NCBI RefSeq assembly: GCF_000970205.1
Contig: NZ_CP009512.1
Location: 2,852,001-2,916,000 of the forward strand
DNA: 64,000 nucleotides
Source of the DNA: Methanosarcina mazei S-6
GTDB taxonomy: Archaea; Halobacteriota; Methanosarcinia; Methanosarcinales; Methanosarcinaceae
Reading direction: 5' to 3'
This document shows, piece by piece, positions 1 to 64,000 of the stretch (the first letter of the stretch is position 1; each line of letters opens with the position of its first letter). The notes beneath the pieces are model-generated. The model was given only the letters and a program-made list of their open reading frames with translations. It had not been told where the DNA came from and made no database searches. The position numbers and the translations under genes were made by a program.

Positions 1-170
1 GGGAAGGGAGAGGAGGTTGGAGAGGAATTATTTTGGGTGAGATTAAAAAAATAACTTATAGAATATTCCGTTGCTGCGTATTTGTTTAAATGTATTTTTG
101 GTTTTGAGTAATTTTGTCGAACTTTATAATTCTGTAATTCATTAGAAAAATCAACTACAGTAAAGATAAC

Positions 171-3119
171 TCATTTTGGTTCACAATTCCAAAACCAAGG
201 TAGATCGTCTAATGTAAGACCACAAAATTTTTCTTCCATATAAACTACCCCTTGAGATTGAGCTTCCTTCCAAAATTCCTGTACTGCTTCATTAAATTCC
301 TCAAATACTTCAGGATAATATCTTGTTACTCCAATTAACCGATGATTTATATCGCGACAGCTTCCCATTTCGTTTTTTCGTTCATAATAACCGGATAGTA
401 CTATATCCCACACAATAGCTAGAGCATTATCTATACAATGAGTTAGGATTTTGATTGCTTTTAAAGAAAGTTCATCTTTTGGCTGTTGATCATTAAAAAA
501 TCTAGATAGTAACCAATGCTCTGAATTAAAAATCACATCAAATGGAAGATTGCGTTCTAAACTGTGAACAAAAAGAGGTTTAATGTTTTCATTTACATTG
601 TGAATTTTGGATATGAACGTATGCCCATCAATCTTGAAAGCCTTTGATTCTTTTTCACTACTTGAAAAAAGACTAATAACAACTCCTGGAATTGAAGTGA
701 TGTAAATTTCTGAAGGTCCTCCCAGTATATAATTAAAAAACTCCAACTTTGTGAAATGACCTTTCTCTTCGTCTAATAAAAGAACTGGTCTTGGATAGAT
801 CAGTTTCTTTGTTTCCTCTTCAATTTTTATTTCAGATATTTTTTCAGGCCAATCACTTGAAGCCGTTATTGCTACAGTTGTTAGTTTATCCAAGTTTTTA
901 ATTATTTCGTAAGATCTTTCTCCATTTTCAGAGAGGACTAATAAGGGAACATTATTTAAGAAAATTTTTTTCATATATTCATTTATTTCGTGTTCCCTGT
1001 AACTAAACACTTGGGGTATATAGCCTGTTTCAAGACTTAAGACCCTCTTATCAAGTAATTCGTTTATATATTTTGCATATTCTGCAGGTTTCATTGAATC
1101 TTTACAATGTATCAAATGCATCTCAAGTCCAGAAAGTATCTCTGATTGTAGTTTATCAGTTAATTTACAAAAATTTTCATTTATAATTACAGAAGATCTG
1201 TTAGGAGACAGTGTTAATTTCGCTCTACCTGAAATGTTTACAGATGCGTCAACATGACGGAATAAACAAGCTCCAAAAGCTACATAGTACGGAATTGAAA
1301 AACCTCTTTGGGCAACTAATTTAATATTTTTTTCCTCTTCTGTTACTCTCAAAACGCCTTGTATGCCTTCAAATTTGTTAATTTCGCTGAGATGAACTTT
1401 AAAATATTCGTTTACACGATTATCATCTTCTGGCATTTCTCCTGGCAAAAGAGGTTTATATTTACTTTCTGCTTTATCGGTGTTAATTTTTATTTGATAT
1501 TCTATAAATGGAGCTATTTTTGAAATTATTTCCATTAGCGCTTCAGCAGAAAATGGATGATTGGGCTTTAAGTGCAAAGTTATTTTCGTTCCAGGCTTAG
1601 AGCGTTTAGATTGCCTTTTTATAAAATAATCATAAGCTGTTGGGATTTCAAAATATATTGGTTCGGATAGATTGAACTCATCTTCAAAAGTTTTTCTTCT
1701 ACTCTCAACGGCAAACTTATCGGCAACCATAAAAACTGACAAAATACCGATCCCAAATTCGCTTACAGGATCTATGTCTACATTTTTTTCACGGAAATCT
1801 GAGCTTTGGTAATAACTTCTACCGACTTTCATGAAATAATTCTTAAATATCTCCTCATCCATTCCGATGCCATTATCTTCAACAATTAGTTCATTATTTT
1901 TCAAAGAGACTTCTATACTAGGACGATATCCATTTCCGTCTCTTTTCTCCAGAGATTCTCTATAACGTACAGCATCTACCGAATTCTGTAAAAGCTCTCT
2001 AAGTGCTACAACCGGATCTCCATAGAGTCCTTCCCCCATCAGTAAATCGAGGACTCGACGATAATCAAGTTCAAAACGGAAATCACGATATTCATAACCG
2101 ACAGAATGAATATCGTGATCAACTTTCTCAGGGAGCTTTAATATATATTTTGTCTCTAGATCGCCTCTATAACTTGAAACTAAACGATGACTATCTTCAA
2201 GCTCGTTATCAATTATTTTTATGAACTCTCGAAGTGTTCTTTCATGTTGCGGATGTTTGCAATCAGCTACAATTTTGATTTTCTCGGGTGTAATCTGAAA
2301 TCCAGTTATTGAGAAATGTTTCTTCCATTCATTGATGCTAACTTCATCTTTTGGGTTTATAAAATAGAATAGGAATTTTGGAGTTCTTTCGGGATCAATA
2401 TCCAAGATATCAGCAAGTCGAAATATTATGGCTAAATACTGAACGTTTACTGGTTGCTCTAATACGAAGGTGTCATTTGGCCATAATTTAGTATTATACA
2501 GATCTTTCACTGGAAGCCCATGACTTTCACATACTGTCTTTACCCATTTAGAGTATGAAATGCCTCTCCATGAGATTTCAGAATCTAATTCATATTCTTT
2601 AATTATTTTGTGCGCACGTTGAACATGATTTCTGCGGAGGAAATCAGTAAATGCTTTGTTCTCAATATCAAGTGCTTCTTCATAATCGCCACGGTTTTTC
2701 GCTTCCTCGAACTTTTCATATAATTCTTCATTTGAGGTTAAGAGTTGTTTAAATTCATTAGTTTTAACTATCTCCTTATGCTCACCACGAGAAGCAATCA
2801 TACCGATATCGTGAAGATAGGCAGCGTAAATAAGTATGGAAATTTCAATAGCGTTTAATTGTTTAAGAGTCTCTGGAGGTATTATTCGTCCCATGTTCTC
2901 AATCACATGTATGCTGTGATTAGCATTATGCAATGTGAACTCAGGCATGTTCTCCGGAACTCTATCTAGCAAAGGAGCAGCCTTACGAACAACTGAAATT
3001 ATATTTTGTGAAATTTCGTTATCTTCCAAACAAGTCTCATTAACCTCTTTTTTCTCGATTTCACGAAGCCTCTTAAACAGACCTGTTTGTTGTAGTCTCA
3101 TAATCGCATCTTCAGACAT
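171..3119 (-). CDS. HD-domain / GHKL (Hsp90-like) ATPase fusion protein
   Basis: This 982-residue protein joins two enzymatic modules. Residues about 60-245 look like an HD phosphohydrolase domain: His68 and His71, the HD pair His103-Asp104, His200 and Asp237 are candidate metal ligands. Residues about 365-560 look like a GHKL ATP-binding fold of the Hsp90/MutL/gyrase type: the N box has Glu374, Asn379 and Asp382, the G1 box is DNGIG at 415-419, and a G2-like FGIGILSV follows at 455-462. The C-terminal 400 residues are not recognised. A GGAG site about 11 bases upstream supports the ATG. It stands alone, with a 650-base gap upstream. The HD part could hydrolyse a nucleotide or phosphoester under control of the ATPase clamp; this is inference. 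HD plus Hsp90-like fusions are annotated only generically, so no role is assigned. Confidence 0.85.
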   Translation of the reverse strand: MSEDAIMRLQQTGLFKRLREIEKKEVNETCLEDNEISQNIISVVRKAAPLLDRVPENMPEFTLHNANHSIHVIENMGRIIPPETLKQLNAIEISILIYAAYLHDIGMIASRGEHKEIVKTNEFKQLLTSNEELYEKFEEAKNRGDYEEALDIENKAFTDFLRRNHVQRAHKIIKEYELDSEISWRGISYSKWVKTVCESHGLPVKDLYNTKLWPNDTFVLEQPVNVQYLAIIFRLADILDIDPERTPKFLFYFINPKDEVSINEWKKHFSITGFQITPEKIKIVADCKHPQHERTLREFIKIIDNELEDSHRLVSSYRGDLETKYILKLPEKVDHDIHSVGYEYRDFRFELDYRRVLDLLMGEGLYGDPVVALRELLQNSVDAVRYRESLEKRDGNGYRPSIEVSLKNNELIVEDNGIGMDEEIFKNYFMKVGRSYYQSSDFREKNVDIDPVSEFGIGILSVFMVADKFAVESRRKTFEDEFNLSEPIYFEIPTAYDYFIKRQSKRSKPGTKITLHLKPNHPFSAEALMEIISKIAPFIEYQIKINTDKAESKYKPLLPGEMPEDDNRVNEYFKVHLSEINKFEGIQGVLRVTEEEKNIKLVAQRGFSIPYYVAFGACLFRHVDASVNISGRAKLTLSPNRSSVIINENFCKLTDKLQSEILSGLEMHLIHCKDSMKPAEYAKYINELLDKRVLSLETGYIPQVFSYREHEINEYMKKIFLNNVPLLVLSENGERSYEIIKNLDKLTTVAITASSDWPEKISEIKIEEETKKLIYPRPVLLLDEEKGHFTKLEFFNYILGGPSEIYITSIPGVVISLFSSSEKESKAFKIDGHTFISKIHNVNENIKPLFVHSLERNLPFDVIFNSEHWLLSRFFNDQQPKDELSLKAIKILTHCIDNALAIVWDIVLSGYYERKNEMGSCRDINHRLIGVTRYYPEVFEEFNEAVQEFWKEAQSQGVVYMEEKFCGLTLDDLPWFWNCEPK

Positions 3120-3769
3120 TTATTTGCTCCTCTACTGCCTTCAAAGCTTTTTGACATACAACATGATTAATTTTTTGTTTTTATTTCGCGCATAGCTAGA
3201 TTCATCTTTTCACAACTTGCCGCCTGCCTCGCAGTCATATGGCTGCCCCGTTTTTAAGAAACATCGAAACTCAAACCGGCGACCAAGCCTGTTCAAAAAA
3301 GATATGAAAAACCCACCGCAAAAAAACAGGTCACAGAATAGCAATTACTGAAAAGGACTTAGCAGAAGTATTCAGTGAATTTAGTTAAAAAAGTAAATCA
3401 AATGACTAGTACTAAGAAAAATATATTCCAGGCTGTATATATAATTAGAAGTAATATACTAATTATATTCATTGAAGTTGAGATACGGGCATCCGATCTC
3501 AACATGAAAATGAGTATGCTAAATAGGAAAACCAGGGGAAGGTAGCTTATAATGAATTATAAGCGGTAACAGAAGTGTCGTTTAATTGGATTTAAACATT
3601 AACTATCTTCGCTGCTGCAAAATTGAGAATAATCTGCCTTCCACCTCCCTTCAATACTGAGACAAGAGCCGGGAACCAATCCCCAATAGGTTAATTCCGG
3701 CAAAATGGAAGTCGAGTGAAGGAGATAATCCTTCACTCATTTCTGTAATTTAATACTTTTATTCCTCTC
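3120..3769. other. Intergenic region
   Basis: No coding region is convincing in these 650 bases. The region holds a perfect 20-base palindrome (listed separately), A/T-rich stretches around 3420-3480 that could carry a promoter, and nothing resembling a tRNA or an insertion sequence. Confidence 0.5.
3545..3564. promoter_or_regulatory. Perfect palindrome
   Basis: Two 9-base arms (GCTTATAAT and its complement) flank a GA centre. It is about 180 bases from the end of gyrA and 425 bases upstream of the HD-GHKL gene. It could be a dimeric regulator site or a hairpin in the gyrA 3' region; there is no evidence to choose. Confidence 0.4.
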
Positions 3770-6622
3770 TTAATACTCCTCTTCCTTTTCTTCCTCTTCT
3801 TCCTCTTCTTCCTCTTCTTCCTCTTCTGAGTCTTCGGATTCTGAGTCTTCGGATTCTGAGTCTTCGAATTCTTCCTTTTCCGGTTCTTCCCCGAACTCGT
3901 CTGAGCCTTCGAATTCATCGAGGTCTTCGGATTCGTCTTCTTCGGATTCTGATCCAGGTACCTTTTCTTTTGCTGCTTTTTTAGCAAGGGCGGTCAGTTT
4001 CAGCTTTTCGTCTTCTTTTCCGTTTTTGATCCTTGCCATGCCGCCGACTTTGTCTCCGGACTTAATGTTCATAACCCGTACACCCTGGGTGTTTCTGCCC
4101 TGGATGGAGATGTCTTTTGCGGGGATCCGGATAATGATTCCTTCTGCGCTCGTAAACATGAGTTCATCGTCTTCAGCAACTGATTTGACGTTGGAGACAA
4201 ATCCGTTCCTGAGGTTTGTGACGATCGTGATCACGCCTTTTCCACCGCGGCGGTGCACAGGGTACTGCGAGTATTCCGTCCTTTTCCCGAAGCCGTTATC
4301 GGTGACTGTAAGGAGGGTTGTGGTCTCGTCCACCAGGTCAAGGCTGACAACCTCGTCATCCGGTCCTTCAAGGGTCATACCCCGGACTCCTCTTGCAGTC
4401 CTGCCCATCGGGCGGACATCTTCTTCTGAGAAGCGGATGGCTTTGCCTTTTTTCGAGACCATCATGATTTCCTGCTTTCCGTCGGTAAGGAGGACTTTAA
4501 CAAGCTCGTCACCTTCGTCCAGGCTGACCGCAATGATGCCTGCTCTTCTCGGGTTCCTGAACTCGGACAGTGGAGTCTTCTTAACCGTTCCTGCCCTTGT
4601 TGCCATAAAGAGGTATTTGTCTTCGGCAAATTCTTCAACGGAAATCATGGCATTGACCATTTCGCCTTCCTGGAGCTCAAGGAGGTTTACTATGGCTTTG
4701 CCTCTCGACTGCCGGGAGCCCTCGGGGATCTCATAGACCTTCTGCCAGTAGAGCCTGCCCCTGTTTGTGAAGAAAAGGATATAGTTATGGGTTGACGAAA
4801 TGAAGAGGTTTTCAACAAAATCTTCCTCCTTCATTTCCATGCCGATAATCCCTCTGCCTCCACGGCGCTGCATGGTATAGGTGTCAAGAGGAATGCGCTT
4901 TATGTAGCCGCTGTTTGTGATCGTAACTACAACATCTTCTTCAGGGATAAGGTCTTCATCAGTCACATTTTCCGTGTTATGCACAATCCTTGTCCTGCGG
5001 ATGTCCCCGTATTTATCCTTGAGCTCAGAAAGTTCCGTCCTGATAATTTCGTACTTCAGTTCATCACTTGCCAGGATCTTCCTCAGTTCTTCAATCTGTT
5101 TTACGAGAGCCTCAAGTTCATCAAGGATCTTCCGGGTTTCAAGACCGGTAAGCCTCTGGAGGCGCATCTCAAGGATAGCTTTTGCCTGGACCTCGTCAAG
5201 AGCAAAGTTGTCTATTAAGCCCTGCTTTGCCTGATCGGCGTTTGCAGAACCCTTAATAAGGGCAACAACTGCATCTATATTGTCAAGGGCAATCCTTAAC
5301 CCTTCCAGGATGTGAGCCCTTTCTTCGCTCTTCCTCAGATCATAGAGTGTCCTCTTCTGGATAATTTCCATCCTGTATTCCAGGTAGATCTCGAGAAGCT
5401 GTTTCAGGTTCAGCTCTTTGGGCTTTCCGTCAACAAGGGCGAGGTTGATAACACCAAAAGTGGTTGCCATCTGAGTGTGTTTATAAAGCTGGTTCAGGAC
5501 GACGTTGGGGTTTACACCTCTTGAAAGCTCGACTACAACCCTGATCCCTTCCCTGTCAGACTCATCACGCAGGTCGGAAATTCCGTTAATCACCTTTTCC
5601 CTTACAAGCTGGGCGATGTTTTCAATCAACTTTGCCTTGTTTACCTGATAAGGGAGTTCGGTTACTATAATCTGCTGCCTGTCTTTTTTAAGCTCCTGAA
5701 TTTCGGCAACTGCCCTCATCCTTATAGGGCCTCTGCCTGTCATGTATGCAGACCTTATACCCGCTGTCCCGAGTATGTGTGCGCCTGTGGGGAAGTCAGG
5801 ACCCTTGATAACGGTCATCAGTTCCGAAATCTGTGTTTCGGGGTTTTCGATAAGCATCAGAATTCCGTCGATAACCTCGCTGATATTGTGAGGAGGCATG
5901 TTTGTTGCCATTCCGACGGCAATGCCGGTTGAACCATTTATAAGGAGGTTTGGAAGCCTGGCTGGAAGGACTTCCGGCTCTTTCAGGGACCCGTCATAGT
6001 TAGGAATGAAAGGAACGGTTTCTTTCTCAATATCAACCAGCATCTCTTCCGCGATCCTGTCCATACGGACTTCAGTGTAACGCATCGCAGCAGCCGAGTC
6101 TCCGTCAATTGACCCGAAGTTACCCTGCCCGTCGATCAGAGGGTACCTGAGAGAGAAGTCCTGGACCATGCGCACAATAGTGTCATAAACTGCAGAATCC
6201 CCATGAGGGTGGTACTTACCAAGAACGTCTCCCACAATACGTGCGGATTTTTTGTAAGGCTTGTCATGAGTGATCCCTGACTCATTCATGGAGAAAAGGA
6301 TCCTGCGGTGGACAGGCTTTAAGCCGTCACGGGCATCCGGGAGAGCCCTTCCGACAATTACGCTCATCGCATAATTGATGTAAGAGCGTTTCATCTCGTC
6401 GTCAATAAGGATGGGAGTAACTCCTGCTCTTACAGGCTCCTCATCTTCAGGCTCTTCAGGACCGGTGTCCATTTCGGTTTCATCTTCTAATTCAGAATCT
6501 TCAGTGGTATTTTCTACTGGATCTTCAGTGGTATTTTCTACTGGACTTTCAGGAATAAGAGTTGCCTGGTATGATTTCTTCATTTCTGCTTCTGATTTGT
6601 TTTTGTCTTCATTTTCTGCCAT
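3770..6622 (-). CDS. gyrA: DNA gyrase subunit A
   Basis: GyrA is the breakage-reunion subunit of the A2B2 enzyme that introduces negative supercoils with ATP. The 950-residue product has the winged-helix/tower domain with the catalytic Tyr182 in AAMRYTE, and the GyrA box QRRGGRG at residues 585-591, which marks a true gyrase with DNA-wrapping C-terminal propeller rather than Topo IV. Two parts are unusual: an acidic N-terminal extension of about 65 residues containing a duplicated eight-residue unit (PVENTTED) and a highly acidic Asp/Glu/Ser tail from about residue 885 to the end, encoded by simple repeats. Start ATG lies 11 bases after gyrB, so the two are co-transcribed. Gyrase in Methanosarcina is of bacterial origin (established knowledge). 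Confidence 0.97.
3775..3875. repeat. Simple-sequence repeats coding the GyrA acidic tail
   Basis: A run of CTTCTTCCT-type trinucleotide repeats (3775-3826) is followed by three copies of a 15-base unit (GATTCTGAGTCTTCG and variants). They encode poly-Glu and Ser-Glu-Asp repeats at the GyrA C-terminus. Tracts of this type can change length by slippage. Confidence 0.8.
6490..6545. repeat. 24-base direct repeat in the gyrA 5' coding region
   Basis: Two adjacent identical 24-base units encode the duplicated VENTTED-type segment at GyrA residues about 26-42. It is in frame and lies before the conserved catalytic core. Confidence 0.8.
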
Positions 6623-6633
6623 TTTTCACCACC

Positions 6634-9432
<2,799 letters not shown>

Positions 9433-10542
9433 TCAAATCATGCCCATCTCTTTCAGTCTGTTCGGAAGATAAACCTCGGTTACGAAGTCAAGCCCTTTTC
9501 CTGCAAAAGCCTGCTGTTCAGCCTTCTTCCCTATATCGAGCTGGAGCTGGATCTGTTCTTTCCAGTAATCGGACTCAAAACGCGGGTCGGAAAGCTCACT
9601 CCGGAGAGCGCTTACGTCCTGCTCTGTGAGCTTATCGGTTGAAAGTTCGTATTCCACGATATCAGAAGGCTGAAGCCCCAGGAATTTGGCTGCCGGTGTT
9701 GCCATGAATTCCGAAAGGTGAGCACTTTTTATGGCTCCGTAAGCAACAGAGGCATAGATCCTGTAAGACCAAGGGTCACCGTCAGTAAAAACTGCCACGG
9801 GAATCCCGAGTTCTTCGTTCATGCGCTTGATTATCCTGCGGGTTGACCGTGCAGGCTGACCTTTCAGGTGGACAAGGATTGCGTTATAAGCCTCATCAAA
9901 CCCGTTTTCCATTAAACGCGCATACATACCACCGGTTTCTATGGCAATAATCATGCTCGCATCGTGCTTTTGAAACTCTATGTTTTCCACATTGAAAGGG
10001 ATCTGGTACCCACCTTCTCCCACATCCTTCTGGCAGTGGATATTCCGCTCTCCGCGCTTTGTCTGTTCCGTAATCTCAATCGGCCCGAACATCGTGGCTC
10101 CGTCTTCTTCAGGGCGCATATGGAAATACTCTCTCTGGAGGCTGGTCAGGATTTCCAGGTCCTCTATCAGGCGGTCGCTTTCACCCTGTTCTTTGAATTT
10201 GGCATAGTCCCAGCCTTCGGAAATATAATAAAGTTCTCGAAGTGTTGAGCCACGGTTACGGGCAAGATGCTCGTTTATAAGAAAATCAGTTGCATATGTA
10301 GTCTTCAGGAGCTGGAATGCACCTTTTACGGTTTTTGCGCTTCTTTCGCTTTCCCTGTCTCCGTAGACCCAGACATCGCTCTCGTCGGAATATTCCAGGT
10401 TTGCTTTTGTCCGGCTTGGAAGGCTGACACTCGGGACAACCTCCTCTTCAAACTGGTTATAGATCTTTTCTGCAATCTCAAGGAGTTTTTCCCTGGCAAG
10501 GGCGTCTCCCTTTCTTGTTTTGCTGCCTTTTTCTCCTTCCAT
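9433..10542 (-). CDS. top6A: DNA topoisomerase VI subunit A
   Basis: Top6A is the DNA-cleaving subunit of the A2B2 archaeal type IIB topoisomerase, the relative of Spo11. The 369-residue form has the winged-helix/CAP domain with the likely catalytic tyrosine as the second Tyr of [10 protein letters not shown] (residue 106), and a TOPRIM domain with the metal-binding Glu of IAIETGGMY and the FTDGDPWSY motif. I chose the ATG at 10542 because AGGGTG lies six bases before it and it starts one base after the top6B stop codon; a GTG three codons upstream (10551) would overlap top6B. It is translationally coupled to top6B. Confidence 0.97.
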
Positions 10543-10543
10543 T

Positions 10544-12409
10544 TCAAACACCCTTGAAAGCTTTTGCCCCGGTTACCAGTTCTTCTTCAATCCCTTCTAC
10601 AATCAATTGAGGAAGCTTCTGGAGTTCTTCTTCGCTTGCAGATTCTATTTTATAGCTCAGTACTTTGGAAGACCCTGCAGACGCTGAGATGTCCCAGACA
10701 TAATCGTAATCATTGCCCATGGTCACAACCTTTGGCTCTGGCTTTGCCCCGCTAACTTTACAGGGGAGCATTTCGTGTACCCTGAAAGAATAAGCAGAAG
10801 TCCCGAAGTTCTTGACCTTAATTGCCACATCTACAGTCCCGTCTCCGTTGTTTTTAATTACCCTGTGCACAAGCAGGTTTCCCATGATCTTTGCAACAAC
10901 GGGATTTATGTCAGGGACGTCTTTTTCCAGAACATGTGCAACCTTTGCTGCTAATTTCGGAAGAACCTTTGTAATGATGATCTCTTTTTCCCGGCGCTTC
11001 TTGAGGTTGCTCTGCTTGCTCAGGTAGTGCTTGAGTTTCCTTGCAACTTCTTTGATTGCAAGGTCGATTTCCTCTTTAATCACAGGAATATCTGCAATCG
11101 CGTCCTTTGATTCCGAAGTAAAGGGCACGTTAATGGAAGCAACGTGGATAAGGAGGATAACAGGACCAACAGGAATTCCCCCTCCTGGCTGGTTTAAGCC
11201 GTACTGCTTCCACTTAATGTCCTCCACAGCATGTGTGGTCACACAGCCACCCTGCTGGTAAAGTAGAGGCACACGGTTTGCAAAACGCATGATGCTTATT
11301 TTTTCTTCTTTCGGAAGGTTGCCCCCGTAAGCCATCCCGACTTCCACCACAAAGGGATTTCCCGAATACACAGCCGGTTTCCTTGTGCTTGTAGCAATGA
11401 AATCAACAGTAGTCTCTTTCTCAAGCCCCCGATAGATAAGGTCTTCACCGATAGGAGAAAGACAGTCCGTCGGAGGAGCCATGATCTTTACCTTCTCAAA
11501 AGCCTCGATCAGCTTTCTTGCCTCATGGCGGCCCAGTGCATGAGGGTCGATTTCCGGGTCAAGCCCTGCGGCTTTACAGATTTCCTCCGCAGTAAGCAGC
11601 CCTATTTTACAAAAAGAGTAACGCAGGAACGGAGCAAGTTTCTGGCGCTCAGTGTAGTGGAGCATTTTCATGAGGGTTCCGAGCTCAATGCCTTCAGGAT
11701 GGGGCAGGATTTCTTCCGCAGGCTCAGGCATTTTATCCGTAGCCCTTTCAAAAACTTCTTCGTTGCCATCAGGGTCGATAAGAGTTATCCTGGCATGGGG
11801 GTTTACAATTGCAGTTGCTTTAAGGTATTCGTAAATGGACTGCCTTCTCCCTTTTACATATGCAGCCCTCATCTCAAGCTCAATCTGCGTCCCATGCGGG
11901 CGGAACCAGTCCCTGACCTCGTCTACAAGGATATCAGGTTCATTTGTGCTGGTGTTGATCATGAGCTCATAATAATGTGCAGGAGCAGTCGGGCTGGTTT
12001 TTGAGAGAATTTTAGTGTGCCTGCCTGCTGTCATCTGGGCATAGAGGACAGCTGCCGAGATTCCTATCCCCTGCTGCCCCCTGCTCTGTTTGAGGGCATG
12101 GAACCTTGAGCCGTAGAGCAGTTTTGCAAAGACTTTGGGGATCTGCTCTCTTACAATTCCCGGACCGTTGTCTTCGATAATAACAGTTACATAGTCCGGT
12201 CCTGTCCTCTCGACCTGGACAAGGATATCAGGCAGAATTCCTGCTTCCTCACAGGCATCGAGAGCATTGTCCACTGCTTCTTTTACGGTTGTTATAAGGC
12301 TTCGAGGCGCAGAATCAAAACCCAGGATCTGCCTGTTCTTTTCAAAAAATTCTGCTACACTTATCGATTTTTGTTTTTTGGCGAGTTCTTCTGCAATGGG
12401 GGTTTCCAT
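10544..12409 (-). CDS. top6B: DNA topoisomerase VI subunit B
   Basis: Top6B is the ATPase subunit of topoisomerase VI. In 621 residues it shows the GHKL fold (Glu44, Asn48 region in [17 protein letters not shown] at 81-84; GQQGIGISA at 111-119), a helix-two-turn-helix insert near 270-330, the transducer domain with the [10 protein letters not shown] segment, and a candidate switch lysine in SESKDAIA. The last 100 residues fit the extra Ig-like C-terminal domain known from Methanosarcina Top6B. GAGGT lies about eight bases before the ATG, and TTTTTATAT at about 12460 is a candidate TATA box. It leads the top6BA operon, directly upstream of gyrBA on the same strand. Confidence 0.97.
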
Positions 12410-12844
12410 GAACTTTTACCTCAGGGCTGAAAAATTGATCCGATGTTTAGAATGAATTTGATATAAAAATAAATCTAATGTTTGAAACAAGTCTAATATT
12501 TGAAACAGATGCGGTACTGAATGGATGATAATACTTTTGTGGAGACTTTTATATCTGGAATATCCGGAATATTTAGAATATCCGGAATACTTAGAATATT
12601 CGGAATATATGGAATATATGGAACTGTCCTATCATGAGAGATTTTATATTAATGTTTAAAGCGAAATATACTGATAAAGCAAGTTAGCAGGCTAAAGCGA
12701 AATTTGCTGCCTGAAGCAGGCATTCTTCCTTAATAAAAGTGTGAGGTAATAAATATTTATGCCTGCTAAAAAAGATATCGATTCTTCCAGATCTTTTCCG
12801 GAGTAATATTGTACTTTCAATTGTACTTTCAGGCATTGAAAAAT
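12410..12844. other. Intergenic region upstream of top6B
   Basis: Holds the top6B promoter and a nine-base tandem repeat (12552-12623). No gene is seen. The stretch 12660-12760 has imperfect repeats around GCTAAAGCGAAAT but no RNA gene signature. Confidence 0.5.
12552..12623. repeat. Nine-base tandem repeat, eight units
   Basis: Eight head-to-tail units of the form TATNNNGAA (for example TATCCGGAA, TATTTAGAA, TATATGGAA) lie about 150 bases upstream of the top6B start. Unit length is exact; the middle three bases vary. Confidence 0.9.
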
Positions 12845-13057
12845 TCAGAGTTCCGCACCAATAATTGTCTGGGTTGCGGTTACAGTCTCGCTTTCCCTTA
12901 TCCTGTCCACCACGGCATTGAGAATACTCAGGTCTTTAACGTCTATGATGACGACAAAGTCATACTCCCCAAAAACATGGTAGACGTCCTTGATTCCTTC
13001 TATATTCCTTAATTCCCTGTATGCTGCTTTCTCATATCCGGGCAGCACGTTTATCAT
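12845..13057 (-). CDS. Stand-alone Lrp/AsnC-type RAM domain protein
   Basis: The 70-residue protein matches the ligand-binding (RAM, alpha-beta sandwich) domain of Lrp/AsnC regulators and has no helix-turn-helix. Characteristic features are the INVLPGYEKAAYREL start, the VYHVFGEYDFVVII core strand with the conserved Gly-Glu-Tyr-Asp, and a final strand TVTATQTIIGAE. Stand-alone RAM proteins form oligomers that sense amino acids (family knowledge); the partner is not evident here. No strong ribosome binding site is visible. The next gene is 1.4 kb away on this strand, so it is monocistronic. Confidence 0.85.
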   Translation of the reverse strand: MINVLPGYEKAAYRELRNIEGIKDVYHVFGEYDFVVIIDVKDLSILNAVVDRIRESETVTATQTIIGAEL

Positions 13058-13159
13058 TGATATACCGAAAATGGCATCACAACCTATATTTTATTATGAT
13101 ATTAATGAATTATGAATCTATGGTAAAACAGAGGTATTATTTTGAAAAGCTTATATGAT

Positions 13160-13366
13160 AAATAGCTCGGAGCAGTTGCAAAGTCAGATAACACAAAAAG
13201 AAATTATTCGCATGCTATTAAAGCATTTTGAGAATTTGCAGGTAAAGATCCTGATCAACTCATTATTGAAGCTGAAAAAGAGATTAAACAAGATTTGCTA
13301 ATGCGTCAAAGATATGTAAAAGATCTTGTGAAATTGGAAGGCACCGAAGAAGAGAAGGAGGAATAA
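13160..13366 (+). pseudogene. Tyrosine-recombinase (integrase) N-terminal remnant
   Basis: Read in one frame, this stretch gives SDNTKRNYSHAIKAF, then an in-frame TGA, then EFAGKDPDQLIIEAEKEI and a charged end with a TAA at 13364-13366. That is the pattern of the SAM-like core-binding domain of archaeal tyrosine recombinases (a helix followed by F-x-G-K-x-P-D-x-L). The catalytic domain is missing. A further in-frame TAG lies upstream. It is a truncated and interrupted integrase gene; its last codons overlap the ribosome binding site of the following small gene. Confidence 0.6.
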
Positions 13367-13370
13367 AAGC

Positions 13371-13616
13371 ATGAAAATGTCAATAATTCAAGCACTTGAA
13401 AAAATGGCAGAGCTCAACAATTACGAAGAAATTTTAGTGAAAATCAAAGATGATGACGAACCTACACCAATTGATTTAGAAATTGACGATATCCGAAAGT
13501 TCGCGGAAGATCCGGATCAGACTTTTGATTTGATGGTCACAGAGTACACGATTCGAGAGCTAGATGAAAATGGAAAAGAAAAGTTAGGAGAACCACTTTA
13601 TACAGTGGTTAAATAA
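13371..13616 (+). CDS. Small acidic protein of unknown function
   Basis: An 81-residue acidic protein that I do not recognise. It has one predicted N-terminal helix (IQALEKMAELNNYEEI) and then beta-rich, Asp/Glu-rich sequence without cysteines or membrane segments. A strong AAGGAGGAAT site seven bases before the ATG supports expression. It follows the integrase remnant directly, so it may be cargo or a leftover of an integrated element. Confidence 0.6.
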   Translation: MKMSIIQALEKMAELNNYEEILVKIKDDDEPTPIDLEIDDIRKFAEDPDQTFDLMVTEYTIRELDENGKEKLGEPLYTVVK

Positions 13617-13770
13617 TCCATTCCCTTTTCATTCCTTTTTGTGTTAACGATTCAGGCCTGGTAGCGCAAAGAATGCCTTCTTTTTTGGCATAATCAAGAA
13701 GTAAAGACTTTTCCTTAAAGTATAACGTTTTCAAAAAAGAAGTAATAAACGTTTTTAAAGGCGCTAACAT
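13609..13770 (-). CDS. Possible 53-residue ORF (doubtful)
   Basis: An open frame from ATG at 13770 to TAA at 13609 gives a 53-residue product with a hydrophobic/basic start and a plausible helix (SLLLDYAKKEGILCATRPES). It overlaps the 3' end of the neighbouring gene by eight bases on the opposite strand. There is no properly spaced ribosome binding site, so it may be a remnant. Confidence 0.25.
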   Translation of the reverse strand: MLAPLKTFITSFLKTLYFKEKSLLLDYAKKEGILCATRPESLTQKGMKREWII

Positions 13771-13874
13771 ACCTTTTTACATACTTTCTTATTTTGAATT
13801 TTGTTATTTAATTCTTCTGTAAATTGTAGAGACATTCCCAAACATCGACTTAAAAGGGCTTGTATGTCCTTCTT

Positions 13875-13936
13875 CAACCTGTAATTATATTATCAAGGAC
13901 ATCGTAGGGCTGGAAGACACGGCGGAGGAAGAATAA
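13875..13936 (+). pseudogene. Second copy of the integrase-remnant tail
   Basis: One frame reads IIKDIVGLEDTAEEE and stop, closely matching the end of the remnant at 13330-13366 (YVKDLVKLEGTEEEKEE). Both are followed by a GGAGGAA motif. This suggests two decayed copies of the same 3' end. Confidence 0.4.
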
Positions 13937-14073
13937 GGCTGTGATTCATTATAAGATAAAAATTTGTAACTGAAAAACACACAAAAGAAACAACAGCAGC
14001 CGAGTTTAAAGTTACCGTACATCAGGATATGAAATTCCCCAGAGAGGTTAGAAAGCTAAAAGGAGTCAGATAA

Positions 14074-14370
14074 ATGGCTAAAATCGAAGAAACTAACATG
14101 AAAGGCGAAATAATCATACATTAGATATGGAAAGAGCATACCGGTGGATATGAGGACGAAGAGCTTACCGGGGAGAAAATTGAGATTTCTTCCGATGGTC
14201 AAATAATACTAACTCAATATGATGAATATCTCGTGTTTTCCCCTGGTGGGCATAGTAACATAAAACGAACAACGTATAAAGTAACAGTGGATGAATTGAG
14301 AGCTTTCTTCATGTCAAAAGGCATCAAAGGAAGTGATAGAGGAATTCCTTGGAAACCTACAAAAAAATGA
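14074..14370 (+). CDS. Small protein with in-frame UAG at codon 17 (pyrrolysine candidate or pseudogene)
   Basis: From ATG at 14074, with AGGAG eight bases upstream, the frame runs 98 codons to a TGA at 14368-14370, with a single in-frame TAG at 14122-14124 (codon 17). The sequence after the TAG is protein-like (HTGGYEDEELTGEKIEISSD, later VDELRAFFMSKGI) and has no further stop. In Methanosarcina UAG can be read as pyrrolysine, so a 98-residue product is possible. Because the neighbourhood is full of remnants, a simple nonsense mutation is equally possible. Function is unknown. Confidence 0.4.
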
Positions 14371-14831
14371 ATACGATGTTAAATTAATTTCCGTCAATGA
14401 CGATCTTTTATCTTTTTTCCTTTTTGTATTCGTTCTCTTGTTTCGTTTTTCTCTTTTGTTGGTCCGGATTCCCTCCGGATCCGTGAGGGCATGCAGCAAA
14501 ATTATATCCTTTTTATGTTTGTAACTCCTATAACCATGGTTATCAATAAGGAGTATCGGCTGCAAGTTATTTATTATTATCCGAGAGCGCGGAGAAAAAG
14601 CTGCTAAATCAAATTGCGTGCGGCCACCCCACACTAAACCGACGGCCCGACAATTACCTCCAGTAATAGAGGAATTTCTTCTTTTTTGATTTAAAGGTCT
14701 TATTTACTTTCTTTTTTGAACTTCTTATTACTACCAATAATTGTCGGACAACCTCTAAAGGTTGGGATATTCATGACCCTCAGTGCTCCCGTTGTAATAA
14801 AAGTGAACCTTTTGATTCAATTTGATTATAG
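14371..14831. other. Intergenic region with inverted-repeat element
   Basis: No gene is supported. A GGTCCGGA/TCCGGATCC near-palindrome lies at about 14460-14481 and a 101-base inverted-repeat element is listed separately. Confidence 0.5.
14647..14747. mobile_element. MITE-like element with 22-base terminal inverted repeats
   Basis: The 22-base ends (14647-14668 and 14726-14747) are inverted repeats matching at about 17 of 22 positions, with outermost CCGACAATTA perfect. The interior is A/T-rich and non-coding. No clear target-site duplication was found, so it could also be a long hairpin. Confidence 0.45.
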
Positions 14832-15428
14832 TTAGGTAGTATAATTTTTGAATTGGATATTTGACATAATCTCCCAGATATACAATCCCCCCAATAAAGG
14901 TCCTATTAATAACAAGAAAGAAAACAATAACACATAATTAGCCATGCCATAGTAGCTAATCCCTAATATCTCAGTAATAACTATTATGAAAAAAGCTACT
15001 ACAGGAAATATTTTAAGAGCTTTCATGTTTCGTGTGTCCTTGCATCCAACTGAGCAAGCAAATACATAGTAACTTAATGGTACAGCTACCAATAATAATA
15101 TCAACATGACTGTTTCTTGAATCGGACCAGAAAAAAACTCGTAATCATGTCCTAAATTCATTTTCATGTGCAAGAGAATTGCCCAAACTCCGACTATTCC
15201 AGAACAAATAAACAAAGGCAGACCAGTGATATTCCTGTTCTTTACAATCTTAAATCCAATAACTATCATTGGAAACAGATAGATCACACCTACAACAAAG
15301 TGATATAAATTCAGCTTAGGTACAAAAATGTTAACTAAAGTCATTCCAAACATTGACAAACCGAGCCAAATCCAACCAATAAAGAAAAGAGATGCCTCCC
15401 ATGGCACCTCCTTAAATCTAAACTTCAT
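14832..15428 (-). CDS. Integral membrane protein of unknown function
   Basis: A 198-residue protein with about six predicted membrane helices (for example ASLFFIGWIWLGLSMFGM near residue 13 and YVLLFSFLLLIGPLLGGLYI near 165) and short loops. I do not recognise the family. GAGGT lies eight bases before the ATG and the gene starts 17 bases after the phospholipase C-like gene, so the two form an operon. A decayed N-terminal piece of the same gene pair is present at about 20.93-21.13 kb, showing that the pair was duplicated together. Confidence 0.7.
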   Translation of the reverse strand: MKFRFKEVPWEASLFFIGWIWLGLSMFGMTLVNIFVPKLNLYHFVVGVIYLFPMIVIGFKIVKNRNITGLPLFICSGIVGVWAILLHMKMNLGHDYEFFSGPIQETVMLILLLVAVPLSYYVFACSVGCKDTRNMKALKIFPVVAFFIIVITEILGISYYGMANYVLLFSFLLLIGPLLGGLYIWEIMSNIQFKNYTT

Positions 15429-15445
15429 TTAAAGTTACCTCTTCT

Positions 15446-16549
15446 TCACATTATATAATCATATAATCCATGGGCATATTTTGCGCACTCTTGGACACAC
15501 TGGGCAGTATAGTAAGCTACGTAGATGTCTGAGCCAAAATTTTGAGGGTCATTGTACATCTCGGTCCAGATATAGTCAAAATACTGGCTACTATGCTCAG
15601 CGTTGTCTTCAACCGCTTCTTCAGGATCAGTTACAGTTATTGATTGAGTATTATACTGCACATAATCCTTAAACTCATATCCTGAAGTCCACTGGCCGTT
15701 CACATAATTCTCATAGATGCTATGGTATGTGGTTTCATAAGAGTTCCAAATGTACTGACCACCCTGTTGGATTACTCCATCACTATGGAACGGGATACCC
15801 GGATCAATTAGATAATGACTTGAGTAACCAAATCTTTGATGTGCAGTAGACCAATATCCATTATTCACTGCAGAAATGGCTGAATCTGCAAACTCATTAC
15901 ACCTATCAGGTGCTCCTCCAATATGCAGTGACCCATCTTCATAGTGATTATAATATCTATAGAATGGTTCCGGGTCCATCACACCATTATCTGGGTCGTC
16001 AGCTGCATCTTTAGCATAATTCCTATAGGAAGACCCATCACAAGCATAGTAAGCATAGTCCTTATGTGGGGTAGAAAGCCACTTCACGGAGACAGGCTCA
16101 TAACTTTTCAAAGACTCATTGACTAGCATAGGACCAATCTCACTCATAAATTCATAATCATCTTTGGTGATCTAATCTGGATACCTATCCCAGAGATCTT
16201 TGATACCAACTTTATATCTGTCTTTCTCCTTCTCAGAAACATTAAAACCATCAATGTACTTGAAGGTGACAGACCTACTTTCCTCCTGAGTACCAGCGAA
16301 AGCAAGCGCTCTATAAGGCATTGCCTTAACGACGTCCGGTAAAGAAGCCTGTAGCTCCAGGTAATCTACAACTTCCTTCAGTCCTTCTTCACCGAGCTCA
16401 GCTTCCAAGGCCTCAATCTTTAACTGAGCAGCATCTTTAGTTAGGTTGGTTTGTTGTTCTTCGACGGAAGCCATTGCTGATGGTATCAACGCCATGCCAA
16501 CCAGCATTGTCAAAAGAATTAGCCCTATTGTTATTTTGTTCTTAACCAT
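15446..16549 (-). CDS. Secreted zinc-dependent phospholipase C-like protein with in-frame UAG (pyrrolysine candidate)
   Basis: Two open frames are separated by a single TAG at 16172-16174 and are in the same phase: 125 codons, the TAG as codon 126, then 241 codons to the end. The first part has a signal peptide (MVKNKITIG start, AMA cleavage site). The second has the zinc ligands of the PLC/S1-P1 nuclease fold: AADDPD, NHYEDG, then H-x3-D-x5-H in SHYLIDPGIPFH and H-x3-E in YHSIYE, spacings as in Bacillus cereus PLC. Neither part alone would be a secreted enzyme. GGAG seven bases before the ATG at 16549 sets the start. In Methanosarcina read-through with pyrrolysine is plausible. A recent nonsense mutation (for instance CAG to TAG) is the alternative. 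Confidence 0.75.
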
Positions 16550-16559
16550 ATTTTTTCTC

Positions 16560-17138
16560 CTGTTTAGCACCAGGAGGCAGAATAAGGCAAGCTTAAATAC
16601 ACGCAAAGCTAACATAATCACTGCCTCTTAGGGCGCGTTTATGGAGTTCGGGTGACATTGGGAAACTATATTTGAACTCCATAAATTCCTCTTACCTAAC
16701 TCCTTATAAGTTTTCTGTGTAAACTTCCAAACTATTTCTTTTTCATACGTGTTATGAATCTAAAATTAGTTCGTAATATTTGATTGTTTGATGGTCTGGA
16801 GAGAAACTATATATGAGCATATTGACCCAACCCATATTCCAAAGTTTATATAATAGCTCAAGTGTAATAACAAGAAAAAAACCTAATTCGATTGTTATGT
16901 TAGGTATTATTAAGTTTAGACCTGATTATTGTAAAAAACACTTAACAAAGCACAATTAATGCTTAACAAAGCACTGCTGAATGAAGAGCTCAAAAAGTTA
17001 TTAAGAGAAAAGTATCCTGCCCTTTTTGAAGAACTTAGCCAAGATGAACCTTGATTATCCATGTAAGAAATCCTCTCCTACTTAACAAATAAATTTCCAC
17101 AGATTTACTCTTTTGGTACAACCCATTATTTTAATAAT
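16560..17138. repeat. Leader/promoter repeat, copy 1
   Basis: This stretch is the first of three diverged copies of one non-coding cassette (copy 2 from 19131, copy 3 from 22361). Shared landmarks are the GAGGCA...TGCCTCTTAGGG ends near the secreted-gene start, AACTCCATAAATTCCTCTTA, TTTGATTGTTTGATGGTCTG, ATATATGAGCATATTGAC and GTTTATATAATAGCTCAAG. On the minus strand TATTTAAGC lies about 50 bases before the secreted-gene ATG and may be its TATA box; TTTATATAAT could serve the plus strand. Confidence 0.85.
16959..17054 (+). CDS. Possible 31-residue ORF in leader copy 1
   Basis: ATG at 16959 opens a 31-codon frame rich in Lys, Glu and Leu (NEELKKLLREKYPALFEELS) ending in TGA at 17054. The matching stretches in leader copies 2 and 3 have lost the start and gained stops. 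There is no good ribosome binding site. It may be a leader peptide or the relic of a longer gene. Confidence 0.3.
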   Translation: MLNKALLNEELKKLLREKYPALFEELSQDEP

Positions 17139-17255
17139 TAGGACTTACGCGGTTGAACTGAAAAACAACAGCTCTAAACCTTCAACTGTCTAAATCTGCG
17201 ATTTAACTGCAAGGTCTATTGATCATGATCTCAATCCTCAAGTGCGTAAGTCCTA
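17139..17255. mobile_element. MITE with 12-base terminal inverted repeats and 5-base target duplication
   Basis: The ends TAGGACTTACGC (17139-17150) and GCGTAAGTCCTA (17244-17255) are perfect inverted repeats. The element is flanked by ATAAT on both sides. The uninterrupted site is seen in leader copies 2 and 3 (TTAATAATATCAG), so the insertion and its 5-base duplication can be read directly. It is 117 bases long and codes for nothing. Confidence 0.9.
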
Positions 17256-17311
17256 ATAATATCATTGTTATAATGCAAGCGCATGTCCTCCGAGTCGCAA
17301 AGGGATGAATT
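17256..17311 (+). pseudogene. Fragment of the SLC41/MgtE-type gene start
   Basis: After the MITE the sequence matches the first codons of the transporter gene at 22950 (ATGTCCTCCGAGTCGCAAAG) for about 20 bases past the ATG, then breaks into the IS1-family remnant. This is the third and shortest copy of that gene's beginning in the window. Confidence 0.75.
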
Positions 17312-17570
17312 TCCGTTCCTCTAATGCCAAAAGAGCAGTTAATAAACTTTTTCCCAACTCTATCAACAGCAATCCAGATCCAGCAATATTTTTTTGTTAC
17401 CGATGTAAGTGTGCATCTCATCCATTTCAACAATAGGCATTTCATTTTCGCTTTTTAGATCTTCTAGCTCCTGACAAAACTTCTATCCATTTTTGGACAG
17501 AAACATGACTTACCCCTAAAAATCACCCTATTGAGCGAAATCCTAATCCTTCAAGATAGAGTCGCCATCA
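17312..17570 (-). pseudogene. IS1-family transposase remnant
   Basis: On the minus strand, conceptual translation with one frameshift and two or more stops gives RLYLEGLGFRSIG, then FLGVSHVSVQKWIE (the helix-turn-helix of IS1-type transposases), EMDEMHTYIG (the first catalytic Asp region), and YCWIWIAVDRVGKKFINCSF (the second Asp region). No intact frame remains. It lies between the transporter fragment and the 17.8 kb gene. Confidence 0.75.
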
Positions 17571-17811
17571 ACGCTGTTAGTTAAATAATTCGGGATAAAA
17601 CAATACACACGCTTGTGTTATGTATTTATATACAACCAGTAAAAAGCAGAACATGGGAAATCTTTCCTGATCATGTTCCTGACTTAACAAGTATCCAGTA
17701 GACAAAAACCTTGTAGAGCCTGTAATTGTTCAAAAAGAGAAAAAGGAGTTAAAGATTACACATATCATTTAATTATGCTCAATTTATTCTCAATTACTTC
17801 TCACCACTTTA

Positions 17812-18150
17812 TTAATCAGCAGAGTAATAACTTATATGATAATACTCATTATTCAGTTTTATATATTCAGTCTTGTTGTCGCGCATGATGTTAGCAAACT
17901 CCGTCATATTCCCATTATGGTCAAAAGGGAGCTTAATATCTTTTCCAGGATTACTTATTGCTTCTTTGACATAGGGGTATTTCTCGATATCTGCTAAACT
18001 GAATTCTACATATTTCTCTGGAGTATCTTGAAGTTTATCCGCGCGAACATACGTGCCTGCGCCAGGCTGATAAATCATCAAAAAGAAAATAAGGCATATT
18101 ACTAGAACCGCAAAAGAAATAGCTGCTAAAATTTTTGTCCTTGCTTTCAT
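17812..18150 (-). CDS. Small secreted or membrane-anchored protein
   Basis: A 112-residue protein with an N-terminal hydrophobic segment at residues about 8-29 (ILAAISFAVLVICLIFFLMI) and a soluble domain with DIEKYPYVKEAISNPGKDIKL. The hydrophobic segment is followed by no clear cleavage site, so it may be an anchor. I do not recognise the family. It lies 62 bases downstream of the metzincin-like gene on the same strand and may be co-transcribed. Confidence 0.6.
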   Translation of the reverse strand: MKARTKILAAISFAVLVICLIFFLMIYQPGAGTYVRADKLQDTPEKYVEFSLADIEKYPYVKEAISNPGKDIKLPFDHNGNMTEFANIMRDNKTEYIKLNNEYYHISYYSAD

Positions 18151-18212
18151 TTAATAAATTCTCCAAGCACACTATAAAAATAAATGTAGGATTAAATCCT
18201 GCATGAAACGAT

Positions 18213-19112
18213 TTAAAAAATATTTCTATTAGTTTCAATAATTTGATCGCAATTACTGCACCAATTATCTGTCGACATCATAAACGTGTATGTCATTATG
18301 CATGTTGGACCAGCATATCCATGATCTCGACAATCATAGCTGTGTGACGCTTCATGCTGTGCAACATGCCAATCCCAACCTGAAGTTATTTGATGTTGCA
18401 TTATCCATGCACCAGTTAGATACTCAGAATAACCTCTATTACTTAATCCCTGATCACTGAAAACGGCAAGCATATCCATGCCTTGATGATTAGAATTCCA
18501 TCCAGTTTCACTTTTTGCTTCATTGAGAAGTAAAACGACATCATCTGTATTGTCATTACTATCCCATATTGAATATTTGCCTACAACAAAATCTATATTA
18601 TGGTCGTTGTAGAATGCGTTGTCAGCATTTTCGATGGTGTTGTATGCTTGAGTCTGCCAGTTATTTCCGAAAGTACTCCGGTACTCTTCATCTGCAACTA
18701 TCCAAACATTAACCGTATTTGTTGTCGTTGTTGCTTTGGTTGAGGTTTGTTGACTAATATTTCTTGATGTAAAATTTTCTATTACTGCCTTTTTTATATC
18801 TTCAGGATAATTAGTAGGGAGATTTTCCAAATCCTTAAGGCTTTCAATCTGTACAGGTTTAACTTTTAGATCTTCCTCAATCATTTTTCTTACCGTTTCA
18901 TTTTGTTCAGCAAGGGCGCGACGTTCATCCCCGCTAAGCCGATTTAACTCGTCACCTTTTTCAAACCAAGGATCAGGGACAGATATATTATCTTGATTCT
19001 CTTTTTCCGTAATATTCTGTTGCACCTCTACTGCACTCACTGGTGGTATCAATGCCATGCCAACCAGCATTGTCAAAAGAATTACTCCTATTGTTATTTT
19101 GTTCTTAACCAT
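18213..19112 (-). CDS. Secreted metzincin-like zinc protease
   Basis: The protein (299 residues from the ATG at 19112) has the cassette signal peptide MVKNKITIGVILLTMLVGMA with cleavage near VSA. Near the C-terminus HEASHSYDCRD fits HExxHxxxxxD, with the third ligand as Asp as in snapalysin-type metzincins, and CIMTY 12 residues later fits the Met-turn. The N-terminal 120 residues look like a propeptide. I chose the ATG at 19112 because GGAG lies seven bases upstream; a GTG seven codons earlier is also open. It belongs to the second copy of the repeated cassette. Substrates are unknown. Confidence 0.75.
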   Translation of the reverse strand: MVKNKITIGVILLTMLVGMALIPPVSAVEVQQNITEKENQDNISVPDPWFEKGDELNRLSGDERRALAEQNETVRKMIEEDLKVKPVQIESLKDLENLPTNYPEDIKKAVIENFTSRNISQQTSTKATTTTNTVNVWIVADEEYRSTFGNNWQTQAYNTIENADNAFYNDHNIDFVVGKYSIWDSNDNTDDVVLLLNEAKSETGWNSNHQGMDMLAVFSDQGLSNRGYSEYLTGAWIMQHQITSGWDWHVAQHEASHSYDCRDHGYAGPTCIMTYTFMMSTDNWCSNCDQIIETNRNIF

Positions 19113-19130
19113 ATTTTTTCTCCTGTTTAG

Positions 19131-19888
19131 CACCCAGGAGGCGAAAATCAGGCAAGCTTAAATACAGAAAAGCTAACATAATCACTGCCTCTTAGGGGCT
19201 TATTTTGTGGAGTTCGTGTGGTACGGGAAATACTTCTGAACTCCATAAATTCCTCTTACCTAACTCCTTATAAGTTTTCTGTCCATTCCATCAAACTATC
19301 TCTTTTTCATAGTTCTTTCGAGTCTGAAATTAATTCGTAATATTTGATTGTTTGATGGTCTGGAGAGAGACTATATATATGAGCATATTGACCTGACTCA
19401 TATTCTAAGGTTTATATAATAGCTCAAGTGTAACAACAAGAAGAAATCTATGTCGATTCCTATGTTTGAGATTATTAAGTTTAGACCTGATTACTGTAAA
19501 AACACTTAATAAAGAACAATTAACGCCTAACAAAGCGTTATTGAATGAAGGACTTAAAAAACCATTAAGAGAAATATTATACTCCTTTTGAAGAACTTAG
19601 TCAAGATGAACCTTGATTATCTATGCAAGAAAACCTTTATAATAACAAAGAAATTTTCCACATACTCTTTTTTTGAATGTTACCCATTATTTTAATAATA
19701 TCAGCGTATAATACAACCGCATGTCCTCAGAGTCGCAAAGGGATGAGGATATCTTCGAATCCCAGTTTATAGATAAGTACCTCAGCGAATATGCGAGCAT
19801 TTCTTCAATCGTACGCGAGGCGCTTCTCTTTGAGCTTCTTGCGACTGTGGGAGGAGTCGTTGCAGGAATAATTCTTTCAGGAATTAGG
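19131..19888. repeat. Leader/promoter repeat, copy 2
   Basis: About 750 bases nearly identical to 22361-23107 (copy 3). The repeat runs from just upstream of the secreted-gene start through the divergent promoter region and into the first ~50 codons of the transporter gene. Copies 2 and 3 are far closer to each other than to copy 1. Confidence 0.9.
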
Positions 19889-19930
19889 CAGACTAAGCTT
19901 TCAAATAAAACGAAGTCTCGAAGTCTGTAA
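19721..19930 (+). pseudogene. Truncated copy of the SLC41/MgtE-type transporter gene
   Basis: The first 53 codons match the intact gene at 22950 with few substitutions, up to GIILS. The frame then runs into unrelated sequence for 16 codons and stops at TAA (19928-19930). No membrane core remains, so the product cannot transport. It is the broken end of duplication copy 2. Confidence 0.85.
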
Positions 19931-20114
19931 TAGAGTTATTTTTGCTTGATTCGTTTTCATCTGAGCTACTACCATAACCAGATTCAGAATTTTTTTTGAA
20001 TTATTGAGTCTGACTGCGTTTTTTTAAAGTCAAATTCTACAAGTAAAATATTAGAATTAATTGGGTATAACAGGTAATGAGAAGTCGTCCGTTAAAAGCA
20101 GGCGACATTTCATA

Positions 20115-20834
20115 TTAATAGTAAGTTCCTTCTCCTGTAAAAAGTTGACCATTTACTGTTGTCCATCCAGCCTGAGATCCAGACAACTTAATTTCCATGT
20201 CTTCCCAATAACTGTTATACAGCCATCCTCCGATCCACCATCCATTACGTCCGTTCAGGTAGACGGAAATGCTGACGTTTGCATCCGAGGATGTATCATA
20301 GTAGGCATACATCTTGCTTTCATAATCAAAGATCTCAGATGCCGGTGGATAAGGTCTTCTGGTGACATTCTGCGTAAGGTTGTACTTGGGCATAAGAACC
20401 ATTTCATTGCTCAGCGGGTTCATTGTATCTATGGTCTGGTTAGTGAATAAGGTCATGCTAAACATGTTTGGAGACAGAATCGTCTTTGAATCTCTACTTC
20501 GGGTAGCGTATTTTGGCTCAATTTTCTCATTTTTTATAGAAAGCATTAATCCGTGCTCCGTATCAACCAGGGTATATTTCCATGAATGATCATAGTCATT
20601 GAAGTGATGCTCTACAATATCTGTGCCTACGGACGATGTGTTGTTTATCACCGGGAGCGGAAGGTAAAGAGTAACATTGCTCAGGGTCGAGTCTGTAGTT
20701 AACTCAATATAGTAATCATAGCTGCTAATGTGATTCCTATCATACATCCTCTGCTTTTGGTCTTGCCACCAGATAGACAACAACACAGCAGAAATGATTA
20801 TTAATAGTACAATTATTTTGTAACGAGTCCTCAT
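20115..20834 (-). CDS. Exported protein of unknown function
   Basis: A 239-residue protein with one N-terminal hydrophobic segment (residues about 7-23) and an extracytoplasmic domain with several Asn-x-Ser/Thr sites (for example NVT, NNT, NQT, NVS), which in Methanosarcina can be glycosylated. The C-terminal half is rich in Trp, Tyr and Gly (NGRNGWWIGGWLYNSYWED). I do not recognise a family. It lies in the cassette region but does not carry the shared signal peptide. Confidence 0.6.
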   Translation of the reverse strand: MRTRYKIIVLLIIISAVLLSIWWQDQKQRMYDRNHISSYDYYIELTTDSTLSNVTLYLPLPVINNTSSVGTDIVEHHFNDYDHSWKYTLVDTEHGLMLSIKNEKIEPKYATRSRDSKTILSPNMFSMTLFTNQTIDTMNPLSNEMVLMPKYNLTQNVTRRPYPPASEIFDYESKMYAYYDTSSDANVSISVYLNGRNGWWIGGWLYNSYWEDMEIKLSGSQAGWTTVNGQLFTGEGTYY

Positions 20835-20934
20835 ATTTCATCACCTATCCACCCCTGGGAAGGATCTAAATCAAACATAAATTTGACAACTTACTGAACC
20901 ACGGTAATAACTTGTTTCTTGTCCATGATAGGGA

Positions 20935-20997
20935 AAAATAGTAGTAAAGAAAGAGATGCCTTTGAAGGCATCTTCTTAAATATAAACCCATTTCAGA
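20935..20997 (-). pseudogene. N-terminal remnant of the six-helix membrane protein gene
   Basis: The minus strand gives KKMPSKASLF after a frameshift, matching KEVPWEASLFF near the start of the 14832-15428 protein. It directly follows the phospholipase remnant, the same order as in the intact pair. Confidence 0.5.
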
Positions 20998-21135
20998 TTA
21001 TGTCATAATATAATCATACAACCCATGGTTATACTTTGCAGTTTTTTGGACACACAGGAGAGTATAGTACTGTACAAAGTAATATGAACCAAACGTGTCA
21101 GGATGGTTATTCACCTTATCCCAAATGTAGAGGCT
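20998..21135 (-). pseudogene. C-terminal remnant of a second phospholipase C-like gene
   Basis: The frame reads LYIWDKVNNHPDTFGSYYF and continues to AKYNHGLYDYIMT and stop, clearly related to the last 45 residues of the 15446-16549 protein (DYIWTEMYNDPQNFG...AKYAHGLYDYIM). All zinc-ligand regions are missing. It is in frame with the small upstream ORF across a TAG at 21136-21138. Confidence 0.75.
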
Positions 21136-21348
21136 CTAAGACAATCTGCTGTAATGATTTACGATATATATAATTATGATTATGATTGAGTACACGATGA
21201 GAGATTCGATAAAAGTTCCAACAATTACACTTATAATAGTTGATAAATCAGCAGGTACAATCACAAAGAACGAATTAAAAACTAAGAAAAAGGCGAAGCA
21301 AGCGATAAATAATATTCCATAACTTGATTTTTTCATTATAAATTCCAT
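21136..21348 (-). CDS. Small two-helix membrane protein, possibly chimeric
   Basis: A 70-residue protein with two hydrophobic segments (YGILFIACFAFFLVFNSFFV and LIVYSIIIIIIYIV). The stop is TAG, and the frame continues without interruption into the phospholipase C-like remnant. If the UAG were read, the product would gain 45 residues. More simply, recombination joined this ORF to the broken phospholipase gene. Its function is unknown. Confidence 0.45.
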   Translation of the reverse strand: MEFIMKKSSYGILFIACFAFFLVFNSFFVIVPADLSTIISVIVGTFIESLIVYSIIIIIIYIVNHYSRLS

Positions 21349-21582
21349 CCCTACTGATAAATTCTTGGTTTGACTGAATTAATTTCCTTGTTTACAATTT
21401 ATTTCATTTTAGTGTCGGCCTAAATTTTAGTTGTCCTTATAGTAGAAGTTTCAGAACTTTTGAATAAAATTTATCCTTCACTATTTGGAAATAGTTATTG
21501 AGGACTTTGTGCTTAAAATTCTCAATAACTATTTCACAATCCGATATTTTACATCTTATAGCTATATTTTTAAGTTATTTCA

Positions 21583-22335
21583 TTATGTCATTTCATAGGT
21601 GCGGTGGACATTTCCAAATTGATCACATGTTGAGTAAACTTTGATATTCTTATCATAGAGAACTAAACCAGCACCAGCGATTTCAAATCCCCAATGGAAA
21701 TGTCCACTGCCATAAATTTCAGATATATGAGTGACAGTATTATCACTCGCCCCTTCCTGCCAGTTACTCACCTGAAATATAGTTGGAGTACCTAATGTAT
21801 ACCATGCATCTATATAATGAGCTTCCACAATAGCAGGAGATATACTATACCCATAATATCCTTTTGAATAGATAGTAAACAGTCTCCCTCCCATAATATT
21901 ATAGAAACTCTGTGATGCTGTTATCGTATCAGTATAATCAAGATTGACAGAACTTGTTGCTGCAGTAGTACTTTGAGTTATTGTTTTATTATTTGGTTCT
22001 TCAGTCATGTTAGTAACGAAAAAGAAATTTTCATTAGTGAAAGTTATATCTGATCCATCTTTTAGTTCATATGTTCTTAACTTACTTTTTTCAGAAGCAG
22101 TATTGTTCTTCAGTATTGAAATTTTGTCTTTATTTGCTTCGCAATAATTCAAAATTAAATCGTCTGTTGAAAAGGTTTTTGTATTAGAGTTGAGAGCATC
22201 TATTAGACCTTGTTCCCATTCAGAAGGTTTTTCACTTGCTGTTAATTCTTCCTGTGCATTTACTGCCGGTATTAACGCCATACCAACCAGCATCGTCAAA
22301 AAAAGTATTCCTATGGTAATTTTGTTTCTACTCAT
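21583..22335 (-). CDS. Secreted protein of unknown function (cassette copy 3)
   Basis: A 250-residue protein with the cassette signal peptide (MSRNKITIGILFLTMLVGMA, cleavage near VNA). A Thr/Ser-rich linker (TITQSTTAATSSVN) at about residue 118 resembles the KATTTTNTVNV linker of the metzincin-like neighbour and may separate a propeptide from the mature domain. The C-terminal domain is rich in Tyr, Gly and Ile and has a GSGHFHWGFEI motif. I do not recognise it. AGGAG eight bases before the ATG supports the start. Confidence 0.65.
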   Translation of the reverse strand: MSRNKITIGILFLTMLVGMALIPAVNAQEELTASEKPSEWEQGLIDALNSNTKTFSTDDLILNYCEANKDKISILKNNTASEKSKLRTYELKDGSDITFTNENFFFVTNMTEEPNNKTITQSTTAATSSVNLDYTDTITASQSFYNIMGGRLFTIYSKGYYGYSISPAIVEAHYIDAWYTLGTPTIFQVSNWQEGASDNTVTHISEIYGSGHFHWGFEIAGAGLVLYDKNIKVYSTCDQFGNVHRTYEMT

Positions 22336-22360
22336 TCGTCTAACTCCTAAGTTGTTTTTC

Positions 22361-23107
22361 CCTTAGGAGGCAGAATCAGGCAAGCTTAAATACAGAAAAG
22401 CTAACATAATCACTGCCTCTTAGGGGCTTATTTTGTGGAGTTCGTGTGGTACGGGAAATACTTCTGAACTCCATAAATTCCTCTTACCTAACTCCTTATA
22501 AGTTTTCTGTCCATTCCATCAAACTATCTCTTTTTCATAGTTCTTTCGAGTCTGAAATTAATTCGTAATATTTGATTGTTTGATGGTCTGGAGAGAAATT
22601 ATATATATGAGCATATTGACCTAACTCATATTCAAATGTTTATATAATAGCTCAAGTGTGACGACAAAGAGAGATCTAAGTAGATTCTTATGTAAGCTAT
22701 TATTAAGTTTAGACTTGAGTATTGAAAAAAACACTTAATAAAGCACAATTAACGCTTAACAAAGCATTATTGAATGAAGGACTTAAAAAACCATTAAGAG
22801 AAATATTATACTCCTTTTGAAGAACTTAGTCAAGATGAACCTTGATTATCTATGCAAGAAAACCTTTATAATAACAAAGAAATTTTCCACATACTCTTTT
22901 TTTGAATGTTACCCATTATTTTAATAATATCAGCGTATAATACAACCGCATGTCCTCCGAGTCGCAAAGGGATGAGGATATCTTCGAATCCCAGTATATA
23001 GACATGTACCTCAGCGAGTACGCGAGTATTTCTTCAATCGTACGCGAGGCGCTGCCTTTTGAACTTCTTGCGACTGTTGGAGGAGTTATTGCAGGGATTA
23101 TCCTTTC
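22361..23107. repeat. Leader/promoter repeat, copy 3
   Basis: This copy is likely the parent, because it runs into the intact transporter gene. It holds the divergent promoters of the secreted gene (minus) and the transporter operon (plus). Candidate plus-strand TATA is TTTATATAAT at about 22640. Confidence 0.9.
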
Positions 23108-23576
23108 AAAGATGACAAACGAACTTGAGATGATTCCAGGACTACTTGTAATTTATCCGGGTGTGCTTGGGCTGCGCGGAAATATTTCCTCTACTCTGGG
23201 CTCAAGGCTCGGCAGTGCGATCCACATGGGTCTTATCACGGATATTGACAGGAATAACCCTGAACTTGTAAACAACATTTCAGGATCTCTTCTCCTTGGC
23301 TTTATTATGGCTATCCTGCTCGGAGTTTTAGGGCATTTTGTCACCCTTGCCCTGGGATTTGAAAGTGCCGGCATCTTTAAGCTTATACTCATCTGTGCAA
23401 TTTCGGCACTTACTTCCGGAGTGATCCTCTCTTTTGTTGCCGTCCTGCTTGCCATAGGCACTTTCAGGTTCGGTTTTGACCCGGATAATGTTGTAACCCC
23501 TTCAATTGCAACCATCGGGGATATTGTCTCCATGCTCATGCTCTTCCTGTCTGCAAAACTGGTGGTGATGCTCTGA
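22950..23576 (+). CDS. SLC41/MgtE-type divalent cation transporter, first half
   Basis: The 208-residue membrane protein matches the MgtE integral membrane domain (SLC41 family): an amphipathic N-terminus, then about five helices, with IPGLLVIYPGVLGLRGNISS and LGSRLGSAIHMG, and the C-terminal DPDNVVTPSIATIGD motif that lines the Mg2+ path in MgtE. There is no N-terminal MgtE domain or CBS pair. It overlaps the second half by four bases (CTGA) and is followed by a PhoU-TrkA_C protein that probably gates or regulates the pair. Its 5' end is present twice more in the window as broken copies. Confidence 0.9.
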   Translation: MSSESQRDEDIFESQYIDMYLSEYASISSIVREALPFELLATVGGVIAGIILSKMTNELEMIPGLLVIYPGVLGLRGNISSTLGSRLGSAIHMGLITDIDRNNPELVNNISGSLLLGFIMAILLGVLGHFVTLALGFESAGIFKLILICAISALTSGVILSFVAVLLAIGTFRFGFDPDNVVTPSIATIGDIVSMLMLFLSAKLVVML

Positions 23577-24151
23577 AAAAATCCAGGAAACAGACCAGCT
23601 ACTACACCGTAGAAGGCATCATCCGGCGCGGGCTTCCCGTGCTTACCATAACATGCGTAATGGGCATTATTGTAGGGCAGATCCTCAATACAAGAGAAAA
23701 CAGCCTGCTTTCTATGCCTGCTATTCTTATTCTTATCCCTTCTCTGGTCAAAATCGGTGGGGACACCGGAAGCATGCTTGGTGCAAGGCTTTCCTCTGCC
23801 TTTCACATGGGGCTTGGAGACAGGATCTACAGAAACCCTGTGGTGCACAACAGTGTTATTGCAGCTGCGATTGTGGGTTTCGTTTCTTCAATTTTTGTCA
23901 GTATGCTGGTTTTCCTTGCAAGCAAGCTTATGGGTTTCGGAATGCCTTTCATTACCCTTCTGGGAATCAGCCTTATAGCAGTCGTAATAGAACTCACCGT
24001 CGTATATTCAGCAACAGTTGCCATTGCCTTTGCTTCCCACCGTTTCGGGATGGACCCTGACGATACTGTAATACCTTTCATAGCAAGTCTCGGAGACCTC
24101 GTAGGTGTCATCGGGATCTTCATAGCCCTGCATTTACTGAACATTTTATAA
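23573..24151 (+). CDS. SLC41/MgtE-type divalent cation transporter, second half (CTG start)
   Basis: This 192-residue protein is a second MgtE membrane domain with LIPSLVKIGGDTGSMLGARLSS and the DPDDTVIPFIASLGD motif. The earliest GTG (23639) would remove the conserved start KKSRKQTSYYTVEGIIRRGLP, which is open and homologous-looking. The frame reaches back to CTG at 23573, forming a CTGA overlap with the first half, the position where ATGA or GTGA is usual for coupled translation. I therefore place the start at CTG. The two halves probably form one heterodimeric channel. Confidence 0.8.
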   Translation: MKKSRKQTSYYTVEGIIRRGLPVLTITCVMGIIVGQILNTRENSLLSMPAILILIPSLVKIGGDTGSMLGARLSSAFHMGLGDRIYRNPVVHNSVIAAAIVGFVSSIFVSMLVFLASKLMGFGMPFITLLGISLIAVVIELTVVYSATVAIAFASHRFGMDPDDTVIPFIASLGDLVGVIGIFIALHLLNIL

Positions 24152-24302
24152 ACCAGATATGACTTTAATAGTTCCATTTTTATTGAGCACATTATTATTC
24201 AAATTATCAGGCTTCCCGACAGGGAATAATTCGAAAATTAATAATTACTATGAGGTATATACCCATAAATACCAACAATAAGGTAGAGTTGATACATAGA
24301 CC

Positions 24303-25502
24303 ATGTTCCCTAAAGAATTCAGATACAGTCCAAGGAATCTGATAGACCTTTTGACTGAGATGAAGGATACTTCCGAACTCATGGTAGACCTGGCGTACTC
24401 CGCAATGGTCTATGATGATGAGGACATTGCAGAAGAGGTGCTTAACCTTGAAGATAAAATGGATACTCTCGACTATCATATGAAAATGGCTGCAATGTTA
24501 AGCACACGCAGGGTCGATGAAGCTGAAGAACTCCTGGGAGTCCTGAAGGTTGCCGCGTCCTCTGAGAATATAGCAAATGCTGCAGGTGATATTGCCAAAA
24601 TTGTCCTTATGAATATGGGCATTCCTATGGAATTGAAGGTAGCCCTCAGAGAGGCAGAAGAAACCATAGTCAGGGCAACCGTTGCTGCAGAATCCGTAAT
24701 GGTCGGGCGTACTCTTGGAGACCTCGAACTTGACATAGAGACCGGGATGTGGATAATTGCAATCCGCAGAAGTGAAGACTGGATCTATGACCCTGATACT
24801 GACACCCGGATTCGCCAGGGAGACGTGTTATTTGCAAGAGGGCACGATGAGGGTGTCCCTCTATTCTTCCAGATGGCAACTACAAAAAAGTTCATCCCGA
24901 GGGAAATCGAGCACGATAAGGTCATAAAGGACCTCGAGCATGCCGTGGACATAATCGTGGACATGAAAAATATGTCTGAACTTTCTGTAGGGCTTGCATA
25001 CTCTGCCATCCTTTTTGATAACGAAGACATTGCATACGAAGTAAGTGCACTGGAATCAGAAATGGATTCCATGAAGTACGAACTCCAGCACTGGGTACTT
25101 GAAACCGCAAAGCATGTTGATGATGTAAACATCCTAAGGGGAATACTGCACCTTGCCAGCGCCTCGGAAGCAATTTCAGACGCCGCCTACGGGATAGCAG
25201 ATACCGTGCTCAGGGACATAGAGCTCCACCCGATCATCACCCTTGCAGTCCGCAACTCGGAAGAGGTGATCACACGGCTCCAGGTCGAAAAATGCTCCCC
25301 AATTGTAGGCAAGACCTTCTCAGAACTGAGACTGGAAACCGAAACGGGACTGCATGTGATGGCGATAAAAAGAGCTGAACGCTGGGTCTATGCCCCCAAA
25401 AGCAACACCGTTGTCCAGGCAGGGGACATGCTCATTGCCCGTGGCTCACGAATAGGAGAAGGTGCTCTGATAGAGATGTGCGAGTGCAAGTTACGCCAGT
25501 AA
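24303..25502 (+). CDS. Duplicated PhoU-TrkA_C regulatory protein
   Basis: The 399-residue cytoplasmic protein is an internal duplication. Each half has a PhoU-like helical bundle (residues about 10-110 and 205-310) followed by a TrkA_C (RCK-C) domain (about 115-200 and 315-395) recognisable from VGRTLGDLELDIETGMWIIA and VGKTFSELRLETETGLHVMA. RCK-C domains bind small ligands and gate ion channels. Known archaeal SLC41 genes are often followed by this architecture, so it most likely controls the two transporter halves upstream (inference from context). The gap to the transporter is 151 bases. Confidence 0.9.
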   Translation: MFPKEFRYSPRNLIDLLTEMKDTSELMVDLAYSAMVYDDEDIAEEVLNLEDKMDTLDYHMKMAAMLSTRRVDEAEELLGVLKVAASSENIANAAGDIAKIVLMNMGIPMELKVALREAEETIVRATVAAESVMVGRTLGDLELDIETGMWIIAIRRSEDWIYDPDTDTRIRQGDVLFARGHDEGVPLFFQMATTKKFIPREIEHDKVIKDLEHAVDIIVDMKNMSELSVGLAYSAILFDNEDIAYEVSALESEMDSMKYELQHWVLETAKHVDDVNILRGILHLASASEAISDAAYGIADTVLRDIELHPIITLAVRNSEEVITRLQVEKCSPIVGKTFSELRLETETGLHVMAIKRAERWVYAPKSNTVVQAGDMLIARGSRIGEGALIEMCECKLRQ

Positions 25503-26020
25503 AAACCAGACTGTGATTCGGGACCGCACGGAATTGAAGATTTTCCGGGGATTGCAATATAATCGCAACAGTACGCCGTTCTTTTCGGCAGAGTTGCGGC
25601 TCTGCAGTACGCTGTCCTTTTCGCTTCGCTCAAGAGGTCTAACTTCTGGTTTTCAAAGCGAGCTTCAGTCGAAAGGACCACCTTATAAGCATAAAGCGAA
25701 TATCTGAGCTCAGGTGAACTGATTCAAGTGTTGGTTAAACAAATTCTCAACAGGCTGCAGTCAAGAGGCTAAATTATATTTTCTCTTGGGCTTACAACTT
25801 TTTTACCGTTTTTCAAATAGCTTGAAAGCACTTATTTTAACCGTGGATTGAAAAGTAATTTCTGGAAGAACAAATTATTAATTATTTAGTGTTTTTTATA
25901 AAATGAGATTACTCAAACCGGTGTCACTGGCAGATTATTTTTAATCGGACTTCAAAGCGGCTATAGAAATTATACGATGTTTTTATACCTCGGGTTACAA
26001 TTACTTTATAGGAATTCGAT
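25503..26020. other. Intergenic region with degenerate repeats
   Basis: Around 25570-25640 there are two imperfect copies of CAGTACGCCGTTCTTTTCGGC (20-base repeats) flanking GCAGAGTTGCGGCTCTGC, a six-base stem hairpin. No gene is supported. A/T-rich sequence at 25970-26010 probably carries the promoter of the next gene. Confidence 0.5.
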
Positions 26021-26899
26021 ATGGTAACAATTGGGCTTTCGAGAGACAAGGATGTCCTGAAGTCAGTCAGGACAGCAGTGGAGCTTGCAGGAGGACTTGG
26101 AATCAAAGAAGGGGATACAGTATTGATCCGACCCAATGCAAATACTGCGGATCCTGCTCCTGGATCGACAAGTCCTGAGGTTTTGAGGGGCGCGATAAGG
26201 GAGGTAAAAAGATACAATCCGGGAAAAATAATTGTGGCTGAGAAGTCGATGACGACCCTGGATACTGAAAAAGTGCTTAAAAAACTGGGGTTATGGCAGG
26301 TAGCAGAGGGGGAAGGGGTTGATGAGATCCTGACATTCGACCACCTGAAACGTGAACATGTCGAGCCAGAGAAGGCTTATTCCTGGCCTTTTGGATTTGA
26401 TGTGCCTGAATTTCTGGGATCTGTGGATTACACAATCGCTCTTCCGGTAATCAAGACCCACTGGACTGCTATATTTACAATGGGACTCAAGTCCCAGATA
26501 AGCATAACCGCAGACAGAGACAGGAGGCAACTCCCTCACGGGCAGGGTATGGATATGCTTTTCGGAAATATGATTGCCGAATCCAACCTTGTTTATAAGC
26601 CTGATTTCTATATATCGGATGCTACAAAGTGCTTTGTGACCGAAGGTCCGAATACAGGTACTTTGCGGGAACCGGGGATTGTCCTTGCAAGCCCGGATGT
26701 GATTGCAAATGATGTTACAGGGCTTGCCCTCCTTAAAACACTGGGCACGGTTCCGAAAATCCAGAGAAATTCAGTCTGGGCTCAGCCCCAGATAAAAAGG
26801 GCTGTAGAACTGGGGCTGGGAGTGAAAAACAGGGAAGAAATCACGGTAAAGGGCCTGGGAATTGAAGAGATAAATAAAATTATCGCCAGTCTTGCCTGA
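26021..26899 (+). CDS. DUF362 domain protein
   Basis: The 292-residue protein has the DUF362 pattern: DTVLIRPNANTADPAPGSTSP near residue 35, the PVIKTHW segment near 143, and GLKSQIS near 155. DUF362 proteins are often fused to ferredoxin domains; this one has no cysteine cluster and is the bare domain. Function is not established. It starts with a good ATG; the next gene is a small zinc-ribbon protein 136 bases downstream and is not clearly co-transcribed. Confidence 0.85.
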   Translation: MVTIGLSRDKDVLKSVRTAVELAGGLGIKEGDTVLIRPNANTADPAPGSTSPEVLRGAIREVKRYNPGKIIVAEKSMTTLDTEKVLKKLGLWQVAEGEGVDEILTFDHLKREHVEPEKAYSWPFGFDVPEFLGSVDYTIALPVIKTHWTAIFTMGLKSQISITADRDRRQLPHGQGMDMLFGNMIAESNLVYKPDFYISDATKCFVTEGPNTGTLREPGIVLASPDVIANDVTGLALLKTLGTVPKIQRNSVWAQPQIKRAVELGLGVKNREEITVKGLGIEEINKIIASLA

Positions 26900-27035
26900 T
26901 CCATCTTTCATTGCAGGGTCCGATTGCCTTGGGAGTCCGAAAGATAATCTGAATATTCAATGCCATTCAAATATGCTGATATATCACCATAATTTATTTA
27001 TTTTCGACGATACCATAGATAATAGGGGTGATTCT

Positions 27036-27242
27036 ATGAAATGTGAAGCATGTGGAAGAGAAAGCGATACTAAATACTGCAACGACTGCGGCAAAGTTAT
27101 GGACGAAGTTGTAAGGCGCGTAGGAGAAGCTCGATGGGCGGCAATAGATGATTGTTCGTTTATTTATCCGCTTGTACAGCGCGTGGGCAGAGGAGAGGCA
27201 ACTGTCAACGATATTATCCAGGCTCTTGACGTCGAGGACTGA
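27036..27242 (+). CDS. Small zinc-ribbon protein
   Basis: The 68-residue protein begins with two Cys pairs (CEACGRESDTKYCNDCG) that form a zinc ribbon, followed by a helical segment (VRRVGEARWAAIDDCSFIYPLVQRVG). I chose the ATG at 27036 because AGGGGTG lies six bases before it and the longer open frame upstream has no ribosome binding site. Function is unknown; RNA or protein binding is likely for such ribbons. Confidence 0.75.
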   Translation: MKCEACGRESDTKYCNDCGKVMDEVVRRVGEARWAAIDDCSFIYPLVQRVGRGEATVNDIIQALDVED

Positions 27243-27607
27243 TTTATCCCGCCGGCAGGAACAGGCTTTACACGAAAAGGCTTAAAAACTGATCCTGAAC
27301 CACATTTTATTTTTAAAACCTTTTAGGTTACCGGAGGTGTTCAGGGTAGCTGGAGCCTGAGAATTCCGTAGAATGATTTAACTGAGAATTCTGGAAATGG
27401 TTTAAACTTCAGAGAGACAGAAAATAAATCCGGTTAATCAGGCTAAACCACTTTTCGAAACACCAGAGTTAAGGTCAATATAAAAATAGTCCGGGCTCTG
27501 GACTTTTATTTCAATTTCAAGCTGGGCATAGGATAAAATCCTTAAAGTTATATCTCTTCAGCCTTAATATTATAATGTCAGGCAATTTTCTCTGAGCGCA
27601 GGGACTG
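27243..27607. other. Intergenic region
   Basis: No gene or strong repeat. Imperfect direct repeats of TGAGAATTC/TGGAA occur around 27360-27400. The promoter of the PEBP gene should lie at the right end. Confidence 0.4.
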
Positions 27608-27616
27608 GTGCTGTAC

Positions 27617-28201
27617 ATGAACAGAAAAGCCGGAGCAGTTGTTTTAATATGCCTGTTTGCAGGAGTGATCCTGGTTCCGGGGTGTATTAACAAACAGCAT
27701 GTTGAACAGCCTGTAAATAATGAGTCTTCCAATGCCGGCAAAGGGGATGAGAGTGTGGACATCCAGGTAATAAAGGTTTTTAGCAGCGCGTTTGAATCAA
27801 ACAGTACTATCCCCAGGAAATATACATGCAATGGGGAAAACATAAATCCGCCCCTGGAATTTGCAGATATTCCCGAGGAAACTGAAAGTCTGGTACTGAT
27901 CATGGACGATCCTGATTCCCCCATGAATCCATTTACTCACTGGATCGTCTGGAATATTGAACCGGTGGCGAAAATAGAAGAGGACAGCATCCCTGGGATT
28001 GAAGGGATGAATAACTTCAGAAAGATTGGTTACGGCGGCCCCTGCCCTTCATCAGGCACTCACAGATACTTTTTCAAAGTTTATGCTCTGGACAGGAAGC
28101 TTGAGCTAAAAGCAGGGTCCGGAAGAAAAGAACTTGAAAGCGAGATGATAGGGCATATTATTGCCGAAGGGGAACTGATGGGAAAATACGGAAAGACCTG
28201 A
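27617..28201 (+). CDS. PEBP-family (YbhB/YbcL-like) lipoprotein
   Basis: The 194-residue protein has a lipoprotein signal peptide (lipobox VPGC at about residue 20) and a phosphatidylethanolamine-binding-protein domain: IPRKYTCNGENINPPLEF, then VLIMDDPDSP, FTHWIVWNI and GPCPSSGTHRY, the conserved ligand-pocket motifs (Asp, Pro, His). It is anchored outside the cell. Physiological ligand is unknown. ATG at 27617 is preferred; a GTG three codons earlier is open. Confidence 0.9.
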   Translation: MNRKAGAVVLICLFAGVILVPGCINKQHVEQPVNNESSNAGKGDESVDIQVIKVFSSAFESNSTIPRKYTCNGENINPPLEFADIPEETESLVLIMDDPDSPMNPFTHWIVWNIEPVAKIEEDSIPGIEGMNNFRKIGYGGPCPSSGTHRYFFKVYALDRKLELKAGSGRKELESEMIGHIIAEGELMGKYGKT

Positions 28202-28365
28202 TCAGAGAAAAAGTCGATTTTCAAGTAAAATAGATTATAAACTATATTATTGGCGGTATATCCTGATCAAAAGATTATACTCAATGTTTTGATCACATGA
28301 TATACCTGAAATATAATTGTCCTTTAACATATCTGATTTTATTGAAGCTTGAAGGGGGGAAGACG

Positions 28366-28932
28366 GTGGAAGAAAAGACAGACGCCGAACAGAGAAACGC
28401 AACATCTGAAGAGGATACTGAGATATTTGAAAATCCTGGAGAAGGTCTGGAAAAAGCGACCTTTGCAGCAGGCTGCTTCTGGGGAATTGAAGAGGCATTC
28501 CGGCAGATTAAAGGTGTGGTTGCAACTGCAGTTGGCTATAGCGGAGGTCATTTTAAAAGACCTACCTATGAGCAGGTCTGTACCCTTGACACCGGACATG
28601 CAGAAGCCGTAAGGGTTATTTTTGATCCTGAAATAGTCTCATATAAGACCCTGCTGGATGTTTTCTGGAAGATCCATGACCCGACAACAAAAGACAGGCA
28701 GGGACCTGATGTAGGAAAACAGTACCGTTCCGTGATCTTTTACCACAGCGACGAGCAAAAGGCTGCTGCCCTTGCCTCAAAAGAAGAACTGGAAAAGTCA
28801 GGGGCTTTCAAAAATCCGGTAGTAACCGAGATAGTGCCGGTTTCCGAATTTTATATGGCAGAAGACTATCACCAGCAGTATTTTGAAAAAAAAGGATTTT
28901 TACAGAATATATTCAGGAGCTTTAAAAAATAA
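28366..28932 (+). CDS. msrA: Peptide methionine sulfoxide reductase A
   Basis: MsrA reduces the S-epimer of methionine sulfoxide in proteins. The 188-residue product has the catalytic motif AAGCFWG (Cys as nucleophile) near residue 32, [46 protein letters not shown] and the C-terminal [10 protein letters not shown]. The GTG at 28366 has AGGGGG eight bases upstream, so I use it rather than the longer frame. MsrB is not nearby. The cysteine in the conserved second half pattern is not obvious, so reductant recycling may differ. Confidence 0.95.
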
Positions 28933-29101
28933 TTCTGAAAACAGGTTACAGGGACGAAAAGAGCTGGATAAGAGCTTTGCATAACCATAACCTGGTGAAA
29001 AGCCAGTCCAGAAAAGATGCATGAAAACGTAACACAGACTACACAACGTAACACAGGCTACACAAAAAGATTAATTTAGAGGGATCTTTAAAGTAATTCA
29101 G

Positions 29102-29815
29102 GTGGAAAACACAGTTTCGATAAGGAAGCTATCAAAGGTTTTCGGGAAAAATCCTGTCCTGAAATCCCTTGACCTCGACCTCGAAAAAGGTGAATTTGCG
29201 GTTATTTTCGGCCCTAACGGGGCTGGGAAAACTACCCTTTTAAAGCTTATTTCAACCCTGACAACACCTACCGAAGGTTCTGTTTTCGTTTCAGGTTTTA
29301 ATGTAGTAGAAGAGCCTGAAAAAGCCCGCAGAGAAATAGGGCTGCTTTCTCACGAATCTTACCTTTATGGAGAATTAAGCGCAAAAGAAAACCTGCGTTT
29401 TTTCGGCCAGATGTATGGAATCAAAGGCCAGAAACTCGAAGAGAGGATATCCAGCATCCTGGAAGATACAGGGCTTGTGGCAAAAACAGACGAACGGGTC
29501 AGTACTTTTTCGAGAGGAATGAAACAGAGGCTTTCCATTGCAAGGACTCTGCTTCACAGACCTTCAATCCTCCTTCTGGACGAGCCCTACACCGGCCTGG
29601 ACCCGGGAGCTTCTCTGGTTTTCGAAAATCTCATTAAAAGCCCGGAGTTCCAGAAAAGCACAAAATTAATGGTTTCCCACGACCTTGAAAGAGGGTTTAA
29701 GCTCTCCAGCAGGCTCCTTATCCTGAACAAAGGAAAATTTGTGTACGACGGGATTAAAAAAGACTTCTCAGGGTATGAAGACTTCAAAGAAAAATGCAGC
29801 TCCATGCTGGCCTGA
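29102..29815 (+). CDS. ccmA: ABC transporter ATP-binding protein of the cytochrome c maturation system
   Basis: The 237-residue ATPase has Walker A GPNGAGKTTLL near residue 38, signature FSRGMKQRLSIAR near 139, and Walker B ILLLDEPYTGLDPG near 160. It is followed by CcmB- and CcmC-type genes, which identifies it as CcmA of System I heme delivery. The start is a GTG (29102) without a well-spaced ribosome binding site. CcmA with CcmB uses ATP to release holo-CcmE. CcmE and CcmF are not in the window. Confidence 0.9.
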   Translation: MENTVSIRKLSKVFGKNPVLKSLDLDLEKGEFAVIFGPNGAGKTTLLKLISTLTTPTEGSVFVSGFNVVEEPEKARREIGLLSHESYLYGELSAKENLRFFGQMYGIKGQKLEERISSILEDTGLVAKTDERVSTFSRGMKQRLSIARTLLHRPSILLLDEPYTGLDPGASLVFENLIKSPEFQKSTKLMVSHDLERGFKLSSRLLILNKGKFVYDGIKKDFSGYEDFKEKCSSMLA

Positions 29816-29841
29816 AGCAGGAAGACGCGAAAAAAGGGATG

Positions 29842-29985
29842 AATGAAAATAGAAGAAGTGAATAGAAGAAGTGAATAGAAGAAGTGAATAGAAGAAGTGA
29901 ATAAAAGAAATGGAAAAAGGACAGAAGAAGTGAATAGAAGAAGTGAATAAAAGAAATGGAAAAAGGACAGAAGAAGTGAAAAAAG
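29842..29985. repeat. 13-base tandem repeats between ccmA and ccmB
   Basis: Copies of GAATAGAAGAAGT run head to tail, interrupted by a longer unit that itself repeats twice. The stretch fills the ccmA-ccmB gap and ends at the ccmB ribosome binding site (AAGGAG). Confidence 0.9.
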
Positions 29986-29994
29986 GAGATAAAA

Positions 29995-30675
29995 ATGATC
30001 CGGAGCTTTTATATCGCTGCAAAAGATCTTAAAGCCGAGTTTCGGACAAAACAGATGCTTAACTCAATGTTTATTTTTTCTCTTCTTGTGCTTGTGGTTT
30101 TCAGCATCTCTTTTGGAGATTTTCTGGGCGACAGTGAGAAAGTAGAGAAACTGGCTCCAGGAGTCCTCTGGATCGCTTTCATCTTTGCGGGAATGCTCGG
30201 ACTTTCAAGAACCTTTGCCATGGAAACAGAAAACGGCTGCCTTGAAGCCCTTATGCTCTGCCCCACTGACAGAAGTGCGATCTATACAGGAAAAATCCTC
30301 TCCAGCCTTGTGATAGTGTTTATCATGGAAGCGGTGACCCTTCCTTTCTTTATCATACTCTTCAATTACAGCCTGGATAGTCAGACCACATTACTTCTCC
30401 TGATTATTCTTTTTCTCGGGACTTCAGGGTTTATTGCTGTCGGAACTCTGCTCTCTGCCCTTACCCTGGGAACCCGCACCAGAGAACTTCTCCTGCCTGT
30501 CCTTCTCCTGCCTTTAATCCTGCCAGTTATCATCCCTGCTGTGGAGGCAACCGCCGGAGTTCTTGCCGGAAACGGCATTGAAAATTTAATTCCAGAAATA
30601 AGATTACTTGCTGTTTACGACCTGGTATTCTTTGCAGTTTCGAACCTGGTCTTTGAATATGTGATTTCTGACTGA
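29995..30675 (+). CDS. ccmB: Heme exporter membrane subunit CcmB
   Basis: The 226-residue protein has six predicted membrane helices and the CcmB pattern: a short cytoplasmic N-terminus (IAAKDLKAEFRTKQMLNSM), then FAMETENGCLEALMLCP, and C-terminal helices with GTRTRELLLPVLLLPLILPV. It is the membrane partner of CcmA. AAGGAG seven bases before the ATG supports the start. Tandem repeats of about 150 bases separate it from ccmA, but all three ccm genes have the same direction. Confidence 0.9.
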   Translation: MIRSFYIAAKDLKAEFRTKQMLNSMFIFSLLVLVVFSISFGDFLGDSEKVEKLAPGVLWIAFIFAGMLGLSRTFAMETENGCLEALMLCPTDRSAIYTGKILSSLVIVFIMEAVTLPFFIILFNYSLDSQTTLLLLIILFLGTSGFIAVGTLLSALTLGTRTRELLLPVLLLPLILPVIIPAVEATAGVLAGNGIENLIPEIRLLAVYDLVFFAVSNLVFEYVISD

Positions 30676-31069
30676 GATATTTCAACAGGAAAAAGAGGAA
30701 AAATAGGAGACTAAGAGAAAAAAGGAAATAAAAAACTGAGAGAAAAAAAGTAAATAGAAGACTGAGAGGAAAAAAGAAAATAGAAGATAATTCAAGACAA
30801 TGAGTAAAACCGAATCAACAACAGAATCAATATGAATCAATAACAGAAACAACATAAAATCAATAACAGAAACAACATAAAATCAATAACAGAAACAACA
30901 TAAAATCAATAACAGAATCAATATAAAATCAACAACAGAAGCAATATAAAATCAATAATAGTGCAGTAAACCGGTATATTCACCATTTGCTATAGATACA
31001 GATGCTTTCTTTGCGTGTGTTGCCGAACTGTGCTCACAATTAATTTAATCAGTATTTAATTTAATAAAT
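30676..31069. other. Intergenic region between ccmB and ccmC
   Basis: Most of it is a purine-rich low-complexity stretch and a 23-base tandem repeat. The right end (30970-31069) is A/T-rich and may hold a separate ccmC promoter. Confidence 0.6.
30835..30960. repeat. 23-base tandem repeat, about 5.5 units
   Basis: Units of AATCAATAACAGAAACAACA plus three bases repeat exactly every 23 bases (starts at 30835, 30858, 30881, 30904, 30927, 30950). The last two units are diverged. Confidence 0.95.
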
Positions 31070-31792
31070 GTGAACAAAATGGCCTTAAATTCCAGAAAAA
31101 TCGGAGTGCTGGCAGGTGCAACTGCCTGCATAATGCTTCTTTCGATGTACATGCTCTTTTTTTACCTGCCCCCTATCAGGGACGAATCCGGGGAGGTTCT
31201 GAGCGGCAGCTTCAGGATCTTTTTCTTCCACATGCCAGTAGCGGTCATTGCCTATCTGGCTTTTGGAGCCGTATTTGTTGCAAGTATTTTCTACCTGATG
31301 AAAAGATCTTTTAAATGGGATATTTACGCCCGCTCGGCTGCAGAGGTGGGAGTTCTGTTTTCTTTCCTTGTGCTGGTCACCGGGTCTATATGGGCAAAAG
31401 ACGCCTGGGGCTGGTACTGGATCTGGGATGTCAGACTGACCACATCTCTTGTCCTTTTTCTTGTTTACCTTGCCTATAACATGCTAAGAAAAGCCCTTGA
31501 AGAGCCTGAAAAAAGAGCAAGGCTTTCAGCAGTCTTCGGGATTTTAGCTTTCCTTTCCGTGCCCCTGAGTTTTTTTTCAATAAGGCTCTGGCGCTCGGCT
31601 CATCCCCTCATGTTTGGAGGAAGTATGGGAGAAAACGGAGGAGGACTTGAAGGGACATCGCTCCAGCTGGCTTTGATTGTAAATTTCATAGCTTATTTCC
31701 TGCTTTTCCTTACCCTTTTCTATGTAAAAGTGCAGAATGAGAAGGCAAAAGAGGAGATTGACGCACGCATATCTGTCGGATTAGAAACCTGA
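31070..31792 (+). CDS. ccmC: Cytochrome c maturation protein CcmC
   Basis: The 240-residue protein has six membrane helices and the heme-handling tryptophan-rich motif WGWYWIWDVRLT near residue 120. The two external histidines that ligate heme in CcmC are present in FFFHMPVA (near 55) and SAHPLMFGG (near 178). CcmC passes heme to CcmE. The start is uncertain: GTG at 31070 or ATG at 31079, neither with a ribosome binding site, so a leaderless transcript is possible. Poly-T tracts (31806-31827) follow the stop region. Confidence 0.92.
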   Translation: MNKMALNSRKIGVLAGATACIMLLSMYMLFFYLPPIRDESGEVLSGSFRIFFFHMPVAVIAYLAFGAVFVASIFYLMKRSFKWDIYARSAAEVGVLFSFLVLVTGSIWAKDAWGWYWIWDVRLTTSLVLFLVYLAYNMLRKALEEPEKRARLSAVFGILAFLSVPLSFFSIRLWRSAHPLMFGGSMGENGGGLEGTSLQLALIVNFIAYFLLFLTLFYVKVQNEKAKEEIDARISVGLET

Positions 31793-31937
31793 TTTCTAAT
31801 GGTCTGTTTTTTCTTTTTTTCAAAAAAAGTCGCATAAGGCCAGGTTTTGCAGCTAATCCGGGTGGTTCAGAGAAATTGCATCTTACTATCCGGGAATCCG
31901 GGATAATTATTTACCTTTCCCTCGCCTATTTTTTCTC

Positions 31938-33035
31938 ATGATTTTTGACCCTACCACAGTCTGTAACATGGAACTTCAAAACCGCTTTGTAAGGTCCGCA
32001 ACGCACGAGTTTATGGCAGAAAAAGATGGGACTCCAACTTCCAGGCTCGGAGATCTCTATGAGGAACTTGCAAGAAGTGAAGTCGGGTTGATAGTAACCG
32101 GCTATTCCTGTATCCATCCATGCGGGTGGAGTGATGCCAACCAGCAGGGAATTTATGATGACCGTTTCATCGAGCCTTACAGGAGAATTACTGAGAGGGT
32201 ACATAAATACAGGAGCAGGATAGTGCTCCAGATAGTGCATGGAGGGAGGCAGGCAGACGTTTCCCAGAAAAATCCTGTCCCCATAGCTCCCTCGGCGGTC
32301 AAAGACGGGCATTCTGCAACTGTCCCGAAAGAAATGACAGAAGAAGAAATCCTGATAGTAATAGAGGCATTCACACAGGCAGCTGTAAGGGCAAAAAAGG
32401 CAGGCTTTGACGGGGTTCAGCTTCACTGTGCCCATGGCTTCCTGTTAAGCAACTTCATTTCTCCTTACACAAACAGGCGGACTGACAGGTGGGGAGGGTC
32501 CGTAGAAAATCGGGCAAGAATAGTAACAGAGATCGTCAGGCGCATAAAAGAGGAGACAGGCAGCAACTTTCCCATCTTTGTCAAAATGAATGCAACAGAC
32601 GGTTTCCAGCCCGGAACGGCAAAAGCAGAACTTGGGCTTACCATATCTCAGGCTATGGAAACTGCAAAACTTCTGGAAAAGGCAGGCGTATGTGCAATCG
32701 AAGTCAGTGGAGGGATAAGCGAAGCAGGCGGAGTGACCATAAAGACTGCGATCAATTCTCCTTCTAAAGAGGCTTACTTTAAAGAATATTCTAAAAACAT
32801 AAAGAGTGCAGTGAGTATTCCTGTTATCCTCGTTGGTGGGATCAGGTCTCTTTCCGTAATGGAAGGGCTTCTTGAGAATGGGTTTGCAGACCTTATTTCC
32901 ATGAGCAGGGCATTCATCAGCGAACCGGATCTTATTTTAAAACTTAAATCTGGAGAGGCTGAAAAGGCAAGATGCGTATCCTGCAACCTGTGTTTTGACC
33001 CGGAAGGAATAAGGTGCAATTTCGAGTTTGATTGA
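31938..33035 (+). CDS. NADH:flavin oxidoreductase, Old Yellow Enzyme family
   Basis: A 365-residue TIM-barrel FMN enzyme. The family motifs are LQIVHGGRQ near residue 98, FDGVQLHCAHGFLLSNFISP near 155 (usual active-site His pair replaced by His/Ala/His), NRRTDRWGGSVENRAR, and SMSRAFISEPDL near the end. The C-terminal CVSCNLCFDPEGIRC suggests a cysteine cluster of the kind that binds Fe-S in longer relatives such as 2,4-dienoyl-CoA reductase. Substrate is unknown; it probably reduces an activated alkene. Confidence 0.93.
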   Translation: MIFDPTTVCNMELQNRFVRSATHEFMAEKDGTPTSRLGDLYEELARSEVGLIVTGYSCIHPCGWSDANQQGIYDDRFIEPYRRITERVHKYRSRIVLQIVHGGRQADVSQKNPVPIAPSAVKDGHSATVPKEMTEEEILIVIEAFTQAAVRAKKAGFDGVQLHCAHGFLLSNFISPYTNRRTDRWGGSVENRARIVTEIVRRIKEETGSNFPIFVKMNATDGFQPGTAKAELGLTISQAMETAKLLEKAGVCAIEVSGGISEAGGVTIKTAINSPSKEAYFKEYSKNIKSAVSIPVILVGGIRSLSVMEGLLENGFADLISMSRAFISEPDLILKLKSGEAEKARCVSCNLCFDPEGIRCNFEFD

Positions 33036-33420
33036 TCCTGAAATCTAGCTATTTTCACTTTACAGGTTTTCTTTTCCTTTTTCTGACCAGATCCTCTTTT
33101 GTTTTTCTCTTTCCTTTTTATATTTTCCCGTTTCGAAAAAGAAATTATTATTAAAGTTCAGGGCTAATTTTAAGATTAGGGGGCAGATTTATCGAAAATT
33201 ATAGTCTGATGATTTTTTATTTTTACCGATATCTTTTAAATATTTTTTAATTTTGAGTTTACAATAATCTTCGGATTATTACCCGGAAAAGTGAGCCTGA
33301 ACGTATATTTTTTATAATAGGTCTGTGCAAAAGAGATAAGCTTTACAGGCTGTTTACAGGGACTCTGGTTTACATTTTTCTGCCAGGTCCCCCAAGAGAA
33401 AAATGTTGAGGTAGAAAATT
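33036..33420. other. Intergenic region
   Basis: A/T-rich, no gene. Poly-T runs at 33090-33130 may end the upstream transcript. The promoter of the XRE-cupin operon should lie around 33210-33330. Confidence 0.4.
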
Positions 33421-33999
33421 ATGTCAGAAGAGAACCGTGTCGGCAGTAAGATACGCCAGCTTAGAGAAGCCCGGGATATGACTGTTGAAGAACTGGCTGA
33501 AGCCAGTCAGAGCAGCTCTGAGTTAATCCAGCAGCTAGAAAACGGAGCCCTTGTTCCGTCTTTGACCCCTCTTTTAAAGATTGCCAGGGCTTTAGGCGTC
33601 CGCCTCGGCACTTTTCTGGACGACATGCCCCAGAGCGGACCTGTACTGGTGAGGTCAGGGCTATCTGAAAACGTGGTCCGTTTTTCCGGAAAGACTGAGA
33701 GGCCAAAGAAAAGCGCCCTTGAGTTTTACTCCCTTGCTTCGGATAAAGCAGACCGTCATATGGAGCCTTTCATTATTGATATCCACCCTTCCCCTGAAGA
33801 AAGCCATACGCTCTCATCTCATGAAGGAGAGGAGTTCATCTATGTACTTTCCGGGGAAATTGAAATTTTTTACGGGAAAGACGTTCACAGGCTGAGTGAA
33901 GGGGACAGCATTTATTACGATTCCATTGTCCCGCACGATGTTCACGCAGCAGGAAAAGAGGATGCCCGCATAATGGCTGTAGTCTATGCTCCTCTCTGA
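33421..33999 (+). CDS. XRE-family regulator with cupin domain
   Basis: The 192-residue protein has an XRE helix-turn-helix (residues about 8-65, [19 protein letters not shown]) and a C-terminal cupin (residues about 120-190) with [17 protein letters not shown] and the metal-binding His/Glu pattern. GAGGT lies nine bases before the ATG. It sits just upstream of a thioesterase and an acyl-CoA ligase in the same direction. It probably senses an acid or acyl compound and regulates that operon (inference). Confidence 0.92.
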
Positions 34000-34109
34000 C
34001 ATTTAGAGTTGTGAGAGAACAGGCTATGACTTAATTGATGACTGGAAAAGCAAATTTAGATTAAAAACTGGATAATCAAGTAAAGACATTAAGAGCTAGG
34101 GAATCCAAA

Positions 34110-34565
34110 ATGTTCAGTATAAACGTAAGTCCGCGCTTTGGAGATATTGACGGTCTCGGGCACGTAAATAACACAGTCCTTCCGGTCTGGTTCGAAATAG
34201 GAAGAAACCCAATTTTCAGGCTTTTCTCCCCGGACCTTGACCTCAGCCCTGATGTGTGGCATCTGATACTTGTCAGAATTGAGTTTGATTTTCTGAGCCA
34301 GATGTATTTCAGATCCGATGTTGAAATCAGGACTTACATTACAAAAATCGGGAACAGTTCCTTTACTGTCGGTCACGAGGCATGGCAGGAAGGGGAACTC
34401 AAGGTAAGAGGTCAGGCGGTACTGGTTTACTATGACTTCAAACTCCAGAAATCAATCCCGCTTCCGGAATCAATCCGCGAAATTTTGAAAGCACATATGT
34501 TTCCTTCAATGGACTCCTCCTCATCTGACGCGGAAACTGGTACGGATTCTCCCTGCTCAATATAA
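34110..34565 (+). CDS. Acyl-CoA thioesterase, hot-dog fold
   Basis: A 151-residue 4HBT/YbgC-type thioesterase: RFGDIDGLGHVNNTVLPVWFE carries the catalytic Asp in the usual position, and HEAWQEGELKVRGQAVLVYYD completes the hot-dog strand. The last 25 residues are a Ser/Asp-rich tail. It lies 110 bases after the XRE-cupin gene and 96 before the acyl-CoA ligase, so it probably controls the CoA thioester pool with the ligase. Confidence 0.9.
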   Translation: MFSINVSPRFGDIDGLGHVNNTVLPVWFEIGRNPIFRLFSPDLDLSPDVWHLILVRIEFDFLSQMYFRSDVEIRTYITKIGNSSFTVGHEAWQEGELKVRGQAVLVYYDFKLQKSIPLPESIREILKAHMFPSMDSSSSDAETGTDSPCSI

Positions 34566-34661
34566 ACGTATTTCAGAAACCTTTGACCGGAATGGACGTT
34601 AAAAATCCGGACATGGCCCGGAGGTGTCTGAAAGTATAGTCCAGAAGGAGAGGCTGAAATT

Positions 34662-36299
34662 ATGGATCTTATAGAAGATTCCCTGGGAAAGTATTTTGAA
34701 AAACAGATAGCTGTAGACCCTAACCATGAGTTTATCATTTATCCTGACCGGAACCTGCGCTTCACTTACGGTCAGTTCAACGAGAGAGTTAACAACCTTG
34801 CAAAAGGTCTTCTTGCAATCGGAATAAAGAAAGGAGACCACGTAGGGATCTGGGCAAAAAATGTCCCTGACTGGCTTACATTTATGTTTGCCACAGCTAA
34901 AATAGGGGCAGTGCTGGTCACCGTAAACACTGCTTACAGGAGCCATGAAGTTGAGTATGTGCTTAAACAATCGGATATGAAGGCTCTGGCTCTTATAGAC
35001 AGTTTCAGGGAGGTTGATTATCTTGAAATTATCAATGGGCTCGTCCCGGAGCTGAAAAGCTCGGAAAGGGGACGCCTGAAAAGCAAGAAATTCCCCCATC
35101 TTAAAAGCATAATCTATGTAGGACAGGAAAAGCACAGGGGAATGTATAACACCGCCGAGCTGATACTCCTTGGCAGCCATTACCCGGATGATGAGCTTAA
35201 AGAGATCATGGAAGGTGTAAGCGGGGACGATGTGGTCAATATGCAGTACACCTCAGGAACTACCGGTTTTCCCAAGGGGGTTATGCTGACCAGCAAAAAC
35301 ATCCTGAATAACGGGCTGTCCATAGGTGACCGCCAGAAATTTACCCATGAAGACCGCCTCTGTCTGCCCGTGCCCCTTTTCCACTGCTTCGGGATAGTGC
35401 TCGGGGTTATGGCTATCCTGACCCACAGAGGAACCCTTGTCATGCTTGAGGTTTTTGACCCTCTCCTTGTACTTGCTGCGGTCCAGAAAGAGAAGTGTAC
35501 TGCCCTCTACGGCGTGCCTACAATGTTCATTGCAGAGTACACCCACCCAATGTTTGATATGTTCGACCTCTCTTCTCTGAGGACAGGTATCATGGCCGGT
35601 TCTACCTGCCCTGTGGAAGCCATGAAAAAAGTAGTAAAAGATATGCACTGCCACCAGATCACAAGCGTTTACGGGCTTACGGAAGCCTCTCCTGGCATGA
35701 CCCAGACCACTGTGGACGACCCTGTGGAACTCAGGGTAGAAACCGTGGGTAAATGCTTCCCGGGTGTAGAAGTCAGAGTGGTTGACCCTGCTACCAATAA
35801 ACCAGTACCTCCGGATACTGTAGGGGAGATTTGCTGCCGTGGGTACAATATTATGAAAGGCTACTACAAAATGCCGGAAGAAACGAAAAATGTGATTGAC
35901 GAAGAAGGCTGGCTGCATAGCGGAGACCTTGGAACCTGTGACGAAAACGGCTACTACAGGATAACAGGCAGAATAAAGGACATGATCATCCGGGGAGGAG
36001 AAAACATATATCCCAGGGAAATCGAGGAGTTCCTGCATGCCATGCCTGGAGTCAAAGATGCTCAGGTCGTCGGCATACCCGACAAAAAATATGGAGAAAT
36101 CGTTGGAGCCTTTGTTATACTTGAGAAAGATGAAGACCTTACTGAAGCCGATATAAGAGACTATGCGATAAGCAAAATCGCCCGGTATAAGGTTCCCAAA
36201 CACATCTTCATTGTGGATGAGTACCCTCTGACAGCAAGCGGAAAGATCCAGAAATACAAGCTCAGAGAAATGGCTGTAGAAATGATGAAGAATAGATAA
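34662..36299 (+). CDS. Acyl-CoA ligase (AMP-forming)
   Basis: The 545-residue ANL-family enzyme activates a carboxylic acid with ATP and CoA. Motifs: [12 protein letters not shown] near residue 195 (P-loop), [10 protein letters not shown] near 333, GWLHSGDLG near 418, and the catalytic Lys in TASGKIQKY near 528. Medium- or long-chain fatty acids, or branched acids as for the characterised Methanosarcina enzyme, are likely substrates; the sequence alone does not decide. AGGAG ten bases before the ATG. A terminator-like hairpin follows at 36318. Confidence 0.95.
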
Positions 36300-36317
36300 A
36301 AAACAGCAACTGATTAA

Positions 36318-36350
36318 ATATCATCGGCCTTCGGGTCGATATCTTTTTTT
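36318..36350 (+). terminator. Hairpin plus poly-T after acyl-CoA ligase
   Basis: A stem around TCGGCC/GGTCGA closed by a TTCG tetraloop is followed by seven T, 20 bases after the stop codon. Confidence 0.7.
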
Positions 36351-36729
36351 AAATTTAGGAACAATTCCAGAAAATTTCATATTTTATATATCTTTGTTCC
36401 CGGAATGTTATTTTTTGCGAATATTTTGTTCCTCAGGTACTTTTATGCTCCGTTTAATTCCCCAGCTCTTTTCCAGAATATGTAATAGCTTAAGCTTCGA
36501 ATGGTGTACGGTTTAGAATTCAGTTCAGCCCCGATTGTGCCATATTGTAATTAGCTTGAAATTTTCAAGCGAATTAAAAAACGTGAAGATTCCTTGAATT
36601 TGGAGATTGACTATAATTTTCAAGTTGTTATAAAATAATGCCATAACCAAATATCGATGAGAAAACAAAATTAATAAAACATTGAATATTTAACGGAATA
36701 TATTATATATAGAATTTCAGCATTAGAAG
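36351..36729. other. Intergenic region
   Basis: A/T-rich, no gene. TATATTATATATAG at about 36699-36712 is a good archaeal TATA candidate, about 25-30 bases before the tandem hairpin element that follows. Confidence 0.5.
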
Positions 36730-36730
36730 A

Positions 36731-36975
36731 ATTGTAATTGTAAGAGAAGCTAATTAGACATGTTTGTAAAGGGAATATTTGGGGAAATATTCATCAAGGG
36801 GTTTCATCTGATTGAGGGCTCAGGGGATAAAGAGCTCTCAATCAATCACACCAGTTAGACAGCAAATCTTTATTGCCTTCTCTTACAATTGTGCAAAGAA
36901 TATGGGGAGTATTCTTTAAAGGGGGTTTCATCTGGTTGAGAGCCCGGGGATCATTAAGGGCTCTCAATCAATCAC
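36731..36975 (+). ncRNA. Tandem structured RNA element (two copies), candidate non-coding RNA
   Basis: Two copies share the same order. Hairpin A has a GGGG-containing loop: copy 1 stem 36773-36780/36785-36792, copy 2 stem 36895-36902/36910-36917. A linker AAGGGG(G)TTTCATCTG follows. Hairpin B has stems ATTGAGGGCTC/GAGCTCTCAAT (36811-36821/36832-36842) and TTGAGAGCCC/GGGCTCTCAA (36936-36945/36958-36967), loop GGGGAT..A, then TCAATCAC. The B stems differ between copies with pairing kept. A perfect 14-base inverted repeat (36736-36749/36877-36890) encloses copy 1. There is no ORF. A TATA box upstream and TTTTTT at 36998 bound a transcript of roughly 260-280 bases. Strand is inferred from these signals. 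Confidence 0.65.
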
Positions 36976-37010
36976 CAACATTCAGTACTTAAATAGCTTT
37001 TTTAAACAAT

Positions 37011-37371
37011 AATTAGCTGAGAAATACAGCTTGATATTGATAAAACTTTAAGTCTCAGAATTTCCCCGATATAAAATTTCCCCTGATTGATGACGTCAAA
37101 CATGGTAAATCTTTTAAGCAATAATCTTACGATTTTATAATATATAAGTTCTTTGATACCTTTATAAAGATATAAATTACCTATCTTAAACTCAAAATAT
37201 TTACCCTGTAATTAATATAGTGTTCATATATAACGACATAACAATGGCATAAAATTTCAAAACTTAAAAGAACATTTCAAAACTTAAAAGAACAGATCTT
37301 GTTTGAACATTTTTATACTCTTTAACAGAATCGGCATACCAGAATACTTAAACTCCTTTAAAGGAGAGCTT
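37011..37371. other. Intergenic region upstream of DUF2769 gene
   Basis: A/T-rich with a 20-base duplication (37254-37293). No gene upstream of the ATG at 37372 has a ribosome binding site. Confidence 0.5.
37254..37293. repeat. 20-base direct repeat, two units
   Basis: ATTTCAAAACTTAAAAGAAC occurs twice head to tail in front of the DUF2769 gene. Confidence 0.9.
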
Positions 37372-37776
37372 ATGGTCCCGGGTAACAGATCCAGAAAATC
37401 ATTATGTTTTCAGGAAGAAGACAGAAATACGGCAGACAAAAAGGATGAATGCCATAAGTCCGGGTCTCTGGAGACTTCTCATTTCACTGAAACTCCAGAA
37501 TATTTCCAGCAGGCACAAACAGGACAGGTGGTGGATGATACTCCTGAAAACCTCCTTATCTGTATGGAATACTGTGGAACCTGCCCGAGTCTGCCTTTCC
37601 CTCCTGAGCCATTACTTTTCTGTGCACGGGGATGTTCTCAGGAAACAGTTTCGAAAAAAAGCTGCAACTGCCCTTCATGTCCTATTTACAAAAAATACAG
37701 GCTGCAAAACCTTTACTTCTGTGAAACCGGAAAAGCTGCAGAAAAGAAAGAACATAAACAGAAAGCAAAGGTCTAA
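37372..37776 (+). CDS. DUF2769 cysteine-rich protein
   Basis: The 134-residue protein has the DUF2769 cysteine pattern: CMEYCGTCPSLP, then FCARGCS, then CNCPSCPIYKKY and YFC near the C-terminus, nine cysteines in about 70 residues, likely a metal or Fe-S site. The N-terminal 60 residues are polar and variable. The start at 37372 has AAAGGAG seven bases upstream. The family is common in Methanosarcina and functionally uncharacterised. Confidence 0.88.
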   Translation: MVPGNRSRKSLCFQEEDRNTADKKDECHKSGSLETSHFTETPEYFQQAQTGQVVDDTPENLLICMEYCGTCPSLPFPPEPLLFCARGCSQETVSKKSCNCPSCPIYKKYRLQNLYFCETGKAAEKKEHKQKAKV

Positions 37777-38136
37777 CAAAATAAGAATTCTGAGACTTTT
37801 CATTTAAAGAAATTATAGTTCAAATATTATTGTTTTTAGATTATTTTTTAAACTTTTATTTTTCAGATCTTTTTTAAATGATTTTTTAATACCTGTTAAT
37901 CTGAAACACAGGTTTCAATACCCTAATTAGGTGAGACATTAAAAAAAGACTATTCTCGAATTTGGAGTGACTTATTCACAATCTAACAGTTAGCTGACAT
38001 TAGTTTCATATTATTTATTAGGAAGAATATTTCTGTTAGATATATAATTTTCTTAGACATTATTTCAGATAACTGTAGTAAATCTTCTTAATTCACCATA
38101 GTTGTTTCACTATAGTTTTATTCTCGGGGGTAGGTT
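37777..38136. other. Intergenic region
   Basis: A/T-rich, no gene. A TATA-like TATATAATTTTC at about 38041 precedes the surface-protein gene. Confidence 0.4.
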
Positions 38137-40782
38137 ATGAGAATATTTCTAAAACTATTAAGTTCTTTTATGGTGCTTTCCCTGTTATTTGTGTCTCCTT
38201 ATCCGGTATCTTCCGGACCGGATGACGGGACTGGACTTATTGGACTGGCAGAGAACGCATCAATTCCTGTCTGGTCTCCGAACGGAGGCGAAATTCTTTT
38301 CATCCGTAACAATCCCGTAATACAGGACGATACTGATTACGGACTGGATATTTACAAAATTGACCTTAATGATTCATCAGAAATCCGGCTAACTGACTTT
38401 TATTACGATGAAGGAAACCATGTATGGTCACCTGACGGCATGAAAATTTTATACAGCTATGAGGCAGCTGACGATTTTTATCTCTATATCATGAATTCCG
38501 ACGGTTCAGACAATTTTGAACTGGTAAAAAAGAGCTATGGAAGAAACTTTTCGGGAATCTCCGGCTGTGCCTGGTCTCCTGACGGCTCCAGAATTGCTTA
38601 CATTTCCAGTGATCATAACGGATTTGACAGACTGGTAACTTTAAACCCTGATGGGTCAAATGAACAGATAGTTGCAAGTTTTGCTGAAATCTCAGCTTTA
38701 GCATGGGCTCCGGATTCGTCCGGAATGGCATTCAATGCCGCGTACTCTGAAGATGGGCAAACCGGGATATATCTGGCTGACCTGGAGAGTTCTGAACCTG
38801 TATTCCTTGTCAGAGGAGAAATAAGGCAGCAAATCCAGTCATGGCAGTCAGAAGTATGGTCTCCTGACGGCTCGAGAATACTTTATTCTTCAAACGAGAA
38901 TGGGAACTCTGATATATACTCCGTAAATACTGACGGAAGCGAGAAAATACAGCTCACTGATGATAACTCAAAAGATTACTCTCCCTGTTTTTCACCGGAT
39001 GGAAGTAAAATAATATTCATATCCGACAGGACAGGGCATAGCAGCATTTGGATCATGAGTTCTAACGGGGATAAAGAAGAGGAACTAACAGAAGGCTTTG
39101 AGGGCATTCATGATTTTTCATGGAACCCGAACGGTCAGAAGATTGCCTTCTCTTCCGATTCTAATTCTTATATTCAGGAAATAGATTATTCCGAAAGCGG
39201 TGATGAAGATTCTCAGGATGATTCATCTTCAGATGACTCTGATAATGATACAGAAGTGAATCCGGAATATCTCCACATGGAGATACTCTCCCCGGATCTG
39301 AATTTTGCTGCAAGCCAGGGAACTCCAGAACTGATAACTGTCCGTATCACGAATAATTCCGGAAGCCCGGTTCAGAGTTCTGGATTCAAATTTATTAAAG
39401 CTAATTTCAGCAACGGAGATCCCGAACTTCAGTTATTTGATGACGGGACACATGAGGACATCACAGCCAGTGACGGAATATTCTCAAACCAGTGGATACC
39501 TGTCAATACTACAGGATTACCACTTACTCTCTGCATCCTCTGGGCTTCTGCAGACCATGAGAGTCTCGGTGATGCCGAACAGATCATCAGCGGGACTATC
39601 TCCAGAAAGCCTATACCTTCAGACCTGGTAATAGAAAATATATCATGGTCTCCTGCAGACCCCTATGTGAATGATAACATAACCTTCAGTATTACATCTG
39701 CAAACCGGGGTTCCGGGCCTTCTGAAGCATGTAAGGTGAAATGCTACATCAATGGAAACGAGGCATACTCTTATTCTCTTCCGGAACTTGAAGCCCGCTC
39801 CAGCACTTCAATTATATTTAGCTGGATCCCGACTGCCCCCGGGAATATAGATGTAAAAGCAGTTGTGGATGAGGAAAATCAGGTTTCGGAATCAGTGGAA
39901 GAGAATAACGAAAAATCAGTGTCATTCAGCGTAAAGAGTTTGACTCCGTCAACCTCCTCAGGCAAAAGCGGAGGTAAATCATCTTCCAGTGGTGGCGGGG
40001 GCGGAGGTGGAGGTTCTCCTGAGCCTGCAAGCAATGTCAGAATAAAGGAACTTTCACAGCAATATATTACCAGCGGTAAATATGCGAAATTCGCCTTCCC
40101 GAGAAATGCAACCTGTGTAACTCATGTAGCTTTTAATTCCAGGCGTACCGCAGGAAAAACCACAACCATTGTTGAGATGTTGAAGAACAAATCCACACGT
40201 GTGCCTGACCTTCCTGCAGGAAAGATCTATGAAAATGTGAATATCTGGGTAGGAAATAAAGGTACTGCAGATCCTGAAAATATTGAAAACGCTGTTGTGG
40301 GTTTCAGGGTTGAAAAGAGCTGGATTACTTTGAATGATGTAGATCCGGCTTCGGTCAGGCTCTGGAGGTTAAGCAGTGGGGAATGGGAAGAACTTTCTAT
40401 CCGCCAGTCGGGGGAAGATGACAGATACAGCTATTTCGAAGCTCAAACTGAAGGATTCTCGCATTTCGTCATAACTGCCCCTTCCGGGGAGAATGAAACT
40501 ATAGAAAATGCCCTGAAGTCCTCTATAGTCCCGCCTGTCAGGAGTTCGGCTGAAGTAATGGAAGAGTTATTCGGAAAACTGTCGGGTAAACAAAACGCTG
40601 ATTTCCCTGTGATTTCAGCAATGTCTGTGAATGAAAGCGGTTCGGAACCGGAAGCCCCCTCAACAGCAGGACATGCTGCTGACAGAATAACAGGCAGAGG
40701 AATTATTAAAGTACTTGTGGTGATAGCACTGCTTTCGGTAACAGGTTTTCTGGGATCTCTTATTTTAAGAAAACAGAACTGA
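38137..40782 (+). CDS. Large secreted beta-propeller / CARDB / PGF-pre-PGF surface protein
   Basis: The 881-residue exported protein has a signal peptide (1-26), seven WD40-like PD40/TolB motifs of type WSPDGxxIxY (residues about 45-345) forming a propeller, an acidic linker, an immunoglobulin-like domain (about 375-485), a CARDB domain (about 495-600), a Ser/Gly linker with eight consecutive Gly, a PGF-pre-PGF domain (about 630-790) and a C-terminal membrane helix before LRKQN. Proteins with this C-terminal part are common cell-surface proteins of Methanosarcina. It is probably anchored in the S-layer. Ligand is unknown. It is monocistronic and convergent with the ECF genes. Confidence 0.88.
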   Translation: MRIFLKLLSSFMVLSLLFVSPYPVSSGPDDGTGLIGLAENASIPVWSPNGGEILFIRNNPVIQDDTDYGLDIYKIDLNDSSEIRLTDFYYDEGNHVWSPDGMKILYSYEAADDFYLYIMNSDGSDNFELVKKSYGRNFSGISGCAWSPDGSRIAYISSDHNGFDRLVTLNPDGSNEQIVASFAEISALAWAPDSSGMAFNAAYSEDGQTGIYLADLESSEPVFLVRGEIRQQIQSWQSEVWSPDGSRILYSSNENGNSDIYSVNTDGSEKIQLTDDNSKDYSPCFSPDGSKIIFISDRTGHSSIWIMSSNGDKEEELTEGFEGIHDFSWNPNGQKIAFSSDSNSYIQEIDYSESGDEDSQDDSSSDDSDNDTEVNPEYLHMEILSPDLNFAASQGTPELITVRITNNSGSPVQSSGFKFIKANFSNGDPELQLFDDGTHEDITASDGIFSNQWIPVNTTGLPLTLCILWASADHESLGDAEQIISGTISRKPIPSDLVIENISWSPADPYVNDNITFSITSANRGSGPSEACKVKCYINGNEAYSYSLPELEARSSTSIIFSWIPTAPGNIDVKAVVDEENQVSESVEENNEKSVSFSVKSLTPSTSSGKSGGKSSSSGGGGGGGGSPEPASNVRIKELSQQYITSGKYAKFAFPRNATCVTHVAFNSRRTAGKTTTIVEMLKNKSTRVPDLPAGKIYENVNIWVGNKGTADPENIENAVVGFRVEKSWITLNDVDPASVRLWRLSSGEWEELSIRQSGEDDRYSYFEAQTEGFSHFVITAPSGENETIENALKSSIVPPVRSSAEVMEELFGKLSGKQNADFPVISAMSVNESGSEPEAPSTAGHAADRITGRGIIKVLVVIALLSVTGFLGSLILRKQN

Positions 40783-40943
40783 AAGACTTTCATTCGGTTC
40801 TTTTTTCTTTATTACGGTGCCTGTTCTTTCTTTTTTCCTTTCTTTTTTCATGCTGTTTGTAAAAATTCAGGTTTGATTGATATTGACCGGGTCAGGTTTG
40901 ATTAATATTGACCTGTTAACCGAAAGTCCTCCGTTTCACGAAA

Positions 40944-41732
40944 TTACATGATTCCTGTTACAAGAACTCCTATTCCCATAAGAGTCACAAATCCGACTGC
41001 TGCCACGTCTGTCCTGTTCCAGGAAAGCCTTTTGTGTTTTTCAGTACTCTGCCGGCTTCTATATCCTCTCATATCCATTGTCAGTCCAAGAACCTGAGTC
41101 CTTCCAAGGGAGTTTGCCACAAGAGGAATAAGAACTGGCTTTAGGCTCCTGATCTTTCCACGTACTCCTTTTCCAGGATTGTAGCCTCTGGCAAGCTGGG
41201 CTTCGTGAATGCGCTGGCCTTCGACCTGGAGGCTTGGAATAAAACGGAGAGCTATAACGAACATGAGCACATAGTCCACGGGGACGTGGATCTCCATGAG
41301 GGCTTTCATGAGGTCGCTTGGTTTTGTCGTAACCACAAGGAGCTGGAAAGCAAAGAGCATTGCAAAGAAGCGCAGGGACAGCACAGTCCCGAAGTCCAGA
41401 GCTCCTGTTGTAACAGGAACCATCCCTGCGGCAGAAAGAGTACCGGTTGGAATCAGGTATCCGATGGAATCCCCACTTTTAAGAGTAAAAATTGTGAGCA
41501 GTATAAGAGTCAGGCTTAAAAACACAAGAAGTTTGAGCTGCCTCAAAAGTTCCTGGTGGAGCCCGGCTTTCAGGGAAGCAAGAAAAATCCCAAGAACCAG
41601 AAGTCCAAGAACATAAGAGTCTGTGGTAAAGACGCTGAGGACTATTATCCCTGTAACGGCAGCAATTTTTGAAAGCGGATTCATTCTGTGCAAAAAGCTG
41701 TCACTGTTAATATATTGCATAATTTCTTTCAT
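40944..41732 (-). CDS. ecfT: ECF transporter transmembrane component T
   Basis: EcfT couples the ATPases to the substrate-binding protein of energy-coupling-factor vitamin/metal importers. The 262-residue protein has five or more membrane helices and the conserved coupling-helix motif (ALRFIPSL, then RIHEAQLARGYN), which matches the Ala-Arg-Gly signature of EcfT/CbiQ. GGGGAG lies seven bases before the ATG at 41732. The start overlaps the stop of the ecfA gene by four bases (ATGA), so translation is coupled. Confidence 0.9.
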   Translation of the reverse strand: MKEIMQYINSDSFLHRMNPLSKIAAVTGIIVLSVFTTDSYVLGLLVLGIFLASLKAGLHQELLRQLKLLVFLSLTLILLTIFTLKSGDSIGYLIPTGTLSAAGMVPVTTGALDFGTVLSLRFFAMLFAFQLLVVTTKPSDLMKALMEIHVPVDYVLMFVIALRFIPSLQVEGQRIHEAQLARGYNPGKGVRGKIRSLKPVLIPLVANSLGRTQVLGLTMDMRGYRSRQSTEKHKRLSWNRTDVAAVGFVTLMGIGVLVTGIM

Positions 41733-43225
41733 ACTATTGCTCCCCCTTCGGCGCACTTTTCTTCAACGCATTTGATGTTTCTTTTAAAAGAATTACAGGC
41801 TCCATTCGCCGAATCTTCCACTATCTTTCCGGAAGCCATGCGAATGACTCTTTCAGCATGGTCTTTTACTATCTGCATGTTGTGAGTTACCATCAATATT
41901 GTGTGGCCTTCAAGCTGGAGCCTTTTCATAAGCTGCATCATCCTGTCCGACTCTTCCGCATCCAGTCCTGTTGTGGGCTCATCAAGGATAATCAGTTCAG
42001 GTCTCATTGCAATTACACAGGCAACAGCAAGCCTTTGCCTCTCTCCACGGCTCAGGTGGCGTGGAAACACTTTCTCTTTGCCTTTCAGGTTCACGAGTTC
42101 AAGGGAACGGGCAATAGCATCGCCTGCCTCAGAGCCGGTTATTCCGATATTGTTTAGCCCGAAAGCCACTTCAGCTTCAACCGTATCTTCAAAAAGCATA
42201 TTGTCAGGGTTCTGGAAGACCAGGCCCGTGTGTTTTACAAGCTCATTAACAGGAGTAAGGGAAGTGTTGAGCCCTTTTACTGACACGTTTCCGGAGTAAG
42301 GGCGCAGGAGGCCATTAAGGTGTTTGACAAGAGTGGTCTTTCCTGAACCGTTTTCCCCGAGGATTGCAACGAGTTCTCCTGACCTGATCTCAAGGTCAAG
42401 GTTATCAAGAGCATTGAATTCTCCATAGCGTTGTGTCAGGTTTTTTATAGAAATAACAGGCTGCCTCTCTTTTTGAGAGCAGGAATACTCCTTCTTGCTG
42501 CTTTTGGAAGTTAGATCAGTATCTTCAGAAACGGCTGCAAAATCCGCAGGACTTTTTATGGCTTTTATTTCCCCTTTTTCAAGGAGCACAACCCTGTCCC
42601 CAATTTCAAGGAAATCCTCTATATTGTGGTCCACGATTATAATTGTCTTTTCTGCTTCTTTGAGCCTTTTAAGGACAGAAAACACTTTTCTTACTGCTTC
42701 TGTGTCCAGTTCGGCAGTAGCTTCATCAAGGATCAGGACTTCGGTATCCAGGGCAAGAGTTGCAGCAAGGGCTACTTTCTGCTTCTGCCCGCCGGACAGC
42801 GTATGAGGAGCCCTCTCTTTCAGGTGACCGATTTCACAGAGCTCCATTACCTCATTTAACCTGCGCTGAATCTCTTTTCCAGAGTATCCCCGGTTTTCGA
42901 GCCCTGAAAGGATCTCTTCTTCAACGGTTGTAAAGATCAGCTGGGACTCCGCATCATCAAAAACCATCCCTGTATGCCGGCTTAACTCTTTTATTCCGTC
43001 AAACTCTTTTATGTCCCTGTTTTTGAAGCTGAGGTTTCCTTCAATTTTGCCTCCGATCTCGTGGTGGAGGATTCCTGCCATTGCAAGGGCAAGGGTGGTT
43101 TTTCCGGCTGCACTGTGCCCTGTAACAAGGAGCAGTTCTCCTTTTTTAACTTTCAGATTTATATTTTTCAGGGAGGGTTCTTCCGCTGTCCCGTATGTAT
43201 AAGACAAGTTCCTGAGCTCGATCAT
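41729..43225 (-). CDS. ECF transporter ATPase, two fused domains (A-A')
   Basis: A 498-residue protein with two complete ABC domains. The first has Walker A GHSAAGKTT near residue 36, signature LSGGQKQK near 145 and Walker B LILDEATAELD; the second has GENGSGKTT near 290, LSRGERQR near 403 and LIILDEPTTGLD near 425. A linker lies around 235-250. The fusion places both EcfA and EcfA' in one chain, so each domain should bind ATP at the pseudo-dimer interface. It is in an operon between the S and T components. Confidence 0.92.
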   Translation of the reverse strand: MIELRNLSYTYGTAEEPSLKNINLKVKKGELLLVTGHSAAGKTTLALAMAGILHHEIGGKIEGNLSFKNRDIKEFDGIKELSRHTGMVFDDAESQLIFTTVEEEILSGLENRGYSGKEIQRRLNEVMELCEIGHLKERAPHTLSGGQKQKVALAATLALDTEVLILDEATAELDTEAVRKVFSVLKRLKEAEKTIIIVDHNIEDFLEIGDRVVLLEKGEIKAIKSPADFAAVSEDTDLTSKSSKKEYSCSQKERQPVISIKNLTQRYGEFNALDNLDLEIRSGELVAILGENGSGKTTLVKHLNGLLRPYSGNVSVKGLNTSLTPVNELVKHTGLVFQNPDNMLFEDTVEAEVAFGLNNIGITGSEAGDAIARSLELVNLKGKEKVFPRHLSRGERQRLAVACVIAMRPELIILDEPTTGLDAEESDRMMQLMKRLQLEGHTILMVTHNMQIVKDHAERVIRMASGKIVEDSANGACNSFKRNIKCVEEKCAEGGAIV

Positions 43226-43228
43226 GTT

Positions 43229-43762
43229 TTATGCTTTCCCCCTGGAAAGTACCTTTGAAGCAGGAACATAGAGAATCTGGACAATAATTGCGTTCGCAAT
43301 TGCGGTCAAGCCTACAATAGGAACAATAGCTATTACAAAAGCCCCCATAGTGTCGTATTTGGTCAGAATTGCAGGAGCGACCATGAACATTGCAATAGCT
43401 ACGAAACTTATCCCGCTGGCAAGGGTCCCGAGAAGGGTTGAAATTGCAGGGGCGACTGAGAGCCTTCCCATAAGTGTTTTGTATATTGCCAGGCAGGTTA
43501 CTGCACCAATCGGTTCACTGATAAGGTTTGCAGGCGGAAAGATAGAATGGCTCAGGAGGGCACAGACTATTCCTGCTACAATTCCTATACCTATTACTTC
43601 AGTGAACGCAGGTATGACAAGTATAATGGCAAGACAGTAAAATGCTATTACGAGATTTGAGACAATTGGTCCAGGGATTACAAGGGATAAATATCGAACT
43701 ATCGCACCGACTGCGAGTAAAATTCCAACAACAGCAATATCCTGAGATTTCATAAAAACCAT
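43229..43762 (-). CDS. ECF transporter substrate-binding component S
   Basis: The 177-residue membrane protein has six predicted helices and lies immediately upstream of the ECF ATPase and T genes, three bases from the next ATG. Size and context fit an EcfS protein, which determines the substrate. The sequence does not identify the vitamin or metal for certain. No riboswitch that would name the ligand is visible upstream. Confidence 0.8.
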   Translation of the reverse strand: MVFMKSQDIAVVGILLAVGAIVRYLSLVIPGPIVSNLVIAFYCLAIILVIPAFTEVIGIGIVAGIVCALLSHSIFPPANLISEPIGAVTCLAIYKTLMGRLSVAPAISTLLGTLASGISFVAIAMFMVAPAILTKYDTMGAFVIAIVPIVGLTAIANAIIVQILYVPASKVLSRGKA

Positions 43763-44109
43763 CTACCTATTTTATTATCAGGAGAACTTTCCTGAATCCA
43801 TAAACACCACATATTAGTTGAAAGATCAGTTGAATATCGTAAATCCTTTAAGGGGTTCAATCAGCTAAATTCAGCGAACTTTTAGGCCGGACAAGTTGAT
43901 ACCACAGCATAGTACAATAGGGGATAATAATGTACATTAGTATATGTACTTTACGCTTTATTGCCTATTTTTGCACTTTTTCCCCACGTTTCTGACTCCC
44001 GAAATTTGCGGGTTTTGATACCGTCCAGAAGAGATTCCTGCTCCAGTAGCCCTGATCCTGTAACCTTAAAGGATTTTAAGGAGAACAAACAGGATAGGAA
44101 AGACTAATC
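43763..44109. other. Divergent intergenic region
   Basis: Lies between the minus-strand ECF operon and the plus-strand helical-repeat gene. It holds the promoters of both. GTACAT-N6-ATGTAC (43932-43949) is a perfect inverted repeat and may be an operator. No thiamine, cobalamin or other riboswitch motif was seen. Confidence 0.5.
43932..43949. promoter_or_regulatory. Inverted repeat GTACAT-N6-ATGTAC
   Basis: Two perfect six-base arms with a six-base spacer lie in the divergent promoter region. Spacing fits a dimeric regulator, but no regulator is known for it here. Confidence 0.4.
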
Positions 44110-45066
44110 ATGAGACAGGACATAACTAACACTGACTATTCTCCGGGGTGTTGCATGTCTTTTGCAGATGAACGTGAACTGGCTGAAGTCAGGATGATTG
44201 AAGAGGGGTTAAGAAGTGCCTATGACGGGGATACAGAAGGGGTAATAAAAGCTTTTAGCAGCCTGAGGGACTTTGCAGTATATCTGGTACATCTGGACAT
44301 TACTGCGGAACACGAACTTGACGCAAAAGCTCTCATAATTGCAATGGGAGACATAGGCAGGGAGGCTGCACAAAAAAGAATGGAAGAAGCGTCAATATCC
44401 TCAGTTAGCTCTCTTGGAGAAGTTGCTGTTGAGGCTGTGTATGAGGAAAGGGAGTCTCTTGCATTAAAAGCGCTGTCTGTTCTCGGAAGCCTTGCACTCG
44501 AGTTTGGAGGAAAGGGCATGGATGCAGCCGCAAAAAGCGCAGCAGAATCTCTGGCAAATGTCGGGAAAGCTTCTTCAAAGAAAAAAATGGAGGTCCTTAC
44601 AGGACTTTCAGAGGTCTATCTTATGCAGCTGTCCATGAAAGCAATGGAAGAAAAACTCTCCGTCACATGGAACATTTCTCTAAATCTTCTAGGAGAGATA
44701 GGAGTTTTATCAGCCGAAAAAGCAATGGAGAACAATGCTGTAGGGGCTGCAATCCTCTTTGAGACACTTGGCACTGCTGCCGCAAGGAAAAAGGATGAAC
44801 TCAGGGTAAAAGACGTGATTCAGGCAATCGGAAAAACGGGGAGGGCATTTTCTCAGAAAGGCTCAAAAAATGCGCTTGTCCAGGCTGTGTGGGCTCTTGA
44901 AACTCTTCGGGTACTTGCGCTGGAATATTCGATGGAAAGTGCCGGAGCTGAAGGAAAAAAGGAACTGGAACTTCTGAGTACAGCAGGAATTCTTGATGAG
45001 GAACAGAACCTGGAAAAAATCCAGGAAATAAAAGAATTCCACCGGCGCATCGTTGGAAGAACCTGA
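44110..45066 (+). CDS. Alpha-helical repeat protein of unknown function
   Basis: The 318-residue protein is almost wholly alpha-helical with repeated units that resemble HEAT/armadillo repeats (for example LGEVAVEAVYEERESLALKALSVLGSLAL, then LANVGKASSKKKM, then LLGEIGVLSAEKAM). There are no membrane segments or signal peptide. Two starts are possible: ATG at 44110 or the later ATG at 44155 with GGGGTG upstream. I do not recognise a specific family; protein-protein interaction is likely. Confidence 0.7.
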   Translation: MRQDITNTDYSPGCCMSFADERELAEVRMIEEGLRSAYDGDTEGVIKAFSSLRDFAVYLVHLDITAEHELDAKALIIAMGDIGREAAQKRMEEASISSVSSLGEVAVEAVYEERESLALKALSVLGSLALEFGGKGMDAAAKSAAESLANVGKASSKKKMEVLTGLSEVYLMQLSMKAMEEKLSVTWNISLNLLGEIGVLSAEKAMENNAVGAAILFETLGTAAARKKDELRVKDVIQAIGKTGRAFSQKGSKNALVQAVWALETLRVLALEYSMESAGAEGKKELELLSTAGILDEEQNLEKIQEIKEFHRRIVGRT

Positions 45067-45290
45067 ATGATGAAGGTTTGACCAGTTGGCACTTCATACA
45101 TGCAAAGAATAAAAGGAAAAGATTGGTGGGCGATTATATTTGTGTAAAAACAGTGATGTGCGGTTATACTTGTGTAAAAGTTCAGGACTGAAGAGGCTGA
45201 AGTAAAATTATAAAGAATCCTACAGTAAAAATATCCAAAAAATCTGCTTTTCACATTGCAAAAAAACGTATTGGAAAAGAGAAAATAATT

Positions 45291-45368
45291 TGGTGCTCCG
45301 GCCGGGATTCGAACCCGAGTCTTCGGCTCGAAAGGCCGGAATGATTGGCCGGACTACACTACCGGAGC
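45291..45368 (-). tRNA. tRNA-Glu (UUC), copy 1
   Basis: On the minus strand the acceptor stem GCTCCGG/CCGGAGC pairs seven bases, the anticodon loop is CTTTCGA with anticodon TTC, the T loop is GGTTCGAATCC, and CCA is encoded. The gene is 75 bases plus CCA. A TATA-like TTTATATATT lies about 40 bases upstream (45405-45415). It is identical to the copy at 45921-45998. Confidence 0.97.
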
Positions 45369-45920
45369 ACATCGCATCTCACAGCGAGACCAACAATATA
45401 CCTGGCAATATATAAATCTGTCCCTTCTCCGTAATCTTCTGGTGCAGTCTGCCAGCTAAAACAAGATTTCAGATACAATTTTCAGGGCAATGGCTCAAGT
45501 TTTTTACCAGGTTAAACATAAAAGAATAAAAATATTTAGCCAGAGCTGCCTGTTTATGGCTCAGAAATCTGGAAATGCGCGGTAACATCGGGATGTAACA
45601 AAATTAAATCAAAATCGGGGTTAAACAAAATTGAGATTAAACAGAATCAAGGTAAACAAAATCAGAGCTAAAATTAAAACCAGATATTGAAAATAAGATT
45701 AGAACTAAAATCAAAACCAGATAATGAAAATAAATCAGAACTAAAATAGAAAACAGATAATGAAAACGAAAATAAAATTGAATCAAGGTAAAATAAGGAG
45801 AATTGAATCAAAGTAAAATAAAGAAAATTGAATCAAAGTAAAATAAAGAAAATTGAATCAAAGTAAAATAAAGAGTTTTCAAAACATTTAACTAACAGTT
45901 AAAAAGGAACTGAATAATTA
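45369..45920. other. Intergenic region between the two tRNA-Glu genes
   Basis: Low-complexity A/G-rich sequence with no gene. Tandem repeats fill 45777-45876. Copies of AAATAAAACCAGATAATG-type sequence occur around 45660-45740. Confidence 0.7.
45777..45876. repeat. 25-base tandem repeat, four units
   Basis: Four exact-length units beginning ATTGAATCAAAGTAAAATAA start at 45777, 45802, 45827 and 45852, directly upstream of the downstream tRNA copy as read on the plus strand. Confidence 0.95.
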
Positions 45921-45998
45921 TGGTGCTCCGGCCGGGATTCGAACCCGAGTCTTCGGCTCGAAAGGCCGGAATGATTGGCCGGACTACACTACCGGAGC
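45921..45998 (-). tRNA. tRNA-Glu (UUC), copy 2
   Basis: Sequence identical to copy 1, including the encoded CCA (plus-strand TGG at 45921-45923). Read on the minus strand it is the upstream gene of the pair. TATTTATACGA at about 46064-46074 may be its TATA box. Confidence 0.97.
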
Positions 45999-46028
45999 AT
46001 TTGAGTGTTTTTTAAGCGGACTTTATTC

Positions 46029-46058
46029 CCCTTATTGAAGGGGGTTCTTCAATAAGGG
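46029..46058. promoter_or_regulatory. 11-base-pair hairpin upstream of tRNA-Glu copy 2
   Basis: Arms CCCTTATTGAA (46029-46039) and TTCAATAAGGG (46048-46058) are perfectly complementary with an 8-base loop. On the tRNA strand it lies 30-60 bases before the mature 5' end and may be part of the leader. Confidence 0.6.
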
Positions 46059-46208
46059 TTTCTCGTATAAATAGTTATCGAGTGAAGAGAGTTCTGAGGA
46101 TGTGTTATCCAGGATCTGTCCAGATCTGTCCAGATTTTTTCAGACCTTTCAGGCCTCTTAGAAATTATAAGTTCACACATTATCAGTTTTGCTTATGCCA
46201 GATTTTGT

Positions 46209-46622
46209 TTAGATCTCTTCTTTAAATTTGTCCTCATCTTCAGCTTCTACATCCATATCTTCGGCTTCTTCGACTTCTCCGGCTTCCTCAGCTTCTTCCA
46301 CCATAAGGTTTCCGATCCATTCACTGAGTCTTCCGCAGTACTCGGGCTCGCAGTCCCCGGTACAGCCTGTGCAGGCTGAAAACATATCCCCGGAGAGCAG
46401 AAGATCGTATTTTTCCTTAACCTCCTCTTTTGCTTTAAGGAGGTATGTCCTTGCTCCGTTTGAGACTCCCACTTCACGGATAATAAGGTCTTTGTCCAGA
46501 AGCTTTTTTATGATTCTGGAGCATTTCCTGCTGTCGATATCCAGCTCTTTCCAGATAACGTTCTGGAAAACGCCGTCTTTATGTCTTCGTATTATGTTAT
46601 ATGCTTCTTCTTCAAGATCCAT
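46209..46622 (-). CDS. Winged-helix protein with cysteine cluster (TFE-beta/RPC34-like candidate)
   Basis: The 137-residue protein has a winged-helix domain (residues about 1-60) with VIWKELDIDSRKCSRIIKKL, resembling the first winged helix of eukaryotic RPC34/hRPC39 and archaeal TFE-beta. A cluster C-x2-C-x3-C-x4-C followed by x4-W (CTGCTGDCEPEYCGRLSEW) lies near residues 85-105, the position and spacing type of the TFE-beta Fe-S site. A Glu/Asp-rich tail ends the protein. A plain regulator of the MarR/Lrp type is the alternative. The ATG at 46622 is used; it lies 41 bases after the Lsm gene. Confidence 0.6.
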   Translation of the reverse strand: MDLEEEAYNIIRRHKDGVFQNVIWKELDIDSRKCSRIIKKLLDKDLIIREVGVSNGARTYLLKAKEEVKEKYDLLLSGDMFSACTGCTGDCEPEYCGRLSEWIGNLMVEEAEEAGEVEEAEDMDVEAEDEDKFKEEI

Positions 46623-46663
46623 GCCTGCTTCCACACACTAATGAGGTTCCTTCTTCAGACGTT

Positions 46664-46888
46664 TCAGTCTTCGACAGGAGTGATCAGTATGATATTATTG
46701 CCCCGAAGCACTACAGAACCAAGGGAGCGGACTTTTTCCCCTTTAACTATCTCCATCGTATCAACAAGATGAAGATTCATGTAGTCGTCCACGCTCTTCA
46801 GAGTGCCTTCAAGCAAATTAAGGTCGCCTTTCATTTCTACCTGGATCCTTGATCCAACAATTTTCTGAACTTTTTTATTTGGGAACAA
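46664..46888 (-). CDS. Lsm/Sm-like RNA-binding protein
   Basis: The 74-residue protein is a full Sm fold: strand motif Sm1 (LLEGTLKSVDDYMNLHL, with Asp and Asn) and Sm2 (LGSVVLRGNNIILITP). Lsm proteins form rings that bind U-rich RNA and assist RNA processing. The start is a TTG (46888) with GAGGGT nine bases upstream; an upstream frame is open but lacks a start with a ribosome binding site. It precedes the winged-helix gene on the same strand. Confidence 0.88.
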   Translation of the reverse strand: MFPNKKVQKIVGSRIQVEMKGDLNLLEGTLKSVDDYMNLHLVDTMEIVKGEKVRSLGSVVLRGNNIILITPVED

Positions 46889-47361
46889 ATTTAAACCCTC
46901 GCTGATTTGTTCTGAATTTTCGGTTCCCCGTACTCCCGGGTAATGCTTCTCTTTTTCCAAAGCCGGGCAGGGCAAATTGTGTCAGGGCACTATACAGATT
47001 TACAATAAGCCTGCTGCCTTTATCAGCTGCTTCCTGCCAGCAACTGAAAAAACATTCCGAACTATCACTCCACCGGCTCTTAAGAAAACTGAATTTACAT
47101 ATCCTTTTCAGAGATATATAACCATCGATGCCGGGAGTGTGTAAAGAGAACATTTGAGCCTCTCAAACATTAGATCAAATATGACTGATTAAAACTGAGA
47201 TGAACCTGTACCGAAAAGGAGGTAAGTTAAAAATAGGAAAAGCACTGCATTCCTATTTTTAGATAGTACATAGGATAGAATTAATTCCTGACACTTAAAA
47301 CCCAGCTTTTCGGCAGGGACTCTCACATCATTAACCACGGTATTTATTAAAATAATTTTGC
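46889..47361. other. Intergenic region
   Basis: A 92-codon minus-strand frame at 46875-47153 is open but has no protein-like character and overlaps the Lsm start. Otherwise nothing is seen. Confidence 0.4.
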
Positions 47362-47763
47362 TTATATATAACCCTGAATATTGGTGCTTTCGTCAACAGA
47401 TTTTGCTGGCTCTTTTCTGGGAGTTCTTGGAATTGCTCTTGCGATAGGCCCGAAAACGGATTCGTATTCGTTGATGTGCTGCGTCAGCCAGCGGTTCAGT
47501 TCAAGGGCTGCAACTGGAGAGAGTATAACTTCTGCCTCAACGCGCCTTTCAATAACTCTGGACTCTGAAGAGTCCCCGAACATCTTGGGCGTATCATTGT
47601 AAAAACCGATCCTGAAATCGTAAGGGCTGTGCCCGCCAGCAGCTCCTATCGCATATATTTGCTTGAAATCATCAGGCTTTATAAACTCAATTGTAATACT
47701 CTTTTTTCCTTTTTTAGAAGCTGCGCTTTCAATATTTTCTCTGGATTCAACATCTTCGGCCAT
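47362..47763 (-). CDS. DUF3467 protein
   Basis: The 133-residue protein matches DUF3467: IYAIGAAGGHSPYDFRIGF near residue 36, then AEVILSPVAALELNRWLTQHI near 76. Ends are polar and probably disordered. GAGGAG eight bases before the ATG supports the start at 47763. Function is not known for the family. Confidence 0.85.
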   Translation of the reverse strand: MAEDVESRENIESAASKKGKKSITIEFIKPDDFKQIYAIGAAGGHSPYDFRIGFYNDTPKMFGDSSESRVIERRVEAEVILSPVAALELNRWLTQHINEYESVFGPIARAIPRTPRKEPAKSVDESTNIQGYI

Positions 47764-47939
47764 AAAAATCTCCTCTGTGCTTCTCTGTAGTTTATTCGTA
47801 TCAGAACCCCGCGTCCGGGCTCCGGTATTTGCCACGATGCCGGCATTTTATCCTTGTAAGCTATTTTTCCCGGTATAAACAGGAATATTTATCTTCATCA
47901 CTTATAAATCACTGGTCTGCAAATGCTGTTGCAAATATT

Positions 47940-50420
47940 TCAGCCCTGAACTTTCTTTTTAAGTTTCTTTGCATTTTCTGCAACTTCCCTTTTCGAATGA
48001 ACCCTTGCAATCAGCTCAATGGCGTCAAGGTTACGCACTGCATTGTCCAGGTATCCGAAAACATCTCCCTGATATGCCGATATTCCGTACTTATCTTCAA
48101 GGGTCCTGATGATCTGGGAGGGATCATTGCCTTCCATACGCAGCCGGATAATCTTCTCTGAAAATTTCTGCTCTGCGCATCCGCAATAAGGGGAATCCCT
48201 GCATCCGCATGTTAAAAAGTCAGAGGCAAAGTTCAGCATAAGTTCCCTTATTTTTATGTCGAGCTGGGACAGGGATTCACCATCAAAGACAATATCAAGA
48301 GCTGCCCCCTGAAAGACCCTGGATGGCATATTAACATGCAGGGAACTTCCGATCTGGTTTGAGTACTTGAAGTATGCAGCATCGAAAAATTCCAGGTTGG
48401 TTGCAATTTTTATCGGGTTGTTGTCCTCAAGTACGGCATCCCGGATAAGGAAAGCTTTGGAAACCGGAAGGAAATGAGCTGAAATAATTTTTCCGAACCT
48501 GGTCAGTGAGATTTTGGCTCCCTTTTTCTCAATGAACCTGTAGCTCTGAAGGCGAGAAACCAGCCTGTCGAGGTCAAAGCTTCCAAACATAAGAGAATGG
48601 ATACCCCTTAAATCCTGGACCGAAGAAGTAACTGCAACTGAAGCAAGCACCTCTTCAAGCTGTTCGGCTTCCCCGTATTCAACCCCTGCAGAAAGCATCT
48701 CTCCCTGCAATAACTTGATTGCAACCTCTTCTTCAGTATCGGACTGTGCGCTTGAATATGATTTCCCCGGAACCGGCATGAGGACTACAACTCCCCGATC
48801 GTGATAATCAGGTCTGCCTGCTCTTCCGCTCATCTGCAGGAAGTCCTGGACCGAAATCCAGTCTATGCCCATTGCAAGGGATTCGAAAATAACCTGAGAA
48901 GCCGGGAAATCCACTCCAGCTGCAAGGGCGGCAGTGGTCACGATTACAGGAAGTTCTCCTTTTGCAAAAAGGGTTTCTACCTTTTTCCTTTCATACTGAG
49001 AAAGCCCTGCGTGATAGGGAGAAGCCCGGATAGAAAGTGCTCCTGCCAGTTTATGGCAGTTTCTCCTGGAATTCGTAAAAACTATTGTCTGTCCCCTGTG
49101 ATTTTTCGAAGAGAACATTGAATACTCTTCTTTTGCAAGCTGGGAGATCAGTTTTGCCTTTTCACTGTCCTGGCAGAAAAGGAGATGACGGTCTATAGGA
49201 ACAGGCCTGTGCTCATAGCGAATAAGCTGTGCTCCGAGCTTCTTTGCATATCCTGCAGGATTTGCAACGGTTGCCGAGAGATAGATAAACTGGGCTTCAG
49301 GAGCCACATAACGAAGCCTACCTATAAGCCCGTCAAGCCTGTGCCCTCTTTCCTGGTCTTCAAGGGTGTGTACCTCGTCTATAACAACAGTCCCAATTTT
49401 ACCGAGAAAATCAGCATTTCCCGAACGGAGCATGTGGTCCACGCCTTCATAGGTCCCCACAATGATATCGGCATTCGGGCTTGTCCGCATTTTCACGCGC
49501 TGGGAAGTCTTTATGAGAATTGCGCCAATTTTGATGGAAGTTGTAAGCCCGAGCTTTGAATAACGCTCTGTGAACTGGTCATACTTCTGGTTTGCCAGGG
49601 CTACAAGAGGGACAAGGTAGAGCATTTTCCCTTTTTTATTCAAAAGGTTCTGGACTCCTGCCATTTCCCCTATAAGAGTTTTCCCGGTTGCGGTTGCAGA
49701 AACCACAAACTGGTTTTTCCTTTCCAGAAGCCCGGCTTCTATGGACAGTCCCTGCACAGGAAGCAGGGTTTCGGATTTTTCAAGAAGCATTTCTTTGAAT
49801 TTTTTTGCAAGGGGCAGGTCCCTTATCCTGACTCTGGCTTCTGAAGGTGTTGTCCTGATAGTATCATACCTTGTGAACTCAGGGTCCAGCCTCTCAGGGC
49901 TCAGCATACGGATTGTCCGGTCAAGGTCCCGGGTCTTATGGAGAACCTGTTCAAGAAAATCTACAGATTTTTCTCCGTACTGTGCGCCTGCTGAACGAAC
50001 TGCACGCAGGAGTTCTTCTTTTGCGCAGTCTTCACAGATAAGTTCATCATGGTACCTGATTGACTTGCTGTTTACGAAATTGAAACGCTTATTGATCCAG
50101 CAGTGTTTGCAAATCTTTACCCTATCTGCACTGAGCTGAAATCCTTTAAGCATTTCAAGGAATGCTTCTTCATTTGAAGGGTCCCCTCCTTCTGCCAGCA
50201 TGATCCTGTTTGCACTTCTTAAAAGCTCTATGAACTGCTGGGGAGGAATAAATTCCTCATTCTTTTTGCCGGTAAGAACCCTTATTTTATGAGGACGTGG
50301 ACCTTTGTAACTTTCCTTTATATGGAGCTCGGCCACGGAAAGAGGCTGCTTCAACCGGTCTTTTATTGTCATTACTATAACTTTTGATTTTTCGGCGTAA
50401 CCGAGGACCCATAGTGTCAT
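47940..50420 (-). CDS. Ski2-like SF2 helicase with zinc finger (DUF5814 type)
   Basis: An 826-residue euryarchaeal helicase. An N-terminal region has a zinc-ribbon-like CKHCWINKR...CEDC (residues about 108-135). The SF2 core follows: motif I ATGKT near residue 247, motif II DEVH near 351, motif III SATVANPAGY near 377, motif VI QMSGRAGRPDYHD near 555. A winged-helix and a cysteine-containing segment (CGCRDSPYCGC near 745) complete the protein. It unwinds nucleic acid with ATP; substrate (DNA or RNA) is not established. The start could be a later Met near residue 17. Confidence 0.9.
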   Translation of the reverse strand: MTLWVLGYAEKSKVIVMTIKDRLKQPLSVAELHIKESYKGPRPHKIRVLTGKKNEEFIPPQQFIELLRSANRIMLAEGGDPSNEEAFLEMLKGFQLSADRVKICKHCWINKRFNFVNSKSIRYHDELICEDCAKEELLRAVRSAGAQYGEKSVDFLEQVLHKTRDLDRTIRMLSPERLDPEFTRYDTIRTTPSEARVRIRDLPLAKKFKEMLLEKSETLLPVQGLSIEAGLLERKNQFVVSATATGKTLIGEMAGVQNLLNKKGKMLYLVPLVALANQKYDQFTERYSKLGLTTSIKIGAILIKTSQRVKMRTSPNADIIVGTYEGVDHMLRSGNADFLGKIGTVVIDEVHTLEDQERGHRLDGLIGRLRYVAPEAQFIYLSATVANPAGYAKKLGAQLIRYEHRPVPIDRHLLFCQDSEKAKLISQLAKEEYSMFSSKNHRGQTIVFTNSRRNCHKLAGALSIRASPYHAGLSQYERKKVETLFAKGELPVIVTTAALAAGVDFPASQVIFESLAMGIDWISVQDFLQMSGRAGRPDYHDRGVVVLMPVPGKSYSSAQSDTEEEVAIKLLQGEMLSAGVEYGEAEQLEEVLASVAVTSSVQDLRGIHSLMFGSFDLDRLVSRLQSYRFIEKKGAKISLTRFGKIISAHFLPVSKAFLIRDAVLEDNNPIKIATNLEFFDAAYFKYSNQIGSSLHVNMPSRVFQGAALDIVFDGESLSQLDIKIRELMLNFASDFLTCGCRDSPYCGCAEQKFSEKIIRLRMEGNDPSQIIRTLEDKYGISAYQGDVFGYLDNAVRNLDAIELIARVHSKREVAENAKKLKKKVQG

Positions 50421-51127
50421 TGTTTATCCTGATATGTGAATGGTATAAGTAAGCTTCCTTTCGGAATTCAAAGATAACATTTCTCTGCCGACCTGACGTC
50501 TTAATTTTGACATCCGGAACCTTAAAAGCACGTGTAAAAATTGAGATATACTATATAGTTACATGGATGCTGCAGGCTTAGAGAAAAAGATGCAGCAGCT
50601 CTTAATAGTTTGCGGAAAACACATTTTTCAGAGCATACAACATGATTTTCCTGCTGTGTATTTTCTCCTGCTGTGCATTAATTATGCTATGTATTTTTAT
50701 GCTGTGTGTTTTCTCCTGCTGTGCATTAATTATGCTATGTATTTTTATGCTGTGTGTTTTCTCCTGCTGTGTGTTAATTATGCATTTGCTAACACCTTTC
50801 AGGCAACTCCATCGCATCTCCATATATTACATCTATTATATTTATAATTTATTACTTAATTATTATATAATAATCGTTGTGTTTAGTTCGAAACATTAAA
50901 AATCTTAATTTTTTGAGCGCAGCAGATTGGGCAGAACCGGAGAATCGGTTAAGATGAACAGGAAAATGATTTCGAACAGAAACTCCGGTTTAATGAATTC
51001 AGCCGGAAAGTAGCCAGGCCGGAGAAAGAAGGAAGTTAAGAATAAGGTTGAGATTTCAGGCTGATACTTTCAATCAGATTCTGGTTAGTTTCATGCCGGT
51101 GCATATATCAACTTATTCTCAAAAATA
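50421..51127. other. Intergenic region with tandem repeat
   Basis: About 700 bases without a gene. A 48-base tandem repeat (50654-50783) and A/T-rich sequence (50820-50880) are the only structures. Confidence 0.7.
50654..50783. repeat. 48-base tandem repeat, 2.7 units
   Basis: Units beginning CTGTGTGTTTTCTCCTGCTG start at 50654, 50702 and 50750. Unit length is a multiple of three, so several frames stay open, but no ribosome binding site or protein signature supports coding. Confidence 0.95.
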
Positions 51128-51904
51128 TTAAAGGCAGGCTCCTTCCTTTGCAAATCTGCACATGCATTTCCTTGTCTCAGGAATATTTCTGATTGTTTCA
51201 GAGATGATTTCGGAGATCGAGTCCTGAGCTTTTCCGACAACTTCTGTCACTTCGTCTGCTGTTAATTTTTGTGTTGTCATCCCACATGCCTGGTTTGTAA
51301 CAATGGCAAGGGAAGCGTAGCAAAGGCCGAGTTCTTTTGCAAGGACCACCTCGGGTATACCGGTCATACCAACAACGTCTGCGAACTGGCTCATCATGCG
51401 TATTTCAGCCCTGGTTTCAAAACGAGGGCCTTCCGTGCAGGCGTAGATCCCTTCGGTGTAAGAAAAACCGTGTTTATTCAGGGAATATTTGAGGGCTTCC
51501 TTAATTTCAGGGCAGTAAGGTTCAGCGACATCAACATGCACGGTATTATCATCATAAAAAGTAGAAGGCCTGCTGCGGGTAAAATCTATGAAATCGTCAA
51601 GCACGACAAAACTGCCTGCAGGGTGCCCGCGCATTGACCCGACCGAATTTGTGGAAATTACACGTTTTACTCCGAGGGAACGCACAGCCCATATATTTGC
51701 CCTGTAGTTGACCCTGTGAGGAGGAATATGAACTTCTTTAGCGTGTCTGGGAATTATTGCAATATCTTTTCCATTTATGCGGGTAATATATGCAGTAACA
51801 CTCCCATAGGGAGTCTTTACAGGATAATTTTCGCAGTCCCTGTGTGAGTTAAAACCCACACCTCCGAGAACTGCAATTTCTGCAATCTCATCTATCTTAT
51901 CCAT
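51128..51904 (-). CDS. S-methyl-5'-thioadenosine/thioinosine phosphorylase
   Basis: The 258-residue purine nucleoside phosphorylase (MTAP type) cleaves the nucleoside with phosphate in methionine salvage. Motifs: VLGGVGFNS near residue 12, IIPRHAKEVHIPPHRVNYRANI near 50, TNSVGSMRGHPAGSFV near 85, GIYACTEGPRFET near 148 and VVGMTGIPEVVLAKE near 173. In methanogens such enzymes act on 5'-methylthioinosine (known for the M. jannaschii homologue), so inosine may be preferred. Followed by the DUF373 gene upstream, 64 bases away. Confidence 0.9.
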   Translation of the reverse strand: MDKIDEIAEIAVLGGVGFNSHRDCENYPVKTPYGSVTAYITRINGKDIAIIPRHAKEVHIPPHRVNYRANIWAVRSLGVKRVISTNSVGSMRGHPAGSFVVLDDFIDFTRSRPSTFYDDNTVHVDVAEPYCPEIKEALKYSLNKHGFSYTEGIYACTEGPRFETRAEIRMMSQFADVVGMTGIPEVVLAKELGLCYASLAIVTNQACGMTTQKLTADEVTEVVGKAQDSISEIISETIRNIPETRKCMCRFAKEGACL

Positions 51905-51968
51905 TTTTGGGTCTCCGTTCCTGCGTTTTTAATGAAAATTCATAATTTCCGGCTGATGGGACACAGGT

Positions 51969-53105
51969 TCATGCGATCTTTTTACTTTTTCTTCCTCTCA
52001 CACTCTTCTCGTTTTCCGGGGTCTGGTTTGAAAGGGAATATTTTATCCCTGCAAGGGCAATGAGAATGGAAACAGCGATCGAATAAACGAAGTACTGCAG
52101 TGCAAGGGTAGGATCGCCTAACACTCCATCAGATATGGAAGCCGCTGCCAGGATATATGTGCTGGCTCCCCAGAAGAGCAGACCTGTTGCAATCACGAAG
52201 AGAGAAATTGAAATATTTCTATAAATGGGCCTGCCATCTGTTTTAAGATCGAAGATCTTTCCCATGTTAGCGAGCAGCAGAGCTACTGCATACCACCAGA
52301 TGGAGACATTGACGAAAACTGAGATAAGAGTAAGGGTACCGTGGTACCAGACCCCTTCTGCAGAATATAACTTCCAGACTTCCATAGCTCCATATACTGT
52401 TGCTACAAGACTGACAAGCAGGGCAGCAGTGTAGCTGATGAAAACCATCCTCTGCTCAAGGAAATCATCCCAGAGCTTTTCTTTTTCAAGGGCAACAATA
52501 TCATCAAGCCCGAAGCCCCTGTAAAGCATGTACAGCCCTACAGCCGCGAGAATTCCCACAATTGCCCCTTCGGGATAGCGGGCAAGCAGGAAGATGGCGT
52601 ATATAAGAAAAGCAAGCCCAAGGGGCACAAAGAAAGTCTGGGAGATTTTTGGGTCACTGAAAGCGTGTTTGAGGATATAATAAGTGCTTTCCAGGTTTGC
52701 ACTCTGCATAACGACAATCCGCTTCACGGAATCGATTTTCATTCTGGACTGAACTATAGGTACAAGAGTCTCGTCCTCAGCCCCGTCAGAAACAAAGACC
52801 GCTCTCTGCACCTCGTTCATCTGGAGATAGAGCTCGAGCTGTTCGGCAATTTTCTGGTCAGAGATTACTCCAACATTCTTGTCCCCTGCAAAAGAGACGA
52901 TCTCAGCATCAACTCCTTTTGCCCGAAGCTCATCAAGGATACGGATCCCTCCGAAAATAGTATTTGTATCCGAATCCTCGGGATCGGCAATTCCGAGTGC
53001 AACAGCTGCCTGGATATTTGCCTCCCTCCCTACAATAGGAGTTACCATTTTTGCTTTTTCGCCGAGATCATTATCCCTGTCTATGCATATAACCAGAGTC
53101 TGCAT
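51969..53105 (-). CDS. DUF373 family membrane protein
   Basis: The 378-residue protein has an N-terminal soluble domain (residues about 1-145) with LVICIDRDNDLGEKAKMVTPIVGR and VFVSDGAEDETLVPIVQSR, followed by about seven membrane helices. This is the architecture of the archaeal DUF373 family. The acidic motifs suggest a nucleotide- or metal-binding domain; no biochemical role is established. The basic C-terminus (RGRKSKKIA) faces the cytoplasm. Confidence 0.9.
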   Translation of the reverse strand: MQTLVICIDRDNDLGEKAKMVTPIVGREANIQAAVALGIADPEDSDTNTIFGGIRILDELRAKGVDAEIVSFAGDKNVGVISDQKIAEQLELYLQMNEVQRAVFVSDGAEDETLVPIVQSRMKIDSVKRIVVMQSANLESTYYILKHAFSDPKISQTFFVPLGLAFLIYAIFLLARYPEGAIVGILAAVGLYMLYRGFGLDDIVALEKEKLWDDFLEQRMVFISYTAALLVSLVATVYGAMEVWKLYSAEGVWYHGTLTLISVFVNVSIWWYAVALLLANMGKIFDLKTDGRPIYRNISISLFVIATGLLFWGASTYILAAASISDGVLGDPTLALQYFVYSIAVSILIALAGIKYSLSNQTPENEKSVRGRKSKKIA

Positions 53106-53665
53106 GTTTCCTCAATCATTTTATGAAAGCATCCTGCCCGGGGAGCTGATCTTTATTATGAATTATACCGCTTCGTTTTTATTATATTCCTGTCTGAGCT
53201 TTCGAAAGAAACTCTTTTAATTAGTTAAGTTGCCTTACTCTTTACAAGCATACTATTTTAGTTTTTACATTATAAGCCTGTACCGTAATAATATTTATTT
53301 TTAAAATTAGTTTTCGCCATGATGGTTTTACAGAGCCTGTTTGAAATACGCTGGAAAATGCAAAAACAGTAGTTAATGTTAGCCATGTATGTATAAAATT
53401 GTTTTGGGTGTTTATATAAATGCCCAATGGTGATTAACCTTTTTGAGCACTGCTCTTTTCACTCAGATAAAAATAAGTGTCAAGCCAGGAAATCTGGAAA
53501 AATAATATGCTATAGTAGAAGAACCCAGGATTCCTGTTATAATTACAATAAATAGCTCCAGGGGATCAATTATCATAATGAAATCATTTTTACCACAACA
53601 GATAGATTTTTTAACAGAAACCTGCTTAGTAGATAAAATATATTAGAAGAAGAACAGGGAAAAAT
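53106..53665. other. Intergenic region
   Basis: A/T-rich. A 61-codon minus-strand frame (53242-53427) lacks coding character. TATA-like sequence occurs near 53635 upstream of the RDD gene. Confidence 0.4.
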
Positions 53666-54058
53666 ATGCAGTCATACGCAGGTTTTTTCAGAAGGCTGGT
53701 AGCTTCGATAATTGACATATTTATAATCATTCTTCTGATGGCATTTATTCAGTTTGTAACAGGAATAAGGGAAGAAATATTTTACTACGTCCTGATAATT
53801 CTGTTTTCCTTGAGTTATTTTGCCTATCAGGAGAGTTCAGTCTATCAGGGGACGGTTGGAAAACAGGCAATGAATATCATCATAACCGATCTTGACGGGA
53901 GAAGAATCTCTTTTGCCTGTGCGACAAAAAGATTTATGGTGAAGGTTCTGGCATCTCTGCCTTTCTTTGCAGGTTTTTTGCCAGTATTTATCAATAAAAA
54001 CAGGCAGGGAATCCACGATAAAATTGCAAAAACTCTTGTCATAGTCCGGGAAGACTGA
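53666..54058 (+). CDS. RDD family membrane protein
   Basis: The 130-residue protein has three membrane helices and the RDD pattern: FFRRLVASIIDIFI near residue 7 (Arg-Asp of helix 1), GTVGKQAMNIIITDLDGRRISF near 62, and GIHDKIAKTLVI at the end. RDD proteins are membrane proteins of mostly unknown role, some linked to Na+/H+ transport. It is monocistronic. Confidence 0.9.
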   Translation: MQSYAGFFRRLVASIIDIFIIILLMAFIQFVTGIREEIFYYVLIILFSLSYFAYQESSVYQGTVGKQAMNIIITDLDGRRISFACATKRFMVKVLASLPFFAGFLPVFINKNRQGIHDKIAKTLVIVRED

Positions 54059-54281
54059 ATTTTGAGAAGGAGTTTTCTTTTTATATTAAGCCTTTATGTC
54101 TGATTTCCAGCCCTGTATTCCGCGCAGCCTTATTTTGAGGCAATTATGATGATTTTTACACTTAAACAATTAATTGATCAGATAAGTTAATTATATTATT
54201 TAGAGAGAGTAAATATTTTAATTATCTTTCATATAATAAAAGGAAATTATTTTCCGCCACACAGACTAAGGAAAGGTTGCC

Positions 54282-55025
54282 ATGTCTATTTACGTCGATC
54301 AGCGCAGGTTTACAGATAAAAATTCTATCAGGACCAACCCGGTTTCATATGACTTTGACCAGAGAAACCAGGCCTGGAGGAGTCCAGTTCAGGGTGATCC
54401 CTCTCAGGACTGCCCTGCCCGGAACACTCAGATTCGGGGCAACCCCCTGAGTATCCAGAAATCCATTCTAGCAGATTATCCAGACTTAACCTGCTCAGGG
54501 CAGGGCTCGGATTTGAAAGTATTCCTGGACATGGATGGAGTGCTTACTGATTTTACGGGCGCATGCGAGAAATTAAACGAACGTATGATGCTCTGGTATG
54601 CTGCAGACAGAGAGCGTTTCTGGAAACATATTACTGCTGCTGGGACCGTTTTCTGGTCGGATATGTCCTGGATGGCTGGCGGGAGAGAGCTTCACGGATT
54701 CCTTAAAAGTTCAGGCTTGCACCCCACAATTCTTTCCGCGCTCCCGAGTCCGGACAGAAAAATTGCAATGATCAACGCCAGAAAAGGAAAAATGGAGTGG
54801 TTGAAAAAAGAACTCGGGACTCCATACGCAAATAATGCAATTCTCTGTTTCCGCCCGGAAAAAGCTCTTCAATCAGGAAATTCCAGAATCCTCATAGATG
54901 ATAACTCAAATAATACCAGTGAATGGGAAGAAGCGGGAGGGACAGCTATACTGCACAGGAACGCGGATCGTACCATCAGGTGTCTTGGCAAGATCGTAAA
55001 AGAAGGACAGGAAACCCGAATTTAA
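54282..55025 (+). CDS. HAD-superfamily 5'-nucleotidase-like phosphatase
   Basis: The 247-residue protein has a polar 80-residue N-terminal extension followed by a HAD domain. Motif I is FLDMDGVLTDF (nucleophile Asp and acid Asp), motif II is the ILSALPS segment, and the motif IV area is RILIDDNSNN. The domain resembles bacterial/archaeal deoxyribonucleotidases (5'(3')-dNT/YqfW type). Substrate is not determined. Confidence 0.8.
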   Translation: MSIYVDQRRFTDKNSIRTNPVSYDFDQRNQAWRSPVQGDPSQDCPARNTQIRGNPLSIQKSILADYPDLTCSGQGSDLKVFLDMDGVLTDFTGACEKLNERMMLWYAADRERFWKHITAAGTVFWSDMSWMAGGRELHGFLKSSGLHPTILSALPSPDRKIAMINARKGKMEWLKKELGTPYANNAILCFRPEKALQSGNSRILIDDNSNNTSEWEEAGGTAILHRNADRTIRCLGKIVKEGQETRI

Positions 55026-55390
55026 TTTTATGTTCTTTACGTTCCTGAGAACCAGCCCAAAAGCTAATAATCATTAGCTGGATCATTCAGGATAAATAGC
55101 TAATTTTCGTTTTTATTATTGTTTTTGCTCCTGCTGCCTTCTGACACCTTGATCACACAGAGTTCTTTTCACCCGGCAGGAGCACTTAACTCTTATCTTA
55201 CTCCCTGCTCACTGGTTGTTTTCCTGATTTCATCATTATCCTGAGAAGGTTTTTATTACGCATCTTGAAATGGAATAGAAATCAAAAGAATTGGTAAGGA
55301 AAGAAAAAAGAAAGACTGCCGTATAACATTTCCTCAAAATTTGCCATAAAAGCGCGTTATATTCCTTTCGGAATGAGAATTAAGAAAGCC

Positions 55391-55456
55391 TGCTTCCGCC
55401 TGAAAACGAGATATTTGGAGACACCCATTTGCGGAAAATTCTGGTTGGCGGAAGCA
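55391..55456. ncRNA. Possible structured RNA (inverted repeat)
   Basis: TGCTTCCGCC (55391-55400) and GGCGGAAGCA (55447-55456) are perfect complements around a 46-base interior with further purine-rich pairing potential and a GA-rich segment (GAAAACGAGA). It could be a guide RNA stem or a decayed repeat; the evidence is structural only. Confidence 0.35.
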
Positions 55457-55573
55457 CCATAAACAAAAACACATTTTTATTATTTATGACCATTTATCCG
55501 GATAAGAGACCTTAGCTTTAAGCTAACAAAAAACAAGCTCCCTGTTTTTCCAATAAATAGAATTATTTTATTT

Positions 55574-55657
55574 GATCATTTTGTGTAAGCGATCATTTTG
55601 TGTAAGTGATCATTTTGTATAACGGCTCATTTTGTGTAACGGCTTTTTTGTATAACT
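55574..55657. repeat. 17-base tandem repeat, about five units
   Basis: Units close to GATCATTTTGTGTAAGC start at 55574, 55591, 55608, 55625 and 55642. The last two are diverged. Confidence 0.9.
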
Positions 55658-55685
55658 ATTCATATTATTATATACAATTCATTCC

Positions 55686-55859
55686 ATGAGTTCTTTGCCG
55701 GTAAACTTGGTTGTCGAATTTCATCTCATCTGGCAGACTGTCAACCTGAAAAGAAATCACTCTAAAAAGGAACTAGCAATAGATTACTGCCTTAGACTGG
55801 CTCTTCAGACCCGGTTTAAGAAATCCTGTTTCAGAAATCTTAAATCTCTGGATTATTGA
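55686..55859 (+). CDS. Possible 57-residue basic protein (doubtful)
   Basis: ATG at 55686 opens 57 codons to TGA at 55857-55859 with a basic, protein-like sequence (NHSKKELAIDYCLRLALQTR). There is no ribosome binding site. It is too short for the listed families and could be a relic. It stops 11 bases before the convergent gene. Confidence 0.3.
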   Translation: MSSLPVNLVVEFHLIWQTVNLKRNHSKKELAIDYCLRLALQTRFKKSCFRNLKSLDY

Positions 55860-55870
55860 GTTAAGATCTG

Positions 55871-56374
55871 TCAGTAAATACTCACTCCCTTTACCGAAGG
55901 CAGCTTGAGAATTTCGTCCACGAGGTCTCCAGGGACTTTATTGTCCGTAATAATGGTAAGCATGGGATTATCAGTCAGGTACGGGTCGTCCGAGACCGCC
56001 TGGCGTATGCTTACATTATGTTTTGAGATCAAACCCGCAACTTCTGCAAGGATTCCAACATGAGCTGCGTCTTCAGGAATGATGATAATCACTCCCAGCC
56101 CCAGAGAAGGAGCGACATCCCTGAGGAAGGGTATGGAATGAACATTTTTAAAAATAGTACTCAGAAGTTCGTCAGAAATGATGGTCTTTGTGGTTGCATC
56201 GACCACTCTCCGGTCAACGCCTACTTCCTTTGCGAGCTGTGTGTGTGCGATCTCTATTGATCCGGAAGTTACTTTTCCTTCCTCGTTTACCTGGAAGCCG
56301 CGTTCAAAGAGAAGTTTAAGCACTTTTGCTTGCGCAGGATATTTTTCAAATTTTTTGAGTAATGTCTGCCACAT
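55871..56374 (-). CDS. ACT-domain amino-acid metabolism regulator
   Basis: The 167-residue protein has an N-terminal helix-turn-helix (residues about 40-70, IAHTQLAKEVGVDRRVVDATT) and a C-terminal ACT domain (about 95-165, HVGILAEVAGLISKHNVSIRQAVSDDP). This is the archaeal COG2150 type. ACT domains bind amino acids, so it probably regulates an amino-acid gene. It is monocistronic. Confidence 0.88.
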   Translation of the reverse strand: MWQTLLKKFEKYPAQAKVLKLLFERGFQVNEEGKVTSGSIEIAHTQLAKEVGVDRRVVDATTKTIISDELLSTIFKNVHSIPFLRDVAPSLGLGVIIIIPEDAAHVGILAEVAGLISKHNVSIRQAVSDDPYLTDNPMLTIITDNKVPGDLVDEILKLPSVKGVSIY

Positions 56375-56571
56375 ATAAACTAAAGTTTAAAAAGAGTTCC
56401 CTGATATATAGTTTACTGATTGCTGTTAATCCCGGACCAAAATGAAGCAATCTCGAGTCGAAATGAAACTCAGGAAATGATTTTCATGTTGTTTTTTAAA
56501 TTTTCCGGGTCTTACTGAATTTGACCGTTATCTGCGTTAATTTGATGTACCTGCAGGACAGGAGTCCATAC

Positions 56572-57387
56572 ATGGAAAATTCAGGTTCAAGCAATGACAG
56601 GAATTCAGGAAAAACAGAATACCAGCTTACTCTTATTGACGCACTTAAAAAAGAAATTGAAATAGCTCGCAGGCTTGACCCTGAAAAACTCGCAGCCGAA
56701 ATTAAAAAAACTGGTTTTTCCTGCCAGAACTGTGGAAAGTGCTGCAAAAGAGCTTTTGGGGATAACAGGGTAGTGTTAACACCTCAGGAAATCGAAAAAA
56801 TCCAGAAGTATACGGATCTTTCAAAACTTGAGGTTGCAGGTCCCCTTATCCCTGACATCAGTTGTCCTGAAGAAGCCGGAGAAGGAGAAGAAGACAGGGT
56901 TGCAGAAAACTCTTCCATAATGCCGGAAATAGATGAAAAAAAGACTTCAGAGCCTTTCAGGACACCTGAGCTTCTGAAAGAAGACATCGATCCTGATGGA
57001 AATATCCATGCTTATGGCTGGATGCTCAGGCGGAAAAGGAATGGCGACTGTGTTTTTCTTGAAAAGGATACAAACCGGTGCAGGATATACCCTGTGCGTC
57101 CAATGCTCTGCAGCACCTATCCTTTTTATATTGAGGGACTTAAACTTTATACCTGCGAGTGTGAAGGGCTCGGAGTCCATATTTCTGCGGAAGAGAGCAG
57201 AAAACTCGCAGGCTCCCTGCTTTCCAGATATGTCTCGGAACTCGAAGATACACTTGCCATGTATGAAAAATACGAGGATTTCGAAAGGACAGAAAAAGGC
57301 CACGAAATTGCAAAAAATAACCTGGAAAAAGGGACCTGCATATATATCGTCCATGACAGCAGAGGAATTACAAAAATTATTGATTAA
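56572..57387 (+). CDS. YkgJ-family cysteine cluster protein
   Basis: The 271-residue protein has the YkgJ Fe-S/zinc-type cluster: CQNCGKCCKRAF near residue 48, then GDCVFLEKDTNRCRIYPVRPMLCSTYPF near 165 and CECEGLG. The acidic central insert (residues about 105-145) is variable. The start at 56572 has AGGAG eight bases upstream. Members are poorly characterised and thought to bind metal or Fe-S. Confidence 0.88.
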   Translation: MENSGSSNDRNSGKTEYQLTLIDALKKEIEIARRLDPEKLAAEIKKTGFSCQNCGKCCKRAFGDNRVVLTPQEIEKIQKYTDLSKLEVAGPLIPDISCPEEAGEGEEDRVAENSSIMPEIDEKKTSEPFRTPELLKEDIDPDGNIHAYGWMLRRKRNGDCVFLEKDTNRCRIYPVRPMLCSTYPFYIEGLKLYTCECEGLGVHISAEESRKLAGSLLSRYVSELEDTLAMYEKYEDFERTEKGHEIAKNNLEKGTCIYIVHDSRGITKIID

Positions 57388-57543
57388 GCCTCAGATTTTT
57401 TGAGTTTCCGGCTGATTCGTCCAGTTGCAAATTTTTAATTTAATGGTACTTTTTGAAAAAATTATATTATATCATCTATGAACTTCATTTCTTTTTGGGA
57501 TCATCAATTAAATTTATTTATTAGAAAGCGCCAGTTATTTCCC

Positions 57544-64000: not shown

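Follow-up and report, generated by a model that had tools for sequence, protein, structure and literature searches.

A very probable structured RNA gene of Methanosarcina built of two modules, and its probable paralogue

Introduction

To our knowledge, few archaeal regulatory RNAs have structures backed by covariation or belong to recognised families. CsrB/RsmZ RNAs carry repeated G-rich loops and linkers in variable module number. In Methanosarcina mazei, a 2009 study reportedly yielded roughly 200 sRNA candidates, and sRNA162 is located beside MM2441. As far as the accessible parts of the reports go, sRNA154 has an NrpR operator (GGTA-N6-TACC) in its promoter (PMC3177094) and a leaderless 20-aa ORF at nt 4-66 (PMC11456600), the linker of sRNA162 masks a ribosome binding site (PMC3510493), and sRNA41 targets the ACDS mRNAs by pairing at their ribosome binding sites (PMC5867862).

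Here we describe S1, a two-unit RNA element at a single locus (Table 1) in a window of 64,000 nucleotides of M. mazei S-6, the whole stretch of DNA that was analysed. S1 is very probably a structured RNA gene, real and conserved, and has a probable paralogue, S2, elsewhere in the same genome.

Table 1. Features of S1 (window positions) and location of S2 (genome position)
Feature	Position	Strand	Remark
S1 promoter region; TATA box TTATATATA at about 36703-36711	36681..36730	+	Highest conservation of the locus
S1, proposed small RNA	36731..36985	+	Conservation island, covariation; start placed by TATA distance, 3' end near T-run
Outer stem P1, 5' strand (AATTGTAAGAGAAG)	36736..36749	+	13-pair helix in alignment
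Outer stem P1, 3' strand (CTTCTCTTACAATT)	36877..36890	+	Inverted repeat, alignment
Hairpin A1, loop with GGGG	36773..36792	+	Weak or replaced in part of Methanosarcina
Linker 1 GGGGUUUCAUCU	36798..36809	+	GGGGUUUCA near-invariant in 60 modules
Hairpin B1	36810..36843	+	12 pairs, 4 with double changes
Tail 1 AAUCACACC	36844..36852	+	
Hairpin A2	36898..36914	+	9 pairs in alignment, 2 with double changes
Linker 2 GGGGGUUUCAUCU	36921..36933	+	
Hairpin B2	36934..36969	+	12 pairs, 3 with double changes
Tail 2 AAUCACC	36970..36976	+	TYAYY in 48/60 module tails
T-run, possible terminator	36998..37003	+	
S2, two-hairpin RNA (L091, L176)	G000:C1:3796104-3796242		Found via weak full-length matches of the S1 model R1

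Results

Layout of S1

The sequence-only reading had described two tandem copies of a two-hairpin element, and the direct repeats (36798-36825/36922-36949, 86%; 36827-36849/36953-36975, 91%; spacing 124-126) bear this out; GGGGTTTCATCTG is found at both 36798 and 36922. The module copies span 36773-36852 and 36898-36976. In each, hairpin A, with GGGG in its loop, is followed by the linker GGGGGUUUCAYC (GGGG(G)UUUCAUCU), the 12-pair hairpin B and the tail AAUCACC (AAUCAC(A)CC). B1 (36810-36821/36832-36843) and B2 (36934-36945/36958-36969) do differ in three pairs with pairing kept in all, one having changed on both sides (U-A to C-G) and the other two through wobble. The 14-base inverted repeat said to enclose the first copy is exact, and it is the base of the stem enclosing module 1. 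The upstream TATA-like box and the downstream T-run lie where that reading had placed them; the T-run (CTTTTTTAA) or a close variant is present in L002-L009, and the remaining loci have other T-rich sequence. The element was also correctly called ORF-free, none of at least 60 aa being listed over S1. The fold of 36721-36990 has -84 kcal/mol (z -5.5), and 0/200 shuffles were equally good. Genes for an AMP-binding enzyme, a DUF2769 protein and a PD40/CARDB protein are the neighbours of S1.

Covariation and conservation

Covariation in Methanosarcina had been suggested as a test of the structured RNA; homologues were found and covariation is present. In alignment A2 (25 sequences, 49 pairs) 98.9% of the cells are paired and 10 pairs have double changes (shuffled mean 4.4). 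Double changes fill 39 cells vs 11.7 in shuffles, a test inflated by the kinship of the sequences, and 0-9 in slid controls. They are present in each of P1, B1, the A2 hairpin and B2; in P1, where 99.1% of the cells are paired, one pair has 10 of them. The alignment of 60 modules, with 89.1% of the cells paired and 32 double-changed cells vs 8.7 in shuffles, is by itself weaker evidence, since slid controls reached 26 (-1) and 23 (-3) cells. Hairpin A has 83.8% of its helix cells paired in the 60 modules and is not kept in copy 1 in part of Methanosarcina; module L019:2472, being without hairpin A, was left out of alignment A1.

Conservation rises sharply at 36681 and drops after 36980 (24/25 loci), with its peak in the promoter region (mean pairwise identity 0.90-0.91); a TAATTTATTATATATA-type box precedes the homologues in all three genera in which they were found (Methanosarcina and two sister genera designated g4 and g5). 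The linker has GGGG in 59/60 modules, UUCA in 60/60 and UUUCAY in 59/60, and its variation, like that of the tail, is largely C/U, either base still pairing with G. Of the repeated linker as originally delimited (TTTCATCTG), the core stood and the 'CTG' end proved not to be conserved. G-tracts also occur in the A-loop (59/60 modules) and B-loop (51/60), and the proposal that some partner binds at GGGG and at the linker is plausible, given how constant both are. No conserved ORF was found at the 25 loci, the longest plus-strand ORFs (15-70 codons) varying in place and length.

Upstream of the promoter, 36556-36680 shows moderate conservation (0.61-0.76, 24 loci); it may have a regulatory role or hold the terminator for the acyl-CoA synthetase gene.

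Distribution and module number

A covariance model built from the 60 modules, R1, matches 30/111 genomes of the family: 25/30 Methanosarcina (g1), 2/2 g4 and 3/4 g5, a count that leaves out G071 (partial hit, E 0.046) and short DNA matches in g7 and g14. Over the 237 genomes of the class, 30 match at E <= 0.01, all of them Methanosarcina, g4 or g5, and no match at threshold was found beyond these genera. A scan of database records returned 20 stretches, 3 of which are single matches in bacterial records and were taken as chance. The Methanosarcina genomes with no match (G089, G090, G092, G097 and G100) are 60-99% complete; in G097, at 99%, S1 looks truly absent.

S1 is present once in its own genome, and the DNA search matches other Methanosarcina. 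All 25 Methanosarcina loci have two modules, and G095 (L019) has two extra ones some 700 bp downstream, four in total. One module is found in g4, while g5 has three successive single-module genes about 650 bp apart (L028, L030), each preceded in L028 by its own TATTATATATA-type promoter/TATA box. The module is therefore probably the functional unit, and the two-module RNA of Methanosarcina looks like the product of a tandem duplication. The same AMP-binding acyl-CoA synthetase gene lies upstream of S1 at 22/25 Methanosarcina loci and at L028; among the other three, L002 and L006 have almost no upstream sequence and L007 no synthetase match. The genes on the downstream side vary among species.

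Comparison with known RNAs

As the first reading could name no family, so the search of Rfam 15 over the whole window gave 2 matches at gathering score, both tRNA and none over S1. With a relaxed threshold the matches at S1 stayed far below gathering scores, and the homologues L026 and L028 and the S2 locus L091 had no match. The operator GGTA-N6-TACC was not found upstream of S1 (36400-36760) or in S2 loci L091 and L176, nor was a 20-aa leaderless ORF near the likely 5' ends of S1 or S2; having neither, S1 and S2 were rejected as sRNA154. No description of S1 was found in the literature searched, which did not cover the 2009 M. mazei sRNA list. S1 belongs to a known kind of RNA and, within what was searched, is apparently undescribed as a family; S2 likewise is not known to be described.

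Elsewhere in the window, the tRNA genes at 45294-45368 and 45924-45998 (minus strand), 630 bp apart with identical Rfam scores, are probably a duplication. NrpR-operator-like GGTA-N6-TACC occurs at 52335-52348 and 62921-62934 only (0.38 expected in the window). The identical upstream and start sequence (aaacaggagaaaaATGGTTAAGAAC) of the ORFs at 16549 and 19112 (both minus strand) suggests a recent gene duplication.

A second RNA, S2

S2 is very conserved. By DNA search it was found in 38/111 genomes, five of these being short, weak matches outside the group, and in 4/4 g5 genomes; G085 has four matches. It resembles S1 in its GGGG-loop hairpin, in its GGGG...UCA linker (GGGGUUGAAUCAC) and in the hairpin that follows (GAUUGGGAGCC/GGCUCCCAAUU; GAUUGRGAGCC/GGCUCYCAAU), which shows compensatory changes. 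Unlike S1, it has one module, another first hairpin and another promoter palindrome (TATAGGTTATATACCTCTATA, at the likely promoter), and is wider in Methanosarcina (29/30). The S2 fold was derived from 17 of the 30 listed S2 sequences. In a joint alignment, A4, of 19/60 S1 modules and 15 of the 30 listed S2 sequences, all 374 cells of hairpin B pair and 5 pairs are double-changing, with 34 double-change cells vs 11.5 in shuffles and 0-2 when slid; the alignment of the linker is partly the aligner's choice. Since the GGGG...UCA linker and hairpin B are shared, with compensatory changes, S1 and S2 are probably paralogues. A joint S1+S2 model finds 36/237 class genomes at E <= 0.03, 35 of which have S1 and/or S2; the other genome, G029, has a weak and partial match, and no third branch was found by this model among the 237 genomes.

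Discussion

Three rival readings of S1 are improbable. Paired inverted repeats and a tandem duplication are also what a DNA-level repeat (a MITE, an insertion remnant or a palindromic binding site) might display; however, the sequence occupies a single place in its own genome, which rules out a dispersed repeat, it keeps the same upstream gene at 22/25 Methanosarcina loci, its promoter is conserved, and its loops and linkers are as conserved as its stems, so that we regard a DNA repeat as highly improbable. The syntenic acyl-CoA synthetase gene could make S1 a 3' element, or a cis-acting leader, of a neighbouring gene, but S1 lies about 430 bp past the synthetase stop, has its own promoter and is followed by different genes in different species, and a cis-acting role is very unlikely. 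That S1 encodes a small protein, as an mRNA or as an RNA of dual function, is as hard to credit as the DNA repeat: some M. mazei sRNAs have small ORFs, according to the consulted part of PMC11456600, but at S1 conservation tracks the stems and the ORFs are inconstant.

As to what S1 does, the proposal that we tentatively favour, and consider quite possible, is that it acts in trans, its linker and tail pairing with translation starts. The RNA, of about 250-270 nt, would be transcribed from its own conserved promoter, starting near 36731, and fold so that the hairpins expose the linker GGGGUUUCAYC and the tail AAUCACC as single strands. These could pair with the Shine-Dalgarno/start regions of mRNAs and block (or protect) them, the two modules offering two binding surfaces per molecule. 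The archaeal anti-Shine-Dalgarno sequence is GGAUCACCUCCU. Since the linker UUUCAYC and the tail AAUCACC resemble this sequence of the 16S rRNA 3' end, the simplest assumption is that they pair with ribosome binding sites, and the consulted parts of the reports on sRNA162 and sRNA154 provide a precedent for this (PMC3510493, PMC5867862).

Three target leads were followed, none of them convincing. RTGAAACCCC, sought in the whole genome, occurs at 12 places outside S1, one of them at a plausible start codon (L118) and the others mostly within genes or with no long ORF; the sites were rejected as targets, their number being by estimate about that given by chance. The Topo VI B start was rejected too, its 9-nt match occurring, among the 14/28 loci with a readable start, only in the own genome. 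The ACDS and glnA starts showed no clear sign of special pairing with the S1 linkers: duplex energies at the ACDS starts fall mostly within the range of 50 window genes, with slight exceptions, and the strongest (-18.7, where the lowest values among the window genes are -18.4 with linker 2 and -15.2 with linker 1) lies inside a coding region and uses the non-conserved end of the linker.

A linker near-invariant in three genera could equally point to a protein partner, and the main rival to mRNA pairing is a protein-titrating RNA in the manner of CsrB/RsmZ, in which repeated G-rich linkers and loops would sequester an RNA-binding protein and the number of modules would tune the capacity. The G-tracts of linkers and loops, the invariance of the linker across genera, the GGGG and UCA common to S2, and the variable module number (a tandem pair, four modules in G095, three genes of one module each in g5) all fit; against this, 9/60 modules have no G-tract in the B-loop, CsrA (PF02599) does not rise above cut-off in the own genome, and no candidate protein partner was found. 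We consider titration rather unlikely. Its extension, in which S1 and S2 would be two branches of an archaeal modular RNA family titrating a G-tract-binding regulatory protein, is doubtful; if true, it would make them a functional counterpart of CsrB/RsmZ that does without CsrA and changes its module number by tandem duplication.

S1 offers about 60 natural modules, a probable paralogue and hosts for which genetic systems exist. Direct experiments could therefore find its partner, be it mRNAs or a protein, and the duplication of the module could be studied as an archaeal way to tune RNA regulation.

Set beside the described systems, S1 is like sRNA154 in being a conserved Methanosarcina sRNA with stem-loops, so far as the accessible parts of PMC3177094 and PMC11456600 describe the latter. 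In our proposal it would act, as sRNA162 does according to the consulted part of PMC3510493, through a single-stranded linker, whereas the two modules are a feature of S1. With CsrB/RsmZ it shares repeated G-rich loops and linkers in variable module number; unlike those RNAs, it resides, in M. mazei S-6, in a genome where the CsrA partner was not found.
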